From Microvirga solisilvae (lineage in GTDB: Bacteria > Pseudomonadota > Alphaproteobacteria > Rhizobiales > Beijerinckiaceae), in assembly GCF_022808595.1 (NCBI RefSeq), contig NZ_JAKUCN010000006.1, positions 1 through 64,000 of the forward strand: a stretch of 64,000 bases of DNA, written 5' to 3'. Positions 1 to 64,000 of the stretch are shown one piece after another; position 1 is the stretch's first letter, and each line of letters starts with the position of its first letter. Both the position numbers and the translations under genes were made by a program. The notes under the pieces are model-generated. The model saw nothing but the letters and a program-made list of their open reading frames with translations. It was not told where the DNA came from and did no database searches.

Positions 1-2
1 TG

Positions 3-179
3 AACGGCGGGAACGCGTTTTCGAACAACAAGTACTACATGGACGCCAACAGCGGGAACTGGGCCTGGGGCTCGGACATGAACTGGTCGCAGTTCAGCGC
101 GAAAGATCAGGGTGGCTCCGTCTCATCCGCAGCAAACGCGCCCGCCGTTCTTGACCTGACTTCGAAGGGCGGATGTTGA
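3..179 (+). CDS. C-terminal fragment of a probable right-handed beta-helix (polysaccharide-modifying or surface) protein, truncated by window edge
   Basis: Only the last 58 codons lie in the window, open from the left edge to a TGA at 177-179. The fragment is rich in Asn, Ser, Gly and aromatic residues (NNKYYMD, NWAWGSDMNWSQF). It resembles the end of right-handed parallel beta-helix proteins, where a Tyr-Tyr turn, a Trp-containing loop and a final helix close the coil. Such proteins are often lyases or epimerases in exopolysaccharide clusters, and the next 19 kb is such a cluster. The family call rests on sequence style alone; a secreted adhesin-like protein is also possible. Confidence 0.45.
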   Translation, partial: NGGNAFSNNKYYMDANSGNWAWGSDMNWSQFSAKDQGGSVSSAANAPAVLDLTSKGGC

Positions 180-220
180 AGAGCCGCTCTGCCAATGTGT
201 TCTTTCGGCAGAGCGGCTCT
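180..220. terminator. Perfect 14-bp inverted repeat between convergent genes
   Basis: Positions 180-193 and 207-220 are exact reverse complements (AGAGCCGCTCTGCC), separated by 13 nt. The hairpin begins one base after the stop of the left-edge gene and ends 24 bp before the 3' end of the convergent aminotransferase. No T-run follows on either strand, so it is not a textbook intrinsic terminator. Its position between two convergent 3' ends still makes a bidirectional termination or mRNA-end-protecting role likely. Confidence 0.55.
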
Positions 221-243
221 GAGACAGCTTGTTGCGATTATGG

Positions 244-1638
244 CTAGGCGCTTGCGCTCTGAGCCATGCCTCGTGCTTTTCGCATATTCCCGATCAGAGA
301 CATACCAAGAGACCAGATGGCACTCGGTACTCTCTCACTCTCGCCGAGGACCGCATCGAATGCGCGACAAATTCGATCGCAATCGGATTCGGATATGGTG
401 AGGGCTGGGGTTAGCTTGATGAAACGCTGGCCGGCCTGCGTAAGAATCTTGTGATCCTTCAGTAATGGAATGGCCACGAGAAGCGAGAACAGGCCCTTCT
501 TCGCAGTTTCCAAGGTCCCCCAGGCAGCCTGCATTTTGAATGATTGCGGAGCGCCGAACTCCACTGCCATCATGAGGCCTTTGCCGCGCACGTCCCGGAT
601 GATCTCATGATGCCGAGCCATGTTTCGGAATTCTGTGAGCAGATGTTCGCCAAGCTGATCCGCTCTTTGAACAAGTCTCTCGGATTCAATGACATCCAAT
701 GCTGCGATGCCGGCTGCCATGGCAAGATCATTCTTTGAGAAGGTCGATCCATGAGCCACGGCTCGTCCCGTCCGCTCGAAGACTTTCTCGAAGACCCAAT
801 CCTTTGTCAGCAAGGCCCCGATCGGCACAAAGCCCCCTGATAGGGCCTTTGCCAAAAGCACCATATCAGGTTCGACGCCCCAGTGATCAACGGCAAGGAA
901 ACGTCCTGTACGGCCTATTCCTGTCTGGATCTCATCGACCACAAGCAAGGCACCATATTTCTTGCAGAGAGAGGCTGCCGAGGGCAGGTAATCATCAGAG
1001 GGAATTTTGACGCTCGCCCCCTGGATGGGCTCGACAACAAAAGCCGCAACGTCACTGTCCTTCAAAGCCCTTTCCAGAGCTTCAAGATCATTGAAGGGCA
1101 CTTCAGTGAAATCAGGCAGCAAGGATCCAAAACCGTTCCTGTAGACATCAGAACCATTCATGGAAAGAGCGCCGTAGGTCAGTCCATGAAAAGCATCACT
1201 GCAATAAACGATGCGTGACCTTCCTGTCGCCGCGCGCGCGAGCTTGATTGCGGCCTCGACGGTCTCTGCTCCTGAATTGGCAAAGAAGGCGCGATCAAGA
1301 TAGGGAACATGAGCAAGAAGCTTTTTCGCCAGCACGCCTGCCAGGACCGAGACATCCATCTGCACGAGATTGGGAAGATCGCTGTCGATGGCGCTCTTCA
1401 GTGCGGCCTTTATTGTCGGGTGATTGCGGCCAACGGCAAATACGCCCCAGCCTGCAAGAAGATCGAGATACTCCTCGCCGTCACGATCATAGAGGTAAGC
1501 GCCTTGGCCGCGGGTGAAGGAAGTATCATACCCGATCGAAGCCAAGTGGCGCACGAGATGCTTGTTCAGGTGCCGAGCATGAAGAGCGTAGCGATCAGCC
1601 TCGTTCTGGTCGAAGATCTCTCTTAAGTCTATTGTCAT
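244..1638 (-). CDS. Class III PLP-dependent aminotransferase (acetylornithine/diaminobutyrate aminotransferase-like)
   Basis: A 464-residue fold-type I aminotransferase of subgroup III. The PLP phosphate-binding stretch NSGAETVEAAIKLARA is at about 121-136, the cofactor-contacting Asp in VVDEIQTG at 235, and the Schiff-base lysine in LLAKALSGG at about 264. The length matches ornithine- or acetylornithine-type enzymes with an N-terminal extension. It is the outermost gene of an exopolysaccharide cluster, so it may make an amino-sugar or amino-acid substituent, or it may be an unrelated amino-acid enzyme. The substrate cannot be read from sequence. The AGGAG upstream of the ATG is rather far away (about 13 nt). 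Confidence 0.8.
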   Translation of the reverse strand: MTIDLREIFDQNEADRYALHARHLNKHLVRHLASIGYDTSFTRGQGAYLYDRDGEEYLDLLAGWGVFAVGRNHPTIKAALKSAIDSDLPNLVQMDVSVLAGVLAKKLLAHVPYLDRAFFANSGAETVEAAIKLARAATGRSRIVYCSDAFHGLTYGALSMNGSDVYRNGFGSLLPDFTEVPFNDLEALERALKDSDVAAFVVEPIQGASVKIPSDDYLPSAASLCKKYGALLVVDEIQTGIGRTGRFLAVDHWGVEPDMVLLAKALSGGFVPIGALLTKDWVFEKVFERTGRAVAHGSTFSKNDLAMAAGIAALDVIESERLVQRADQLGEHLLTEFRNMARHHEIIRDVRGKGLMMAVEFGAPQSFKMQAAWGTLETAKKGLFSLLVAIPLLKDHKILTQAGQRFIKLTPALTISESDCDRICRAFDAVLGESERVPSAIWSLGMSLIGNMRKARGMAQSASA

Positions 1639-1973
1639 GATCGACTAGCGGCTCCTGCTGATATCACTCGGCTTTGCTGCAAGTTCGGAATTCAGGCAGA
1701 TGGAGCGGTGACTGTGTTGTGAAACAGGGTTCAACCGTCAAAAACGGCCCCGAAGACATCTGATTCAGCCTCTCAGCAAAGCCTTAGAGATACAACTACA
1801 CTCAAGAACTACCCCGTATTCTTCCTTCATAGAATAACGGCAAAACTCTTAAATATGAGAACGCATGTTTCTAGGAAGTTTTGCTTTTCCAAGGGGCGGA
1901 TCAGCTAAAAGGACTGGCCAATAGCAATAACAATAATCGAGATATTCCTAGCGTCTTCTGAAAGGATAAGAAG
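1639..1973. other. Divergent intergenic region between the aminotransferase and the GMC oxidoreductase
   Basis: This 335-bp AT-rich spacer must hold the promoters of both divergent genes. The only structure noticed is an 8-bp inverted repeat, GCAAAACT at 1840-1847 and AGTTTTGC at 1877-1884, the second arm followed by TTTTCC. It is too loose to call a terminator. No open frame with convincing codon use was seen. Confidence 0.4.
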
Positions 1974-3644
1974 TTGTTCTCTGACGCCGAAAACTACCCT
2001 CATGAGACGCTAGATGCCGATATCTGTATTATTGGTGCTGGGCCAGCTGGGATAACGCTCGCCAAGGGCTTTCTCGGATCGAACATACGTGTCGTAATTC
2101 TTGAAAGCGGAGGTCGTGATTTCGAGCGCAAGTCGCAAAGACTGGCGAAAGGCGTGAATGCGGGTGTGCATTACGAGGCTCTCGATCTATGCCGCGTCCG
2201 CAAATTCGGTGGATCAACCGGCAAGTTCGGCTGGGGTGGCTGGTGCAAGCCGCTTGCCGACATCGATTTTTCGGAGCGCCCTTGGTTTCCCATGAGCGGG
2301 TGGCCTATCACGCGGCAGGAACTCGAACCGTTCTATCTCCGAGCCTTGGAGACGCTGCAACTGCCATCCACGCATCCATTCGACACGGATCTCGCCGAGA
2401 ATCGTGCCTCCGAAGACAAGTTGGATCTGAGCGATTCACCTCTGACCGTGGAGGAGAGCCTTTTGGCGCCGGCAACGGGGCATTGTCTTTCTGATGCTTA
2501 TGATGACCTTGCTGCTGCCGACAATATCCACGTTCTGTTGCATGCAACAGTCACGGAAATCGTCTCCGCCCCCCTGCGCAACAGGGTGACAGGGGTCAAC
2601 GTTAAATCCCTTTCGGGAAGATCCTTCTCCGTTTCTGCCCGCTGGATCGTTCTCGCCGCGGGCGGGATCGAAAACCCTCGGATCATGCTTCAGTCGACGA
2701 GAGAGCATCCAAAGGGGATAGGCAACGACCGGGATCTCGTGGGGCGCTGCTTCATGGAGAATCCCCGGTTTCATTGGGGGCGCCTCTCCGGGGATACACT
2801 GCCCGATATTGTTCGCCAGTTCTATCCGGCCAATGCCGTTCGCCGACGCCTTAGCCAGGCCAGCTCCAACGAGGTAGTCTCTGGTCTCGGTTTCATGATC
2901 AGGCCGGAGATCCAGCGCGAGGAACAGCTTCTGAATGCGCGGACATGGATCTATCCTGCTCCGGCAGCTTCGGAGGGCGATGGCGGACGCGAGCTTCGAG
3001 AGACCGTCTTCTGGCTGAAGAAATCTCGTATGCCCGATGCTCCGATCCGAAGGGCTGTGAATATTTTTCGCGATCTTCCCAATGCACTGAGAACCACCTT
3101 CAGTTATCTGCGCCCGTCCACCCACTGGGAGTTTGTGACGGTCATGGAACAGGAACCGGTTCTGAATAGTCGCGTCATGCTGGATAATCGTCGCGATGCG
3201 CTTGGCCAGCAGGCAGTGCGCCTGGAATGGCGCCTAGGCCCCCTGGTGGAGCGGACGTTGAGGCGGAACCAGGAGGTTCTCGTCGATACGCTTTCGCGCC
3301 GAGGCATCAATTGCTCTGCGGTCGTGCCTGGTGCTTCGAAAAGCGAGTTGGAGCTTGCCCGCTGGGTTTGGCATCATATGGGAACCACCCGTATGAGCCA
3401 CGATCCTGCACAGGGTGTCGTTGACGAGGATTGTCGCGTCCATGGTTTCGAAAATCTGTATGTAACAGGAAGCTCCGTTTTCCCGACCGGCGGCAACGAC
3501 ATGCCGACATTGACCATCGTTGCGCTTGCTCACCGGTTATCTGACCATCTCAAGCATCGCGTCACGCGCTCGCAGGAGCCTGCCACATTAAAGAGCGTCG
3601 TTTATGAGATGCCTATGAGAGTCGGCTCCGCTGCTGGCTCCTGA
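1974..3644 (+). CDS. GMC-family FAD-dependent oxidoreductase
   Basis: A 556-residue flavoprotein. The N-terminal dinucleotide-binding motif IIGAGPAGITLAKG is at about residues 19-32. The C-terminal GMC domain contains HHMGTTRMSHDPAQGVVD and the closing TGSSVFPTGGNDMPT segment, which provides the active-site His/Asn region. Family members oxidise alcohols or sugars with FAD. In this cluster it could oxidise a sugar or lipid-linked intermediate, but that is inferred from location only. The start is a TTG at 1974 with AAAGGA about 7 nt upstream. No signal peptide is seen, so a cytoplasmic enzyme is likely. Confidence 0.85.
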   Translation: MFSDAENYPHETLDADICIIGAGPAGITLAKGFLGSNIRVVILESGGRDFERKSQRLAKGVNAGVHYEALDLCRVRKFGGSTGKFGWGGWCKPLADIDFSERPWFPMSGWPITRQELEPFYLRALETLQLPSTHPFDTDLAENRASEDKLDLSDSPLTVEESLLAPATGHCLSDAYDDLAAADNIHVLLHATVTEIVSAPLRNRVTGVNVKSLSGRSFSVSARWIVLAAGGIENPRIMLQSTREHPKGIGNDRDLVGRCFMENPRFHWGRLSGDTLPDIVRQFYPANAVRRRLSQASSNEVVSGLGFMIRPEIQREEQLLNARTWIYPAPAASEGDGGRELRETVFWLKKSRMPDAPIRRAVNIFRDLPNALRTTFSYLRPSTHWEFVTVMEQEPVLNSRVMLDNRRDALGQQAVRLEWRLGPLVERTLRRNQEVLVDTLSRRGINCSAVVPGASKSELELARWVWHHMGTTRMSHDPAQGVVDEDCRVHGFENLYVTGSSVFPTGGNDMPTLTIVALAHRLSDHLKHRVTRSQEPATLKSVVYEMPMRVGSAAGS

Positions 3645-3798
3645 GAGGAGGAGAAACATAGCGGAATCGGGATCCGTATATATCGCGGCACCAACTTGCG
3701 TGGGAACCCTGGATTACTCCCAACGAGTGCGCTCGATCGTCCGAATTTGAAGAAACAGCAGGCCCCAAAGGTTCTAGCTTAAGGCTGATGCCTATCCG

Positions 3799-3824
3799 CC
3801 ACTCAATGGGAAATCATTGAGTGG
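3799..3824. promoter_or_regulatory. 10-bp inverted repeat in the 5' region of the ExoF-like gene
   Basis: CCACTCAATG at 3799-3808 and CATTGAGTGG at 3815-3824 are perfect reverse complements around a 6-nt spacer. The element ends 43 bp before the preferred ATG of the export gene (3868) and may be a dimeric operator or a 5'-UTR hairpin. An alternative TTG start at 3817 would lie inside the second arm, which argues against that start. Confidence 0.4.
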
Positions 3825-3867
3825 TGATGGCGGGCAGAACTTACGCCCATATTCTGCGAGGTCAGGG

Positions 3868-5214
3868 ATGAAGCCGTTTTTCAAACAGACAGTCAGCAAG
3901 GTTTGTATCTCCAAATCTTCCTCGGTTGTCTTGCCTATCGCCCTGGCATTGATCCTCACCATCCCACGTGCCGGCACGAGCTACGCCAATCCTGATGGAA
4001 GTGGCAGTTACAAACTCGCGCCAGGTGATCGGGTATCGATCGTTGTTCTCGGGCAACCTGAGTTCTCGGGCGATCACATGATCGACAATGACGGGTCCGT
4101 GACCTTGCCAGCCGTCGGCCTTGTTGGGTTGAAGGATCTGACAGCGTCCGAAGCCGAAAAGGTTATCGTGGAACGCCTCGCCAATGGCTATCTTCAGCAG
4201 CCCATCGCCAGTGTGCGTGTTACCGAACCGCGACCGATTTATGTCGTGGGAGATGTGAGGACCCCCGGGAGCTATCCGTTCCGCTATGGGATCTCGGTTA
4301 TGGGCGCGCTTGCCTTGGCTGGAGGATTCAGGGTCGCTGAACAGTTGCCATCCGGCGCAAGATCCGAATTTCTGATGGCAGACGAGCGCCTGAGGGTGCT
4401 TCAGGCCAGCCGCCGGTCGCTGCTCGTCAGGAAAGCTCGCCTGGAAGCACAGCTTGAGGGCGCGTCCCAGATCGCTTTACAAGACTCTTTCCCTTTCTCC
4501 CGTGAAGACCCCGAAGTTTTACGAATCCTGCAGGATGAGCAGGGGATCATGACGACCCAAAAGAAAGGGCACGAGCAGGAGCTGCGGCTGCTTCGAGAGC
4601 AAGGTCCTCGCCTCGACGCTGAAGCGGTCGCCGTTCAACAGCAGTCAGAGTCAGAAAAAAAGCAGCTCGAGCTGATTCAAATGACCCTCGCTGATTATAA
4701 CAATCTCGTCTCCAGCGGCTTAACGAGGCGCTTCCAGTTGATCGAGTATCAGCGCCAGGAAGCAACCTACAAGTCCAGTGTCGCCCGCCTGGCGGCCGAG
4801 CAGGTCAATCTAGAGATCCGGAAAGGCGAGATCGCCATGAGGCTCCAGGAGTCAGAGAATAACTATAAGCAAAGGATCCTGACGGATTTGCAGGATGTTC
4901 GCGCCCGCTTGAGCGAGATCGAGATTACACTGCCTGTCGCTCGGGAGGTGCGCGAAGCGCGTCTACAGCAGGGTGGTGGTGCAACACTGGCAGGCTCTGC
5001 AACCGAAGTAAGTCATACAGCTATCATTCATCGAATCCGCGATGGCAAAACCGAGTCATTCCAGGCAGATACGAGGACACCACTTGCTCCCGGCGATATC
5101 GTTGAAATGCGGCCTAGCTCACGAGAAGCCGCCTCGCTTGGAGCGTCATCCCAGACCAATATGGCAATGCAAGCCGAAAGCCTCGCTCAAGATGCCTTAA
5201 GCAAGTCCCGCTGA
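3868..5214 (+). CDS. Polysaccharide export protein, ExoF/Wza (OMA) family
   Basis: A 448-residue secreted protein. A signal peptide is visible (basic start MKPFFKQTVSKVC, hydrophobic VVLPIALALILTIP, then a Tyr-Ala-Asn cleavage region). A poly-export domain follows (YKLAPGDRVSIVVLGQPEFSGDHMIDNDGSVTLP is split across about residues 47-80), then an SLBB-like segment (RPIYVVGDVRTPGSYPF). A long Gln/Glu-rich coiled coil comes next (about 190-370), and a C-terminal part repeats the theme APGDIVEM. This layout matches ExoF, which carries exopolysaccharide across the periplasm and outer membrane. The ATG at 3868 is preferred over a TTG at 3817: it has GAGGT upstream and directly begins the signal peptide. 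Confidence 0.85.
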   Translation: MKPFFKQTVSKVCISKSSSVVLPIALALILTIPRAGTSYANPDGSGSYKLAPGDRVSIVVLGQPEFSGDHMIDNDGSVTLPAVGLVGLKDLTASEAEKVIVERLANGYLQQPIASVRVTEPRPIYVVGDVRTPGSYPFRYGISVMGALALAGGFRVAEQLPSGARSEFLMADERLRVLQASRRSLLVRKARLEAQLEGASQIALQDSFPFSREDPEVLRILQDEQGIMTTQKKGHEQELRLLREQGPRLDAEAVAVQQQSESEKKQLELIQMTLADYNNLVSSGLTRRFQLIEYQRQEATYKSSVARLAAEQVNLEIRKGEIAMRLQESENNYKQRILTDLQDVRARLSEIEITLPVAREVREARLQQGGGATLAGSATEVSHTAIIHRIRDGKTESFQADTRTPLAPGDIVEMRPSSREAASLGASSQTNMAMQAESLAQDALSKSR

Positions 5215-5372
5215 ATGCACCTGGATCATGAGATAATTGATCCTTGGCGACGCTAACCTGCCAGATAAGACGAACGCAGGTTGGCGCCTCACGCCCGCTT
5301 ATTTATCCATGGGCGGAAGCCTTATAATCCTTACTCTGCTAAGTTGAGAGCTTCAGAAAAGTCTCTGGGCCT

Positions 5373-5407
5373 AAAAGTATCGCCCGGTGTCGAATACCGG
5401 GCGATAC
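5373..5407 (-). terminator. Intrinsic terminator of the minus-strand epimerase operon
   Basis: A perfect 12-bp stem (5377-5388 with 5396-5407; arm GTATCGCCCGGT) closes a 7-nt loop. Read on the minus strand it is followed by TTTT (5376-5373). It lies about 26 bp beyond the stop of the epimerase gene at 5433, so it should end the transcript running from the sugar transferase through the epimerase. Confidence 0.85.
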
Positions 5408-5432
5408 GTTAAAGAGCCGAATTATTTCGGTT

Positions 5433-6512
5433 TCATGCCGGAAGCAGAGATTCTGCAATCTCTCGTCTGCTAGAGAAATGAGCAGACGCAAACTCTTCAA
5501 AAATGTCATCGATAGTGGTCGACAGGCTCCATTCGGGATAGTCGCGCTGGAAACGTGTGAGATCAGTGTAATAGCAGATGTGGTCACCGATACGGTTCTC
5601 TGCACTCAGGCTCCAGCTCATGCTATGGCCAAGAAGCTGCCCGACGCGGTCGATCGACTCTAAAACAGAGACGCTGTTCGACTTGCCTCCTCCGAGATTG
5701 TACACAGCACCAGAACGTGGGTTCCTGATAAAGGCGTCGAAGGCAGCGACCACGTCCCGACTATGAATCTGGTCGCGGACCTGCTTTCCTTTGTAACCAA
5801 AGATCGTATAATGTCTCTTCTCGGCCGCAGCCTTGAAAAGATAAGCAAGATATCCGTGAAGCTGGGCGCCGGAATGACCTGCTCCTGTTAGGCAGCCGCC
5901 ACGGAAGCAAACTGTCTTCATGCTGAAGTAACGGCCATATTCCTGCACCATCACATCGGCGGCGACTTTGCTGGCCCCAAAAAGGCTGTGCTTAGACTGG
6001 TCGATGCTGAAGCTTTCGGAAATTCCATTCGCGAATGCGGGGTCCTCATAGTCCCATCGGGTTGCCAGCTCGACAAGTGCGAGTTCATTGGGTGCGTCGC
6101 CATAGACCTTGTTGGTGCTCATGAAGACAAAAGGTGCTTCAGGAACGCTCTGCCGGGTTGCCTCGAGAAGATTCAACGTCCCGCAAGCGTTGACTTCGAA
6201 ATCATCGAAGGGGATGCGGGCGGCGAGATCATGGCTTGGTTGTGCGGCACAATGAATGATAGCGTCCGGCTTCAAATCGGCGAACAGCGACATGATTTTG
6301 TTTCGGTCGCGGATGTCGACATCGACATGGGTATAGCTCTGGCACTCATCCTGCAGCTTGGCGCGCTGCCAGCTCGTATCTCCATCCGGCCCGAAGAAAC
6401 GAGCGCGCATGTTGTTGTCAATACCAACAACCTTGTAGCCAATCTTATTATAATAACGCACGGCTTCGGCGCCGATCAGGCCAGCGCTGCCTGTGATCAG
6501 AATAGACTTCAT
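5433..6512 (-). CDS. NAD-dependent sugar-nucleotide epimerase, extended SDR, CDP-paratose/tyvelose 2-epimerase-like
   Basis: A 359-residue extended short-chain dehydrogenase. The Rossmann motif [11 protein letters not shown] is at residues 7-17, DVDIRD follows, then the active-site STNKVYGD, and a segment [13 protein letters not shown] that binds the nucleotide sugar. The combination STNKVYGD plus KQVRD is typical of the CDP-tyvelose epimerase group (RfbE/TyvE). No CDP-glucose synthesis genes are present here, so the true substrate may be another NDP-sugar. It is the last gene of a three-gene operon, starting 3 bp after the WecG/TagA transferase stop. Confidence 0.82.
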
Positions 6513-6515
6513 AGA

Positions 6516-7346
6516 TTAACCCTCATAGGTGCGGTGCTGAGATTGCGGTTGCGCGTATTGGCGGAGGATGTGCCAGAGGAAATAGGTGTTCGTTACGGCA
6601 TAGCGTTTGAAGAGACGCCTCGGCTCCTGGAGGAGACGAAACAGCCATTCCAGGGACAGTCTTTGCATCCACCCAGGGGCCTGGCGTTTCACGCCGGCAT
6701 GAAAGTCAAAAGCAGCTCCGACGCACACGAGTACGGCGCGGATGATGTCGCGATGCTCGAATGCAAAGTTTTCCTGCCGTGGACACCCGAGGCCGATGAA
6801 GACAATGCCGGCTCCACTCATCTCTATCCGCTCTGCAAGAGCCGCACTCTCTTGCTGGCTCAACGGCCGGAACAAGGATGGTTCCGCCCCAGCGATGCAG
6901 AGGCTGGGAAAGCGCTCCTCGAGCGACGCTTTCAGCCTCTGGACGGTCCTATCCGTCGAACCATAGAGATAAATTTTAATTCCAAGCTCTGCGGCCTTCT
7001 CACATATCAGAAGGGTCAAAGCAGGTCCGTAGACACGATCAGTGAGGTTCGTTTTGTAGATCGCGTTCAAGGCATGACGCACTGGCTGCCCGTCGGGTGT
7101 GACGAGGTCGAAGGCTGCGATACGTTTCGCCATTTCCTGATCGCGCGCGGCCTCAACCACTCCGTGGACCGCAAGCGCCGTCGCAATGGCAGGCTTTCTC
7201 TCTCGAGCGGAGGAAATGATGCAATTCACAGCTTCAGAATAGTCTGTCTTGCTGATCGGTATGCCCAGGATCGGGAGCTTGGATGGCCACGCTCGAGACG
7301 CTCGCGTGCCCTCAAGAGCTATCGGATCGGCATGTTGGACGAACAT
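6516..7346 (-). CDS. WecG/TagA/CpsF family glycosyltransferase (GT26)
   Basis: A 276-residue GT26 enzyme. It has the conserved TPDGQPV motif with the essential Asp at about residue 85, the nucleotide-sugar segment FIGLGCPRQENF, and the C-terminal RQAPGWMQRLSLEWLFRLLQEP region that contacts membrane lipid. The family transfers a sugar (N-acetylmannosaminuronate or similar) from UDP to an undecaprenyl-diphosphate-linked acceptor. It sits between the initiating sugar-phosphate transferase and an epimerase, consistent with adding the second sugar of the repeat unit. The sugar itself cannot be assigned. Confidence 0.88.
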   Translation of the reverse strand: MFVQHADPIALEGTRASRAWPSKLPILGIPISKTDYSEAVNCIISSARERKPAIATALAVHGVVEAARDQEMAKRIAAFDLVTPDGQPVRHALNAIYKTNLTDRVYGPALTLLICEKAAELGIKIYLYGSTDRTVQRLKASLEERFPSLCIAGAEPSLFRPLSQQESAALAERIEMSGAGIVFIGLGCPRQENFAFEHRDIIRAVLVCVGAAFDFHAGVKRQAPGWMQRLSLEWLFRLLQEPRRLFKRYAVTNTYFLWHILRQYAQPQSQHRTYEG

Positions 7347-7393
7347 CGCTCACGCTCTCCGATAGAATGCTTCCGGCCGGACAGATGTGCACA

Positions 7394-8854
7394 TCAGCGT
7401 GCCCCTTTCGCCATGAGAACAGCGGGAATGGTCTGCAGAAGTATCCAGAGGTCGAGCCAGGCCGACCAATTCCGAATGTAGAGAGAATCCTGACGTTTTT
7501 GGACGCTAAGGTTCCCGTTGCTCCTGGCCGAGATCTGCCAGAAACCCGTCAGCCCTGGTGGAACGCTGGCCCGGAGTTCCTGAAAGTCAGCGTCGAAGCT
7601 CTTGAGATGGTACTCGGGGAAGGGGCGTGGGCCGACGAGGCTTATGCTACCCTGCAGAACGTTGAAAATCTGCGGTAGCTCATCGAGGCTGGAGCGTCTG
7701 ATGAAGTTGCCAATATATGGCAAAACACGTGGATCGTTCGTAAGCTTGAAATGTGAGTTCCATTCTTCACGTGCAGCAGGGCAGTTCGCAAGATGCGCTT
7801 CAAGTCTCTGCTCTGCATCCAGGTACATCGTCCGCAATTTACAGATCTTGATCGTGCGCCCGTACTGGCCCACGCGATTCTGCCAGAACAGACCCGCACC
7901 AGGATCAATAAACCGGATAGCCAGGACCAGAATGGCGATGATGGGAGCTGCCACTACCGCGAGAGGGATGCTGATCATGAGATCGAGGAGACGCTTAATC
8001 CAGAGGTTATGATGCTTATAGATGCCGCGTTGAATCTCGGAGCCGATCGTCTCCCCAGAACTTCTGGCATGGAGCCCGATACCTTGGCCGTTATCGGTGT
8101 CTCGCACCACGATGACATGCTCGAATTGAAGGTGATCGAGCTCACGGAGCTTTTCGGCAAGATCGATCGTGACAAGCGCGATTTCTGCGTCCCTCTTCAA
8201 ACGTTTGTCGTCGTTAATGCGACCAAGAATGGGAAGATCTGTGAGTTCAATCTCCGCCGCGTTGCTCATGTCGTCACAAATGAAGCCGATTGGGCGCAGT
8301 CCTAAGTCAGGTTGCTCGATGAGGGACTCCGCAAGAGCATGATTGGGACGCAAGCCAATGATGACCGTTGGGACGCCCCAGATCTTCAATTGAACAAGAC
8401 TTTGCCTGATGAACCATTCAACATAGTGTCCCACGATGACGAGGAGACCTGCCGAGCATACGACGTAAGCAGCTGTTGCAAGCGGAAATCCTGTAGCAAA
8501 GGTCAGGATCGAATTGACCGCGACATATGCCAGCGCTCCTAACGTGCGGATCCGCAATCGCTCGATCGGGCTTAGGCCCCAATCTGTGTAAAGGCCCATG
8601 ATGGCGTAAAAGGCTATTACTGCGAGCGCTGAGATTGGCGCAAAGAATTCGATAGGCAGCAGTGCTCTTGCCACTTCATAGGCGATTGCTGCTGATGCTG
8701 ATGCGGTCGCGATATCTCCGAGGACGAGCGCACCTCTAATCAAAACCCGTCTCTGAAGACCTTTGAGAGAACCTGAAGGTTGTACGGGAGACGAGGCCGG
8801 CTTGAAGGAATCCGGGAGTGTTAAAATCGTGTCTTTCGTCTCAAGTATGCTCAT
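7394..8854 (-). CDS. Undecaprenyl-phosphate sugar phosphotransferase (exopolysaccharide biosynthesis polyprenyl glycosylphosphotransferase)
   Basis: A 486-residue polyisoprenyl-phosphate hexose-1-phosphate transferase. The N-terminal half has about four hydrophobic segments and a CoA-binding-like soluble domain. The C-terminal catalytic domain starts at a membrane re-entrant helix (LLDLMISIPLAVVAAPIIA) and carries KLRTMYLDAE, RRSSLDELPQIFNVL and the hallmark GSISLVGPRPFPEYH. It loads the first sugar phosphate onto undecaprenyl phosphate and so starts repeat-unit assembly at the inner membrane. It is first in the minus-strand operon. The sugar may be glucose or galactose; the sequence does not decide. 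Confidence 0.92.
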   Translation of the reverse strand: MSILETKDTILTLPDSFKPASSPVQPSGSLKGLQRRVLIRGALVLGDIATASASAAIAYEVARALLPIEFFAPISALAVIAFYAIMGLYTDWGLSPIERLRIRTLGALAYVAVNSILTFATGFPLATAAYVVCSAGLLVIVGHYVEWFIRQSLVQLKIWGVPTVIIGLRPNHALAESLIEQPDLGLRPIGFICDDMSNAAEIELTDLPILGRINDDKRLKRDAEIALVTIDLAEKLRELDHLQFEHVIVVRDTDNGQGIGLHARSSGETIGSEIQRGIYKHHNLWIKRLLDLMISIPLAVVAAPIIAILVLAIRFIDPGAGLFWQNRVGQYGRTIKICKLRTMYLDAEQRLEAHLANCPAAREEWNSHFKLTNDPRVLPYIGNFIRRSSLDELPQIFNVLQGSISLVGPRPFPEYHLKSFDADFQELRASVPPGLTGFWQISARSNGNLSVQKRQDSLYIRNWSAWLDLWILLQTIPAVLMAKGAR

Positions 8855-9732
8855 GATTAGGCCTTCACTCCTATTTGAGAGCGCCTATCGAGTGATTGCG
8901 GACGCTTCTCTATGGCAAACGATGTGAAGCAGCGCGCATTCTTCGAAACTTTGCGTGGCGGTTGAGCTATGGACTGAAGTCACTTTGCCGATCTGATTTG
9001 GCTGACTGTCAGCCGTCTATGCAAACAGATCATGACCCTTCTGCATTGACTTAATTGAGGGACTTTTCCCATCAACATCCTTGGCATGCCTGCCTCGGAC
9101 ATTGATGAAATATCCAACGGAGAATAGCGAATACATATGTGAGGACATAGAGAGAATTGGTGGTAACCTCATCGCTAACTGTACTGCTCCAGATCTCCAT
9201 TGATGTTAAAAGGATCTGGCCTCGGGGAGAGCGATTCATGCGCACTACACGCGTTTAAGATCCGCCTTCATTAGATCGGGAATGGCTTCCAACTCCGCGA
9301 AATCAACCGATTAAAATTTAGAAGGCGCCACGGGATCAGACATCGCATTCATCCGCTACTGAGAAGCTATGCGAGGCCCTCAAAAAATCGCATTCTGAGA
9401 AACCATTCGGATCGTTCGCTTCTGCATATTTTGACATCTCATTGAATGCTCTTGTCGAAGAAAAGTCTCGGGCCCTTCAGAGTATCCATTATCCTGAGTG
9501 GGGTGGCTAGAATAGCAATCCTTACGGCGTAATCCAAAATAAAGACTCATCCCAAGCCAATATGCCAAGTATATTAGGCCTCTCTCCCGAGAGGGGGCTG
9601 GAACGTATTCTCTCGATCGTTCGAGTGCGCTTGCTTGTCTCAGCGGACGAGTGTCGAAAACAACAGGATTCCGGACATTTGAGAACTGCGCTAACTTGAT
9701 GCTAGCGCCTATAAGAATAGGATGAAATACGC
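8855..9732. other. 878-bp AT-rich intergenic region between divergent EPS genes
   Basis: No protein-coding frame with sensible composition was recognised. The one minus-strand frame in its right part runs into the next gene antisense and looks like a shadow. A CCTCTC/GAGAGG hairpin with a 4-nt loop lies near 9580. The region should contain promoters for the sugar-transferase operon (left) and the glycosyltransferase (right), but no sigma-70 pair stood out. Its length and lower GC suggest decayed or acquired DNA. Confidence 0.4.
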
Positions 9733-10587
9733 TTGCAGGAAAAGTTGAAAGTCTATGACAATGGCATAGTGTTTCTGTCCCTGGCGCGAAACTGTGCCAA
9801 GTTCCTACCGAAACTCTTTGCTCTATTAGAAAAGACGGCATCGCAAGGTATTCAAGTTGCCGCCGTGGTTGGGGAGAATGGTTCGACCGATGGTACAGGC
9901 GATTGCCTGAAGAGCAGACAACTGCAGAGCCGTGATGTCGTCCATGTCGATACGTCATTCATGAGCAGCATGCCATCACGCCTTCGCCGTATGGCGGAGG
10001 GGAGAGAAATGTTGCTTCGCTATGCAGCAGAGCGATTTCCTGATGTTAAGTACGTCTGCGTGATTGATGTCGACAATGTACTTGCAACCAACCTTTCCTC
10101 CGAAATGCTCCTTGAGACCGCAGATCAAATTTACGCCAAAAGAAACATTTTCGGAGTGTCGGCCACATCAGCTCCTTACTACTACGATATCTCTGCGCTT
10201 CGCTGCAGCGCTTTCTTCGAGAAGAACATATATCCAGAGATCATGAGCGCTAAAGGCAACATGCTTGGATATTATAAATTTATGCGGGACAATTTGTTCA
10301 AAGTGCAAAGAGAGTTCACGAGATCACATGTGAGGCTCTGTGAATCGGCTTTCAACGGGCTCTGTGTCTATCGCCCGTCGGATTATTTTTCATCGTCATA
10401 CATCGGCGAAGATCAAGATGATGTCTGCGAGCATGTGATCCTAAATCAGCGTATCGCTAACTCAACGGGTGAGAAGATATTGGTCGATAATCGGCTGATC
10501 CTCGCAATGCCGCCCGAACATGGGCCTCAAAGTTTTGCTTCTTTCATGGGGCGGAGAGCGCTCAAAGTCAGCGGCATGCTGGGATAG
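9733..10587 (+). CDS. Putative GT-A fold glycosyltransferase (CAP59-like)
   Basis: A 284-residue protein with a nucleotide-sugar-binding pattern: an N-terminal beta strand (GIVFLSLARNCAKFLP), VVGENGSTDGTGDCL resembling the GT-A first half, and VCVIDVDNVLATNL as the likely DxD-type metal site. The overall pattern resembles the CAP59/GT69-like mannosyltransferase group, but the family was judged by eye. There is no membrane segment. The start is uncertain: TTG at 9733 has AGGA 10 nt upstream, and TTG at 9745 has AGGAAAAG immediately upstream. It is transcribed alone between two minus-strand operons. Confidence 0.6.
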   Translation: MQEKLKVYDNGIVFLSLARNCAKFLPKLFALLEKTASQGIQVAAVVGENGSTDGTGDCLKSRQLQSRDVVHVDTSFMSSMPSRLRRMAEGREMLLRYAAERFPDVKYVCVIDVDNVLATNLSSEMLLETADQIYAKRNIFGVSATSAPYYYDISALRCSAFFEKNIYPEIMSAKGNMLGYYKFMRDNLFKVQREFTRSHVRLCESAFNGLCVYRPSDYFSSSYIGEDQDDVCEHVILNQRIANSTGEKILVDNRLILAMPPEHGPQSFASFMGRRALKVSGMLG

Positions 10588-10621
10588 GTGGCCGTATCTG
10601 GAGGGATTGTCCGCGGCTATA

Positions 10622-12013
10622 TTATTGGCTCAGTTCTCGTTGACCTGGATAAATTGCCCAAATCCCGAAAGGACTCTGGCCGTAAGCGCGATAGATAATG
10701 GATCCGCCGATTCCAATCCCGATCAATGTCCAGAACCAGATCCCGAGCATAGGGCCTTCGAGAGCGACGTCGAAGCTCGCATTGATGACGATCGCTGTTA
10801 CATAGGATGTCACGAAGACGAAAAAACCTGCCCATGCATTGTCCCTGCATACTCGCGCAAGGTAGATATTTCTCATCATCATCAGAAACCAGCTCGATCC
10901 AAGCAGGAACCAGAGTGTGAGTCCTGGGATGCCGGCTCTGGCGAGGACAGTCATATGGGCATTATGGGGACTCCTTAACGGCGGCGCCCCATCGCTACTG
11001 TCGGCATAATATCCGTCAGCTTCGGAGAGATTGACCCCGAAGCCCTTGCCGGACCAGAAGTACGGGCCATGAAATGTGTAATCCCTGATGTCGCTCCACC
11101 AGCGGAGACGCCATAGCTTATTGTCATCCAGGTTGCCCTCATCGGATGAAACCAGGATGCTTGTGAGATTCTCGACGATCTGCCTGGCGCTGAGGGAACG
11201 GTCGCCTTCGTTCGATCCGAAATCCACCTTGAGGTCGAGCGCGAAGGCAAGTGTCATGGCAAGAGCGCCGGCCATGAGAATCCTCAGAATGACCCGTACT
11301 TTATTCATGAGGACCGCAGCTAGGATGACAGCGCTCAGGAACGCAAGCGTGCCGCCGCGGCTTTGAGTGGCGATAAGAGCGATACCGAGAACAAGGATGA
11401 CAATCCATATCTTGCTTACACGCAGGAAGCCTACGATCGCGAGACTGGCAGCCCCTGCAAGGTGAACGGCAATCTCCCCTGGGCGAACTTCTAGAACGCG
11501 AAAATTTCCCTCGATGGGCCAAGAGACAACGCTGCGCCCGTTAATTCTGGTAATATAGTATGCAATCACTGCGATAGGGCAGAATATGAATAGCAGTCTC
11601 GCCAAGCTTCGTGTGATCGCGAGCAGCCGCACCGGTTGCTCAACAACAAGCGCGATTAGGATGAATGAGAACAGGCCATAGGTAATGACGACGCTGTCCC
11701 GAAGGGCATTGAAGCCATGAATCTTTATGTACGGCAGCGTTTGAATCGTGACCCATGTGAGCAACGAAAGGAGGATTACGCTGGGGATGGTCGTCAGAAC
11801 TGCTAGCCAGCACCCACTGAGAAGAAAGGCAACCAATCCAAGAACCAAAACAAACTCGCCTGCATATAAAGGTGGAAGGCCAACATACGCAAATCCTCGC
11901 CCGGAGAATGCATAGGCTGCCAAGGCGAAGACGAGCATGCGGAGATAGTAATCGTTAAACGAATTGAGAAACGAGGCTTCATAAGTTGGCTGATACGTGT
12001 TTGAAACTCGCAA
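10622..12013 (-). CDS. O-antigen ligase/polymerase family protein (Wzy-like)
   Basis: A 463-residue polytopic membrane protein with about ten to twelve hydrophobic helices. A large periplasmic loop between about residues 255 and 335 is followed by SPHNAHMTVLARAGIPGLTLWFLL, the His-containing signature of the Wzy_C/O-antigen ligase domain. It should polymerise undecaprenyl-linked repeat units in the periplasm. It is last in the minus-strand operon uxs-like, flippase, polymerase, and follows the flippase by 64 bp. Confidence 0.85.
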   Translation of the reverse strand: MRVSNTYQPTYEASFLNSFNDYYLRMLVFALAAYAFSGRGFAYVGLPPLYAGEFVLVLGLVAFLLSGCWLAVLTTIPSVILLSLLTWVTIQTLPYIKIHGFNALRDSVVITYGLFSFILIALVVEQPVRLLAITRSLARLLFIFCPIAVIAYYITRINGRSVVSWPIEGNFRVLEVRPGEIAVHLAGAASLAIVGFLRVSKIWIVILVLGIALIATQSRGGTLAFLSAVILAAVLMNKVRVILRILMAGALAMTLAFALDLKVDFGSNEGDRSLSARQIVENLTSILVSSDEGNLDDNKLWRLRWWSDIRDYTFHGPYFWSGKGFGVNLSEADGYYADSSDGAPPLRSPHNAHMTVLARAGIPGLTLWFLLGSSWFLMMMRNIYLARVCRDNAWAGFFVFVTSYVTAIVINASFDVALEGPMLGIWFWTLIGIGIGGSIIYRAYGQSPFGIWAIYPGQRELSQ

Positions 12014-12077
12014 AGATAAGACTCCAAATCGGCCGATACTGATGATTGCCTTGGTTGGGACGCTGCCTTTTTGAGGA

Positions 12078-13373
12078 TCAGCTTCCTGCGGAGTGCCCTA
12101 TGCCGACGGTATTATCTGCCATTTTCTGCCGAGCATCGTTTTCTGATACGGGCTTCGAAACAAGATGAAAGATCTGGCGGTAGACCAGGATCGATCGAGA
12201 TAGGTTCGTGATGACCAATGCCAAACAGCTGCCAATCAACCCATAGAGAGGCACTAGGAGAGCAGCTGCAACAATGGCGATAAATGTTCCGACTATCTCT
12301 ATGTGATGGACTTGGTAGCCTGCGTCGGCACCAAAGAGAAACGCACTGCCTGCCAATGTTGCGTAGTTGAGCGCGGTTGCAATCGCCAGAAGACGGATGG
12401 CATCGCCGAGTTGCAGATAATGCGGCTCTCCACCATAGGCCAAAGCGAGAATTGATTCCGGCATGTAGAGTAAGGTGACGAGAAGTAAGAGGATCGGAGG
12501 AGAGCCGAATAGGATCAGCGGATAAGCAGCCCGCCATGCTTCAACCATACCTCGCTCTGATGCTCGCGCCGTGGTTTGGGGTATGACGTTGGCCAATCCT
12601 GCCATGATTGGGTTGCTAACATTTGTGATGTTGAGAGACGCTTGCAGGCCTGCTGTCGCTGAAGGCCCAGACGTGATAGCGAGCAAGAATGGGAGAATTT
12701 GCTCTTGAACTCTTGATGCGACATTGCTCGTAAATGACCATTTCCCGAGATGCCAAAATTCTCCTGCGACTTTGCGGAGTTGAAGAGAGCCGGACCAGGA
12801 TACGGCACCCTGGATCAACTGAACGATAATCGCTAGGCAGGATGTGAGGGCCATTGCATAGAAAGCGATCTCAAGCGACACCTCAAAGCGGCCGGTGAGA
12901 TAGATAAGCAGAATGCATGGTCCAATGTAGCTGATGATATCTCCAATCAGTGCGGCGCTATATCGAAACTGAGTAAACAGACTGCGCCTTAGGGTTTCCT
13001 GAATTTGTCTGGCCATGTAGAAAGCGGGAGCGCAAAAGACCAGCCGATAATCTAAGAAAGTGTTGGCGAAAGTTGCCAGCACGAGCGCCATGACGATGGC
13101 AAGAACTGTCCCAAGGATGACGGCGTTCAGGATTATCGCCATACGCTCTTCGCCGTCGGCAGCTCCACCCCGTACGGACAGCGGATAAAAGACGAGGGAG
13201 CCGCTCACCGTTTGCACCAGAAAGATGGCGCCGAAGAGGATGGTGAACAGCCCATAATCATGAGGCGACAGATGCCTGGCCAGGATGATGTTGACCAGGA
13301 AAGTTCCTAGACTGACAGTTGCCTGGTCGACCAAGGACCACGATGCTGAATGAAAGCGTCTCAAGTTCAGCAT
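12078..13373 (-). CDS. Oligosaccharide flippase family protein (Wzx-like, MOP superfamily)
   Basis: A 431-residue integral membrane protein with about twelve predicted helices. It has the N-terminal ATVSLGTFLVNIILARHLSPHDYGLF pattern (quoted in two halves of the first helix) typical of polysaccharide flippases. It moves lipid-linked repeat units to the periplasmic face. It lies between the UDP-sugar decarboxylase and the polymerase, as expected for a Wzx/Wzy pathway. Confidence 0.87.
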   Translation of the reverse strand: MLNLRRFHSASWSLVDQATVSLGTFLVNIILARHLSPHDYGLFTILFGAIFLVQTVSGSLVFYPLSVRGGAADGEERMAIILNAVILGTVLAIVMALVLATFANTFLDYRLVFCAPAFYMARQIQETLRRSLFTQFRYSAALIGDIISYIGPCILLIYLTGRFEVSLEIAFYAMALTSCLAIIVQLIQGAVSWSGSLQLRKVAGEFWHLGKWSFTSNVASRVQEQILPFLLAITSGPSATAGLQASLNITNVSNPIMAGLANVIPQTTARASERGMVEAWRAAYPLILFGSPPILLLLVTLLYMPESILALAYGGEPHYLQLGDAIRLLAIATALNYATLAGSAFLFGADAGYQVHHIEIVGTFIAIVAAALLVPLYGLIGSCLALVITNLSRSILVYRQIFHLVSKPVSENDARQKMADNTVGIGHSAGS

Positions 13374-13415
13374 GCGCCAACGGCTCCAGCCTAACTTTCA
13401 GTATAGGAGAGTTCC

Positions 13416-14402
13416 TTAAGCCAGAACGGCCTCTGGCTTGCGGAGCTGCCGCACGACATCTTCCTCACGAGACAGGAGTTTGTCGAAATACTCAATCGTT
13501 CGTCCGAGACCGGTTTTCAGGTCAACGGTCGGCTCCCATTTGAGAAGATTCCGAGCTCGTGTAATATCAGGGCAACGCTGCCTAGGGTCATCTTGAGGCA
13601 GGGGGCGGCTGACAATCTCGGATCTGGAACCAGTCAGTTCGATGATGATTTCAGCTAGTTCCCCAACCGTTGTCTCAACCGGATTTCCGAGATTGACCGC
13701 GCCATCAACTCCGTCCGTGTTCATAAGGCGCAGCAAGCCGTCGACGAGATCGTCAACGTAGCAGAACGATCTTGTTTGCTGGCCATTGCCGAAAACGGTG
13801 ATTGGCTCATTCCGCAGGGCCTGGACGATGAAGTTCGAGACAACTCGTCCGTCCTCAGGATGCATATGAGGACCATAAGTATTGAAAATTCTGGCAACTC
13901 GGATGGCCATGTTGTGCTGGCGTTGATAGTCAAAGAAAAGCGTCTCTGCACACCGCTTTCCTTCATCGTAACATGCGCGAGGGCCGGTAATATTCACGTG
14001 GCCGCGGTAACTCTCCGGCTGCGGATGAATGTCGGGGTCGCCATAAACCTCGCTTGTCGAGCTTTGCAAGATTCGAGCGCGCAAGCGCTTCGCCAGACCG
14101 AGCATATTAATTGCGCCCATAACGCTTGTCTTCGTGGTTTGGACAGGATCATGCTGGTAATGAACGGGAGAGGCGGGGCACGCAAGGTTGTAAATCTCGT
14201 CCACTTCAACATAGAGCGGGAACGTGATGTCATGCCGCATCAGCTCGAATTTTGAATCCGAGATAAGGGGCTGAATATTTGCTCGAGACCCGGTGAAGAA
14301 GTTATCGACGCAGAGAACTTCATGTCCTTGTTTCAGAAGCCTTTGGCAGACATGAGAGCCGACAAAGCCCGCGCCGCCCGTAACCAGAATTCTCTTGCTC
14401 AT
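13416..14402 (-). CDS. UDP-glucuronate decarboxylase (UDP-xylose synthase)-like SDR
   Basis: An extended SDR starting [18 protein letters not shown], with [30 protein letters not shown], the catalytic Y-x3-K in [11 protein letters not shown] and [18 protein letters not shown]. These are close to consensus for UDP-glucuronic acid decarboxylase, which makes UDP-xylose by way of a 4-keto intermediate. The polymer therefore probably contains xylose or a derivative. An in-frame start 17 codons upstream (14453) is open, but the family begins at [10 protein letters not shown], so 14402 is chosen. The ribosome site is weak for both. Confidence 0.85.
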
Positions 14403-14678
14403 ACCTATGGTCCCCATTGAGTTGCTGGTCATGATATGTGAACATGGAGACATACAGTTCGGATCTACTCAATGACACTTAAGAGGAATCCGAATGCGCA
14501 GGCGGGATTCCTAGGTACTCCCGAGGTACATTCTTTTTCTATGGCCTACAGGCGCTAGCCAGAGCGAATTCAGCTAGGCACAAATCATGTTGACGCTCTG
14601 ATAGATTTTTGAGTGTCATTTGCTCAGCTTCTTTAAGAGCTTTGTCTGTCTTTCCTCAGCTGGTGAGGGATATTCTTA

Positions 14679-14694
14679 GCAGATAGCTATCTGC
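14679..14694. promoter_or_regulatory. Perfect 16-bp palindrome, candidate operator
   Basis: GCAGATAGCTATCTGC is an exact palindrome without spacer. It lies 277 bp upstream of the uxs-like start and 231 bp upstream of the GT4 start. A perfect even palindrome of this size in an intergenic region is the form expected of a dimeric regulator's site. The regulator is unknown, and no second copy was noticed. Confidence 0.4.
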
Positions 14695-14738
14695 CCAGAA
14701 TGTTTTTCCTACTAGAAAATCTGCTGATTCGAATTGAG

Positions 14739-14765
14739 CCGTCTAGTTGAGTGCTCACTAGACGG
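14739..14765. promoter_or_regulatory. Hairpin / inverted repeat, 9 perfect pairs plus 3 beyond a bulge
   Basis: CCGTCTAGT at 14739-14747 pairs with ACTAGACGG at 14757-14765. GAG and CTC extend the stem inward past a single bulged base. No T-run follows, so it is not an intrinsic terminator. It is 45 bp from the 16-bp palindrome and may belong to the same control region or to a leader transcript. Confidence 0.35.
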
Positions 14766-14924
14766 ACGGCGCATGTCGGCCTCTACCAAGTGGGTACTTC
14801 TTTCTTAATATTGCTCTTCCCGCCGCTTCTATTGTTATAAATGTCATGTGCGAGATGCAATTGTATCAGTTAATCAAGACGTTCGTGATCGCTCGTACGA
14901 CTCGATAAAAGTTCAAGTATATGG

Positions 14925-16358
14925 ATGACAACAGTGGTCGTAGAGATTGAGCGAAATGAAGTGCTTCTTCCACGAATTCCCCATGGACGTCGCCTGCGTG
15001 TACTCATCTCAGCTCAAGCCGTTTCTCCAGTCCGTGGTTCAGAGCCTGGACTTGGATGGAACCTGATTTCAAGGCTTGCCCAATGGCATGACGTGACTGT
15101 TCTCTGCTCTCCGAACTCACATAGTGCGGATGAGCAAGCCTATCGCGATGAGATCGAGACGTACTTGGCTCAGCGAGGGCCGATACCCGGCTTAACGTTC
15201 AATTTCATTAAGGCGCCGCTTCTGTGTCTTCTTTTCCAGTATGAAACGGGCATCAGGCGGCGAACAGTCTATTATATTGGGTATAATGCGTGGCAGCGCA
15301 AAGTTTATCAGATCGCTTCGGAACTCCATGCGCAGAAGCCATTCGACATTATTCATCATCTCAATATTACCGGGTATCGGGAGCCAGGATATCTCTGGAA
15401 GCTTTCTGCTCCCTTTGTTTGGGGACCGGTAACAGGTGCGGCGGACATTCCTTTCTCATATTTTCCCCTCATGGGCTGGGGAGATCGGACGTTCTATGCT
15501 GTTCGCAATATGCAGAACATGATCCAAAAACATGCTAATCCCCGTTGCCGAGCTGCCGCGCGAACCGCACGCCATATCTGGGCAGTTGGCAAAGAGAGCA
15601 TGGAGCTGATCAATGGGACTTGGGGATACTCGGCCGAGAACTTCATTGAGTCGGGAGCGGTCATTCGCAACGACGTTATGCCACGTCAGTTCGATGGGAA
15701 ACGCCCGCTAAAGCTCGTCTGGAGCGGTCAGCACATAGGTCGTAAAGCTCTGCCTATTTTGCTGCATGCCTTGGAGAAGATTAAGCGAGATCAAGAGGGA
15801 CTTGAAGCCAGCTCTCCTGTTAATCTTACGATTCTGGGGGAGGGGCCTGAAACGTCGAGATGGAAGGAGATAGCGCAAAAATTGGGTGTTGCGGATCAGG
15901 TTCAATGGGCAGGCCAGATGTCTCATGAGGCAGCCTTGCGAGAGGTTTCTCAGAGTGATCTTCTAGTTCACACCAGCGTCCAGGAGGGGACCCCGCATGT
16001 TGTTCTTGAGGCCTTGTCGCTTGGCGTTCCGGTTCTCTGTCACAATGCCTGCGGAATGAGCGTTGCGGTTAACGAATCCTGCGGGGTAAAGATCGATATG
16101 CTGAGCCCTGAAGCCAGCATATCCGGCTTTGCCGATGCTATTCAGGGCTTTCTGTCTGATCCTGATAAAGTGCAGCGCATGTCTGCTGGCGCGATTTCCC
16201 GAGCAAAGGAACTAAGCTGGGACAGCAAGGCTTGGCAGATCTCGCAACAATACTGGCGTATCGCGGGGAGCAGCGATGCAGCGCTTTCACTCAATGAAGG
16301 CAGCGTGGCTTTCGCAGGATTGAGCGGCCCTTTCGTCATGGATGGTATATCCCGCTAA
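14925..16358 (+). CDS. GT4-family glycosyltransferase (GT-B fold)
   Basis: A 477-residue GT-B enzyme. The N-terminal acceptor domain starts LRVLISAQAVSPVRGSEPGLGWN, and a linker and donor domain follow (PLKLVWSGQHIGRKALPILLHALEKI, INLTILGEGPE-like). The family E-x7-E signature is seen in TSVQEGTPHVVLEAL, where the glutamates bind the nucleotide-sugar. It probably adds an inner sugar of the repeat unit on the cytoplasmic side. It is monocistronic and convergent with the carrier-fusion gene at 16484. The ATG at 14925 has only a weak ribosome site. Confidence 0.88.
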   Translation: MTTVVVEIERNEVLLPRIPHGRRLRVLISAQAVSPVRGSEPGLGWNLISRLAQWHDVTVLCSPNSHSADEQAYRDEIETYLAQRGPIPGLTFNFIKAPLLCLLFQYETGIRRRTVYYIGYNAWQRKVYQIASELHAQKPFDIIHHLNITGYREPGYLWKLSAPFVWGPVTGAADIPFSYFPLMGWGDRTFYAVRNMQNMIQKHANPRCRAAARTARHIWAVGKESMELINGTWGYSAENFIESGAVIRNDVMPRQFDGKRPLKLVWSGQHIGRKALPILLHALEKIKRDQEGLEASSPVNLTILGEGPETSRWKEIAQKLGVADQVQWAGQMSHEAALREVSQSDLLVHTSVQEGTPHVVLEALSLGVPVLCHNACGMSVAVNESCGVKIDMLSPEASISGFADAIQGFLSDPDKVQRMSAGAISRAKELSWDSKAWQISQQYWRIAGSSDAALSLNEGSVAFAGLSGPFVMDGISR

Positions 16359-16483
16359 AAGACCATAGCTCGAATAAACGAAAATCAGATTTCAGGGCGT
16401 GAGACTTAAAGCTCCGAGAGTTTGCGATGATTGGTATCGTACTCGCGTTCAGCGATTAGAACGAGCTTCGATCTGGGAATAAT

Positions 16484-19400
16484 TCAACTCACATCATCAA
16501 GAATTTTTGCGAAGCTCTCAGCTACCATTCTGCGATGGTGAGGCTGTCTTAGCATTCCCACGTGATCTCCTGCGACATCGATGATGTCGATCTTGTCGAA
16601 GACTTCGCCCCACCCAAGATCCGGAGGGGCGGTTGTCCGGCTTTGCTCTGAGCGGAACAGGGCCACTTTTCCAGGAAGGCGCATTTTCGCATCTTCACGG
16701 AGCCATTGCCGGAAAGCGTGCATCTGTAGGGAGCCGGCGAGACATCTCGTCAATTCAAACCGCATAGCTGTCGGTAGGAAGCCGAAGTCTGAACGCTTGC
16801 ACAAGCGTAGAACAGGGATCAGCGCGGGATGTATAAGGGACCGTGACAATCTCCATAAAAATCCAGTTCGCATGCGCTCATAGGCTCTAGCGGAATCCGG
16901 TCTGCCGCGGATAACGCTTGTTGAAATATTTGTCACTTTTCTAAATGTACTCAGAGGAGTGCCATCTGCGTACTCGGTATTATAATCCATCTTCTCGGCC
17001 CCATCGCTGATGTTGGTGTCGAGAACGGCGATGAAGGTGATGTTGCGCCCAGATTTGGAGAGGCGCGCAGCCGCGATGGAGGCAATCGCACCCCCAAGGG
17101 AGAAACCGGCAATGCGAATGTCTCCAACAGGAAGAGCAGATACGATTTGCTCTTCTGCCAACGCTGCCAAATCATCAAGCGTCGGGTAGGATTCCAGCAT
17201 ATCCTGCCAGCTCGGATATTTGATGACGACGAAATGAGTTTCCGGGCCAAATTCGGATCGGAACTTGGCCAAGTACGGCGTGTCACCCATCGTTCCAGGA
17301 AAGAGAAAGACAATCTTGCGCCCGTTTGTTTCCTGGAGAGTGGGAGTGGGTGAGCAGATCAGCCTTTCTATGGCTGAGGCGAATTCCCTGGCTGTCATGT
17401 TCATTTGAAGGCAGTCAAGGGACAGGTCTCGGCCAAGGGCTTCCTCCAACTCGAAGGCAAATTGGAGAAGTTTTAGAGAGTCGCCTCCGGATTCGTTCCA
17501 GCGGTCCTGTTCTCCTGCGGGATGGCGCAGCAATCTGCGCCAGAGGCGCTCGACAGTGATGAGAATCTCCACTGCTTTATCGCTTTCTTGAGCGAGGTGC
17601 TCACCCTCGAGATCATCTGCCAGCGCCTCTTCGGCAAGCTTAGCATCCTCCTGCGCTACCTTTTGTCTGATGATTTCCAGGCAGGCGGGATTTCGTAGAG
17701 CTTCCGCGTTGACTGAAAGGGTGCCATTCAGGGCATCCCGCACAGCCCGTTCAGAGCGTTTGCCGCTATAGGTAACTGGAAGCTCTTCGACCTCGGCCAT
17801 CACGGCTGGGACGTAAACAGCAGAAGCCTGTTGAGAGAGTTCACGGCGGATGCGCTGACGCAGTGGGTTGGTCAGGCCCCCTTTTTCATAGGGAACCACA
17901 AGGAGAACCATGCGTGATCGGTCAAGGCCACCGGGCGTCTGTTGTTCGACGACCATGCATTCCTGAATCTCAGAGATGCCCGATAGGATATGATAGATTT
18001 CAGCAGGTCCGATCCGGTTTCCGTTGACGTTCAGAACGCTGTCCGAACGACCATGCATCCGGGCTGTGCCTTCCCGCGTCAGTTCGATCAGGTCGCCATG
18101 CGTCCAGACTCCAGGGTTCTGGCTGAAATACGCTTCATGAAACCGCTTTCCATCAGGATCTCCAAGGAAGCCGAGAGGTCGAGATGGGAAAGGGTTGCAG
18201 CACACCAGGTCCCCCATGCCCACATCGACCAGTTTGCCTGTTAGTTGGGCGGCCTTGACATCGAGGCCCAGGCTTCGGCACTGACTTTCGCCCGCATAAA
18301 CAGGCAGATTGGGATGGCCTAGAACAAAGCATCCGATGATATCTGTCCCACCGGATATCGATTGCAGCGGAATCGTGCCGACATTGGCGTGAAGCCACTC
18401 GTATTCGCTTTCATACAGAATCGATCCGGTCGAAAGAACGGAACGGAGTACACGAGGAGGGGCAGACTGTCTTGGGGAATAGCCTGAATCGTTGCAAAGC
18501 TTGAGATAGGGAGGGCTAGTCCCAAAAATGGTGACATCTTGATCGGCAACGATCTTCCATAAGGTTTCCGCGCCACTGAGTGAGCCATCATAGACCACAA
18601 TTTCAGCCCCGCATGCCAGAGCTGAAAGTTGCCAGTTCCACATCATCCATGACGCGGCCGTGTGGAAGAACAGCTTGTCGCGCAGTGACATATCGTTGTG
18701 AAGGCGATGTTCCTTCACGTGTTCAAGAAGGGTTCCGCCCGCTCCATGTACGATGCATTTCGGCCGGCCTGTGGTACCGGATGAGAAAAGAATGAAGAGA
18801 GGATGATTGAACGGAAAGCGCGTCCAGGTGAATGGTTCATCACTCGTCGAAAGTGAAGGGTCGTCGATACTCCCAATGAAGTCCCGGAGCCGGAAGGCCG
18901 GCAGATCAATACCTTCCGGAACCTCGCCTGAATCGAGAAGGATGAGGTGCTCAAGCGAAGGCAGCCCCTGAATGACATCCTTCAGTGATGGAATGGCTGC
19001 CTTCTGATCGGATGTAAGGAGGTTTGCCAAAAGCACGGAAGGGGAAAGCTGCTGCAGGCGTGACAGGATTGCTGCAGAGCCCATATCGGGAGAAGCCGAT
19101 GAGAAGGTCGCCCCGATCGCTAAAGCCGCCAGAGTGCCGATAGCCAGCTCCGCGTTGTTATGCGCGACAGCGACGATGCGATCTCCAGCCTTGACGCCAA
19201 GGCTCTCCAGCTTTTGTGCGCACCGCACAACCTGATTACGAAGCTGTCTTCTAGTGAGCGTCTCCGAAGGCCGCCTGGCGTGACAAGCGATCAAGGCCGG
19301 CCTGTTTGCAGCCCCCTCGGAATCGATGCGCAACAGGTTCTCTGCGTAGTTCAACTTCAAATCCGGAAAGAAGACCGCGCTTTCGCAAATATCTCCAACG

Positions 19401-19723
19401 CAAACCTGATCCGCTATCCCCTCGTGGATAATGCCGGACCAGTCGAGGAAGAGGCGCCAGAATGTGCGGAATTCAGCAACGGAAAAGCGATAGAAAGCCT
19501 CAGGGTCGCGAAAGCTCAAACCGGTTCGGGCCGCGCAATAGCTCATGAAGGCAGTGATCTGGGAGGCAAAAATCGTTGCCTCCGTCGGTCGAAAGATCAC
19601 AGGGCGTTTGTGGGAAGAAGCAGAGGAAGAGGAGGCCGCAATACCACTTTTGAGCCGCATGGCATCAGGCTCGGAAGGATTTCCCGTGAAGTGGATCGTC
19701 ATGGAAAGTTTGCTCAATGCCAA
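16484..19723 (-). CDS. Acetoacetyl-CoA synthetase-like adenylation / carrier protein / thioesterase fusion (NRPS-like)
   Basis: A 1079-residue three-domain protein. Residues about 50-690 form an AMP-binding enzyme of acetoacetate-CoA ligase type: an N-terminal ACAS segment (FFPDLKLNYAENLL), the ATP loop LFSSGTTGRPK, NVNGNRIGPAEIYHIL, and the C-terminal catalytic Lys in YSGKRSER. About 725-800 is a carrier domain with the phosphopantetheine Ser near 748 in ESGGDSLKLL. About 825-1075 is an alpha/beta-hydrolase thioesterase with GFSLGGA (Ser near 875), an Asp in VLDTN and a His in GDHVGML. It can thus activate an acyl acid, hold it on its own carrier and release or transfer it. Its place at the end of the polysaccharide cluster suggests an acyl substituent. 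The TTG at 19723 or ATG at 19702 may start it. Confidence 0.85.
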   Translation of the reverse strand: MALSKLSMTIHFTGNPSEPDAMRLKSGIAASSSSASSHKRPVIFRPTEATIFASQITAFMSYCAARTGLSFRDPEAFYRFSVAEFRTFWRLFLDWSGIIHEGIADQVCVGDICESAVFFPDLKLNYAENLLRIDSEGAANRPALIACHARRPSETLTRRQLRNQVVRCAQKLESLGVKAGDRIVAVAHNNAELAIGTLAALAIGATFSSASPDMGSAAILSRLQQLSPSVLLANLLTSDQKAAIPSLKDVIQGLPSLEHLILLDSGEVPEGIDLPAFRLRDFIGSIDDPSLSTSDEPFTWTRFPFNHPLFILFSSGTTGRPKCIVHGAGGTLLEHVKEHRLHNDMSLRDKLFFHTAASWMMWNWQLSALACGAEIVVYDGSLSGAETLWKIVADQDVTIFGTSPPYLKLCNDSGYSPRQSAPPRVLRSVLSTGSILYESEYEWLHANVGTIPLQSISGGTDIIGCFVLGHPNLPVYAGESQCRSLGLDVKAAQLTGKLVDVGMGDLVCCNPFPSRPLGFLGDPDGKRFHEAYFSQNPGVWTHGDLIELTREGTARMHGRSDSVLNVNGNRIGPAEIYHILSGISEIQECMVVEQQTPGGLDRSRMVLLVVPYEKGGLTNPLRQRIRRELSQQASAVYVPAVMAEVEELPVTYSGKRSERAVRDALNGTLSVNAEALRNPACLEIIRQKVAQEDAKLAEEALADDLEGEHLAQESDKAVEILITVERLWRRLLRHPAGEQDRWNESGGDSLKLLQFAFELEEALGRDLSLDCLQMNMTAREFASAIERLICSPTPTLQETNGRKIVFLFPGTMGDTPYLAKFRSEFGPETHFVVIKYPSWQDMLESYPTLDDLAALAEEQIVSALPVGDIRIAGFSLGGAIASIAAARLSKSGRNITFIAVLDTNISDGAEKMDYNTEYADGTPLSTFRKVTNISTSVIRGRPDSARAYERMRTGFLWRLSRSLIHPALIPVLRLCKRSDFGFLPTAMRFELTRCLAGSLQMHAFRQWLREDAKMRLPGKVALFRSEQSRTTAPPDLGWGEVFDKIDIIDVAGDHVGMLRQPHHRRMVAESFAKILDDVS

Positions 19724-20161
19724 TTGAATGAGAGGATCGCGTACTCCTTATTTAAATTATCGCGCTTGAGAGGGGCCAAATAGAGTTATGTAGAGGTACC
19801 CTCAACGTCGACGGTTCTGCAAAACTCCAAGTCGTTGGAGTCGATCCTCTGTTGTTCAATGTGATGCTGATCGGTCTTGTGTTTCAGGCGAAAAGACTTG
19901 CTGAGAATCTTAACCGATCGGCAGAGAGGCTTTATCAAGCGCTGCTATGGGAAGCATCTTCCCAAGAAAAAAGGTTGGGTTGGTGCAATGAACCCAAGGT
20001 TCGATGTAGGAAAATATAGTCAGAGGGTGAGGCGAAAAGGCATACCAACCTGGGCGTCGTCTCACATGAAATACTCTTGCAGGGAAACTCTAATTCCTCA
20101 TACTGAGCGAATTGGCTGTTGCTTCAAATTCATGATGTTCTTGCAAGATGGAATTCTTAAC
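19724..20161. other. Intergenic region with two small hairpins
   Basis: About 440 bp without a convincing gene. ACTCCAA/TTGGAGT (19824-19841, 4-nt loop) and TGGGAAG/CTTCCCA (19948-19964, 3-nt loop) are perfect small hairpins. An open frame runs through the right half in phase with the small gene at 20162, but its composition (many Arg, Lys, Cys, His) looks non-coding, so a start inside it is preferred. Confidence 0.35.
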
Positions 20162-20431
20162 ATGGATACTTACATGACCGTGCTCGCCCTTCTGTCGAAG
20201 GCCCGTGATCTCGTTGATGCGGGGGAGCATACTGGAATCATTGAAGCCATCAGTACCCTCAAGCACGAAGCCAGCGGGCCGAAGCGCGATCTGGCTTATT
20301 ATGCCATTCTTGAGACTGCAGGGGCAGACAAGGGGGAGGTCGGCATATCCGCGCTTTCCATGGCCAGCCGAGATGCTGCCATGGCTTTGCTCGATGCAAC
20401 GATCAAGCGGATGCGATCAAAACTGCATTAG
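20162..20431 (+). CDS. Small hypothetical protein (89 aa)
   Basis: The short product, starting MDTYMTVLALLSKARDLVD, is Ala/Leu-rich and predicted to be all-helical and acidic-basic amphipathic, with no signal or membrane segment. The composition changes sharply at this ATG from a Cys/Arg-rich upstream frame to a normal soluble protein. GGAA lies about 9 nt upstream. No family is recognised. It ends 48 bp before the convergent PLP-lyase gene and does not obviously belong to the polysaccharide cluster. Confidence 0.55.
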   Translation: MDTYMTVLALLSKARDLVDAGEHTGIIEAISTLKHEASGPKRDLAYYAILETAGADKGEVGISALSMASRDAAMALLDATIKRMRSKLH

Positions 20432-20479
20432 GCCCAGAGAAAGCCCAGGTTTCCGAGCCTTCTCGTTGTGGGCATTCGT

Positions 20480-21640
20480 CTAGGCGAGAGCCGAGCGCAG
20501 ATCCTGGATCAGATCGTCGGCGTCCTCGATCCCCACCGACAGGCGTACCAGTCCATCATCGATCCCAAGCTCGGCCCGCACCTGTGCTGGAACAGAGGCG
20601 TGGGTCATGATGGCCGGGTGCTCAATCAGGCTTTCCACGCCGCCGAGGCTCTCCGCTAGCGTGAAGAGCTGGCAGCGCTCCAGGAAGCGCGTCGCAACAG
20701 CGAGGCCGCCTTTGATGCGGGCGGTGATGATGCCGCCGAAACCGCGCATCTGGCGCTTCGCCAGTCCGTGCTGGGGATGTGAAGCAAGGCCTGGATAGAT
20801 CACGCCATCGACACCAGGATGAGCTTCGAGGAATTCGGCAATCTTGAGAGCCGACGTGCAGTGCCGCTCCATCCGCAAGGATAGGGTTTTCAGACCGCGC
20901 AGGGCGAGGAAACTGTCGAACGGGCCTGAGATAGAGCCGACGGCATTCTGCAGGAAGGCGATCTTCTCACGCACCTCCTGGTTCTGTCCGACGATCACGA
21001 CGCCGCCCACCATGTCGGAATGGCCGTTGAGATATTTCGTCGTGGAATGCACGACGATGTCGAAGCCGAATTCCAGCGGGCGCTGCACCCAGGGGCTTGC
21101 AAAAGTGTTGTCCGCGACAAGCAGCGTACCATGACCGCGCGTGGCCTGCGCGATGGCCTCGAGATCCGCAAGCTTCAGAAGCGGGTTGGTGGGCGTTTCC
21201 ACCCAGACAAGGCGCGTGTTCGGGCGCAGGGCCGCCTTTACCGCTTCCGGATTGCCGAGATCGACATAGGTGATGTCGAGGGAGGCAGATTGCTTGCGCA
21301 CCTTCTCGAAAAGGCGGCGCGTGCCGCCATAAAGATCATCGGACGCAATGATGTGCGAGCCGTGCTCCAGCATGTCGAGGATCGTCGCGCTCGCGGCAAG
21401 GCCGGAGGAGAAAGCGAAGGCGGCACTGCCGCCCTCGAGATCAGCGATGCAGCGTTCGAACGCCATACGGGTAGGGTTCTGTGATCGTGCGTACTCGAAG
21501 CCCTTGTGAACGCCCGGGCTTTCCTGAGCGAAGGTCGAAGTTGCATAGATCGGCATCATTACCGCACCCGTCGTGGGGTCCGGCGTTTGGCCTGCATGAA
21601 TGCAGCGGGTGGAGAATGCGAGTTGGTTACGGGCGGTCAT
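20480..21640 (-). CDS. Cys/Met-metabolism PLP-dependent enzyme (cystathionine gamma-lyase/gamma-synthase)
   Basis: A 386-residue fold-type I PLP enzyme. Marks include YARSQNPTR (contact to the neighbouring subunit's PLP phosphate), AFSSGLAA, DDLYGGT, VWVETPTNP, ADNTFASPW and the Schiff-base lysine in VHSTTKYLNGHSD. It overlaps the upstream cystathionine beta-synthase by 4 bp (ATGA). This coupling suggests the reverse transsulfuration step, splitting cystathionine to cysteine, 2-oxobutyrate and ammonia. Gamma-synthase activity cannot be ruled out from sequence. Confidence 0.9.
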   Translation of the reverse strand: MTARNQLAFSTRCIHAGQTPDPTTGAVMMPIYATSTFAQESPGVHKGFEYARSQNPTRMAFERCIADLEGGSAAFAFSSGLAASATILDMLEHGSHIIASDDLYGGTRRLFEKVRKQSASLDITYVDLGNPEAVKAALRPNTRLVWVETPTNPLLKLADLEAIAQATRGHGTLLVADNTFASPWVQRPLEFGFDIVVHSTTKYLNGHSDMVGGVVIVGQNQEVREKIAFLQNAVGSISGPFDSFLALRGLKTLSLRMERHCTSALKIAEFLEAHPGVDGVIYPGLASHPQHGLAKRQMRGFGGIITARIKGGLAVATRFLERCQLFTLAESLGGVESLIEHPAIMTHASVPAQVRAELGIDDGLVRLSVGIEDADDLIQDLRSALA

Positions 21641-23013
21641 TGGGCCTGAATCCGGAAGAAGTTGATAAGGTCGATGCGGGTGGCGAGGCCAACGAAGTTG
21701 TCGCCATCCATGATCACCGGCACGAGGCCGGCGGCGAAGAGGGGCAGAAGGTCCTTGACCGGCGCCTCGGCAGCGATGGTCTGGAGGCGCGTGACCATCA
21801 CGTCGCGCACAGGCTTGTTGAAGACGCTCTGCGGAGCGCTCTCATGCGCAACAAGCGCGTCGAGAATATCGCTCTCGTCGATGAGTCCGACCACGCGGCC
21901 TTCGTCGATCACCGGCAACTGAGAGATGTCGGATGAGCGCATGCGGGCAAAAGCCGAGCGGAGCGTCTCATTAGGGGAGACGAAGATCGTGGCGCCTTCT
22001 CCGAAGGGGTTGATCACCACGTCGCGCGCGGTGCCCGTCGGCTTGCGGTCGAGCCAGCCTTCCTGTGCGATGAAGGCGTCGTTGAAGACCTTCGACAGAT
22101 ATTTCGCGCCCGTATCACAGACGAGGGTGACCACGCGCTTCGGCTCTTTTTGCTCGCGGCAATAGCGCAAAGCGGCAGCAAGCAGCGTGCCCGAGGACGA
22201 ACCCGCGAGGATGCCTTCCTTGCGCAGCAATTCGCGCGCAGCCGAGAAGCTTTCCTTGTCGGTGATCGAATAGGCTTTCTTCACCAGCGACAGGTCGCAA
22301 TTGGGCGGAACGAAATCCTCGCCGATGCCTTCGACGGCCCAGGAGCCGGCTTCCGTCATTTCGCCGGTCTCGACAAGGGGTGCGAGAATGGAGCCTGCGG
22401 GATCGGCCAGAACCATGACGGTCTTGGGAGAGGCCTTCTTGAGGAAGCGCCCGATGCCCGTCAGCGTGCCGCCGGAGCCTACGCCGACGACGACTGCATC
22501 CACATCCCCATCCATGCCATCGAGGATCTCAGGTCCCGTGCTTGCCTCGTGTGCTGCCGGATTGGCCGGGTTCTCGAACTGGTTGATATAGACGGCCCCG
22601 GGCGTCTGGTTCGTGATCTTCTGAGCCAGGTCCTGATAGTAGTCGGGATGCCCCTTGCCGACATCCGAGCGCGTGATCACGACCTCTGCCCCCAGAGCCT
22701 TGGCGTGCAGCACCTTCTCACGGGACATCTTGTCCGGCACCACGAGCAGGGTGCGATAGCCCTTGCTCGCGCCGACCAAGGCAAGGCCTACGCCCGTGTT
22801 GCCTGCCGTGGCTTCCACGATGGTGCCGCCCGGCTTCAGGCTGCCGTTCTTTTCCGCTGCCTCGATCATGGCGCGGGCCGGGCGGTCCTTGATGGACCCG
22901 CTCGGATTGGCGCTTTCGAGTTTCAGGAAAAGCCGGCAAGGACCAGTATCCAGGTGCGTCACCTCCACAAGAGGTGTCCTGCCGATCAGGTCCAAGGCTC
23001 CACGAGCATTCAT
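21637..23013 (-). CDS. Cystathionine beta-synthase (PLP domain plus CBS pair)
   Basis: A 458-residue protein. Residues 1-320 are a fold-type II PLP enzyme with SANPSGSIKDRPA (PLP lysine), EATAGNTGVGLA, and GSGGTLTGIGRFL binding the phosphate. Residues about 335-455 form two CBS domains (FVSPNETLRSAFARM and VRDVMVTRLQTI onward) that usually regulate by binding adenosyl ligands. It makes cystathionine from serine (or O-acetylserine) and homocysteine, and is coupled to the lyase gene downstream. AAGGA lies 9 nt before the ATG, and upstream DNA is unusually AT-rich. Confidence 0.92.
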   Translation of the reverse strand: MNARGALDLIGRTPLVEVTHLDTGPCRLFLKLESANPSGSIKDRPARAMIEAAEKNGSLKPGGTIVEATAGNTGVGLALVGASKGYRTLLVVPDKMSREKVLHAKALGAEVVITRSDVGKGHPDYYQDLAQKITNQTPGAVYINQFENPANPAAHEASTGPEILDGMDGDVDAVVVGVGSGGTLTGIGRFLKKASPKTVMVLADPAGSILAPLVETGEMTEAGSWAVEGIGEDFVPPNCDLSLVKKAYSITDKESFSAARELLRKEGILAGSSSGTLLAAALRYCREQKEPKRVVTLVCDTGAKYLSKVFNDAFIAQEGWLDRKPTGTARDVVINPFGEGATIFVSPNETLRSAFARMRSSDISQLPVIDEGRVVGLIDESDILDALVAHESAPQSVFNKPVRDVMVTRLQTIAAEAPVKDLLPLFAAGLVPVIMDGDNFVGLATRIDLINFFRIQAQ

Positions 23014-23027
23014 TTCACTTAATCCTT

Positions 23028-23075
23028 ATGTGAAATATATTATTGCTTCTATATAGATGTGAAAAATATATCTGC
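23028..23075 (-). promoter_or_regulatory. AT-rich upstream region of the transsulfuration operon with repeated ATGTGAAA-type motifs
   Basis: In a GC-rich setting, this stretch holds ATGTGAAATATAT (starting at about 23030) and ATGTGAAAAATATATCTGC (ending at 23075) as direct repeats, with a CTATATAGA between them that could be a -10 element on the minus strand. They lie just upstream of the beta-synthase ATG. A 13-mer within the second repeat recurs upstream of the DUF2934 gene near 58654. The binding factor is unknown. Confidence 0.35.
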
Positions 23076-23156
23076 CTATAGGCCTCCCCAAGATTTCCCT
23101 GGAGGTGTTATCCGCTCAATGTGGAAGGGCAGGGGCGGGATCCCGGCAAAAGGCGC

Positions 23157-24206
23157 TCACTCGGATAGGGCGCGGCCTCGAAGAGCCTGGCGAACGGCTG
23201 GCGCGACCTTCGTTCCGAACAGCTCGATGCTTCTCATGATCTGGTCATGAGGCATGGTGCCGACGCTGAATTGGGCCAGATAGCGGTCATGGCCGAAGAT
23301 CTCGTGTTGGAAGAGAATCTTGTCGATCACCTCCTGCGGGCTGCCGACAGCCAGAGCGCCACGAGGGGAGCGCATAGCCTCGAAATGCTCCCGTGTCGTT
23401 GGCCCCCAGCCGCGCTCGCGACCGAGCTTCGACATCACATCCGCATAGGGCGGGAAGAATTCGTCGGCGGCCTGTTTGGACGCGGGCGCCACATAGGCAT
23501 GGGTGTTGATGCCGACCTTCAGGCGAGACGGATCATGCCCGGCACGGCGCCCCGCTTCCCGATAGAGCGAGACGAGCGGCGCAAAGCGCTCCGGCTCTCC
23601 GCCGATGATGGCGATCGCGAGGGGAAGACCAAGTGCGCCTGCACGCGCCACCGATTGCGGCGTGCCACCCACCGCGATCCAGATCGGCAGAGGATTTTGA
23701 ACGGGGCGCGGATAGACCGGCTGCTCGTGGAGCGGCGCCCGATGCTCGCCTGACCATGTCACGCGCTCCTGATCGCGGATCTTCAGAAGCAGATCGAGCT
23801 TCTCGGCAAAGAGTGCGTCGTAATCGTTGAGATCGTAACCGAAGAGCGGGAACGACTCGATGAAGGAGCCGCGTCCCGCCATGATCTCCGCGCGTCCGCC
23901 TGAGAGCAGGTCGAGGGTCGCGAAATCTTGAAACACGCGCACAGGATCATCCGAGCTCAGCACCGTGACGGCGCTTGTCAGGCGAATGTTCTTCGTACGC
24001 ACTGCTGCCGCCGCCAGAACGACGGCGGGAGCGGATGCGACGTAGTCGGCACGATGATGCTCGCCGACACCGAAGACATCGATGCCGAGCTGATCGGCCA
24101 GCTCGATTTCCTCGATGAGATCGCGCAATCGCTGCTCGGCGCTCACGAGATGTCCCGTCTTCGGATCCGGAGTTCTTTCCGCAAAGGTGTAAATGCCGAG
24201 TTCCAT
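23157..24206 (-). CDS. LLM-class flavin-dependent oxidoreductase (luciferase-like)
   Basis: A TIM-barrel F420/FMN-dependent monooxygenase of about 349 residues starting [14 protein letters not shown]. The bacterial-luciferase pattern is clear: [46 protein letters not shown], and a late SPQEVIDKI segment. The substrate is unknown. The ATG at 24206 has GAGG six bases upstream and is chosen over a TTG six codons earlier. It is followed across about 60 bp by the hydroquinone reductase gene upstream on the same strand, so the two may be co-transcribed. Confidence 0.88.
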
Positions 24207-24266
24207 GGCAGCCTCGTGAGACAACTATCTAAGATCTTATCAGGCCGCAGCCTTCTCGCCGATACC

Positions 24267-25223
24267 CTAGAGCTTTCCGGCAAAGGGCAGATCGGGCCCG
24301 ACAGGCACGATGCCGTTAGGATTGAGAGCCTTGATGGAATAATAGCCCTTCTTGATGTGGTCGATGCGCACCGTGCCGGCAATGCCGGGAATATCCAGCA
24401 TGCGATCGAGATAGGCGGAGAGATTCCGGTAATCCACGATGCGCCGCAGGTTGCACTTGAACAACCCATGATAAGCCGCATCGAAGCGGATGAGCGTGAC
24501 GAAGAGACGGATATCCGTTTCCGTCAGGCACTCGCCGAAAAGAAAGGGGCGATCCGACAACAGACCTTCCAGCCGGTCCAGCGTGGCGAAGACCTGATGA
24601 AAGGCTTCCTCATAGGCTTCCTGCGTCGTCGCGAAGCCTGCGCGGTAAACGCCGTTGTTGAGACTTGGATAAATCATGTCATTGAGGGCATCGATGCTGG
24701 CGCGCAGGTCTTGCGGATAGAGATCGAAGCGATCATTCGCGAGCTTGCCGAAACCTGAATTGAACATGCGCACGATATCGGCGGATTCGTTGTTGACGAT
24801 CGTCTGCCGTTCCTTGTCCCACAGCACCGGCACGGTCGCGCGGCCCGTGAATGCGGGATCGGCCTTCGTATAGATCTCATGCATGTAGGTTGCGCCATTG
24901 ATCGCGTCACAGGCGCCGGCGCCCTCGCCGAAGCGCCAGCCCTGATCGGTAAGGGCGGGCTCGACGATGGAAAGGCTGATGGCGCTCTCAAGCCCCTTCA
25001 GAGTGCGTGCAATGAGCGTACGCGAAGCCCAGGGGCAGATCAGTGCGACGTAAAGGTGATAACGCCCGGCCTCTGCCCTGAACCCGCCTTCTCCCGTAGG
25101 GCCCGCGCTGCCGTCGGGTGTGACCCAATTACGGAAGCTCGATGTCTGCCTGACGAAACCGCCTTTAGCATCCTTGGCCTGAACCGGGTGCCAGTCGGCA
25201 GTCCATTTTCCATTCACGAGCAT
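24267..25223 (-). CDS. Glutathionyl-hydroquinone reductase (YqjG/ECM4-type Xi-class GST)
   Basis: A 318-residue Xi-class glutathione transferase. It begins with TSSFRNWV and has the catalytic cysteine in ALICPWASRTLI, the NNESADIVRMFN segment that binds glutathione, and the C-terminal helical domain. The family reduces glutathionylated hydroquinones and related thioethers. It is divergent from a LysR-type gene 143 bp away, which is likely its regulator. AAGGAT lies about 7 nt before the ATG. Confidence 0.9.
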   Translation of the reverse strand: MLVNGKWTADWHPVQAKDAKGGFVRQTSSFRNWVTPDGSAGPTGEGGFRAEAGRYHLYVALICPWASRTLIARTLKGLESAISLSIVEPALTDQGWRFGEGAGACDAINGATYMHEIYTKADPAFTGRATVPVLWDKERQTIVNNESADIVRMFNSGFGKLANDRFDLYPQDLRASIDALNDMIYPSLNNGVYRAGFATTQEAYEEAFHQVFATLDRLEGLLSDRPFLFGECLTETDIRLFVTLIRFDAAYHGLFKCNLRRIVDYRNLSAYLDRMLDIPGIAGTVRIDHIKKGYYSIKALNPNGIVPVGPDLPFAGKL

Positions 25224-25366
25224 GGTGAGATCCTTGGGGAGGTTGATAGCTTCGTCGGCTCGGCAAGCGGGCTAATGGGAAGCTGTTAAATCTCATCTAG
25301 TCATCACCTCTTTTGTTGATAATCCGGGCCCGACGGATAAGACTTCACCTCTGGGGAGTGAAATCC

Positions 25367-26290
25367 ATGCTTGATCGCGTCACCGGTATGCAGATTTTCG
25401 TGCGGGTTGCCGCCCTCGGCAGTCTGTCGGCGGCGGCCCGGTCTCTGGGGATTTCCCAAACGATGGCGACGAAGCATGTGGGCGCCATCGAGGAGAGGCT
25501 TGGCGTCAAGCTCCTGCACCGCACCACCCGCCGGTTGACTCTGACTGAGGCAGGGCGGCGCTATCTGGAGAGCGCAGAGCGGATTCTAGCCGAGGTCGAG
25601 GAGGCGGAAGCCGCAGCTTCCGCCGAGCGCGTCGAGGTCCGGGGCATGCTACGCGTGAATGCGCCGCTCTCCTTCGGTTTCCGTGAGGTGGCGCCGCTGA
25701 TGGCGGAGTTCTCCCGCCTCCACCCGGCTGTGACGGTGGATCTCGGCTTAAATGATCGCTTCGTCGATCTGATAGAGGAAGGGTGGGACGTGGCCGTTCG
25801 CATCGGGCGCCTAAGGGATTCCACGATGATCGCCCGCAGGATAGCGCCGTGCCGGCTCGTGGTATGTGCATCGCCCGCTTATCTCGCCGAGAAGGGAGCG
25901 CCAAAAACGGTTGCTGATCTCAAGGATCACAACTGCCTGGGCTATACCTTGTCCCGCGCCCTGGGGCCCGATGAATGGGCCTTCGACGATGACGGCAAGG
26001 TGAAGGTGGCGATCAGAGGAAACCTCCGCGTCAATAACGGCGATGCACTGGTGGCGGCAGCTGTTGCGGGGCAAGGGCTGATTTATGAACCCACCTTCGT
26101 CGTCAGCGATGAACTCCGGGCTGGGCGTCTCAAGGCGCTGACGCTCGATCATCCTCCGCTCGAACTGCCGGGGGTTTTTGCGGTCTACCCAGCGAACCGC
26201 CACCCACCTGCCAAGGTGAGAGCCTTCGTCGATTTTTTGGCGCAACGGTTCGGACCCAATCCGCCTTGGGATCGTGGTCTCAAACTATAA
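25367..26290 (+). CDS. LysR-family transcriptional regulator
   Basis: A 307-residue LTTR. The N-terminal winged helix-turn-helix is GMQIFVRVAALGSLSAAARSLG with RLGVKLLHRTTRRLTLTEAG. The effector-binding domain follows from about residue 90 (RGMLRVNAPLSFG). It is closest in style to the AaeR/DmlR-like subgroup that often controls divergent oxidoreductases, here the glutathionyl-hydroquinone reductase. The ATG at 25367 is chosen because GGGAG precedes it and the HTH begins at once; an upstream TTG at 25313 lacks both. Confidence 0.9.
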   Translation: MLDRVTGMQIFVRVAALGSLSAAARSLGISQTMATKHVGAIEERLGVKLLHRTTRRLTLTEAGRRYLESAERILAEVEEAEAAASAERVEVRGMLRVNAPLSFGFREVAPLMAEFSRLHPAVTVDLGLNDRFVDLIEEGWDVAVRIGRLRDSTMIARRIAPCRLVVCASPAYLAEKGAPKTVADLKDHNCLGYTLSRALGPDEWAFDDDGKVKVAIRGNLRVNNGDALVAAAVAGQGLIYEPTFVVSDELRAGRLKALTLDHPPLELPGVFAVYPANRHPPAKVRAFVDFLAQRFGPNPPWDRGLKL

Positions 26291-26378
26291 ATGAATCAAA
26301 AGCTTGGGTTTCCCGTCTGAGGATTAACCATGCCATGCGGCGTGCTCTCTGAGCATACCTTGGTATCCTGCCTCCCTT

Positions 26379-26403
26379 GGAACTTTTGCCGGGTGCCTAC
26401 GTT
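26379..26403 (+). promoter_or_regulatory. Candidate EcfG (general stress sigma factor) promoter
   Basis: GGAAC at 26379-26383, a 16-nt spacer, then CGTT at 26400-26403. This is the alphaproteobacterial EcfG consensus GGAAC-N16/17-CGTT. It lies 105 bp before the kinase ATG at 26508, giving a 5' UTR of roughly 95-100 nt. No comparable pair was noticed in the other intergenic regions checked. Confidence 0.65.
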
Positions 26404-26507
26404 GAGCATGGTCGGCTTCCGTCCAGAGGTGGTGAACACACCCGTCGGCTTGCCTGACAGCAAGGGGTGCCGGGCCGTACGCCCGGGAAAGTGTTACGGG
26501 GGGCTTC

Positions 26508-29500
26508 ATGCCACAAGTTGAATCTGCCACATCGCAGCTTGATCCCAGGCTGCTGCTCAAAGTCCTGCGTGCGTTTCGGAAGGGCGACTTTTCGGTTCGC
26601 CTGCCGTCCGATTTGATCGGGATCGATGGCGAAATTGCAGAGGCTTTCAACGACATTGCCGATTTGAACCAGGGGCTCGCCAGCGAGCTCGACCGCGTTG
26701 CGAAGGTCGTGGGCAAGGAAGGCCGCATCAGCGAACGCGGCCGCCTGGATGCAGCGACAGGCTGCTGGAGCGAATGCATCAATTCCGTGAATTCCATGAT
26801 CGGCGACATCGTTCAGCCGACCGTCGAAGTGGCCCGCGTGATCGGCGCCGTGGCGAAGGGCGATCTCAGCCAGACCATCGAACTTGAGACTGAAGGCCGT
26901 CCCTTGCGCGGTGAGTTCCTGCGTATCGGTAAGGTGGTCAACACCATGGTGGGCCAGCTCGGTAGCTTTGCCTCCGAAGTGACGCGCGTGGCGCGCGAGG
27001 TGGGTTCGGAAGGTAAGCTCGGTGGTCAAGCGAAGGTGAAAGGCGTCGCAGGCACGTGGAAGGATCTCACCGACAACGTGAACCTGATGGCCGCGAACCT
27101 GACCGGCCAGGTGCGTAACATCGCCGAAGTCACCACCGCCGTCGCCATGGGTGACCTGTCGAAAAAGATCACTGTCGATGTGAAGGGTGAAATTCTTGAG
27201 CTGAAAAACACCATCAATACCATGGTGGATCAGCTCAATTCATTCGCGGGCGAAGTGACGCGCGTGGCGCGCGAGGTGGGAACCGAAGGCAAGCTCGGTG
27301 GTCAAGCGCAAGTGCGCGGCGTCGGCGGCGTCTGGAAAGACCTGACCGAGAATGTGAACATGATGGCGGCGAATCTGACGGGTCAGGTCCGTAACATCGC
27401 CGAAGTGACCACCGCCGTTGCACGCGGCGACCTATCCAAGAAGATCACCGTGGATGTAAAGGGCGAGATCCTGGCGCTCAAATCCACGATCAACACGATG
27501 GTGGACCAGCTCAATTCCTTCGCCTCCGAAGTGACCCGCGTCGCGAAGGAAGTGGGCTCCGAGGGTAAGCTCGGTGGTCAGGCGCAGGTGGAAGGCGTCG
27601 GCGGTGTCTGGCGCGATCTCACCGAGAACGTGAACATGATGGCTGCGAACCTGACAGGACAGGTGCGTAACATCGCCGAAGTGACGACCGCGGTCGCAAA
27701 CGGTGATCTATCGAAGAAGATCACCGTGGAGGTGAGGGGTGAAATTCTTGAGCTGAAGAACACCATCAATACCATGGTGGACCAGCTTAATTCCTTCGCC
27801 TCCGAAGTGACTCGCGTGGCGCGTGAGGTGGGCTCCGAGGGTAAGCTCGGTGGTCAGGCGCAGGTGCGCGGCGTGGCCGGAACGTGGAAAGACCTCACCG
27901 ACAACGTGAACCTCATGGCCGCCAATCTGACGGGCCAGGTGCGTAATATCGCGGAAGTCACGACCGCAGTCGCGAACGGCGATCTATCGAAGAAGATCAC
28001 CGTGGAAGTGCGCGGTGAAATTCTTGAGCTGAAGAATACCATCAATACCATGGTGGATCAGCTCAACTCGTTTGCAGGCGAAGTGACGCGTGTGGCGCGT
28101 GAGGTGGGCTCCGAGGGTAAGCTCGGTGGTCAGGCCCGCGTGGAAGGTGTCGCTGGTACGTGGAAGGACCTCACCGACAACGTGAACCTCATGGCTGCGA
28201 ACCTGACTGGTCAGGTCCGTAACATTGCCGAAGTCACCACCGCCGTCGCCATGGGCGACTTGTCCAAGAAGATCACCGTGGAAGTGCGCGGCGAAATTCT
28301 TGAGTTGAAGAACACCATCAACACCATGGTGGATCAGCTCAACTCGTTTGCTTCGGAAGTGACCCGTGTTGCGAAGGAAGTGGGCTCCGAGGGTAAGCTA
28401 GGCGGCCAGGCCCAGGTGCGCGGCGTGGCCGGCACGTGGAAAGACCTCACCGACAACGTGAATATGATGGCCGCAAACCTGACAGGGCAGGTACGTAACA
28501 TCGCGGAAGTCACCACGGCCGTCGCCATGGGCGACTTGTCAAAGAAGATCACCGTCGCGGTCGAGGGTGAAATTCTTGAACTGAAGAATACCATCAATAC
28601 CATGGTGGACCAGCTTAACTCCTTCGCGGGCGAGGTGACCCGTGTGGCCCGCGAAGTGGGCACGGAAGGCAAGCTCGGCGGCCAGGCCCAAGTGCGCGGC
28701 GTCGGCGGCGTCTGGAAAGACCTGACCGAGAATGTGAACATGATGGCCGCGAACCTGACCGGCCAGGTTCGTAACATCGCGGAAGTCACCACAGCGGTCG
28801 CGAACGGCGACCTGTCGAAGAAAATCACCGTGGATGTGCGCGGTGAAATCCTCGAACTCAAATCCACGATCAACACGATGGTGGACCAGCTTAACTCCTT
28901 CGCGTCGGAAGTGACCCGCGTGGCCCGTGAAGTGGGTATCGAGGGCAAACTCGGTGGTCAGGCGCAGGTGCGAGGTGTTGCCGGCACCTGGAAGGATCTC
29001 ACGGATAACGTGAACATGATGGCGAATAACCTCACCGGTCAGGTGCGCGGTATCGCCAGCGTCGTGACAGCGGTTGCAGAAGGCGACCTCAAGCGCAAGC
29101 TCACCGTGGATGCTAAGGGCGAGATCGCGGCTCTGGCCGATACGATCAACGAGATGATCGACACGCTTGCCACCTTCGCCGATCAGGTGACGAACGTGGC
29201 CCGCGAAGTGGGCGTCGAAGGAAAGCTGGGCGGCCAGGCGAGGGTGCCGGGCGCTGCCGGCCTGTGGCGCGACCTTACCGACAACGTGAACCAACTGGCC
29301 GCTAACCTCACCACGCAGGTGCGCGCCATCGCAGACGTGGCAACCGCCGTGACAAAGGGCGATCTGACCCGGTCGATCTCGGTGGAGGCATCCGGCGAGC
29401 TTGCTTCGCTGAAAGACAACGTCAACGAGATGATCCGAAACTTGCGCGATACGACGCTCAAGAATGCGGAGCAGGACTGGCTCAAGACCAATCTCGCCAA

Positions 29501-32345
29501 GTTCACGCGGATGCTGCAGGGCGAGCGCGATCTCACTACCGTCTCCAACATGATCCTGTCGGAAATCGCCCCGCTGGTGAATGCGCAGCACGGTGTATTC
29601 TATACGGTCGATACCGACGAGAGCGAGCCGATGCTCGAACTCGTGGCATCCTATGCCTTCACGGAACGCAAGCATCTCAACAATCGCTTCCGGTTGAAGG
29701 AAGGCCTCGTGGGCCAGGTGGCATATGAGAAGAAACGCATTCTCGTTGCCAATGCCCCGAGCGATTACATCAGCATCAGCTCGGCTTTGGGTGAAGCGAC
29801 GCCTCTCAACATCATCGTGCTTCCGGTTCTATTCGAGCAGGAAGTCAAGGCCGTCATCGAGCTCGCCTCGTTCAGCCGCTTCTCGGAAACGCACCAGTCG
29901 TTCCTCGACCAGCTGACGGAATCGATCGGCATCGTTCTCAATACGATCGCTGCCAACATGCGGACGGAAGGTCTGCTCAAGCAGTCTCAGCTTCTCACCA
30001 CTGAGCTGCAGAGCCAGCAGGAGGAGCTGAGGAATACCAACGATCGCCTTGAGCAGCAGGCCGCTACCCTGCGCCAGTCGGAGGAGCTCCTTCGCCAGCA
30101 GCAGGAAGCCCTGCAGAAATCCAATGAGGAACTGGAGGACAAGGCTCGCCTGCTCGAACTCCAAAAGCAGGAGGTCGAGGACAAGAACCGCGAGGTCTCC
30201 ATGGCTAAAACCGCCCTGGAGGAGAAAGCCGAGCAGCTCTCTCTCACATCGCGCTATAAGTCCCAGTTCCTGGCCAATATGAGCCACGAGCTGCGAACCC
30301 CGCTCAACTCGCTTCTGATCCTCTCAAAACTCCTCACCGAGAATCCGGATGGAAATCTGACGGACAAGCAGAAAGAGTTCTCGAAGACCATCCACGCCGC
30401 GGGTTCCGACCTTCTGGCGCTGATCAACGACATTCTTGATCTGTCGAAGATCGAATCCGGGACGGTGAGCCTGGAGGTCACGAGTGTTGGTTTCAAGGAT
30501 CTCGTGAACCACATGGAACGCACCTTCCGTCAGATCGCCGAAGAGCGGAAGCTCGACTTCCATATCGACGTCGAGCCGAACCTGCCGCCGACGATCCGTA
30601 CGGATTCGAAACGGCTCCAGCAGGTGCTCCGCAATCTTCTGTCGAACGCCTTCAAGTTCACCGAAAAAGGAGGCGTACGGTTGCAGATCGGATCGGCTGA
30701 AGGATCACCCCTGCGTGCCGGAAGCCAATGGATTTCGATTGCCGTGACGGATACCGGAATCGGTATTCCGGAAGATAAGCAGCGCATCATCTTCGAGGCC
30801 TTCCAGCAGGCCGACGGAACCACGAGTCGCAAATACGGCGGGACGGGTCTCGGCCTCTCGATCAGCCGCGAGATCGCGCGCCTTCTCGGTGGTGAGATCG
30901 TAGTGTCGAGCTCGCCGGGACAGGGTTCGACCTTCACCCTGTTCGTGCCGCTTGAGCCGCCAGCCAATCACGGTGCTCAGGCTCCGGCTGCAAACGCTCG
31001 CCCCAATGGTGGAGGAGCGGTCATCCCAGAAGAGGTTTCCACGATTCTGCGTCAGCCATCTGCTCCCATGGCACTCTCTGCATCGCTCGATGACAGGCAT
31101 GCCATCGTGTCCGGTGATCGGGTCGTCCTGATCATTGAAGATGATGCGATGTTTGCGTCCGTCCTTCTCGAGTTGGCGCGCGAGCAGGGCTTCAAGGGTC
31201 TCATCGCCATGGATGGCGCTGCTGCGTTGGCTCTCGCGCATCGCTACAAGCCGCATGCGATAACGCTCGATATCGGTCTGCCCGACATGGACGGATGGGC
31301 GCTGCTCGATTTGCTCAAGCATGATCCGCGGACCCGTCATGTGCCGATCCATGTGATCTCGGTGGATGATCAGAAGAAGCGCGGTCTCAGGGCCGGTGCC
31401 TTCGGATTCCTCGAAAAGCCGGTCGACCGTGAATCCCTGCTGACGGCGCTCAACCGCACCAAGGATTTCATCGACCGCCCGGTGAAGAAGCTGATCCTGG
31501 TCGAAGACGACGATAATCAGCGCATGAGTATCTTCGAGTTGATGAAAGGCGAAGAGGTGGATGTGACGGCTGTTGCGACGGCCGAGGAGGCGTTGGAAAC
31601 GATCCAAGCGCGCCGGTTCGATTGTGCCGTGGTTGATCTCGGACTTCCTGACCTTCCGGGAGCGGAACTCATCGAACGCATTCGTAAGACCAAGGGCGGC
31701 GAGGAACTCCCCATCGTCATTTACACCGGGCAGGATCTGAGCCGTGCGGAAGAACGCCGCCTGGAGCAGATCGCGGCGACGGTGATCCTGAAAGGTGAGG
31801 GGTCGTCCGAGCGTCTTCTCAACGATACGGCGCTCTTCCTGCACCGTTCGATCAATGCGATCCCGGAGGAGGAGCAAATCATCGTCAGTCCGAAGGGGGA
31901 GGTCGCGCTTGAAGGACATAAGGTCCTCATCATCGATGATGACATGCGCAACATCTTCTCGCTGACAAGCGCACTCGAGCAATACGGTCTCAGCGTCATC
32001 TTCGCCGAAAACGGCTTGGAGGGCATAGAGAAGCTACGGGACGCTCCAGATATTGATATCGCACTTGTCGACATCATGATGCCTGAAATGGACGGGTACG
32101 AGACCATGCGTGAAATTCGCAAGGATCCTCGTTACCGCGATCTTCCGCTGATTGCCGTCACGGCCAAGGCCATGAAAGGCGATCGGGAGAAATGTCTGGA
32201 GGCGGGTGCGACGGATTATGTCTCGAAACCTGTGGACATTGATCAACTTCTCGCGGTTTTGCGCGTTCAACTGAGTCGAAGCACCTATGTGCCTGAGGGG
32301 AAGATGCACTCCAATGGTGCAGCAGAGACCGGTCTGAGGACATGA
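26508..32345 (+). CDS. Soluble HAMP-array hybrid histidine kinase (HAMP repeats-GAF-HisKA-HATPase-3x REC)
   Basis: A 1945-residue protein with no membrane segment. After a degenerate N-terminal HAMP-like region ([30 protein letters not shown]) come nine 92-residue repeats around EGKLGGQA (about residues 150-980), a GAF domain (about 1010-1150) and a long Gln/Glu coiled coil. Then come HisKA with His1260 in NMSHELRTP, HATPase with [16 protein letters not shown] and [10 protein letters not shown], and three receivers ([30 protein letters not shown]). The closest known architecture is the fungal group III (Nik1/Os-1) osmosensor kinases and their bacterial relatives. It is translationally coupled to a second hybrid kinase and preceded by an EcfG-type promoter. 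The signal is unknown; osmotic or general stress is inferred. Confidence 0.93.
26961..29444 (+). repeat. Nine tandem 276-bp repeats encoding HAMP-pair units
   Basis: Units start at 26961 and recur every 276 bp (for example the EGKLGGQA codons at about 27004, 27280, 27556, 27832, 28108, 28384, 28660, 28936 and 29212). Units 1-8 are nearly identical at protein level and very similar in DNA; unit 9 is diverged ([28 protein letters not shown]). Two versions alternate irregularly, [12 protein letters not shown] and [12 protein letters not shown], which indicates past unequal recombination or gene conversion within the array. Confidence 0.95.
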
Positions 32346-34438
32346 TGGAACGTAGCGGACAGGGCGGGCCGGAACTGGATCTGAGGCCTCAGATCCAAGG
32401 GCGCGCCATGTCCAATCCCGTGCTTGCGAAGATATTGGTCGTTGACGACGACCCGCGCAACCTTGTTGCGGTTGAGGAGATTCTTCGGGCGCCGGGGATC
32501 GAAATTGTCACGGCGGATAGCGGCGAAGCTGCTCTCAGGCACGTCCTGAAGCATGACTTTGCCGTCATCCTGCTTGATGTACAGATGCCGCGTCTCGACG
32601 GTTACGAAGTGGCCGGGCTTATTCGTAACCGGCCCCGCTCGTCGCGTGTCCCGATCCTATTCCTCACCGCGTTCAACAAAGACGACATGCATGTCTTCCG
32701 CGGCTATTCCGCCGGCGCGGTGGACTATGTCTTCAAGCCTATCGAGCCGCTTATCTTACGCTCGAAGGTCGACGTGTTTGTCGATCTGTATCGCAAGACG
32801 GAGGAGATCCGACGGCAGGGCGAGGAGGAGCGTCGCCTTCTCATGGAGAACCTGAGGGTCCGTAGCGAAAAGCTCAAAACTGAACAGGCTCTCCGCCGCC
32901 GAGAGGAGCATCAATCCATCGTTCTGGAATCGCTGCCGATTGCCCTCTACACCGCTTCGGTCGCGGAAGATCATCGCCAGCTTCACTTCACGAACGAGAG
33001 TATCGAACGCATCACGGGCTTTCCGCCCAAGGCCTTTCTGGAATCCCCCGATTTCTGGTCGTCACGTCTCCACCCGGATGACAGCGAACGTGTGCTGAGT
33101 CAGCTCAAGGAGCTGACAAACCAGGGAGCTGTGACTCTGGAATATCGGTGGAGATGTGCGGATGGCACGGAGCGCTACTTCCTCGACCAGACGATGTTGA
33201 TGCATGATGACGAAGGGCGCCCGCGCGAATTCTTCGGTATGTGGTTCGACATCACTGAGCGCAAGCAGATGGAGCAGAACTTGCTCCATGCCAGTAAGCT
33301 CGAGGCGGTGGGACGTTTGACGGGCGGCATCGCGCATGACTTCAACAACATGCTGAGCGTCGTCATCGGAAATCTCGATCTTCTGCAGAAAACCATCAAG
33401 GGGAATGCAAAGGCGGAGCCCAGAGTCCGGATGGCTATGGAGGGCGCACAGCGTTGTGCGGATCTCACCCACAGGCTCCTGGCCTTCTCGCGCCGCCAGC
33501 CCCTGCAGGTTTCCGTTATCGATGTCGGAGCCTTAATGCCTGGCCTTTTGGAGCTGATGCGCCGTACGCTCGGCGAGCGCGTCAACGTCAATTTGGACCT
33601 TTCCGATAAGGTTTATCCGATCGAGGTTGATCGTGCGCAGCTTGAGGCTGCTCTTCTAAACCTCGCAGTCAATGCGCGGGATGCAATGCCGGAAGGAGGC
33701 GACCTGTCGATCTCTATTGGTACGCAAAGGCTGGATGAGAAAGTCGAGAATCCTGGCGAGTTTGTCCTGATCACGGTTCGTGACACAGGAACTGGCATGC
33801 CTCCGGAAGTGCTCCAGCGTGTGTTCGAGCCATTCTTTACGACCAAGGAGAGCGGCAAGGGAACCGGTCTAGGTCTTTCCATGGTTTATGGTTTTGTTCA
33901 GCAATCCCACGGCCATGTGGAAATCGATAGCATTCCCAATGAAGGAACGACTATCCGCATCTTCCTGCCTCGGGCTCACGGAGTGGCAAATAGCCTAAGC
34001 GAAAAGCAGATTTTAGATGCGAAACCCTTCGGGGCCGGACAGACAGTTCTAGTCGTTGAAGACAACCCGGCTGTCAGGCAGGTCGCGATCTCAACCCTTA
34101 GATCGCTGGGTTTCGATGTGATTGAGGCGGAAACGGGCGATGAGGCCGCGCGCTTGCTGAAGGCCAATAATCGGGTGCGCTTGGTTCTCTCCGATGTGCG
34201 AATGCCGGGCGGGCTCAGCGGCATCGATCTCGCGCGGATGATCCGGGACGAGAAGCCCGATATTCAGGTGCTTCTCACCACAGGTTATGTGGATGGCGAA
34301 GAAACGATCGAGGATGTCGATCTCCTCTATAAGCCTTATCGCGCGACGGATCTTGCCGAGAAAATCCAGGCTCTTCTGGAAAGGCCGCAGCTGCTTAACG
34401 GAAACGTCCTCCCCATGTTGGCTGCCGCATCCGCTTAA
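32342..34438 (+). CDS. Hybrid histidine kinase with N- and C-terminal receiver domains (REC-PAS-HisKA-HATPase-REC)
   Basis: A 698-residue soluble protein. REC1 (about 30-145: [22 protein letters not shown]) is followed by a short coiled coil and a PAS/PAC pair (about 190-310, ending [12 protein letters not shown]). The dimerisation domain has its phospho-His in [12 protein letters not shown], then comes HATPase ([34 protein letters not shown]). The last part is REC2 ([20 protein letters not shown]). Its ATG overlaps the upstream kinase's TGA (ATGA), so translation is coupled and the two should act together, perhaps with REC1 taking phosphate from the HAMP-array kinase. A second start at 32408 ([14 protein letters not shown]) is also possible. 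Confidence 0.9.
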
Positions 34439-34461
34439 GACGCCCCTCTGCTTAAGAGCCC

Positions 34462-35049
34462 ATGATGAGCGAAAATCAGGATATTGTTTTCCTCGACTTC
34501 GAAGCCTCATCGCTCGGCAAGGAAAGTTATCCGATCGAAGTTGCATGGGTCTTCGCCTCTGGGGGAGAAGAAAGCTACCTCATCAAACCGCCGGATTTCT
34601 GGACGGATTGGGATCCAGCAGCGGAGGCGACACATCGCCTGACACGTGAAGAAATCATATCCGAAGGCACGCCGCATGACGACGTCGCAAGGCGCATGCT
34701 GAAGGTTCTTGCAGGACATTCTCTTTATGCCACCGCTCCCTCCTGGGACGGGCAGTGGCTCAGCAAGTTATTACGCGGGGCTGGGTTACCTCGTCACGCC
34801 TTACGTCTAGAAGACACGGACGTTGCGCACGCGAACGCGATCATAAAGATCTTGCGGGGGGCTGGGATCGCGGAAAGCGATCATGCGCGGCTAGCAAAGG
34901 ATATTCTTGCGCAAGCTCGCTTGAAAGATGAAGACCAAGGCGATCCCGCTCATCGTGCTCTTGCAGATACCAAGCGTGAACTCGGTATCTGGCGGGATGT
35001 ACAGATACGCGCGCATGAATACGTGCGAAGCCACAAACCATCGGCCTGA
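34462..35049 (+). CDS. DEDDh-type 3'-5' exonuclease (RNase T/DnaQ-like)
   Basis: A 195-residue protein with the exonuclease fold: motif I FLDFEASSLG (Asp and Glu), a middle acidic site around YATAPSWDGQWL, and motif III HRALADTKREL, with the His and Asp spaced as in DEDDh nucleases. The substrate (DNA or RNA) is unknown. It starts 23 bp after the second hybrid kinase and may be the last gene of that operon, although a signalling role is not obvious. Confidence 0.75.
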   Translation: MMSENQDIVFLDFEASSLGKESYPIEVAWVFASGGEESYLIKPPDFWTDWDPAAEATHRLTREEIISEGTPHDDVARRMLKVLAGHSLYATAPSWDGQWLSKLLRGAGLPRHALRLEDTDVAHANAIIKILRGAGIAESDHARLAKDILAQARLKDEDQGDPAHRALADTKRELGIWRDVQIRAHEYVRSHKPSA

Positions 35050-35078
35050 GGCTTCGTACGACTAAGAAAGCCAGAAAA

Positions 35079-35756
35079 TCAGGCTTCGAGACGCTGGAGA
35101 GCAGCCTTGTCGCGCAGGACGATGGAACGGCGGTGGGCCGGGAGCTCGATGACGCCCTGACGCTCAAGCTGGGTCAACGAGCGGGATACCGTCTCGATGG
35201 TGAGACCCAGATGGTCGGCAATATCGATGCGCGACATGGGCAGATCGACATGACCATCTTCTGTCAGGCGTTCCGACAGAACGAGCAGGAAGGTGGCGAT
35301 CTTTTCAAGTGCGTGCTTGCGGCCAAGCAGCAGCATATGATCCTGAGCGCGTTCGAGAGCGCGCATCGTGGAGGCGATCACCTGATTGGCAAAAGCCTGA
35401 TCGCGGGTTGCGAGAACTTCCAGGCTGCAACGGCGATAGGCAATGATGGTGGCATCGCCCAGTGCCTCGGCGCTGAAGCGATGCTCATCGCCCGATTCAA
35501 GGCCGAAAATGTCGCCCGGAAGGTGAAAGGCATCGATCTGGCGGCGTCCGTCGCTGAGAAGCTTGAAAGTGCGCACCGCACCGGAGACGACCTTGTAGAA
35601 GTAAGCAGCCCGATCCCCTTCGGCGAAGACTTCCTCGTCCTTGGCCACTGTCCGGGTGGTGCCGAGTTCCGGAGTATTGCGCGAAGCGGTGGGCGTGCGG
35701 AGGAGCGCAGCATTCGGGATGGACTGGGTGTTGAGGGAAGCCTGCGCGGTGTGCAT
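35079..35756 (-). CDS. fixK: FixK-type Crp/Fnr-family transcriptional activator
   Basis: About 225 residues from the preferred ATG at 35756. A cyclic-nucleotide-like domain (VFAEGDRAAYFYKVVSGAVR, FHLPGDIFGLE) is followed by a long dimer helix and a winged HTH (MSRIDIADHLGLTIETVSRSLTQLERQG). The N-terminal cysteines of FNR are absent, so it should not bind an Fe-S cluster; this is the FixK pattern. The recognition helix ETVSRSL fits the TTGAT-N4-RTCAA boxes found upstream of ccoN, ccoG, hemN and the receiver gene. It lies beside fixLJ, which normally drives it. A TTG at 35822 gives a longer form with a poorer ribosome site. Confidence 0.88.
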   Translation of the reverse strand: MHTAQASLNTQSIPNAALLRTPTASRNTPELGTTRTVAKDEEVFAEGDRAAYFYKVVSGAVRTFKLLSDGRRQIDAFHLPGDIFGLESGDEHRFSAEALGDATIIAYRRCSLEVLATRDQAFANQVIASTMRALERAQDHMLLLGRKHALEKIATFLLVLSERLTEDGHVDLPMSRIDIADHLGLTIETVSRSLTQLERQGVIELPAHRRSIVLRDKAALQRLEA

Positions 35757-35870
35757 CGGAACTCTCGTCGTTGGTTCGTGTCTGACGTGAGCCCAGAGGT
35801 AGCCTGACGCTGCGGAGGGCAAAATTCAGATGCTCTCCTAAGGGATATCCCTGATGCCGGCTGGAAATTG

Positions 35871-36251
35871 TCAGGCCGGAGTGCCGAGGGCTCCCCGGAT
35901 GCTGTCGAGCAAAGTGCTGTCTTCCAAAGGTTTTTCAATGACTTGGCGGAATCCGGAGCGGGCGGCGCGCTTGCGCATATCATCCGTAATCCGGGCAGTG
36001 ATCAGGATCGCCGGAAGCTTGACCAGACGTCGTCGGAGCCTGTCCATCAGCTCGACCCCGTTCATGGAGGGCATGTAGTAATCGACAACCAAGCAGCCGT
36101 CTTCGGGCAGGTTCTGTTCGGCCAGCAGTTCGGCGCCGCTCTCATAGAGGCGCACGTTCATCCCCTCGAGCTCGAGGGCGAACTTCAATGATTGTCGAAC
36201 GGCGGCATCGTCGTCCACGACGATAACCGGCCCTGGTGTGATGGACATCAT
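35871..36251 (-). CDS. Single-domain response regulator, possible FixT-type feedback protein
   Basis: A 126-residue stand-alone receiver. The acidic pocket VVDDDAAVRQS, the phospho-acceptor Asp57 in CLVVDYYMPSMNG, Thr in LITAR and Lys in IEKPLED are all present, so it should accept phosphate. It sits between fixJ and fixK on the same strand and has its own FixK-type box 70 bp upstream. In Caulobacter a FixK-activated single-domain receiver, FixT, inhibits FixL and binds an Fe-S cluster. This protein has only one cysteine, so it could share the feedback role but probably not that cofactor. AGGA lies just before the ATG. Confidence 0.85.
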   Translation of the reverse strand: MMSITPGPVIVVDDDAAVRQSLKFALELEGMNVRLYESGAELLAEQNLPEDGCLVVDYYMPSMNGVELMDRLRRRLVKLPAILITARITDDMRKRAARSGFRQVIEKPLEDSTLLDSIRGALGTPA

Positions 36252-36314
36252 CAGGTCCTAAAGGCCCCTGGGTTTGGATTAGGGGAAACGTAATCCAATT
36301 TGAGAAGGGAGGGC

Positions 36315-36328
36315 TTGATATGGGTCAA
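36315..36328 (-). promoter_or_regulatory. FixK/FNR-type box upstream of the single-domain receiver
   Basis: TTGATATGGGTCAA matches TTGAT-N4-RTCAA. The centre is 70.5 bp before the receiver ATG at 36251. With the usual -41.5 geometry, transcription would begin near 36280, leaving a 29-nt leader, the same spacing seen for ccoG. Confidence 0.75.
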
Positions 36329-36376
36329 CCCCCAGCATTCTGAAACCTCAGGAATAGTCCTTAAGGGCTACCGGAT

Positions 36377-36991
36377 TTACGATCGCACGCCCACGAGGAG
36401 GGCCATGCGCACCAACTCGGAGAGACTGGAAGCCTGCATCTTCGTCATCACGTTCGCACGATAGATCTCAACCGTGCGCGGGCTGATGCCGAGATCGTAT
36501 GCAATCACTTTATTAGCCTTGCCGGCAACGAGGCCTTCAAGCACTTGGCTCTCGCGTTCCGACAGGGCTCCGACACGGGCTCGAACCTCGGCCGCATGGG
36601 CATCCTGGTGCGCATGTTTCTCTTGCTGCTTTAGAGCAGCCCTTACGGCGGCTAGGAAAAGATCGTCATCGAACGGCTTCTCGATGAAATCGATAGCCCC
36701 TTCCTTCATGGCTTCCACCGCAAGCGGCACATCTGCGTGCCCTGTCATGACGATGACGGGCAAGGTGAAGCCCCGGCTTTTCAGGCGACGGAGGAACTCG
36801 ATGCCGTCGATCCCCGGCATTCTCACATCCGTCACGATGCATCCGTCAGGAGAAGTCGTGACGCTGTCCAGGAAGGCGGAAGCCGACTCGTGGAGGCGCA
36901 CCGGCAAGCCGTCCGAGGCGAGCAGGAATGACAGCGATTGGCGCACCGCCAGATCATCATCCACCACATGCACGATCGCTTCACTCGGCAT
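36377..36991 (-). CDS. fixJ: FixJ response regulator (REC plus LuxR-type HTH)
   Basis: A 204-residue NarL/FixJ-family regulator. The receiver holds [16 protein letters not shown], phospho-Asp in [13 protein letters not shown] and IEKPFDDD. The C-terminal HTH has [40 protein letters not shown] (in several short blocks, about 138-178), a near-consensus FixJ recognition region. Phosphorylated by FixL under low oxygen, it should activate fixK. AGGAGG lies upstream, and the gene overlaps the end of fixL by 11 bp. Confidence 0.93.
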
Positions 36992-38522
36992 TCGCTAACT
37001 CCTCCTGACTGACACTACGCAGCGTAAACCGGAACGTCGTGCCCCGGCCTACTTCCGACTCGATCCAAATCTTTCCGCCATGGGATTCGACAATGGTTCG
37101 GCAGATTGAAAGCCCTACACCCATGCCGTGTTTCTTCGTCGTGACGAAGGGCTGGAAGAGCTTTTCGAGAACCTCCGGTTCGATGCCGGTGCCGGTATCG
37201 GCCACGCTGATTTCCACGAGCCCATCTATCGGCAATGCATGCGTCGCGATCACCATTTCACGGCGCGGTTCGTCCTGCATGGCCTCGATGGCGTTGCGGA
37301 TAAGATTGAGAAGCACCTGTTGAATCTGGATTCGATCCGCCAGAACGAGAGGAGCGTTGGGATCGAACTCATATGTGACGCGCACGCCCTTTTCCCGCGC
37401 GCCGACAAGGGCGAGGGCGCTGGCTTCCTGAACGAGCTTGGGCAGGCTTTCGATGTGGCGTTCGCTTTCGCCCCTGGCTACGAATTCACGCAGATGACGG
37501 ATGACTTGGCCTGCGCGCAGGGCCTGCTCGGCGGCCTGATTGACGGCGCCTTCGAGCATCGGGACATCCTGTCCTTCCATCCGCTGAAGAATTCGCCGGC
37601 AGCCCTTCAGATAGTTCGCGATGGCGGTAAGCGGCTGGTTGATCTCGTGTGCCAGAGTCGAGGCCATTTCGCCGAGAGCGGTGAAGCGCGACATGTGCAC
37701 GAGCTCCGACTGCAATTCTTGCAAACGGGCTTCCGTTCTTTGGCGTTCCGTCAGATCGCGGATGAAACCGGTGAAATAGCGCTGGCCGCCCGAGCGCATC
37801 TCACCGACGGCAAGCTCGATGGGGAAGGTGGAGCCATCCTTGCTTTGGCCCACTACCACGCGGCCGATGCCGATAATCCGGCGCTCGCCCGTAGTGAGAT
37901 AGCGATGCATGTAACCGTCATGCTGGTCCCGATACGGGTTCGGCATGAGGATCTTGATATTCTTGCCGATGATCTCGCGGTCCCTATAGCCGAACAGGCG
38001 CTCGGCGGCGGCGCTGAAGAACTGGATTCGCGCCTGCTCGTCGATAACGATCATGGCATCCGGTACTGTTTCCAGGATGGAACGCAGATGCGCTTCTCGG
38101 GTTCTCAATGCCTCCTCGGCAGCGACACGCTCCGTGATGTCGCGCATGACCTTGGCATAGCCGAGAAGTTCGCCAGTCTCATTCCTCAAGGTCGTGAGGC
38201 TGACATTGGCAATGAAGCTGGATCCATCCTTACGCAGGCGGACGCCCTGTTCTTCATAGCGCCCTGTGTCACGAGCGATCTCAAGCTCGCGGGAAGCCTT
38301 GCCGTTTTCGAGATCCTCGGGCGTGTGAAAGATGGAGAAGTGACGCCCGCGAATCTCGTCCTTGCCCCATCCGCCGATATGCTCGGCACCGGTGTTCCAG
38401 CTGATGATTCTTCCTTCAGTGTCGAGCATGCAGATCGCATAGTCCGTGACTGCGTCGACCAGGAGTTGAAAACTGATATCCTGCTGCGAAAGGGAAGAAG
38501 GGACAAGGGCCGAGGCAGTCAA
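36981..38522 (-). CDS. fixL: FixL oxygen-sensing histidine kinase (two PAS domains, haem-binding second PAS)
   Basis: A 513-residue soluble kinase. PAS-A is at about 15-130. PAS-B (about 145-260) carries the FixL haem signature: His201 in [11 protein letters not shown], followed by [13 protein letters not shown] and ending [13 protein letters not shown]. The dimerisation domain has phospho-His292 in [13 protein letters not shown], and the ATPase has [17 protein letters not shown] and [13 protein letters not shown]. Bradyrhizobium FixL places its proximal haem His at the same motif. Oxygen on the haem should inhibit the kinase. The start is a TTG with GGAG six bases upstream. No membrane segment is present, unlike Sinorhizobium FixL. 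Confidence 0.93.
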
Positions 38523-38657
38523 AGGAAACTCCAGTCAGGGTGCCTTCTCACGAGGCGGCAATGCTCGCCTCAGGGAAACGGTCACCATTCCTATCGCGTT
38601 CCTAGCACAGGCATAGGCGCGTTCATACCGGTCTTGTTGCTGCGCCGGGTCGTAAGG

Positions 38658-39773
38658 CTACTGCAGGAGGCCGGCAGTCAGAGCTCCCAGCAAGGCCGAG
38701 CCGAGTAGTGCTGCATCGTGCAGGCCGAGGAGCCAGCGGGAAGGTTCGCCACCCTCATGGACCCAGAGGGTCGTGCCCATGGTCACAAGGGACCAGCCGA
38801 CCCCAAGAAGCGCGGCCGAAAGGGTGAAGGCAGCCGTTGCCGTGGACATCATGAAGACGATTGTAGCTCCTGCAATCAGAACGCATCCAGACATAGCAAT
38901 CGAGCGGGGCCGGATGGATTTTGGGAGGCCAGCAAGAGCAAGAGATGGCGCGTACATGGCAATCACATGCCAAGCGATCGTGCCTGAGACAGCCTCTTCA
39001 AGGCCGCAGCCGACCATGACAATCGGCGTTGCACCCATCAGCGCTGTCATGGCGAACCAGCCGAGTGCTCCCACGAGGCTCGGCAACAGGATGCGCCGCC
39101 ATCCCAAGAGTGGAGCGACTTCGCCCGCAGGACGGCGAAAGCGCCTGTAGGGCAGTGCTGCAGTCGCCAGAAGCGAGCCCACATGCGCCAAGGCGGCAGC
39201 GCCTGCCATGCCCACGAGAGTGTGGGGAACGGCAAGGCTTTCGGCAAAGGCGGCGACGCTTGGCGCCAGTATCCCGGCAAGGGTCGCGGCTCCGAAGACC
39301 ATAAGAACGGCACCCGTGCCTTTAACGCCAAGCGGTGCAGCCGCATGGCGATAGAACAGGCTGAACCCGCTGGCGATACCAAGCCAGAAAGCGCCCAACA
39401 CCAAGCCCGTGAATTGCCATTGCAGAAGAGACCAGGCTGTCAGCATTCCGCCTGCGACACCGAGGCCTGCGCCGAGCGAAAACGCGGCGCGGCGGCCGAA
39501 GGCATCAAGCAGCAGGGAGGCAGGCAGGCTTGCCAGCGCCGCACCGGCATAGAAGGCGGCATAGGGCAGAGTTGCCCATGCTCCGCTCGGTGCGAACGAC
39601 AGGCCCGCGAGCGGAAGAATGGTGAGGGTCAGAACCTGTGAGAGCACGGACAGCGCAAAGGCGATCGCGAGCAATGCGGTTCCGCCGTGATCCGGCGCGC
39701 CGTCAGATGCTTCGATCGGTTCGCAGAGGCAGTCGAGCCGTCCCGCTCGCGGTATGGCAGAAGAGATGGTCAT
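38658..39773 (-). CDS. MFS transporter translationally coupled to ccoS
   Basis: A 371-residue membrane protein with about eleven or twelve hydrophobic helices and the MFS-like loop LLLDAFGRRAAFSLGAG after helix 2 (motif A form). Its ATG overlaps the ccoS stop (ATGA), so it is the last gene of the ccoGHIS operon. The substrate is unknown. MFS proteins such as CcoA import copper for cbb3 oxidase in other alphaproteobacteria; that role is attractive here from position only. Metal-binding Met/Cys clusters of CcoA were not identified by eye. Confidence 0.75.
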   Translation of the reverse strand: MTISSAIPRAGRLDCLCEPIEASDGAPDHGGTALLAIAFALSVLSQVLTLTILPLAGLSFAPSGAWATLPYAAFYAGAALASLPASLLLDAFGRRAAFSLGAGLGVAGGMLTAWSLLQWQFTGLVLGAFWLGIASGFSLFYRHAAAPLGVKGTGAVLMVFGAATLAGILAPSVAAFAESLAVPHTLVGMAGAAALAHVGSLLATAALPYRRFRRPAGEVAPLLGWRRILLPSLVGALGWFAMTALMGATPIVMVGCGLEEAVSGTIAWHVIAMYAPSLALAGLPKSIRPRSIAMSGCVLIAGATIVFMMSTATAAFTLSAALLGVGWSLVTMGTTLWVHEGGEPSRWLLGLHDAALLGSALLGALTAGLLQ

Positions 39774-39919
39774 TTGGTGATGTCATCGTCTCTCAGCATG
39801 CGCAGGGCAGCGCCTTCCACATCGTCATACTGGCCGTTCTTGAGCGACCAGAGAAAGGCTGCGAGACCGGAGAGACCCAGCAGCAATGCCGTCGGTACGA
39901 GATAAATAAGGACTTCCAT
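39770..39919 (-). CDS. ccoS: CcoS, cbb3-type cytochrome oxidase assembly protein
   Basis: A 49-residue protein that starts MEVLIYLVPTALLLGLSGL and continues AFLWSLKNGQYDD, DVEGAALRML. The single N-terminal helix followed by the FLWSLKNGQYDDVEG motif is diagnostic of CcoS/FixS, needed for haem and copper insertion into cbb3 oxidase. It starts 3 bp after the ccoI stop and overlaps the MFS start by 4 bp. Confidence 0.95.
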   Translation of the reverse strand: MEVLIYLVPTALLLGLSGLAAFLWSLKNGQYDDVEGAALRMLRDDDITK

Positions 39920-39922
39920 GGA

Positions 39923-42172
39923 TCATGCTCCCTGGAGGGCCGGAACGGCCGATGTTGCATTGGTAGGCATGCTAGTCTCTGACAAGGCCTTAGCCTTCAT
40001 GCTTCTTGCGCGCAGGGCGTTCAGGGTGACCAGGCTCGACGAGCCGGACATGGCGAGTGCCGCGATCAACGGGGTCACATAGCCCATGAAAGCCAGAGGA
40101 ACGGCGATCAGGTTATAGACCAGCGCGATCATGAGATTCTGACGCATCAGCGCGCGGGCGCGGCGGGCAATGGTTAGCGCATCAAGCACTGGCGAGAGTC
40201 TATCGCCAAGAAAAACTGCGTCCGCTTGCGCCTGCGTGATGTCGGCGGCGGTGATAGGGGACATGGAGACATCCGCCGATGCAAGGGCAGGCGCATCATT
40301 GAGGCCATCGCCCACCATAAGAACCTTGCGGCCCTGCACTTTCAAAGCCTCGATGGCGGCGATCTTGTCGGCTGGCTTTGCAGCGCCGCGCCAATCGCGG
40401 ATGCCGAGAGCCGCCGCGATGGGAGCGACTGCTTCAGGCCGGTCGCCCGAGAGAATGCGGCAATCGACGCCGAGATCCTGCAGCGCCTTGACCGACGCCA
40501 CGGCATCCGGACGTAAAGCCTGACGAACGAGCAGAAGGGTGCGCTCATGGCCGCAGGCAAAGGCAATGAGGGAAACGTCGGCATCCTTGTTTGCAATCGC
40601 CGCCGCAAGATCGACGGCGCCGCAGAATGCCGGGCTGCCGAGGCGGAGTTCGACGCCGTGAACGACGGCCTTCACACCTTGGCCCGTAACCTCCGTCGCT
40701 TCCTCGTACGGACGATGCTCCTTCGATTCCTGTGCCACCGCTGCTGCCAGGGGATGATGGCTCGAAAGAGCAAGCTTTGCTGCCGCTTCCAGCAAATCAG
40801 GGCGGATTGCGCCCGCATTGACGACGCGCATCTCGGGCAAGGTTAGCGTACCCGTCTTGTCGAACACGATGGTGTCGGTCGATGCGAGGCGCTCCAGAGC
40901 GTCTCCGGAATTAAGGAAGACATTCGAGCGGAAGAGGGCGCCCGAGGCCACAACCTGCACGACGGGAACCGCCAATGCCAGCGCGCAGGGGCAGGTAATG
41001 ATGAGAACAGCCACGGCGGTGATGATCGCATCATGCACAGATGCGCCAAAGGCGATCCAGATGATTGCCGTCAGGGCCGCGGTCAGATGCACCACAGGTG
41101 CATAGCCGCGTGCGACCTTGTCAGCCAACTGCACATAGCGAGATTTCGCAGCGGCTGCCGTTTCGAGAAGTCGCTCCACTTCGTCGAGAAGCGTGCCCTT
41201 GCCGGCCGCGGTTACCTGGAGGGTGAGCGTGCCGTCGTAGTTCATGCTGCCCGCATAAACTGCGTCTCCCGAGGCAGCCGAGCGGCGGATAGTTTCGCCT
41301 GTGACGAGGCTCTCATCGAGTTCGGAGCTGCCGGCGATCACGATGCCGTCGACGGCGATGCGCTCGCCGGGGCGAATCAAGACACGGTCGCCGGGATTGA
41401 GCGCGGCAGTCGGCACCAGAACGGCTTCACCGTTGTCATCGAGGCGGTGCGCTACCTCGGCCTTGAGTGCAGCGAGATTCCCTGCCACGGCTCGGGTGCG
41501 GCGGCGCATGGCCTGATCGAGATAGCGTCCACACAGCAGAAAAAAGAGCAGCATCACGACCGAGTCGAAATAGGTATGCTCTGCGTGGTTGATGGTTTCC
41601 ACCACGCTCATGATGAGCGCGAGCAGGATGCCGATGGTGATAGGCACATCCATATTGGTGCGTTTGGCTTTCAATGCCCCGATGGCGCTGCGGAAGAACG
41701 GCTGGCCTGCATAGGCCACGGCCGGCATTGCAATGAAGGCAGCAAGCCAGTGGAAGAAATCGCGCGTTTCTGGGGTGATGTCGGTCACGTTGCCGGACCA
41801 GACGGAGACCGCCAGAAGCATGATGTTCATGGAGGCGAAGCCGGCAACTGCCAGACACTTCAACAGCCATTGTGAACGCCTGGTTTCCTCTTCTTCCACA
41901 AGGCGTGACTGATAAGGATGGGCGCGATAGCCGAGACGCTGCAGCTCCTGGACCACGGCGGAGGGCGTCACCGTCCCATCCTGCCACTGCACCGCAAGGC
42001 GATGCGTTGTGTAGTTCAGGCGTGCATCAAGGATGCCATCCAACCGGCACAGGCCGCCCTCGATCTCGTCGATGCAAGCGGCGCAATCGATGCCCTCGAT
42101 CGCCAGATCGAGATGCGCCGTCCCGTCGTCCTGACGCTTGACGAAGATGGATAGATCGAGAGCCTCGGGCAT
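39923..42172 (-). CDS. ccoI: CcoI/FixI copper-transporting P1B-type ATPase
   Basis: A 749-residue heavy-metal ATPase. An N-terminal HMA domain has GIDCAACIDEIE, and eight helices follow. TGE is in SLVTGETIRRS, the transport site ITCPCALALAVP, the phosphorylated Asp in VFDKTGTLTLPE, the SSHHPLAAAV His-Pro motif and VGDGLNDAPALA. CcoI exports Cu(I) to the periplasm for the CuB centre of cbb3 oxidase. It lies 15 bp after ccoH in the ccoGHIS operon. The CPC and HMA cysteines are intact. Confidence 0.95.
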   Translation of the reverse strand: MPEALDLSIFVKRQDDGTAHLDLAIEGIDCAACIDEIEGGLCRLDGILDARLNYTTHRLAVQWQDGTVTPSAVVQELQRLGYRAHPYQSRLVEEEETRRSQWLLKCLAVAGFASMNIMLLAVSVWSGNVTDITPETRDFFHWLAAFIAMPAVAYAGQPFFRSAIGALKAKRTNMDVPITIGILLALIMSVVETINHAEHTYFDSVVMLLFFLLCGRYLDQAMRRRTRAVAGNLAALKAEVAHRLDDNGEAVLVPTAALNPGDRVLIRPGERIAVDGIVIAGSSELDESLVTGETIRRSAASGDAVYAGSMNYDGTLTLQVTAAGKGTLLDEVERLLETAAAAKSRYVQLADKVARGYAPVVHLTAALTAIIWIAFGASVHDAIITAVAVLIITCPCALALAVPVVQVVASGALFRSNVFLNSGDALERLASTDTIVFDKTGTLTLPEMRVVNAGAIRPDLLEAAAKLALSSHHPLAAAVAQESKEHRPYEEATEVTGQGVKAVVHGVELRLGSPAFCGAVDLAAAIANKDADVSLIAFACGHERTLLLVRQALRPDAVASVKALQDLGVDCRILSGDRPEAVAPIAAALGIRDWRGAAKPADKIAAIEALKVQGRKVLMVGDGLNDAPALASADVSMSPITAADITQAQADAVFLGDRLSPVLDALTIARRARALMRQNLMIALVYNLIAVPLAFMGYVTPLIAALAMSGSSSLVTLNALRARSMKAKALSETSMPTNATSAVPALQGA

Positions 42173-42187
42173 GATCCTGTTCTTTCG

Positions 42188-42688
42188 TTAAAGGGATACA
42201 CGGCTCTTGGAACGGAAGACAACATCTTCCCCACGCTTCAGGTCGATCACGAGATCCCAGCGGCCTTCGGGAAGCGGAGTAAGGCTTCGGAACTGACCGG
42301 TGGAGGTCTCCACGAAATCGACGGTGACGTCCTTGCGCTTGTCCGTGGGATGGCCGAGCCTCACCTGTGCGGTGAGACCGGAGAGGGCTTGAGCCTTGGT
42401 GTCGCGGGCCGTGATGAGGATGATGCTGTTCTCGCCGCGCTGGACATTCGCTTCCACGGACCAGTGCAGGGCATCCTGCGCATGAGCTGCCGCCACATCG
42501 TTCTTGAAAGTGAGACCCGCCTTGTAGGAACTCTCGGTCTCAACGCCGCTGAAGCTCGATAGGGCAAAGCGGATCATCACGAAGTTCATGGCGAAGATGA
42601 CACCGAAGAACGAGATGAAATAGATGAGGACGGTTCGCCCTGTGATAACGCGGGGAGAACGTGCGGCTGTTGTCGCGGACATGGGCAT
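42188..42688 (-). CDS. ccoH: CcoH/FixH family protein
   Basis: A 166-residue protein with one N-terminal membrane helix (TVLIYFISFFGVIFAMNFVMI) and a periplasmic domain of the FixH family (SYKAGLTFKNDVAAA, WSVEANVQRGEN, GRWDLVIDLKRG). It associates with cbb3 oxidase during assembly. AGGAGG precedes two nearby ATGs, either of which may be used. The gene follows ccoG by 7 bp. Confidence 0.92.
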   Translation of the reverse strand: MPMSATTAARSPRVITGRTVLIYFISFFGVIFAMNFVMIRFALSSFSGVETESSYKAGLTFKNDVAAAHAQDALHWSVEANVQRGENSIILITARDTKAQALSGLTAQVRLGHPTDKRKDVTVDFVETSTGQFRSLTPLPEGRWDLVIDLKRGEDVVFRSKSRVSL

Positions 42689-42695
42689 GATCCTC

Positions 42696-44156
42696 CTAAG
42701 GCGCCTTGAAGTAGTCGCTCATCCGTGTGGTGTCGCCGGTGACGATGTCGGAGAGCGTGAAATGAATGTCTGTGGATGCGGGCACATCGGCTCCATGGGA
42801 GCTCACGAGCACGCGCGCTTCCAGAGTCTGATCGGGACCGACCTTAATGACAGCACGTCCCTGCTGGTCGATCTCGCCACCCACGATGTCGAGCTTTGCG
42901 CCGGAGAGACCATCCACGGTGAGGGCGTAGCTGCGCTCATCCAGGTTCTTGTTGGCCACGCGGATAGTGAAGCCGTTGCGGATCGAGCCGTCGGAGAGGC
43001 GCACAAAGAGCGGGTTGCGGTCGTGCATGACGCTCAGATAGATTGTCTGGCGCATGGCGAGCGAGCCGATCATGACGGCGCCGACGATGGCGATGATGCC
43101 GGCATAGAAGACGGTGCGCGGGCGCACAATCTTGCGCACTTCCGGGCGACCCTCTATGCGGGCCTTTACGTTCATGTCCGTGTCGTAGGCGATCAAGTTC
43201 AGGGGACGGTTGATCTTTTCCATCACCGAGTTGCATGCGTCGATGCACAGGCCGCACTGAATGCAGTCGAGCTGCAGGCCCTTGCGGATGTCGACACCGG
43301 TGGGGCACACGGCGACGCATTGATCGCAATCGATGCAATCGCCTGCCGGTAGACCCTGCTTACGCAGGACTTCGTTCTTCTTCATCGAGCCGCGCGGCTC
43401 GCCACGGTCATAGCGATAGGTGACGTTGAGGGCGTATTCATCCGTCAGCGCGGCCTGAATGCGCGGCCAGGGGCACATATAGGTGCAGACCTGCTCGCGC
43501 ATGAAGCCTGCAAGCGTGTAGGTGGTGAAGGTGAGAATGCCGATCCAGATATAGGCGACCATCGGCGCCTGGAAGGTGGCAAGGTCATAGACGAGCGTCG
43601 GCGCGTCGGAAAAATAGAGAACCCACGCGCCGCCGGTCCACCAGGCGATCATCAGCCAGATGAAGTGTTTCAGGCCTTTCCTCGCCGCCACTTTGAGGGT
43701 GAGCTTCTCCTTGTCATGGCGCATGCGCTCGCGACGGTCGCCCTCGACCCAGCGCTCGACGGCATAGAACAGGTCCGTCCAGACGGTTTGGGGACAGAGA
43801 TAGCCGCACCAGACACGGCCCGCGACCGCATTCATGAGGAAGAGAGCGAGCGCGGCCAGCACAAGGAGGCCGGTGAAATAATAGACTTCCTGCGGCCAGA
43901 TCTCGATGAAGAAGAAATAGAAGCGGCCGTTCGCAAGATCGACGAGGATCGCTTGATCGGGAGCGTTGGGGCCACGGTCCCAGCGGATGAAGGGCAGGAG
44001 ATAATAGATGCCGAGGGTGATGGCCAGCACGATCCATTTGATCGTGCGGAGGCGGCCTTTCACGGCCTGCGGGTAGATCTGCTTGCGCGGCGCATAAAGC
44101 GGGGCGTCTTCGGCTTTTGCCGTCGCAAGAGAGGAGGAAACTGGAGCTTCAGCCAT
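42696..44156 (-). CDS. ccoG: CcoG/FixG cytochrome c oxidase accessory protein
   Basis: A 486-residue membrane protein with about five helices. It has the cytosolic CGYLCPQTVWTD motif, two 4Fe-4S ferredoxin-type clusters (CIDCDQCVAVCPTG and CIQCGLCIDACN) and a C-terminal periplasmic Ig-like domain. CcoG is proposed to reduce copper for cbb3 assembly. It is first in the assembly operon and has a FixK-type box 70 bp upstream. Confidence 0.95.
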   Translation of the reverse strand: MAEAPVSSSLATAKAEDAPLYAPRKQIYPQAVKGRLRTIKWIVLAITLGIYYLLPFIRWDRGPNAPDQAILVDLANGRFYFFFIEIWPQEVYYFTGLLVLAALALFLMNAVAGRVWCGYLCPQTVWTDLFYAVERWVEGDRRERMRHDKEKLTLKVAARKGLKHFIWLMIAWWTGGAWVLYFSDAPTLVYDLATFQAPMVAYIWIGILTFTTYTLAGFMREQVCTYMCPWPRIQAALTDEYALNVTYRYDRGEPRGSMKKNEVLRKQGLPAGDCIDCDQCVAVCPTGVDIRKGLQLDCIQCGLCIDACNSVMEKINRPLNLIAYDTDMNVKARIEGRPEVRKIVRPRTVFYAGIIAIVGAVMIGSLAMRQTIYLSVMHDRNPLFVRLSDGSIRNGFTIRVANKNLDERSYALTVDGLSGAKLDIVGGEIDQQGRAVIKVGPDQTLEARVLVSSHGADVPASTDIHFTLSDIVTGDTTRMSDYFKAP

Positions 44157-44219
44157 CGAATCCGTCGCAGGTTCTCAGTCCAAGAGAGACCTGAATAGAA
44201 GACGGGTCGAGGCGGTGCC

Positions 44220-44233
44220 TTGATTTGGGTCAA
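44220..44233 (-). promoter_or_regulatory. FixK-type box upstream of ccoG
   Basis: TTGATTTGGGTCAA matches TTGAT-N4-RTCAA and is centred 70.5 bp before the ccoG ATG. An activator centred at -41.5 would give a start near 44185 and a 29-nt leader. The box makes ccoGHIS plus the MFS gene a separate FixK-dependent transcript from ccoNOQP. Confidence 0.8.
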
Positions 44234-44239
44234 GCAAGC

Positions 44240-44262
44240 GGCCAGAGAAAGGTCCTCCGGCC
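44240..44262 (-). terminator. Hairpin between ccoP and the ccoG promoter
   Basis: GGCCAGAG (44240-44247) pairs with CTCCGGCC (44255-44262) over 8 bp including one G-U pair, with a 7-nt loop. It lies about 38 bp past the ccoP stop. It lacks a clear T-run, so it may be a weak terminator or a 3' stabilising structure for ccoNOQP mRNA. Confidence 0.35.
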
Positions 44263-44299
44263 ACCAGTGGAAATACGTATGAGGTTCGTCTGACGCAGT

Positions 44300-45184
44300 T
44301 TAGCGGTTCAGCTCGCCGCCCAGGGAATGGACGTAGAGCGTCAGAGCCTTGATGGTTGTGTCGTCGAGGCGTCCATGCCAGGCAGGCATCACGCCGCCAC
44401 GGCCATTATTGAGGCCCTCAATGATGATCGCCTTGTCGGAGCCGAACAGCCAGATCTTATCCGACAGGTTCGGCGCGCCCATCTCCTGCATGCCCTGGCC
44501 CTTGTCGCCGTGACAGGCCGCGCAATTGTCGGCGAAGACCTTGGCACCGGCTGCGAGGTCGATGCCTTTCTCCGTGGGCAGACCCGATAGGGAGCGCACG
44601 AAATCCGCCACCTGTGAGATTTCCTCGCGCTTGAGCATTCCATCGCGACCGAAGGCAGGCATGCTGCCGGAATGGCCCTGGTCGCTGGTGGAGCGGGCAC
44701 CGAACTGGATCGTCTTATGGACCTGCTCCAGCGAGCCGCCCCACAGCCAATCGTCATCGTTCAGGTTCGGATAGCCCTTGGCGCCACCGCCGCCTGCTCC
44801 ATGGCAGGGCGCGCAATTGTCGCCGAAGGAAGCCTTGCCCTGGGCGCGCGCGAACGCGAACATCTCGGGGTCCTGCTTGATCTCATCGAGCGAGCTTGCA
44901 GCGAGTTTCGCCGTCATGCCCGAGCGCTGATCCTTCAGGGCTGCGAGCTCGACTTCCACCGCATCGCGGGAGTGCCAGCCGAAAGCGCCCTTGGTGTAGG
45001 ACGACACCAGCGGCCAGGCCGGATAGACGATGCAATAGGCAATCGCCCACACGATGCAGAGATAGAAGGTCCACAGCCACCAGCGCGGCAGCGGATTGTT
45101 GAGCTCTTCGATATCGTCCCAGCTATGACCGGTCGTGGCCACGCCGGTGACGGCGTCGACCTTTCCGTGGTTTTCATGGGCCAT
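44300..45184 (-). CDS. ccoP: CcoP, dihaem cytochrome c subunit of cbb3 oxidase
   Basis: A 294-residue protein from the ATG at 45184, which has GGAGGAT upstream; the open frame runs 28 codons further but lacks such a site. The N-terminal part, WWLWTFYLCIVWAIAYCI, is the membrane anchor. Two c-haem sites, DNCAPCHGAGG and DNCAACHGDKG, are followed by the axial Met regions (SMPAFGRD and VMPAWHGR). It carries electrons from cytochrome c toward CcoO/CcoN. It starts 4 bp after ccoQ. Confidence 0.95.
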   Translation of the reverse strand: MAHENHGKVDAVTGVATTGHSWDDIEELNNPLPRWWLWTFYLCIVWAIAYCIVYPAWPLVSSYTKGAFGWHSRDAVEVELAALKDQRSGMTAKLAASSLDEIKQDPEMFAFARAQGKASFGDNCAPCHGAGGGGAKGYPNLNDDDWLWGGSLEQVHKTIQFGARSTSDQGHSGSMPAFGRDGMLKREEISQVADFVRSLSGLPTEKGIDLAAGAKVFADNCAACHGDKGQGMQEMGAPNLSDKIWLFGSDKAIIIEGLNNGRGGVMPAWHGRLDDTTIKALTLYVHSLGGELNR

Positions 45185-45188
45185 AGGA

Positions 45189-45344
45189 TCAATCCTCCTG
45201 GAGAGGCATGCGGGCGGCTGCGTCGAAGCGCTCCTTCCGCGAGGGTGCGAGGGCATAAACCAGAACAATCAGGAAGACGCCTACGAAGTAGAGCAGTCCC
45301 CAAGTCTGGGCGAATTCGGCGAAGAATTTGTAGGCGGCTGGCAT
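45189..45344 (-). CDS. ccoQ: CcoQ, small cbb3 oxidase subunit
   Basis: A 51-residue single-helix protein starting MPAAYKFFAEFAQTWGLLYF with the second half VGVFLIVLVYALAPSRKERF. The helix followed by ALAPSRKERFDAAA is the normal CcoQ/FixQ form. It sits between ccoO (10-bp gap) and ccoP (4-bp gap) and helps stabilise the complex. Confidence 0.95.
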   Translation of the reverse strand: MPAAYKFFAEFAQTWGLLYFVGVFLIVLVYALAPSRKERFDAAARMPLQED

Positions 45345-45354
45345 GTCTCTATCC

Positions 45355-46089
45355 TCAGCGCACGTTGGCTTTATTGTCGTAGAGCTTGAAGTCCACCTGC
45401 GTGCCGAGCATCTGCAGATAGGCGATCAGAGCATCCGCTTCGGTGACCTTCTGCGGATTGCCGTCGAAGCTGCGCGACTGAGCGTTCGGGTAACGCTTGG
45501 CGAGATCGATGGCGTTCGGATCGTCGGCATTGGCCTGGATGCGAACATCGGTTTCAGCCAGCTTCAGCATGTCCTCGGTGTAAGGAACGCCGAGCATTGC
45601 CTGGATCTTCATGTCCTCGGAGACGGAGGACATGTCGAGCTCGTTCTTCTCAAGCCACGGATAGCTCGGCATGATCGAACCGGGCACGACGGCGCGAGGG
45701 TCCTTCAGGTGGTCGCGGTGCCAATCGTCGGAATACTTGTTGCCGACGCGGGCGAGATCCGGACCGGTGCGCTTGGAACCCCACTGGAACGGACGGTCGT
45801 ACATGCTCTCTGCGGCGAGAGAGTAGTGGCCGTAACGCTCCACCTCGTCGCGCAGCGGGCGGATCATCTGGCTGTGGCAGTTGTAGCAGCCTTCACGCAC
45901 ATAGATGTTGCGACCAGCGAGTTCGAGGGGTGTGTAGGGACGTATCCCTTCAGCCTTCTCGATCGTGCTCTTCAGGTAGAAGAGCGGCACGATTTCCACG
46001 AGGCCGCCAATCGCAATTACGAACAGCACGCCGATGACGAGGATGATCGAGTTGGTCTCGAAGATTTTGTGACGGGACCAGAATGACAT
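45355..46089 (-). CDS. ccoO: CcoO, monohaem cytochrome c subunit of cbb3 oxidase
   Basis: A 244-residue protein with one N-terminal helix ([19 protein letters not shown]), the c-haem site [16 protein letters not shown], and a distal [10 protein letters not shown] segment supplying the axial Met. The length and motifs are standard for CcoO/FixO. It starts 11 bp after ccoN. Confidence 0.97.
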
Positions 46090-46100
46090 GATCGGTTCCT

Positions 46101-47765
46101 TTACTCCGCCGCGACAAGGACGGGCTGTGCCGGATGGGCTTCTTCCACGGCAGCCTCAGCGCTGGTGATCGTCTTCCAGACGTTCCACGCCATGATCAGG
46201 CTGCCGGCCACGAAGAATGCGCCGCCGAGTGCACGGATGATGTAGAAGGGATGCATCGCCTCAACGGTCTCGATGAACGAGTATTCGAGGAAGCCGAGGC
46301 TGGTATAGGCGCGCCACATGAGGCCCTGCAGGATGCCCGCGACCCACATCGAGGAGATGTACAGGACGATGCCGAGGGTCGAGATCCAGAAGTGCCAGGA
46401 GACGGCCTTCATCGAGTACAGCTCCTTCTTGTTCCACAGCCACGGAACGAGGCAGTAGACGCAGCCGAAGGAGATGTAGGCGACCCAGCCTAGAGCGCCG
46501 GCATGCACGTGGCCGATGGTCCAGTCGGTGTAGTGCGACAGGGAGTTCACTGCCTTCACGGACATGAGCGGGCCCTCGAAGGTAGCCATGCCGTAGAAGG
46601 CGACGGACACCACCATCAGGCGCAGCACGGGATCGGTGCGGAGCTTGTCCCATGCGCCTGAGAGCGTCATGAGGCCGTTGATCATGCCGCCCCAGGAGGG
46701 CATCCACAGCATCACCGAGAACACCATGCCGAGAGTCTGCGCCCAATCGGGAAGCGCGGTGTAGTGCAGGTGGTGCGGACCGGCCCAGATATACATGAAG
46801 ATCAGGGACCAGAAGTGGATGATGGAGAGGCGGTAGGAATAGACCGGCCGCTCGGCCCGCTTCGGGATGAAGTAATACATGATGGCGAGGAAGCCGGCGG
46901 TGAGGAAGAAGCCGACCGCGTTATGGCCGTACCACCACTGCACCAGCGCATCCTGCACGCCCGACCACACGATGTAGCTCTTCGGCGAGAAGATCGAGAC
47001 GGGGATCGTCGCGTTATTGCCGAGGTGCAGAACGGCGATGGTCAGGATGAAGGCGAGATAGAACCAGTTCGCCACGTAGATGTGGGATTCCTTGCGGCGC
47101 ATGACCGTGCCAAGGAAGACCAGGAAATACGTGACCCAGACGATGGTGAGGAACAGATCGGCATACCACTCGGGCTCGGCATATTCCTTGCCCTGCGTGA
47201 TGCCGAGCAGATAGCCCGTGCCCGCGATGACGATGAAGAAATTATAGCCGAGAACAACGAACCAGGGTGCGATGTCGCCAACCATCCGTGCGCGGCAGGT
47301 GCGCTGTACGACATAGAACGACGAGGCGATCAGCACGTTGCCGCCGAAGGCGAAGATCACTGCGGAAGTGTGCAGCGGCCGCATGCGCCCGAAGGACAGC
47401 CAGGACGTGTCGAAGTTGAGCGACGGGAACGCGAGCTGCAGGGCAATGAGGAGACCAATGGTGAAGCCGGCGATGCCCCAGACGATGGAGGCGATGGTGG
47501 CGAATTTCACAGGCCCCATATTGTAATTGGGCTTGCCGTTGATCGTCAGCGGCGGTAGTGCGGCCGGGCGCTCGTAGTAGCGATTGACGATGACGAACAC
47601 GGACGCGACGCTCGCGGCCGCAAAGAGATAGGCATGGAACGCGTATTCGGGCGTGTAGGCTTTTGCCGCGATGATGATGCTCAGGAAGCCAAGGGCGGCG
47701 AAGGCAAGAGCGGAGCCTGCTTCGCCGAAGGTCATTCCTTTAGGAGTTGTTGCCGTTTGAGCCAT
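46101..47765 (-). CDS. ccoN: CcoN, catalytic haem-copper subunit of cbb3-type cytochrome oxidase
   Basis: A 554-residue polytopic haem-copper oxidase subunit starting [17 protein letters not shown]. The CuB/haem ligands are visible in [31 protein letters not shown] and [15 protein letters not shown]. The start at 47765 is chosen over an open ATG at 47849. The FixK box occupies 47849-47862, so transcription should begin near 47814, downstream of that earlier ATG. The product is the high-affinity oxidase used at very low oxygen. Confidence 0.96.
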
Positions 47766-47848
47766 AGGTCTCGACCGTTTTGAAATTTTGGCGAGGCCCT
47801 GAGCTTCGCCATCAGCTCCCTCACTAGGAGTGGGATAGGCAAGGGGCA

Positions 47849-47862
47849 TTGATGCAAATCAA
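47849..47862 (-). promoter_or_regulatory. FixK-type box upstream of ccoN
   Basis: TTGATGCAAATCAA, read on the plus strand, is a perfect TTGAT-N4-ATCAA dyad. It is centred 90.5 bp before the ccoN ATG at 47765. It overlaps the T-rich tail of the hemN terminator (47855-47863), so termination and activation signals share bases. Confidence 0.88.
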
Positions 47863-47882
47863 ACGGGGGCCTAAAGCCCCCG
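47855..47882 (-). terminator. Intrinsic terminator of hemN
   Basis: CGGGGGC (47864-47870) and GCCCCCG (47876-47882) form a perfect 7-bp GC stem with a 5-nt loop, followed on the minus strand by TTTGATTT. It lies 30 bp past the hemN stop at 47913 and isolates hemN from ccoN. Confidence 0.85.
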
Positions 47883-47912
47883 TGAAATCCCTTGAAACAA
47901 CCCGTTGAGTAC

Positions 47913-49256
47913 CTACACGGCGCGAGAGTGACGCGCCGCCCCGTTCTCGAGATAGCGGTCGAAGGCCGCGCAGACGTTGCGAACCAGAAGATGGCTCTCC
48001 TCCGGAATTTGGATGGATAGGCCTTTGCGCTTCACAAGCCCGTCGCGCGCCATGTCATCGATGGCGGCAAGCTCGCCCGCAAAGGTGGAGGCTGCTTCGT
48101 CAGGTGTGATTCCTCGAAGATCGACCGAGAAGTCGCACATCAGGCGCTCGATGATGCTCCGGCGCAGCCGGTCGTCATCCGTCAGGACAATTCCGCGCAC
48201 AGTGGCGAGCTGCCCCTTTGTGATAGCCTCGCGATAGGCAACAGTGCTCGATGCGTTCTGAACATAGCCCTGAGGCAGGGAGCCGATGGCCGAGGTGCCG
48301 AAGCCGATGAGAGCCGTGGCTTCGTCGGTCGTGTAACCCTGGAAATTCCGGTGCAGGCGGCCTTCGCGCTGTTGCGCTACCATGGGGTCGCTCGGCTTTG
48401 CGAAGTGATCCAGCCCGATCTGGACATAGCCTGCTTCGACGAGAGCAGCTGCCGCTGCCGTGTTCTGTTCGACCCGCTCGATGGCGTCCGGCATGGTTTC
48501 CTCAGGCAGGAGGGCCTGGTGGCGTTTCATCCAGGGAACATGGGCATAGCCGAAGAGTGCGATCCGGTCGGGGTCGAGCTGCAGAGCCTGCTCTACCGTG
48601 CGCAGCACGCTTTCCGTCGTTTGGTAGGGAAGGCCATACATCAGGTCGAGGTTCAGTCCGGTCACGCCGGCATTCCGCAGCCAGTCAGCCACCTTGGCGG
48701 TTTGCTCGAAGGATTGGATGCGGTTGATGGTTTTCTGAACCTTGGGATCGAAATCCTGCACGCCAAGGCTCGCCCGGTTCAGGCCAGAGGCAGCGAGTGC
48801 GTTCACATGTTCCAGAGTGAGCGTGCGCGGATCGATCTCGACCGCGATCTCGGCGGTGGAGCTGATGCCGAAGGAGCGCTCCAGCAGGCCCATGATGCGC
48901 CTGAGATCGGCACCTGACAGGATCGTCGGCGTTCCGCCGCCCCAATGGATATGCGTGACGTCCATGCGCTCCGGCAGCTGTTGGGCGACGAGTTCGATCT
49001 CTTGCTCCAGAAGCTCCACATAGGACGCAACAGGGCTGTAGCTGCGGGCGACCGTGGTGTGGCAGCCGCAATAGAGGCACAGCTCGGCGCAGAACGGAAC
49101 GTGCAGATAAAGGGATAGAGCCGTTCTGGGAGAAAGCTCCGCAAGCCATTTGGCATAGGTATCCGCTCCCACCTCCGGTTTGAAATGCGGGGCGGTGGGA
49201 TAGCTCGTGTAGCGCGGCACGCGCTGATCGTAGCGGGCAATGAGTTCTGGCGTCAT
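47913..49256 (-). CDS. hemN: Oxygen-independent coproporphyrinogen III oxidase (radical SAM)
   Basis: A 447-residue radical SAM enzyme. It begins with RYDQRVPRYTSYPTAPHF and has the iron-sulfur motif CAELCLYCGCHT (Cx3CxxC), WGGGTPTIL, the SAM-binding EIDPRTLT, and the HemN C-terminal domain. It makes protoporphyrinogen IX without oxygen, supplying haem for the cbb3 oxidase. The ATG is flanked by a FixK-type box and has only AGAAG as a ribosome site; see the leaderless finding. Confidence 0.95.
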   Translation of the reverse strand: MTPELIARYDQRVPRYTSYPTAPHFKPEVGADTYAKWLAELSPRTALSLYLHVPFCAELCLYCGCHTTVARSYSPVASYVELLEQEIELVAQQLPERMDVTHIHWGGGTPTILSGADLRRIMGLLERSFGISSTAEIAVEIDPRTLTLEHVNALAASGLNRASLGVQDFDPKVQKTINRIQSFEQTAKVADWLRNAGVTGLNLDLMYGLPYQTTESVLRTVEQALQLDPDRIALFGYAHVPWMKRHQALLPEETMPDAIERVEQNTAAAAALVEAGYVQIGLDHFAKPSDPMVAQQREGRLHRNFQGYTTDEATALIGFGTSAIGSLPQGYVQNASSTVAYREAITKGQLATVRGIVLTDDDRLRRSIIERLMCDFSVDLRGITPDEAASTFAGELAAIDDMARDGLVKRKGLSIQIPEESHLLVRNVCAAFDRYLENGAARHSRAV

Positions 49257-49290
49257 GACAGCTTCTTGCGCTGCCCTTGCGCAGAAGGCC

Positions 49291-49304
49291 TTGATTTAGG
49301 TCAA
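49291..49304 (-). promoter_or_regulatory. FixK-type box upstream of hemN
   Basis: TTGATTTAGGTCAA is centred exactly 41.5 bp before the first base of the hemN ATG (49256). An activator acting at -41.5 would start transcription at or next to the initiation codon. It is about 134 bp from the divergent protease-like gene. Confidence 0.8.
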
Positions 49305-49437
49305 GCCTCTGGAACTGGCTCCGTTTCCACTCATCATGGGGTTGTGGGTTGAACGGCGGGCGTTTTCCGCCATCTTGATAAGATGATGCGTCTTCCGGCA
49401 TCCGCCGGCTGGAGGGCAGGGTTCAAGGAGTTTTCCG

Positions 49438-50418
49438 ATGCAATCTCCGGAAGAATGGCAGATCCCGCCCGAATTCCAGCCCGACCAGGACACTCTCTCC
49501 TATGATCTCCGGGAAGCCCTGAGCGCCGTTGTTTCGCTCCGCGCCCGGGTGCCGGAGGATGCTTTCACGGCGGAGACTCTTGGCATCGAGCGGGCCGGAC
49601 AGGGTGTCGTCATCCGCGCCGATGGCCTTGTCGTGACCATCGGATACCTGATCGCCGAAGCCGAGGAGGTCTGGCTCACCACCAACAAGGGGCGGACGGT
49701 CGAGGCTCACGTGATCGCCTATGATTACGACAGTGGCTTCGGGCTGGTGCAGGCGCTCGAACCTCTCGGGCTGCCGGTTTTGTCGCTAGGCGATTCCAGG
49801 CGCCTGTCGCCGGGGGATCAGGTAGTCATGGGCGGCGCCGGTGGCAGCACCCATTCTCTTTCGGCCCAGGTGGTCGCCTGCCAGGAATTTGCGGGCTATT
49901 GGGAATATCTGATCGACAATGCCATCTTCACTGTTCCCGCTCACCCCAATTGGGGCGGCACGGCCCTCATTGGCCCACGTGGCGATCTGGTCGGCATCGG
50001 CTCCCTCCAACTGCAGCACCAGGCGCAAGGCGGTGCTATCGTCCCCCTGAACATGAGCGTGCCGATCGACCTCCTGAAGCCCATCCTCGACGATCTTCTG
50101 ACCCTCGGCCGGGTCGGCAAGCCTGCTAAGCCCTGGCTCGGCTTCTATGTGTCCGAGACGGAAGAGGACTTGGTTTCCATCATCGGTCTTGCAGGCGACG
50201 CGCCCGCGCAGCGGGCGGGCCTGAGGGCTGGCGACAATGTTCATGCCGTCGCCGGGCAGGCCGTGACATCGCTCGCGGAGTTCTACCAAGCCATCTGGGC
50301 GCTGGGGCCTGCAGGCGTGGATGTGCCGCTGACGCTGGAGCGGGAAGGGGATACCTTCGACGTGACGATCCGCTCAGCCGATCGCGGACGCTTCATGAAA
50401 ACGCCGAAACTGCAATAG
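49438..50418 (+). CDS. DegP/HtrA-like protein with PDZ domain and lost catalytic triad
   Basis: A 326-residue protein with a trypsin-like domain (about 25-205) and a C-terminal PDZ domain (about 215-310, GLAGDAPAQRAGLRAGDNVHAV). The position of the catalytic His is Tyr (VVTIGYLI replaces the usual TNxHV). The Ser position in the usual GNSGGP is Trp (PNWGGTAL). The Asp site (YDSGFGLV) survives. Proteolysis is therefore unlikely; a chaperone or adaptor role is inferred. No signal peptide is visible. It is divergent from hemN. Confidence 0.8.
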   Translation: MQSPEEWQIPPEFQPDQDTLSYDLREALSAVVSLRARVPEDAFTAETLGIERAGQGVVIRADGLVVTIGYLIAEAEEVWLTTNKGRTVEAHVIAYDYDSGFGLVQALEPLGLPVLSLGDSRRLSPGDQVVMGGAGGSTHSLSAQVVACQEFAGYWEYLIDNAIFTVPAHPNWGGTALIGPRGDLVGIGSLQLQHQAQGGAIVPLNMSVPIDLLKPILDDLLTLGRVGKPAKPWLGFYVSETEEDLVSIIGLAGDAPAQRAGLRAGDNVHAVAGQAVTSLAEFYQAIWALGPAGVDVPLTLEREGDTFDVTIRSADRGRFMKTPKLQ

Positions 50419-50479
50419 ATTGAGGGGGCGACTTCAATCACGCTCCGAACATGTGGCCTCAACTCCTCAGGATAATCCG

Positions 50480-51316
50480 ATGACACGAACAGTGACGCTG
50501 CCAACGGGCGAAGCCGTTCCCGCGCTTGGCCAAGGCACTTGGCAGATGGCCGAGACTAGCAGCAGACATGCACAGGAAATCGAAGCGCTGCGTCTCGGCG
50601 TCGAACTGGGCATGACACTGATCGACACGGCTGAAATGTATGGTGAGGGAGCGTCGGAAAAACTCATCGCAGAAGCCCTCGGGACTGAGCGTGATAATCT
50701 GTTCCTCGTGAGCAAGGTCTATCCGCATAATGCCAGCCACAACGGTGTCCGCGAAGCATGCGAGAGAAGCCTGAAGCGCCTCAACACGGACCGTCTCGAT
50801 CTGTATCTGCTGCATTGGCGAGGCGGTGTTCCACTGGAGGAGACCGTCGCGGCTTTTGAGGAACTGCGCCTCGAAGGCAAGATCCGCCATTGGGGCGTGA
50901 GCAATTTCGACACGGATGACATGGAAGAACTGTTCTCTGTCGACAATGGGCGAAACTGCGCGACCAATCAGGTGCTCTACAACGTGACGCGGCGTGGGCC
51001 GGAATACGATCTGATCCCCTGGATGGCCGAGCGAAACATGCCCGTGATGGCCTATAGTCCCATCGAGCAGGGGAGGCTTCCGAAATCCGGTATTCTACAG
51101 GAGATTGGCCGTAACCATGGCGCAAGCTCTTACCAGATCGCCCTTGCTTGGCTGCTTCTGAAGCCCGGAACTATTGCAATTCCCAAGGCTTCCAGCATCT
51201 CTCATGTGCGCGACAATAGGAAGGCCCTCGATATTCGGTTGAGTGCTGAGGAGTTGGATGCCATTGATGCCGCGTTTCCGGCGCCGAGGCGCAAGCGTCC
51301 GCTCGAAATGATCTGA
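50480..51316 (+). CDS. Aldo/keto reductase
   Basis: A 278-residue AKR TIM-barrel enzyme. The tetrad is visible: Asp and Tyr in LIDTAEMYGEGASE, Lys in FLVSKVYPHNAS and His in LYLLHWRGG. NADPH binding uses the C-terminal GTIAIPKASS region. The substrate is unknown. AGGATAA precedes the ATG at 50480; a longer frame from 50420 lacks a good site. It is followed closely by the inositol-phosphatase gene. Confidence 0.92.
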   Translation: MTRTVTLPTGEAVPALGQGTWQMAETSSRHAQEIEALRLGVELGMTLIDTAEMYGEGASEKLIAEALGTERDNLFLVSKVYPHNASHNGVREACERSLKRLNTDRLDLYLLHWRGGVPLEETVAAFEELRLEGKIRHWGVSNFDTDDMEELFSVDNGRNCATNQVLYNVTRRGPEYDLIPWMAERNMPVMAYSPIEQGRLPKSGILQEIGRNHGASSYQIALAWLLLKPGTIAIPKASSISHVRDNRKALDIRLSAEELDAIDAAFPAPRRKRPLEMI

Positions 51317-51341
51317 TGCCTCTTCTTCGCACGTGAGCCTT

Positions 51342-52175
51342 ATGATTTTTTCCAGAGCCGATGCCCTCAGAGTTGCGGAAATCCTGAGAGATGCCGCGCA
51401 GACAGAGATCCTCCCACGTTTCAGAAATCTATCCGCCGGTGAGATACGCACCAAGTCATCGCAGCTCGATCTGGTCACGGACGCGGATGAAGCAGCGGAA
51501 CGTAAGATCGGAGCAGAGCTTCTGCGCGCCTTTTCGAATGCGCTCGTGATTGGTGAAGAGGGCGTAAGCCGTGATCCGGCATTGCTCGATGGATTGGATG
51601 ATGCGGATCTCGCCTTTATCCTCGATCCCGTCGACGGAACGCTCAATTTTGCATCGGGTCTGCCGTTGTTCGGCGTCATGGCATCCGTCGTCATGAAGGG
51701 AGAGGTGGTCTGTGGCGTCATTCTCGACCCGATCTGCGATGACTGGGCCGTGGCCGTGCGGGGAGAGGGTGCATGGCTGCAGAGGCCAGACGGTAGCACC
51801 ACGCCTTTGCGTGTCGCATCCCCTGTTGCGCTCGCAGAAATGGCTGGCAATGTGTCGTGGCGCTATCTTCCGCCGGATTTGATGCCTGTTGTAACTGGCT
51901 CTTTCCCGCGTATAGCCATGGTCACCAATTTGAGATGTGCGGCGCATGCCTATCGCCAGATCGCTAGCGGGCACATGCATTTTTCATTCTCATCGAGCGT
52001 GCTGCCGTGGGATCACGCCGCAGGCTGGCTGATCCACAAAGAAGCCGGGGGCTATACGGCGCATTTCGATGGATCGCCATATCGGGCCTCCAATCGGGGA
52101 GGCGGCCTAATCTCTGCGCCGGACAGGGAAAGCTGGCAGGTCTTGCGCGATGCGCTTCTGCTGTCTCAGTTGTAA
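51342..52175 (+). CDS. Inositol monophosphatase family protein
   Basis: A 277-residue metal-dependent phosphatase. It has EEGVSRD at the first metal site, the family signature ILDPVDGTLNFASG (Asp residues binding Mg/Li), and the second signature LPWDHAAGWLIHKEAGG near 225. It may act on inositol phosphate, histidinol phosphate or PAP. ATG at 51342 and GTG at 51333 are both possible. It lies 26 bp after the aldo/keto reductase, probably in the same operon, and its 3' end overlaps the convergent gene by 10 bp. Confidence 0.87.
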   Translation: MIFSRADALRVAEILRDAAQTEILPRFRNLSAGEIRTKSSQLDLVTDADEAAERKIGAELLRAFSNALVIGEEGVSRDPALLDGLDDADLAFILDPVDGTLNFASGLPLFGVMASVVMKGEVVCGVILDPICDDWAVAVRGEGAWLQRPDGSTTPLRVASPVALAEMAGNVSWRYLPPDLMPVVTGSFPRIAMVTNLRCAAHAYRQIASGHMHFSFSSSVLPWDHAAGWLIHKEAGGYTAHFDGSPYRASNRGGGLISAPDRESWQVLRDALLLSQL

Positions 52176-52789
52176 GGCTGTCTTGGCGCAGGTTCGATCA
52201 TTGCATCGATCTCGGCAATCCTCGCGCTGCGCTTCTTGCATTGCCGGTCGAGATAGCATGACCGTCCGATGCCGAGAGCGAGGATCGGCAGAGCCCAAAG
52301 GAAGTCGATGGCTCTGAGCAGAACGAGAGCGAGTGCCGCTATCGACACGAGCCATGTCTCGACCCGGCCGAAGCCTTCCGTGAACTCGTTCTTCAAAACG
52401 AGTTGCTGACGCTCCAACAGCAGATCGACGTGACGCGGCTTGCGGGATTGCTCTTCGCGCCGCTCTATGGCGATTGTCGCGGTATGGCGGCGAAGCTCTT
52501 CAATGCTGGCCTGCAGGAGAGTCAGCTGCTCCGCTCGATCGTGAGCGGGATCGAGTTTCTGGGGCGGCGAGAAAATCGTGATGATGCGGTCGCGCAGGGC
52601 CACGATCGCCGGCGGAGCGTTATCCTGTTCGGAACCGATCTTGGCATGCTGGAAACGATCCGTAATGCGGCTGCGAATCTGGGCTGCCGTGTTATCAGCG
52701 ACGGCGGTTCGCTCCTTCGACCTGAAGGAAGCGGCGACATGGTCGGCGATGAGGTTCTCAATCGCGACGTGAGCCCTTTCCACCGGCAT
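52166..52789 (-). CDS. Hypothetical protein with coiled coil and C-terminal membrane hairpin
   Basis: A 207-residue protein not matched to a family. Residues about 80-115 are a charged helix (ERREEQSRKPRHVD), followed by a helical segment and two adjacent hydrophobic stretches (WLVSIAALALVLLRAIDFLW and ALPILALGIG) near 140-175, then a basic tail with Cys. It could be a tail-anchored inner-membrane protein. Codons are GC-rich at third positions. An overlapping plus-strand frame (52403-52924) was judged a shadow. Confidence 0.6.
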   Translation of the reverse strand: MPVERAHVAIENLIADHVAASFRSKERTAVADNTAAQIRSRITDRFQHAKIGSEQDNAPPAIVALRDRIITIFSPPQKLDPAHDRAEQLTLLQASIEELRRHTATIAIERREEQSRKPRHVDLLLERQQLVLKNEFTEGFGRVETWLVSIAALALVLLRAIDFLWALPILALGIGRSCYLDRQCKKRSARIAEIDAMIEPAPRQPYN

Positions 52790-52961
52790 GAACTGCTTCC
52801 TTCCCTGAAGGTGCCGTCAACGGATGAATCCTGGCAAGGCAGAGAGGTCAGGGTGCTCGTGCCGGATGGCCGCGCAAGGTGCGGCACGCCTGATCATGAA
52901 TTCTTAAGGTTAAGGGAAGCTTAAAATTTGAGGCGCAACGCCAGAAAGGGAGAAATCTTGC

Positions 52962-53282
52962 CTAAGCGCCGGGTTCGGCATCGGAATGCCCGGGCACCAT
53001 CCTGGCGAGTTCCTGGAGGAAGGCCACGGATTCCTTTGGACGTCCTTCCTGTTCGGCGATCTTGCTGATGTTCTGCAGCAGGGATGTGATCTCGCTGGCC
53101 TTCGCCACACGGCCCACCGACAGCACGTGGAAGAAAGCGGAGAAGGCGACCATGACAGCTTGGTTGTGTTCTTCCAGTTTCCGGCACTGTTCCTTGAGGG
53201 CCTTGATGTCCTTTTCCTGGGCGGAAACGATATCCACCAGGGTCAGCATCTGCTCGGCAAGTGTATCGACGGAAGCGCTCAT
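52962..53282 (-). CDS. Hypothetical helical protein (about 106 aa)
   Basis: From the ATG at 53282 the protein starts MSASVDTLAEQMLTLVDIVS. It has a coiled coil with SAQEKDIKALKEQCRKLEE, then a hydrophobic helix AVMVAFSAFFHVLSVGRVA and a helical tail. No family is recognised. The same frame is open to 53495 with a less ordered, Arg-rich N-terminus, so a longer start cannot be excluded; neither has a good ribosome site. Confidence 0.5.
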   Translation of the reverse strand: MSASVDTLAEQMLTLVDIVSAQEKDIKALKEQCRKLEEHNQAVMVAFSAFFHVLSVGRVAKASEITSLLQNISKIAEQEGRPKESVAFLQELARMVPGHSDAEPGA

Positions 53283-53559
53283 GTCTTTTGAAGAATCCGG
53301 CTCTTCTGGAGTGATGGATGCGGAACGCACATACCTTGTGTGCCGTCCCTCTGCTGGCCTCTCTTGTGATTGTTCGAGCCCAAGTATCACTTCGACGTCG
53401 TCCACGACTACAGCAGGAAGTCGCGCCCTATCAGCGACCCGTGTCGCCGTGTGCTGCAGAATGCTGCGAATCCGTTCCTGAACGCGGGTCAACATCTCGG
53501 CAATCCAAGCATGATCGGGACCTTTAGAAAAGGGCCAGCACTTGGAGAGGTCGGCTCAA

Positions 53560-54807
53560 TCAGCCCAGGGCATAGAGCAGGCGGGCGCGGATTGTGCCTT
53601 CCAGGTTGCGGATTTCCTCAAGGGTCTCTCGGCTGTGTTCGGGCTGCCCTTCCACCTCGATCACCACATAGCCGATCTCGCCATCAGTCTGCAGATGCTG
53701 CGCCGTGATGTTGAGGCCTCGCTTGGAGAAGGCTTGGTTGAGGCGTCCGAGCATGCCCGGCACGTTGCGGTGGACGTGAATGTAGCGCGTTCCCGTGGCG
53801 CGGGACGACAATTGCACCTGCGGGAAGTTCACGGCGCCGATGGTCGAGCCGACATCGGAATAGTCAATGAGCTTTCGGGCCACTTCGGCGCCGATGCGCT
53901 CCTGCGCTTCTTCCGTGGAGCCGCCGATATGTGGTGTGAGAATGACGTTGTCGAGACCTTGGAGCGGTGTCTCGAAACGATCTTTGTTGGAGGCAGGCTC
54001 CACAGGGAATACGTCGACGGCCGCACCGCGCAGATGGCCGCTCTTCAATGCTTCTGCAAGCGCATCCAGATCCACGACCGTGCCACGGCTGTTGTTGATG
54101 AGGTAGGCACCCTTCTTCATGGTGGCGATCTCGGCTGCGCCGATCATGCCATGAGTGGCGGGTGTCTCCGGAACATGCAGGCTCACCACGTCGCTTTGCG
54201 CAAGAAGATCGTGCAGGCTATCTGCAGGCTCGGTGTTGCCATGCCGCAGCTTGTCGGTCAGATCGAAGAAGATCACACGCATGCCCATGGACTCGGCAAG
54301 GTATGAAAGCTGCGATCCGATATTGCCGTAGCCAACGATACCGAGCGTCTTGCCGCGTACCTCGTGGCTGTCGATGGCCGACTTGTCCCAGCCGCCCACA
54401 TGAGCCGCCGCAGATTTCGGGAGGACACGTCGCAGCAACATGACAACTTCGCCGATCACGAGCTCGGCGACGCTGCGCGTATTGGAGAAGGGAGCATTGA
54501 AGATCGGGATACCGGCATGGCGGGCGGCTTCGAGATCCACCTGGTTCGTGCCCACACTGAAGCAGCCAACGGCGATGAGGCGGTTTGCAGCCTCGAAGAC
54601 CTCGGCAGTCAGCTGGGTTCGCGAACGAATACCAAGAATGTGCACGCCCTGGAGAGCTTCGATCAGCTCCTTCTCATCGAGTGCTGTCTTCAGATAGGTC
54701 ACGTTGGTGTACCCGGCGGAGCGGATCAGCTCGACAGCGCTCTCGTTGACTCCTTCGAGCAGGAGCACGCGGATCTTATCTTTCTGCAGAGAGAACTGCT
54801 CGCTCAT
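53560..54807 (-). CDS. serA: D-3-phosphoglycerate dehydrogenase
   Basis: A 415-residue enzyme of the shorter, E. coli-like type: catalytic/NAD domains plus one C-terminal ACT domain (about 340-415, IHVHRNVPGMLGRLNQAF). The Rossmann motif is GIVGYGNIGSQLS, the catalytic Arg is in NNSRGTVVD and the catalytic His in LTPHIGGS. It catalyses the first step of serine synthesis, and the ACT domain usually binds serine for feedback. GGAG five bases before the ATG at 54807 decides the start over a GTG at 54822. serC is not adjacent. Confidence 0.93.
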   Translation of the reverse strand: MSEQFSLQKDKIRVLLLEGVNESAVELIRSAGYTNVTYLKTALDEKELIEALQGVHILGIRSRTQLTAEVFEAANRLIAVGCFSVGTNQVDLEAARHAGIPIFNAPFSNTRSVAELVIGEVVMLLRRVLPKSAAAHVGGWDKSAIDSHEVRGKTLGIVGYGNIGSQLSYLAESMGMRVIFFDLTDKLRHGNTEPADSLHDLLAQSDVVSLHVPETPATHGMIGAAEIATMKKGAYLINNSRGTVVDLDALAEALKSGHLRGAAVDVFPVEPASNKDRFETPLQGLDNVILTPHIGGSTEEAQERIGAEVARKLIDYSDVGSTIGAVNFPQVQLSSRATGTRYIHVHRNVPGMLGRLNQAFSKRGLNITAQHLQTDGEIGYVVIEVEGQPEHSRETLEEIRNLEGTIRARLLYALG

Positions 54808-54844
54808 ATCGGCTCCATTCACCTATCAGGCCACGCCATAGGCT

Positions 54845-54875
54845 TTTGAGGGTAATGGGGAAATTTCCCTATTGG
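54845..54875 (+). promoter_or_regulatory. Palindrome within a candidate promoter, divergent from serA
   Basis: GGGAAATTTCCC at 54858-54869 is a perfect 12-bp palindrome; AAT and ATT flank it with one mismatched base each side, extending it to 20 bp. It lies between a TTGAGG (54846-54851) and TATTGG (54870-54875), a possible sigma-70 promoter for the downstream RNA, and 51 bp before the serA start on the other strand. A dimeric regulator could control both. Confidence 0.45.
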
Positions 54876-54880
54876 TGCCC

Positions 54881-55096
54881 TTGCCGGCTATGGCTCTGCC
54901 GCCCGGTATGGTCAGTGCCTTATTCCCATAGGAGTCTGCAAGGGGGGAGGTTCCCCGAAGGAGGGAATTTCATACCCCCTATGCGCCCCCGCCGTCCTCG
55001 GGTTCAGGACTATGATGAACCAATCCGGTTGCTCGGGGCAGCTGGTCATCAGGGCGGGAGCCGGTGCCGGATGTACGCACGGCTCCCGTTTTTTTT
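54881..55096 (+). ncRNA. Candidate structured small RNA (6S-like) ending in a strong intrinsic terminator
   Basis: No protein gene fits between serA and 55266, yet a strong terminator ends at 55096. The 5' part can close on the 3' part by a long interrupted stem: CCGGC 54884-54888 with GCCGG 55066-55070, GGCTC 54892-54896 with GAGCC 55058-55062, CGCC 54900-54903 with GGCG 55053-55056, and TGCC 54916-54919 with GGCA 55037-55040. Inside are a CATAGG/CCTATG stem and a GGTTCA/TGAACC hairpin (55001-55021). A long closing stem around a bubble, and a GGGTTCAGGACTA segment like the 3' half of 6S RNA, suggest 6S RNA. An attenuator-type leader is the alternative, since GAGCCGG can pair either with the 5' part or in the terminator. 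Confidence 0.5.
55055..55096 (+). terminator. Strong intrinsic terminator
   Basis: CGGGAGCCG (55055-55063) pairs perfectly with CGGCTCCCG (55080-55088) over a 16-nt loop, followed by eight Ts (55089-55096). It is the best terminator in the window and has no protein gene upstream on this strand, implying a non-coding transcript. Confidence 0.92.
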
Positions 55097-55265
55097 GAGG
55101 CACTGGCCTCGCCCTCTGATCCAGCAAGGGCGTCTCCGATCTTCTCATAAAACGATATTGCGCAGCTTTGCAGGGAAATTATGCGCGCTTTGAGGGTTAG
55201 TGCTGGTGAGGCTGCCGTTGCGCAGCCTGTTGCCTGTGCAGAGATGGCCATGGAAAGGAGGCGAG

Positions 55266-56039
55266 GTGCCCCGGATACTGACCTACAACGTGCGTCGCTG
55301 TCTTGGAACGGACGGGCGGCTCTCGCCGGGGCGCATTGCCGATGTGATTGCGGCCTATGAGCCCGATGTGGTGGCGCTCCAGGAACTCGATGTCGGGCGC
55401 GTGCGGACCGGCAGCGTGGATCAGGCCCATGCCATCGCCCAGGCGCTCGGCATGCAGATGCACTTTCATGCCAGCCTTCGCGTTCTGGAGGAGGAATATG
55501 GCAACGCCATCCTCACCCATCGTCCCTCCCGGCTGGTAAAAGCAGGGCCTCTCCCAGGCGGAACAGGGCGCTTCGCGCCTGAGCCGAGGGGCGCCCTATG
55601 GGCATCGATCAATCTCGGCGGAACCGATGTCCAGATCATCACAACGCATCTCGGTCTTCGCCGGAGCGAGCGACTGGCGCAGGTGGATTGCCTGCTTGGG
55701 CCTCAATGGCTCGGCCATCCGGCCTGCCGGGAGCCGGTGATCCTGCTTGGCGACTTCAATGCCTCTCCCCGGTCTCGCGCGTATCGGCGTCTGACAGCCT
55801 ATCTGCGTGATGCGCAGGTTGCCCTGCCGCTGCAGCGCGCGCAGCCGACTTTTCCGTCACGTCTGCCGATGTTGAGGATCGACCATGCTTTCGTCAGCCG
55901 GTCGATCCATGTGGTTCGGGTCGAGTCTCTGCGCTCACCCGCGGCTCGCGTCGCCTCCGATCATTTGCCCCTCATGGTCGAGTTCCAGGTCATGCCTGTC
56001 AGAAGCCACAAGATCGATGCCGAGCATGCACGCGAATAG
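55266..56039 (+). CDS. Endonuclease/exonuclease/phosphatase (EEP) family hydrolase, YbhP-like
   Basis: A 257-residue EEP-fold metal-dependent hydrolase: RILTYNVRRCLG (Asn at the metal site), VVALQELDVG (Glu), ITTHLGLRRSER (His), LLGDFNASPRSR (Asp/Asn), RIDHAFVS and SDHLPLMVEF (terminal His). The GTG at 55266 has a near-perfect AAAGGAGG five bases upstream, so the longer open frame from 55200 is rejected. With the next two genes it forms a set known in E. coli as ybhP, ybhN and ybhO (clsB), suggesting a phospholipid or phosphodiester substrate. Confidence 0.88.
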   Translation: MPRILTYNVRRCLGTDGRLSPGRIADVIAAYEPDVVALQELDVGRVRTGSVDQAHAIAQALGMQMHFHASLRVLEEEYGNAILTHRPSRLVKAGPLPGGTGRFAPEPRGALWASINLGGTDVQIITTHLGLRRSERLAQVDCLLGPQWLGHPACREPVILLGDFNASPRSRAYRRLTAYLRDAQVALPLQRAQPTFPSRLPMLRIDHAFVSRSIHVVRVESLRSPAARVASDHLPLMVEFQVMPVRSHKIDAEHARE

Positions 56040-56099
56040 CAGGGAACCTCTACGGCCAAGGATTGCTTGATGTGAAGAGTTCGGAAGACAGGAGTATGG

Positions 56100-57047
56100 A
56101 TGCGTAAGATCTGGAAGCCTCTGATTGCGGTATTGGCCATCGGCCTTGCGGGTTTCCTGCTTTATCGGACGCTCAGCCGCTACAGCCTGGATCAGCTCTT
56201 TGATGCCGTCGCTGCCATTCCTGCGGCGCGCCTAGCCGCGGCAGGCGGGTTTGCAGCCGCCAGCTATCTTTGCCTCAGCGGTTTCGATTATCTCGCCCTG
56301 CGCTATGTGGGGCGCCCTCAGCCCTATTACAGGGCGGCCTGGGCTTCCTTCACCAGCCTGTCGATCGGTCACAATATCGGCCTTGCCTTTCTGAGCAGTG
56401 GAGCCGTGCGCTATCGCTTTTATACGCGATGGGGCTTGAGCGCAGAGCAGGTCGCCAAGGTGATCGTCTTTTGCGGCATCACAGTCGGGCTGGGTCTTAT
56501 GGTCCTCGGAGGAGCAGCTCTGCTCCTGCAAACGAGCCTTGCCGTTGAGATCACGGGCCTCTCGAAGCCCATTGTGATTGCTCTCGGCGCCGGCTGCTTA
56601 GCCTTGCCAGTGCTATACCTCGTGCTTTCCGCCATCGTGAAGAAGCCACTGCGTATTTGGCGCTGGACATTTGAAATCCCGCCGCTGCGCCTGGCCATCC
56701 CACAGACTATTATCGGCGCGGTCAACTTTGCTTTTGTTGCAGCCTGTCTTCATCAGGCGCTGGCAGCCGTGACCGACGTGGCTTATGTCGGCGTCGCGTC
56801 GGTTTATGTGATCGCCAACACGACAGCGCTCGTCAGCCATGTTCCAGGTGGGTTGGGAGTCATCGAAAGTGTCGTCATGTATCTCCTGCCGGGGCAGGAC
56901 CTGATCGGACCTCTTCTGGTCTTCCGCTTCGTCTACTTCCTCATCCCGCTTTGCATCGGCATCCTCGTCTTCCTCATCACGGAACTTGCCTACCGTCGGA
57001 AGGGGCAGAACCATGCCGAGATAAGTGACGCGCCGGCGAGGGCTTGA
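56100..57047 (+). CDS. YbhN/lysylphosphatidylglycerol synthase transmembrane-region (UPF0104) family membrane protein
   Basis: A 315-residue integral membrane protein with seven or eight helices. It carries the family pattern FTSLSIGHNIGLAFLSSGAVRYRFY and, toward the C-terminus, SHVPGGLGVIESVVMYLLPG. Related domains flip lysyl-phosphatidylglycerol, so lipid translocation is plausible. It lies 60 bp after the EEP gene on the same strand and converges with the phospholipase D gene with a 3-bp gap. Confidence 0.88.
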   Translation: MRKIWKPLIAVLAIGLAGFLLYRTLSRYSLDQLFDAVAAIPAARLAAAGGFAAASYLCLSGFDYLALRYVGRPQPYYRAAWASFTSLSIGHNIGLAFLSSGAVRYRFYTRWGLSAEQVAKVIVFCGITVGLGLMVLGGAALLLQTSLAVEITGLSKPIVIALGAGCLALPVLYLVLSAIVKKPLRIWRWTFEIPPLRLAIPQTIIGAVNFAFVAACLHQALAAVTDVAYVGVASVYVIANTTALVSHVPGGLGVIESVVMYLLPGQDLIGPLLVFRFVYFLIPLCIGILVFLITELAYRRKGQNHAEISDAPARA

Positions 57048-57050
57048 GCC

Positions 57051-58562
57051 TCAATCTCTCGGACGCTTCAGGAACCAGAGAGGCTCGAACGGTTCGAGGG
57101 GATCGAGCAGCCCCGTGCCGATGGCTGGAGCAGCCGGGCCTTCATCGAACATCGCATCAAAAGAATGCAGGCGACGTCTGTTTACGTTGAGACGCTCAAT
57201 GGCGGCAATTAGAGAGCCGGAAGCTTCCGCGACCATCCCCGCAAACACATCTGGATCAGTATCGAGATGTTCCGCCAAGAGACGGTTTCGCAAGCCGGCA
57301 ATTGTCCGACGCATCTCGTCGTTCGTCGCCTCGATCGCGAGGTCGCATTCCGTATCGAGGCCGATCGAACGGTTGTTCAGGTTCGAGGATCCGATGCGCA
57401 GGAACGTATCATCCACGATGATAAGTTTGGAATGGATCAGAACCTGGCAGGAGCCACCTTCGGACGGCACGACTGGATAATAAGCCCGCAGGCGGTCATA
57501 GCGGTCGGCCTTGCGTAGGCGGCGGATGAGACGGTCTCGGTTCGTCCCCATCACCTTCTTTTCCGCCCAGCCGTGCGATTCATGTGTCTGAATGACCACG
57601 ATTTCCGGGCCGAGAGGATCGGAAAGGTGCTGTTCCAGGACATCGCCGATATAGGGCGCCGTCATGTACTGCGCTTCGATGTAAATAGAATGCTTTGCGG
57701 CTGAAAGCGCATCGAGATTGAGCGCTGCCGCCTCCTGCACCGCCGAATGCTCGCCCCAGGCGGGATATGTCCGTGCAATGGCGATGGGAGCGTTGGTGAA
57801 ATCGGGTGACAGGTCTTCCGGCCAGGGATTGAGCGCGGGATAGGGAAGGGGGCTAAGCTCCTCCCCTGTCGCGATCTTCCAGCGGGTACAGGCGAGTTCC
57901 GCAATCGAATGGGCGGCGGCTCCCGTCACAACCATCTGGATGTCGTGGACGGGATCGTAGATCGTGCCGTCATCCCTTAGCCGATAGGGATTGTCGCAGG
58001 CATGATCTTTTGTGTCCCAGCGCCGCACTGTCAGATCCATTCCGCCCACGAAGGCAAGGCTGTCGTCGATGCTCACGATCTTCTGGTGATGGGCCGCATA
58101 GAGCGGATGATGCTTGTCGAGGCGAAGCTGAAGGCGGGGATGGTTCTGCCAATCGGCTCCGAAAATCAGAGGGCCCGGTGCGCCAGGCGCATGAACGATG
58201 GCGATGCTCCATACCAGGATGCGAATTTCCAGATCCGGCTTCTCCTCCACCAGGGACCTAAGAAGCGGGCCAAGAGGAGGGGACGTTTCGGGGTCGACAT
58301 CCGGGCGCAAGCGGATGCTGCCGTCGAAATCCCAACCGATGATCATGATCGAGCGTTGCGCCTTGCGCAGGGCAGCTTCAAGCTGGGTGAAATAATCAGC
58401 CCCATCAATGAGAGCCGCAGCCCTGTCCGCCGGGACAACCCGCCAGCAATTGGTTCCGGGCTGCAGAATGGGGCGCGTGTTCACGCGTGCCGGCTCGACG
58501 CCTGCGACCGCTCCGCTTAGCCCGCCTGTTTCATCAAAGAAGTGCACGTTGCTCATCGTCAT
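57051..58562 (-). CDS. Phospholipase D-family protein (cardiolipin synthase-like)
   Basis: A 503-residue protein with two HKD motifs: HHQKIVSIDDSLAFVGGMD near 160-180 and HSKLIIVDDTFLRIGSSNLNN near 375-395, each with the His-x-Lys and Asp needed for phosphatidyl transfer. There is no obvious N-terminal membrane helix. The E. coli neighbourhood analogue is ClsB, a cardiolipin/phosphatidyl synthase that works with YbhP in vivo. Hydrolytic phospholipase D activity is the alternative. Confidence 0.88.
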   Translation of the reverse strand: MTMSNVHFFDETGGLSGAVAGVEPARVNTRPILQPGTNCWRVVPADRAAALIDGADYFTQLEAALRKAQRSIMIIGWDFDGSIRLRPDVDPETSPPLGPLLRSLVEEKPDLEIRILVWSIAIVHAPGAPGPLIFGADWQNHPRLQLRLDKHHPLYAAHHQKIVSIDDSLAFVGGMDLTVRRWDTKDHACDNPYRLRDDGTIYDPVHDIQMVVTGAAAHSIAELACTRWKIATGEELSPLPYPALNPWPEDLSPDFTNAPIAIARTYPAWGEHSAVQEAAALNLDALSAAKHSIYIEAQYMTAPYIGDVLEQHLSDPLGPEIVVIQTHESHGWAEKKVMGTNRDRLIRRLRKADRYDRLRAYYPVVPSEGGSCQVLIHSKLIIVDDTFLRIGSSNLNNRSIGLDTECDLAIEATNDEMRRTIAGLRNRLLAEHLDTDPDVFAGMVAEASGSLIAAIERLNVNRRRLHSFDAMFDEGPAAPAIGTGLLDPLEPFEPLWFLKRPRD

Positions 58563-58610
58563 GGGAACTTCATCTGCAACTCAATAGCCAAGCCAAGGTT
58601 CCCTGCGCGA

Positions 58611-58666
58611 AATAATATATCTGTCTCAGAGCCAGCGCGTCGGGAGGCCGCCTAAAATATATCTGC
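58611..58666. promoter_or_regulatory. Two AATATATCTG motifs between the phospholipase D and DUF2934 genes
   Basis: AATAATATATCTG (58611-58623) and AAAATATATCTGC (58654-58666) are 43 bp apart in otherwise GC-rich DNA. The second is identical to a 13-mer at 23063-23075 upstream of the transsulfuration operon. They may be -10-like or factor-binding sites. Confidence 0.3.
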
Positions 58667-58826
58667 TCACGATCATCAAAGGCTCATGCTCCGCCTGCTC
58701 CGCCCGTTGTCATTCGTGAACCCTGCCTAATAACTTATGCAGCTTGAGCGCGTTGATTATGCAGCCTCGCGGGGGCATTCGCTTTCCTTCGACGAGACCG
58801 GCCAGGGATAAGGACAGAAGGTCATT

Positions 58827-59228
58827 ATGGAAAAGCATCTTGAGCAAAGAATTCGGGAACGGGCCTACGAATTGTGGATGCAGCACGGCAGCCAGCAGGG
58901 GCGTGCGGATGAATATTGGTATGAGGCTGAGCGAGAAATTACAGGCAACCGAGGCGGTGAAGCCAGCAATGGCATGCATCCTATCATCGGCAGCGATGAG
59001 ACTGCTCCATTGGAGACAGGCCAGACATCATTCGGTAGCGAAGAAGACACGGTCGAAACAAGTCCGGCACCACTCGGCATGACCAGCCAGACCTTGGACG
59101 AAGTTCTGAATAGTCCTGCCTCACCTAAGCCCCGTAGGCGTAAGAGCACTGCCGCTGAGGTAGCCGAGTCCGTGGGCGAAACGGTGACCGCGCCAAAACG
59201 CAGGCGTTCGCCGAAGACACCGTCCTGA
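58827..59228 (+). CDS. DUF2934 domain-containing protein
   Basis: A 133-residue protein. Residues 5-42 match the short DUF2934 helix pair (IRERAYELWMQHGSQQGRADEYWYEAERE in pieces: RIRERAYELW, GRADEYWYEAE). The rest is low-complexity, with Ser/Thr/Glu and a basic KPRRRKSTAAEVAES, APKRRRSPK tail suggestive of nucleic-acid contact. The function is unknown. AGGACAGAAGG precedes the ATG. Proteins of this family often lie near glycogen genes in this order, as here. Confidence 0.8.
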   Translation: MEKHLEQRIRERAYELWMQHGSQQGRADEYWYEAEREITGNRGGEASNGMHPIIGSDETAPLETGQTSFGSEEDTVETSPAPLGMTSQTLDEVLNSPASPKPRRRKSTAAEVAESVGETVTAPKRRRSPKTPS

Positions 59229-59373
59229 CACGATACAATAGCTAGTGTCTGTAAGAGACGAGAACTGCGGGGGCAGGGACATCCTCTGAAGCCGGATACG
59301 TCAAAGAAATAACAGCCGGGTTCAGAGGTCGCGAAGCAGGGCAGATCAACGCCCTATATATGAGGACGACACC

Positions 59374-60657
59374 TTGCCCAGCCCGAGTCCTGCCTCTTCG
59401 CCTCTCTCACGCCATGCCATGGCTTATGTCCTTGCGGGCGGGCGCGGTTCCAGACTCATGGAATTGACCGATGTCCGCGCGAAGCCCGCCGTTTATTTTG
59501 GCGGCAATACGCGGATCATCGATTTCGCCCTCTCGAATGCGCTGAATTCGGGCATCCGCCGCATCGGCGTGGCAACCCAGTACAAGGCTCACAGCCTGAT
59601 CCGTCATTTGCAGAGGGGGTGGAACTTCTTCCGTTCCGAGCGGAATGAGAGCTTCGATATCCTACCAGCAAGCCAGCGCGTTTCCGAGACCATGTGGTAT
59701 GAAGGAACGGCCGATGCGGTTTTCCAGAACATCGACATCATCGCGAGCATCGATCCCGAATACATCATCATCCTGGCCGGCGATCACATCTATAAGATGG
59801 ATTACGAGATCATGCTGCGCCAGCACGTGGATTCCGGTGCTGATGTGACTGTCGGATGCCTCGAGGTGCCGCGCATGGAGGCGACGGGCTTCGGCGTGAT
59901 GGGCGTGGATGAGACTGATCGCATCGTCACATTCCTGGAAAAGCCTGCGGACCCGCCGGGCATTCCGGGTAATCCCGAGATGGCGCTTGCGAGCATGGGC
60001 ATCTATGTCTTCAACACACGGTTCCTGTTCGATCAGTTACAGCGGGACGTTGCGACGCCAGGATCGAGCAGGGATTTCGGCAAGGATATCATTCCCTATC
60101 TCGTCGAACATGGAAAAGCGGTCGCTCACCGCTTCACGCATTCATGCGTACGCTCGGGTGCCGAAGCAGGGGGCAGCGATGCGCCCGCCTATTGGCGGGA
60201 TGTCGGTACCGTCGATGCCTATTGGGAAGCGAATATCGATCTGACGGCCATCGTTCCGACGCTCGATCTTTATGACCGCGATTGGCCGATCTCGACCTTC
60301 TCCGAAACCTGGCCACCCGCCAAGTTCGTGCACGATCAGGATGGACGCCGAGGCCATGCCATCAACTCTCTCGTCTCCAGTGGCTGCATCGTCTCAGGAG
60401 CGTCCTTGCGCCAGTCGCTCGTCTTCACGGCGGTCCATCTTCACTCCTATGCGCATGTGGATGGAGCTGTCATTCTTCCCTTCGTCAATATCGGCCGTGG
60501 AGCGCGGCTCAAGAACGTGGTGATCGACCGTGGCGTGAACATTCCCGAGGGTCTGGTGGTCGGTGAGGATCCGGAAGAAGATGCGCGGCGTTTCAGGCGG
60601 ACGGAACGCGGGATCTGCCTCATCACGAAGCCGATGGTCGACAGGCTTTCTGGATGA
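59374..60657 (+). CDS. glgC: Glucose-1-phosphate adenylyltransferase
   Basis: A 427-residue ADP-glucose pyrophosphorylase: nucleotide motif [20 protein letters not shown], substrate motif [10 protein letters not shown], FPNxxNG-type [11 protein letters not shown], and C-terminal left-handed beta-helix repeats ([18 protein letters not shown]). It makes ADP-glucose for glycogen. The TTG at 59374 has GAGG eight bases upstream. It overlaps glgA by 4 bp. Confidence 0.95.
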
Positions 60658-62105
60658 CGTCCTTAAGCGTTCTCTCCGTTACATCGGAGCTGTTCCCCAT
60701 CATCAAGACAGGCGGCCTTGCCGATGTGGCCGGCGCCTTGCCGTTCGCCCTGTCCCATGAGGGCGTTCAGGTCGTCTCTCTTTTGCCAGGCTATCCGGGG
60801 GTCATGAAGGCTCTTGGGCGCACGGAGGTTGTTCGGCATTATCCGTCCTTGTTCGGCGGCCCAGCGCGTCTTCTTACGGCAACTTCGAACCAGCTCGATC
60901 TTCTCGTGATCGACGCGCCGCATCTCTATGAGCGCCCAGGATCACCCTATCTGACACCCGATGGGCGGGACTGGCCGGACAATGCGCGGCGCTTTGCAGC
61001 ATTGGGAAGAGTAGCTGCCGATATCGGGCAGGGGACAATGCCCGGCTTCATCCCCGATATCGTTCATGCTCACGACTGGCAGGCAGGCTTGGCGCCTGCT
61101 TATCTGCATTACAGCGAAACACCTCGCCCTGGCACCATCATCACGATTCACAATATTGCGTTTCAGGGAATCTTTCCCGCGAACATGCTTTACGAGCTGG
61201 GCCTGCCGCCTCACGCCTTCACGGTCGATGGCGTGGAGTATTACGGTCAGATCGGGTTTCTGAAAGCTGGGTTGAGGCTCTCGGATCGCATCACGACCGT
61301 GTCGCCGACCTATTCCAAGGAAATCCAGACGCCGGAGGGGGGCATGGGGCTTGATGGTCTTCTGCGTTCCCGCTCAAAGGATGTCGTCGGCATTCTGAAC
61401 GGCATCGATGAAAGTGTCTGGGATCCATCCATGGACAATGCGCTTGCGGCCTCGTTCACGCGCGATGCCCTTGAACGACGTGGTGTTAACAAGCAGGCGC
61501 TTCAACGGCGCCTCGGCTTGGATGAAGACCCTGATGCGATGCTGTTCGGCGTGGTGAGCCGTCTGTCGGAACAGAAGGGGCTCGATCTCGTACTCGGAGC
61601 TCTCCCAACGCTCTTGCAGGACGGGGCGCAGCTCGCTTTGCTCGGGGCTGGGGACCGGACACTTGAGGAGAGCTTCCGCGCTGCCAGCATTGTGTATCCA
61701 GGACAGGTCGGTTGTTTCTTCGGTTATGACGAGACGCTTGCCCATCTCATTCAAGGCGGAAGCGATGCGCTCCTTGTTCCCTCCCGCTTCGAGCCCTGCG
61801 GACTGACGCAGCTTTGCGCGATGCATTATGGCAATGTGCCGATCGTCTCCCGTGTCGGCGGCCTCGCCGATACGATCATCGACGCGAATGAAATGGCGGT
61901 CGCATCAGGCGCGGCGACAGGTTTCCAATTCTCTCCCGTCAACCTCACGGGCCTCATCGATGCTGCCATTCGGGCGAAGATGCTCTGGTCCGATAAAGCT
62001 GCCTGGCGCTGCGTGCAGAGGAACGGCATGGCATCCGAGGTGGGATGGGGCAGGCCAGCCCGCCAATATGCCCATCTCTACCGCTCCTGCCTCGCCGAAG
62101 CCTGA
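60654..62105 (+). CDS. glgA: Glycogen synthase (ADP-glucose type)
   Basis: A 483-residue GT5 enzyme. It has the N-terminal [13 protein letters not shown] motif that binds ADP-glucose, [14 protein letters not shown], the [10 protein letters not shown] linker, [16 protein letters not shown], and [11 protein letters not shown] with the catalytic Glu. Its ATG overlaps the glgC stop (ATGA). It is convergent with glgX with a 10-bp gap. Confidence 0.95.
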
Positions 62106-62115
62106 GTCAACCCAT

Positions 62116-64000
62116 TCAGGAACTGCGCCTTCTATCTTTCTTGAGGGGCTCCTCGGGTTGAAGCTGGAACAGCAGGAGCGAGCGGCCGGTCACCGTGTAT
62201 TCCTTGCCGAAGTTGAACGGCGTCGGAAACGACAGCTCCGGCATATTGGTGTCGATGAGACACTTCCACGCCTGGCCGCCCGTTACCTCCGGAAGCTTGC
62301 ACTTCACAACGTCATGATGCGCGTTGAGGATCAAGAGCAAGGTCAGATCCGTGCCGCGTTTACGGATACCGGTCGGCTGTGCGCGTCCGTCGAGAAGGAT
62401 GAGAATGCAGCGGGCGTGGGGATCCTGCCAATGCTCTGGCGTCATCTCGTCCCCGACAGGCGTGAGCCACGTCACATCCTTGACGTCGAGATCCTCATTA
62501 TAGTCTCCCGAAAGAAAGCGACCACGACGCAGGATCGGCAGGTTCTGCCGCAGTTGAATCAATTTGCGGGTGAATTCGAAAAGTTCAGCGCCATCTTCGT
62601 CGACACCTTCCCAATCGATCCAGGAGATGTCGTTATCCTGAGCATAAGCGTTATTATTGCCCTTCTGCGTGCGGGCGAACTCATCCCCTGCGAGAAGCAT
62701 GGGCGTGCCCTGGGAGAAGAGGAGCGTCGCGAGAATGTTGCGCATCTGGCGGAAGCGCAAGGCACGAATATCCGGATCCTTGGTTTCGCCTTCGACACCG
62801 TGGTTCCAGGACAGATTATGATCGTGCCCGTCCTTGTTGTCCTCGCCATTCGCCTCGTTGTGCTTGTCGTTGTAGGAAACGAGGTCATGGAGAGTGAAGC
62901 CGTCATGGGCGGTGACGAAATTCACCGAGGCCCAGGGCTTGCGCCCGCGTTTGTTGAAGAGATCTGCCGAAGCGGTGAGGCGTGATGCCAATTCCGGCAA
63001 CTTGCCATCCTCGCCTTTCCAGTAAGCTCGTACCGTATCACGGTAACGGTCGTTCCATTCCACCCATCCGGGGGAGAAACGTCCCACCTGGTAGCCGCCA
63101 GGGCCGCAATCCCACGGCTCTGCAATCAGCTTGACACGGCTCAGCACCGGGTCCTGCCGCACGGCATCCAGAAAGCGGCCATCCTCCTCGAAGCCATGGG
63201 GCTCTCGCGCAAGAATTGTCGCCAGATCGAACCGGAAGCCATCTACACGAACTTCCTGGGCCCAATAGCGCAAAGAGTCGGTGACCATTTGCAGGACGCG
63301 GGAGTGACTCAGGTTGACGGTATTCCCGGTTCCCGTATCGTTGATATAGTAACGTTTATCGGGAGCGAGCCGGTAATAGGAGGCGTTGTCGATGCCTTTG
63401 AATGAAAGGGTCGGACCCAACTCGTTGCCTTCGGCCGTATGGTTGTAGACAACGTCGAGGATCACCTCGATCCCGGCATCGTGGAAATGACTGACCATTT
63501 CCTTGACCTCATTGACGAAAGGTGTCGCGAGGTAGCGTGGTTGAGGCGCGAAGAAGCCGATGCTGTTGTAGCCCCAGTAGTTTCTCAAGCCCTTCTCGAT
63601 CAGGTAGCTGTCGTCCACGAAAGCATGGATGGGCAGAAGCTCGACCGTCGTGACGCCCAGGCTCTTGATGTAGTTGATCGATTCATGATGCATCAGGCCA
63701 GAGCAGGTGCCGCGGATGTCTTTCGGGATCGCCGGATGTTTCATGGTGAAGCCACGCAGATGCGCTTCGTAGATGATGGTCCGCTCCCAGGGGATCATAG
63801 GCCTGCGCTCGTTACCCCAGGTGAACGCCCCTTCGATGACTCGGCACTTGGGCATGAAGGACGCGCTGTCGCGTTCGTCGAAGGACAAGTCCGCTTCCGG
63901 TGAGCCAACCGTATAGCCGAAGAGAGCCGGATCCCATTTCAGATCGCCCACAATCTGCTTGGCATAGGGATCGAGAAGAAGCTTGTTGTGGTTGAAGCGA
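62116..64000 (-). CDS. glgX: Glycogen debranching enzyme GlgX, N-terminus beyond window
   Basis: At least 628 residues of a GH13 isoamylase-type enzyme; the frame stays open to the right edge (FNHNKLLLDPYAKQIVGDL upstream of the first internal GTG at 63951), so the CBM48 region is missing. It shows RGFTMKHP, DVVYNHTAEG, the nucleophile Asp in VDGFRFDLA, the acid Glu in LIAEPWDCG and the stabilising Asp in VTAHDGFTLHDLV. It removes alpha-1,6 branches from phosphorylase-limit glycogen and belongs with glgC-glgA. Confidence 0.93.
   Translation of the reverse strand, partial: RFNHNKLLLDPYAKQIVGDLKWDPALFGYTVGSPEADLSFDERDSASFMPKCRVIEGAFTWGNERRPMIPWERTIIYEAHLRGFTMKHPAIPKDIRGTCSGLMHHESINYIKSLGVTTVELLPIHAFVDDSYLIEKGLRNYWGYNSIGFFAPQPRYLATPFVNEVKEMVSHFHDAGIEVILDVVYNHTAEGNELGPTLSFKGIDNASYYRLAPDKRYYINDTGTGNTVNLSHSRVLQMVTDSLRYWAQEVRVDGFRFDLATILAREPHGFEEDGRFLDAVRQDPVLSRVKLIAEPWDCGPGGYQVGRFSPGWVEWNDRYRDTVRAYWKGEDGKLPELASRLTASADLFNKRGRKPWASVNFVTAHDGFTLHDLVSYNDKHNEANGEDNKDGHDHNLSWNHGVEGETKDPDIRALRFRQMRNILATLLFSQGTPMLLAGDEFARTQKGNNNAYAQDNDISWIDWEGVDEDGAELFEFTRKLIQLRQNLPILRRGRFLSGDYNEDLDVKDVTWLTPVGDEMTPEHWQDPHARCILILLDGRAQPTGIRKRGTDLTLLLILNAHHDVVKCKLPEVTGGQAWKCLIDTNMPELSFPTPFNFGKEYTVTGRSLLLFQLQPEEPLKKDRRRSS

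Follow-up and report, generated by a model that had tools for sequence, protein, structure and literature searches.

The 64,000-nucleotide window (the whole stretch of DNA that was analysed) encodes two adjoining soluble hybrid histidine kinases, here called P1 and P2, which belong to a pairing that is apparently obligate and far wider than one genus: a kinase with an array of HAMP domains is followed by a kinase that begins with a receiver (REC-first). With a probability of roughly 0.6, we consider P1 and P2 to form a single two-tier signalling chain that is encoded by one operon and controlled by the general stress response, a reading based on sequence comparison. The two genes are arranged in an operon-like fashion behind a conserved promoter, their catalytic residues are present, and the adjacency of array kinase and REC-first kinase is constant.

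Architecture of the gene pair

The first-pass annotation had described a 1945-residue soluble kinase with a GAF domain and three receivers, joined by ATGA to a REC-PAS-kinase-REC protein, and Pfam, hydropathy and the coordinates agree with this description (Table 1). The start of P2 and the stop of P1 share the ATGA, GAGGA is located directly upstream of the P2 start, and co-transcription of the two genes appears likely. In Pfam, P1 comprises nine PF00672 HAMP and ten PF18947 HAMP_2 stretches, a GAF domain, HisKA, HATPase and three receivers, and P2 a receiver, PAS, HisKA, HATPase and a receiver, in that order. A residue check identified the catalytic histidine and two G boxes in each of the kinases and the acceptor aspartate in all five receivers, as expected from the initial count of two kinases and five receivers. 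Hydropathy over 19 residues gave no sign of a membrane segment in either P1 or P2 (maximum 1.69 in P1, where receiver 1 begins, and 1.47 in P2).

Table 1. Positions of the features of the P1-P2 gene pair within the window
Feature	Position	Strand	Evidence
EcfG-type promoter GGAAC-N16-CGTT	26379..26403	+	exact motif; conserved position in Microvirga-clade loci
P1 message leader, predicted transcription start about 26410	26404..26507	+	conserved block directly after the -10 element in 24 motif-bearing loci
Leader stem-loop CCGGGC-n5-GCCCGG, upstream of the Shine-Dalgarno sequence	26470..26486	+	read by eye
P1, soluble poly-HAMP hybrid histidine kinase, 1945 aa	26508..32345	+	ORF, Pfam, hydropathy
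HAMP array of P1, about ten 92-residue units	26583..29508 (approximate limits)	+	Pfam, spacing, PDB 9trk match
GAF domain of P1	29523..29939	+	PF13185, residues 1006-1144
HisKA and HATPase of P1; His1260 within SHELRTPL	30258..30956	+	Pfam, residue check
Receiver 1 of P1, Asp1588	31122..31472 (approximate limits)	+	Pfam, residue check
Receiver 2 of P1, Asp1710	31482..31832 (approximate limits)	+	Pfam, residue check
Receiver 3 of P1, Asp1855	31923..32261	+	Pfam, residue check
P2, REC-PAS-HisKA-HATPase-REC kinase, 698 aa	32342..34438	+	ORF, Pfam
N-terminal receiver of P2, Asp79, proposed input port	32432..32770	+	Pfam; Asp kept in 98/98 partners
PAS domain of P2	32987..33235	+	PF08447
HisKA and HATPase of P2, CckA-like; His332 within AHDFNN	33311..33976	+	Pfam, residue check
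C-terminal receiver of P2, Asp618	34040..34384	+	Pfam, residue check

Within the array of P1, GDL recurs every 92 residues from position 215 to 951 with one more occurrence at 118, nine second-half motifs of the unit extend from 163 to 899, and tblastn with an array unit returned 11 matches in the protein. The nine HAMP repeats noted at first therefore hold for the PF00672 stretches but under-count the 92-residue unit, which is present about ten times. A profile comparison of the two halves of this unit, aimed at whether its second half is a HAMP domain too, aligned only the stretch common to the overlapping cuts. Residues 6-291 of P1 matched PDB 9trk with 431 bits; this entry, like 9trj a histidine kinase fused to Gcn4p, is a solved relative of the start of the array. 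As in group III poly-HAMP hybrid histidine kinases, at least five HAMP repeats in the N-terminal half are followed by a kinase core and then by receivers, and no transmembrane segment is predicted, as judged from hydropathy and not by a topology program.

Conservation of the pairing

In a family sample of 248 genomes, P1 is positioned immediately upstream of P2 in all 15 genomes that bear P2, and P1 matches of at least 74% identity occur in these same 15 genomes; the synteny in relatives that had been proposed as a check is thus present. P2-like genes without P1 also occur in Microvirga. Among P1-like loci, a REC-first kinase is located directly downstream in 104 of 104 with a HAMP array versus 1 of 34 without an array, the latter being hand-chosen from a larger number (one list of matches alone held 80, mostly with shorter frames) and, as distant paralogues of 42-48% identity, controlling for hybrid kinases in general rather than for recent array loss. 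All listed matches with an open frame of at least 1800 residues were taken, except nine with P2 adjacent by coordinates. The first neighbour scan (120 loci) found the partner in 98/98 array kinases, including the window, versus 0/20 array-less relatives, the 20 being left from 22 after two had been set aside, namely L142, where the match was to the P2 gene, and L262, where the contig begins within P1 and the partner is present. A second batch of 20 further matches, added to complete the sample and scored by the same rules, gave 6/6 with and 1/14 without an array; in the array-less exception, L277, the REC-first kinase lies 211 bases downstream, gap lengths being measured to the nearest possible start codon and therefore biased short. 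The second gene adjoins the first on the same strand, with a receiver before the kinase core of its product, in the window, in 97 other array loci and in the six of the second batch. Fourteen further loci had been omitted from the first batch; 13 of these are P1 fragments with array units, all 13 with the partner, and one (L170) has no room downstream.

The class of the kinase in the second position (slot 2) varies. The partner is a HisKA kinase at 80 of the 104 array loci and an HWE kinase at 24 (19/98 in the first batch, 5/6 in the second), where the HWE labels of L150, L152 and L159 derive from Pfam and the others from a model built on those three. P2 of the window is a HisKA/HATPase_c protein in which Pfam did not find PF07536 (HWE_HK). 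The N-terminal receiver of the partner retained the acceptor aspartate and the first acidic residue in 98/98 cases. The conserved receiver lysine is replaced by valine in 44 of these 98, the window P2 not being among them, and the port of this Lys-to-Val clade may work in a way other than by ordinary phosphorylation.

An EcfG-type promoter upstream of P1

The GGAAC-N16-CGTT promoter that the first-pass annotation had placed before the pair is exact and starts 129 bases before the ATG of P1. The same genome encodes PhyR, NepR and EcfG (phyR/nepR-ecfG) with the same motif, which lies in both orientations between phyR and nepR. The whole genome holds 64 matches, and the reversed motif gives 34; one occurrence taken alone therefore says little, and it might be argued that the motif is a chance match. 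However, 24 of the 28 upstream regions from the Microvirga clade have an exact motif at a distance of 122-132 bases from the ATG, despite a drifting spacer (mean pairwise identity 0.36 among the 24 motif-bearing loci), and when the 42 upstream regions scanned were mononucleotide-shuffled 200 times, 0.15 regions on average and never more than 2/42 had the motif. These 42 regions were obtained after dropping 16 loci as duplicate contigs under two ids as well as loci without a readable P1 N-terminus. The motif also recurs in distant lineages; across array-kinase upstream regions including these, it is found in 36/84 versus 2/84 for its reverse. A chance match is already disfavoured and appears highly improbable, and the pair is probably switched on by the general stress sigma factor EcfG, which is said to be exclusive to alphaproteobacteria in a published account (PMC3892343).

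The promoter is thus under evolutionary constraint in the Microvirga clade, as its initial assignment would imply, but it is no fixed part of the module. None of the 14 non-Microvirga orthologue loci scanned (13 from Methylobacterium/Methylorubrum, one from Tistlia) has the motif, three Microvirga loci (L078, L102 and L147) lack it upstream, and stress control is therefore not inseparable from the module. In the Microvirga-clade loci L044 and L047 the motif is inexact. With regard to the leader, the best stem falls at about -45 to -20 in 21 of the 28 Microvirga-clade leaders, while the search script ranked another stem first in that of the window.

Relation to known systems

The arrangement had initially been taken to be undescribed, which does not hold, since askB-askC of Myxococcus xanthus has been published (PMC7643160) and kinase/REC-first-kinase pairs are known from LvrA-LvrB (PMC5863495) and KipF-PakF. 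By the published description, AskB (MXAN_6735) resembles P1 as a soluble group III poly-HAMP hybrid kinase, and the gene of a second hybrid kinase, askC (MXAN_6734), is located immediately downstream (PMC7643160). The Ask kinases are described as having partial SpoIIID-like matches over the HAMP array (PMC7643160); P1 also scores against PF12116 (SpoIIID), with 40.9 bits for the whole protein and no single stretch significant. In contrast to the proposed EcfG-controlled pair, the Ask proteins are reported to have a role in development, where they act on MrpC and FruA (PMC7643160).

As described, LvrA-LvrB likewise consists of adjacent genes for two soluble proteins, a hybrid kinase and then a REC-first kinase, neither with a DNA-binding domain (PMC5863495, PMC13269768). 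As precedents for the chain proposed below, LvrA is reported to phosphorylate the LvrB receiver, raising the autokinase activity of LvrB (PMC5863495), and the REC-gated LvrB switch has been described structurally (PMC13269768). According to these accounts the system differs in that LvrA carries a second kinase core and, in place of the HAMP array, PAS, LvrB is without PAS and C-terminal receiver, and the pair occurs in another phylum; NCBIfam scores for LvrA/LvrB were 253 bits (cut-off 1200 bits) and 132.6 bits (cut-off 500 bits). A kinase-to-kinase step within the alphaproteobacterial general stress response, as proposed here, is mentioned for KipF-PakF of Sphingomonas melonis (via PMC5863495). 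Fungal group III kinases (Nik1/TcsC) share with P1 the poly-HAMP array, the histidine kinase, a receiver and the absence of a membrane segment, by the description in PMC7643160, whereas its partner kinase, its GAF domain and its set of three receivers distinguish P1. The link to Nik1-type osmosensors drawn at the outset is one of architectural resemblance only. Within the literature searched, which most subscription journals lie outside, no title or abstract describes the Microvirga or Methylobacterium pair.

Proposed signalling chain and alternatives

In the proposed two-tier chain, EcfG, freed from NepR by PhyR under stress, would transcribe the pair and so set its dose. P1 would act as a soluble sensor whose HAMP array and GAF domain respond to an intracellular cue and switch the HisKA kinase, and its phosphoryl group would go to the receivers of P1 itself as well as to the N-terminal one of P2. 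This receiver might gate the P2 kinase via the linker and the PAS domain, P2 would phosphorylate a regulator or phosphotransferase encoded elsewhere, and its C-terminal receiver would be a relay or sink. P2, with its own PAS domain, could also be a sensor in its own right. We infer phosphotransfer and its direction, the cue and the exit of the chain, and the sequence data are compatible with a relay node feeding a remote target.

As to that exit, P2 might be a CckA-like kinase, in which case P1 would adjust the cell cycle or development when the cell is stressed, and the target would not be PhyR. CckA feeds ChpT and through it CtrA. The P2 core scored 341.9 and 325.4 bits against the NCBIfam CckA models, below the cut-off of 1000 bits, and P2 matched the CckA structure 5idm with 118.6 bits; the best solved structures for the core are 5idj (histidine kinase), 5idm, 3d36 (sporulation kinase B) and 8vc9 (LvrB). 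However, P2 matches 159 NCBIfam models, which makes the resemblance unspecific, and slot 2 is occupied by HWE kinases in other lineages, so that we regard this exit as unlikely. A stronger form of the two-tier explanation, which we put forward tentatively, is that the output converges on PhyR, the module being both product of and input to the general stress response in a feedback loop. Here the EcfG promoter before the pair would be joined by the HWE kinases in slot 2, HWE being, with HisKA2, the class reported as mainly activating PhyR (PMC6599016), and a Caulobacter HisKA kinase is described as feeding PhyK and PhyR through MrrA (PMC5964349). Yet P2 of the window is HisKA and not HWE, and EcfG control of a kinase is no proof that the kinase feeds back.

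A departure from phosphotransfer altogether would be a stable P1-P2 complex held by receiver-receiver contacts, in which P2 takes no phosphate but inhibits or licenses P1. Co-assembly would fit the fixed gene pair and the Lys-to-Val replacement in the partner receivers, and for the Ask kinases both a two-hybrid contact between AskA-Rec3 and the AskC receiver and mutual binding of AskA, AskB and AskC at high-nanomolar to micromolar levels are reported (PMC7643160). The acceptor aspartate, which a pure scaffold would not need, is nevertheless kept in every partner N-receiver of the first batch and every receiver of the window, and a scaffold seems rather improbable.

Returning to the two-tier chain, a bacterial array kinase with a fixed partner, phosphorelay residues and a predicted stress promoter is a tractable system of two proteins in which cue and signal route could be identified. 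This is of value as it is unsettled what HAMP-array kinases sense. In fungi, fungicides and antifungal natural products act by way of HAMP-array kinases. New here are the seemingly obligate nature of the pairing, the variation of kinase class in slot 2 and the recurrence of the EcfG promoter. It might be speculated that these mark a widespread, unnamed alphaproteobacterial two-gene module of the general stress response, in which a HAMP-array sensor always goes with a REC-gated kinase, its dose often set by EcfG. With a fixed receiver port and an exchanged kinase (HisKA or HWE), one sensor design would be wired to different stress exits including PhyR, and the module would be a bacterial counterpart of Nik1, perhaps responsive to the same soil antifungals. 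This form of the pair predicts which genomes wire the module to PhyR.

Neighbouring genes

The initial statement that no DNA-binding output gene is adjacent needs a footnote, as a CRP-type regulator gene (35079-35822) and fixJ (36377-36991), with fixL, are convergent to the pair within about 0.6-4 kb. FixLJ and the CRP-type regulator were rejected as output of P1-P2, since the pair persists elsewhere and the CRP-type gene adjoins it in only six close Microvirga relatives (L031, L032, L033, L056, L058 and L097).

Conservation of the P1-P2 kinase pair

P1, a HAMP-array hybrid kinase, and P2, the REC-first kinase encoded directly downstream, form a real and conserved pair which in Microvirga is, judging from the sequences, very probably controlled by the general stress sigma factor EcfG, and which represents a new form of a known kinase/REC-kinase pair. 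The two genes overlap by ATGA with GAGGA just 5' of the P2 start, and the catalytic histidines of P1 and P2, the G boxes and all five acceptor aspartates were found in the sequence. Domains and overlap are as stated in the first-pass annotation, but its nine HAMP-type repeats were too few, as the array comprises about ten units of 92 residues each. A relative of P1 residues 6-291 has been solved (PDB 9trk, 431 bits). The window belongs to a Microvirga genome (G000:C19), and the nearest named relatives of P2, with up to 90% identity, are from Microvirga.

Features of the P1-P2 region and of related loci (window coordinates unless a genome or locus is named)
Feature	Coordinates	Strand	Description
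EcfG-type motif	26379-26403	+	GGAAC-N16-CGTT
P1 leader	26404-26507		conserved block directly 3' of the -10 element, consensus GGTCGAATTCCATC
P1	26508-32345	+	1945 residues, soluble hybrid kinase: HAMP array, GAF, HisKA/HATPase, three receivers
P2	32342-34438	+	REC-PAS-HisKA/HATPase-REC
195-residue frame	34462-35049		3' of P2, without Pfam match; adjoins the pair only in seven close Microvirga relatives
fix region	35079-38522		convergent fixL, fixJ, single-domain receiver, CRP-type regulator; adjoins FixG/COX1 respiratory cluster
Motif cluster	G000:C2:59316-64784		window's genome; 8 of its 64 EcfG-type motifs within 5.5 kb around phyR/nepR-ecfG
LuxR-type response regulator gene	L145:4719-5417		genome G642; overlaps the end of a P2 relative

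The proposal that the arrangement should be conserved in relatives is borne out by a family sample of 248 genomes, in which P2 was detected in 15 (E<=1e-125) and P1, by coordinates, lies directly 5' in 15/15; the 15 P1 matches of at least 74% identity come from the same 15 genomes. The sample lists 15 members of the genus, the window's genome among them, nine with the pair and six with neither gene. In a class sample of 385 genomes, P2 was matched in 11 (E<=1e-110), with P1 directly upstream in seven according to coordinates or fetched loci (G000, G294, G426, G481, G556, G602, G642). The locus in G350 stops at a contig edge, and no adjoining P1 was seen for the lower-identity P2 matches (39-45%) in G372, G592 and G604. 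Some Microvirga genomes carry additional P2-like copies without P1 (L034, L039, L040, L043, L077; 75-79% identical), that of L034 being followed by an apparent IS transposase, named by eye.

Array kinases paired with REC-first kinases in the loci scanned

P1-like kinases of other genera, whose kinase part is about 50% identical, mostly lack a P2 orthologue, another kinase taking its place. In a neighbour scan of 120 loci, 98 were array-bearing, defined as at least three array units, and a receiver-then-kinase-core protein adjoins in all 98, its nearest possible start being offset from the P1 stop by -16 to +19 bases (exception: L260, +208). Two of the 22 loci without array units were set aside, namely L142, the P2 gene itself, and L262, where a contig edge falls inside P1 and a partner is present; among the remaining 20, none has a REC-first kinase neighbour (98/98 versus 0/20, Fisher p=5e-23, relatedness ignored). 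Twenty additional fetched matches yielded a partner in 6/6 loci with and 1/14 without an array, giving 104/104 versus 1/34 when both batches are pooled. The sole exception among the 34 array-less rows, L277 (G689:C30), has a REC-kinase-REC gene 211 bases 3' of the P1-like kinase. The 98 array loci, including 26 from Microvirga and 13 from Methylobacterium or Methylorubrum, represent about 37 genera and belong to the Alphaproteobacteria save two loci in one family of another class. A broader regularity linking array kinases to REC-first kinases looks worth testing.

The kinase in the place directly downstream of the P1-like gene (slot 2) is of the HisKA class in 79 of the 98 loci and of the HWE class in 19, as well as in five of the six added array loci; HWE was assigned by Pfam in three (L150, L152, L159) and otherwise by a model built from these. 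A quick tree built from 73 P1 sequences implies no fewer than three switches of the HisKA/HWE label, and starred branches force two of these. The acceptor aspartate of the N-terminal receiver is kept in 98/98 slot-2 kinases. The conserved receiver lysine is a valine in 44/98 (e.g. L148, L150, L157 and relatives), including 17 of the 19 with an HWE kinase; this change does not occur in the N-receiver of the window or of its Microvirga/Methylobacterium relatives.

A probable EcfG-type promoter upstream of P1

The genome contains 64 copies of GGAAC-N16-CGTT and 34 of the reversed motif, and therefore a single match is weak evidence. Among the 42 loci where the start of P1 could be read, however, the exact motif is located 122-132 bases 5' of the P1 ATG in 24 and a one-mismatch motif in two more (L044 at -134, L047 at -131), compared to a mean of 0.15 and a maximum of 2/42 in 200 mononucleotide shuffles of the 42 regions. 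All exact matches fall within the 28 Microvirga-clade rows (27 Microvirga including the window, plus strain YIM 77505), of which L078 and L102 lack the motif, as do all 14 other scanned rows (13 Methylobacterium/Methylorubrum and Tistlia). Invariance of the motif among the 24 loci results from the selection of this set; mean pairwise identity is 0.36 in the spacer and 0.32 in the 40 bases upstream, which argues that conservation of the motif does not simply reflect recent common ancestry. In a wider scan from -400 to +250 of the frame opening, 36 of 84 array-kinase loci carry the motif and two the reversed motif; 14 of the 36 are outside the Microvirga/YIM 77505 clade, and another Microvirga locus, L147, is without it. 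The later-added array loci have it in 2/6 (L264, L265). The PhyR, NepR and EcfG genes stand side by side in the window's genome, the phyR-nepR intergenic stretch carrying the motif in both directions. The promoter claimed in the first-pass annotation is thus supported by conservation in 24/28 Microvirga-clade loci with a drifting spacer; EcfG control of P1-P2 is very likely in Microvirga, and we take it not to be common to Methylobacterium.

The best stem lies at about -45 to -20 in 21 of the 28 Microvirga-clade leaders, in the form CCAGGC/GCCTGG or CCGGGC/GCCCGG; the mean best-stem score is 6.57 versus 5.75 in shuffles (maximum 6.27). Rfam gave no match in the window.

Possible signal flow through the pair

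The pair had not been recognised as a described arrangement. However, PMC7643160 describes M. xanthus askB as a poly-HAMP hybrid kinase with askC, another hybrid kinase, directly 3'; going by this description, the arrangement is known in kind. The same paper reports mutual binding of AskA, AskB and AskC, as well as a contact between AskA receiver 3 and the receiver of AskC. The suggested link to fungal Nik1-type kinases stands for architecture and for nothing beyond it. Searches of an open-access library listed no account of the general pairing, of the slot-2 kinase exchange or of an EcfG promoter in front of such modules.

PMC5863495 reports biochemical evidence that the hybrid kinase LvrA phosphorylates the receiver of the adjoining REC-first kinase LvrB and thereby raises its activity, and PMC13269768 shows such a switch structurally for LvrB. 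By analogy, we propose that P1-P2 follows this logic: P1 would sense, the N-receiver of P2 would be the port for the P1 signal, the P2 kinase would be the exit to a regulator encoded elsewhere, and EcfG would set the dose of the pair. A port that stays constant in front of changing kinase classes fits this scheme better than two kinases acting independently would. As kinases activating PhyR are mainly HWE/HisKA2 according to PMC6599016, PhyR is an attractive candidate exit for pairs with an HWE kinase in slot 2, but the window's own P2 is a CckA-like HisKA kinase. In L145, the LuxR-type regulator is a candidate exit.
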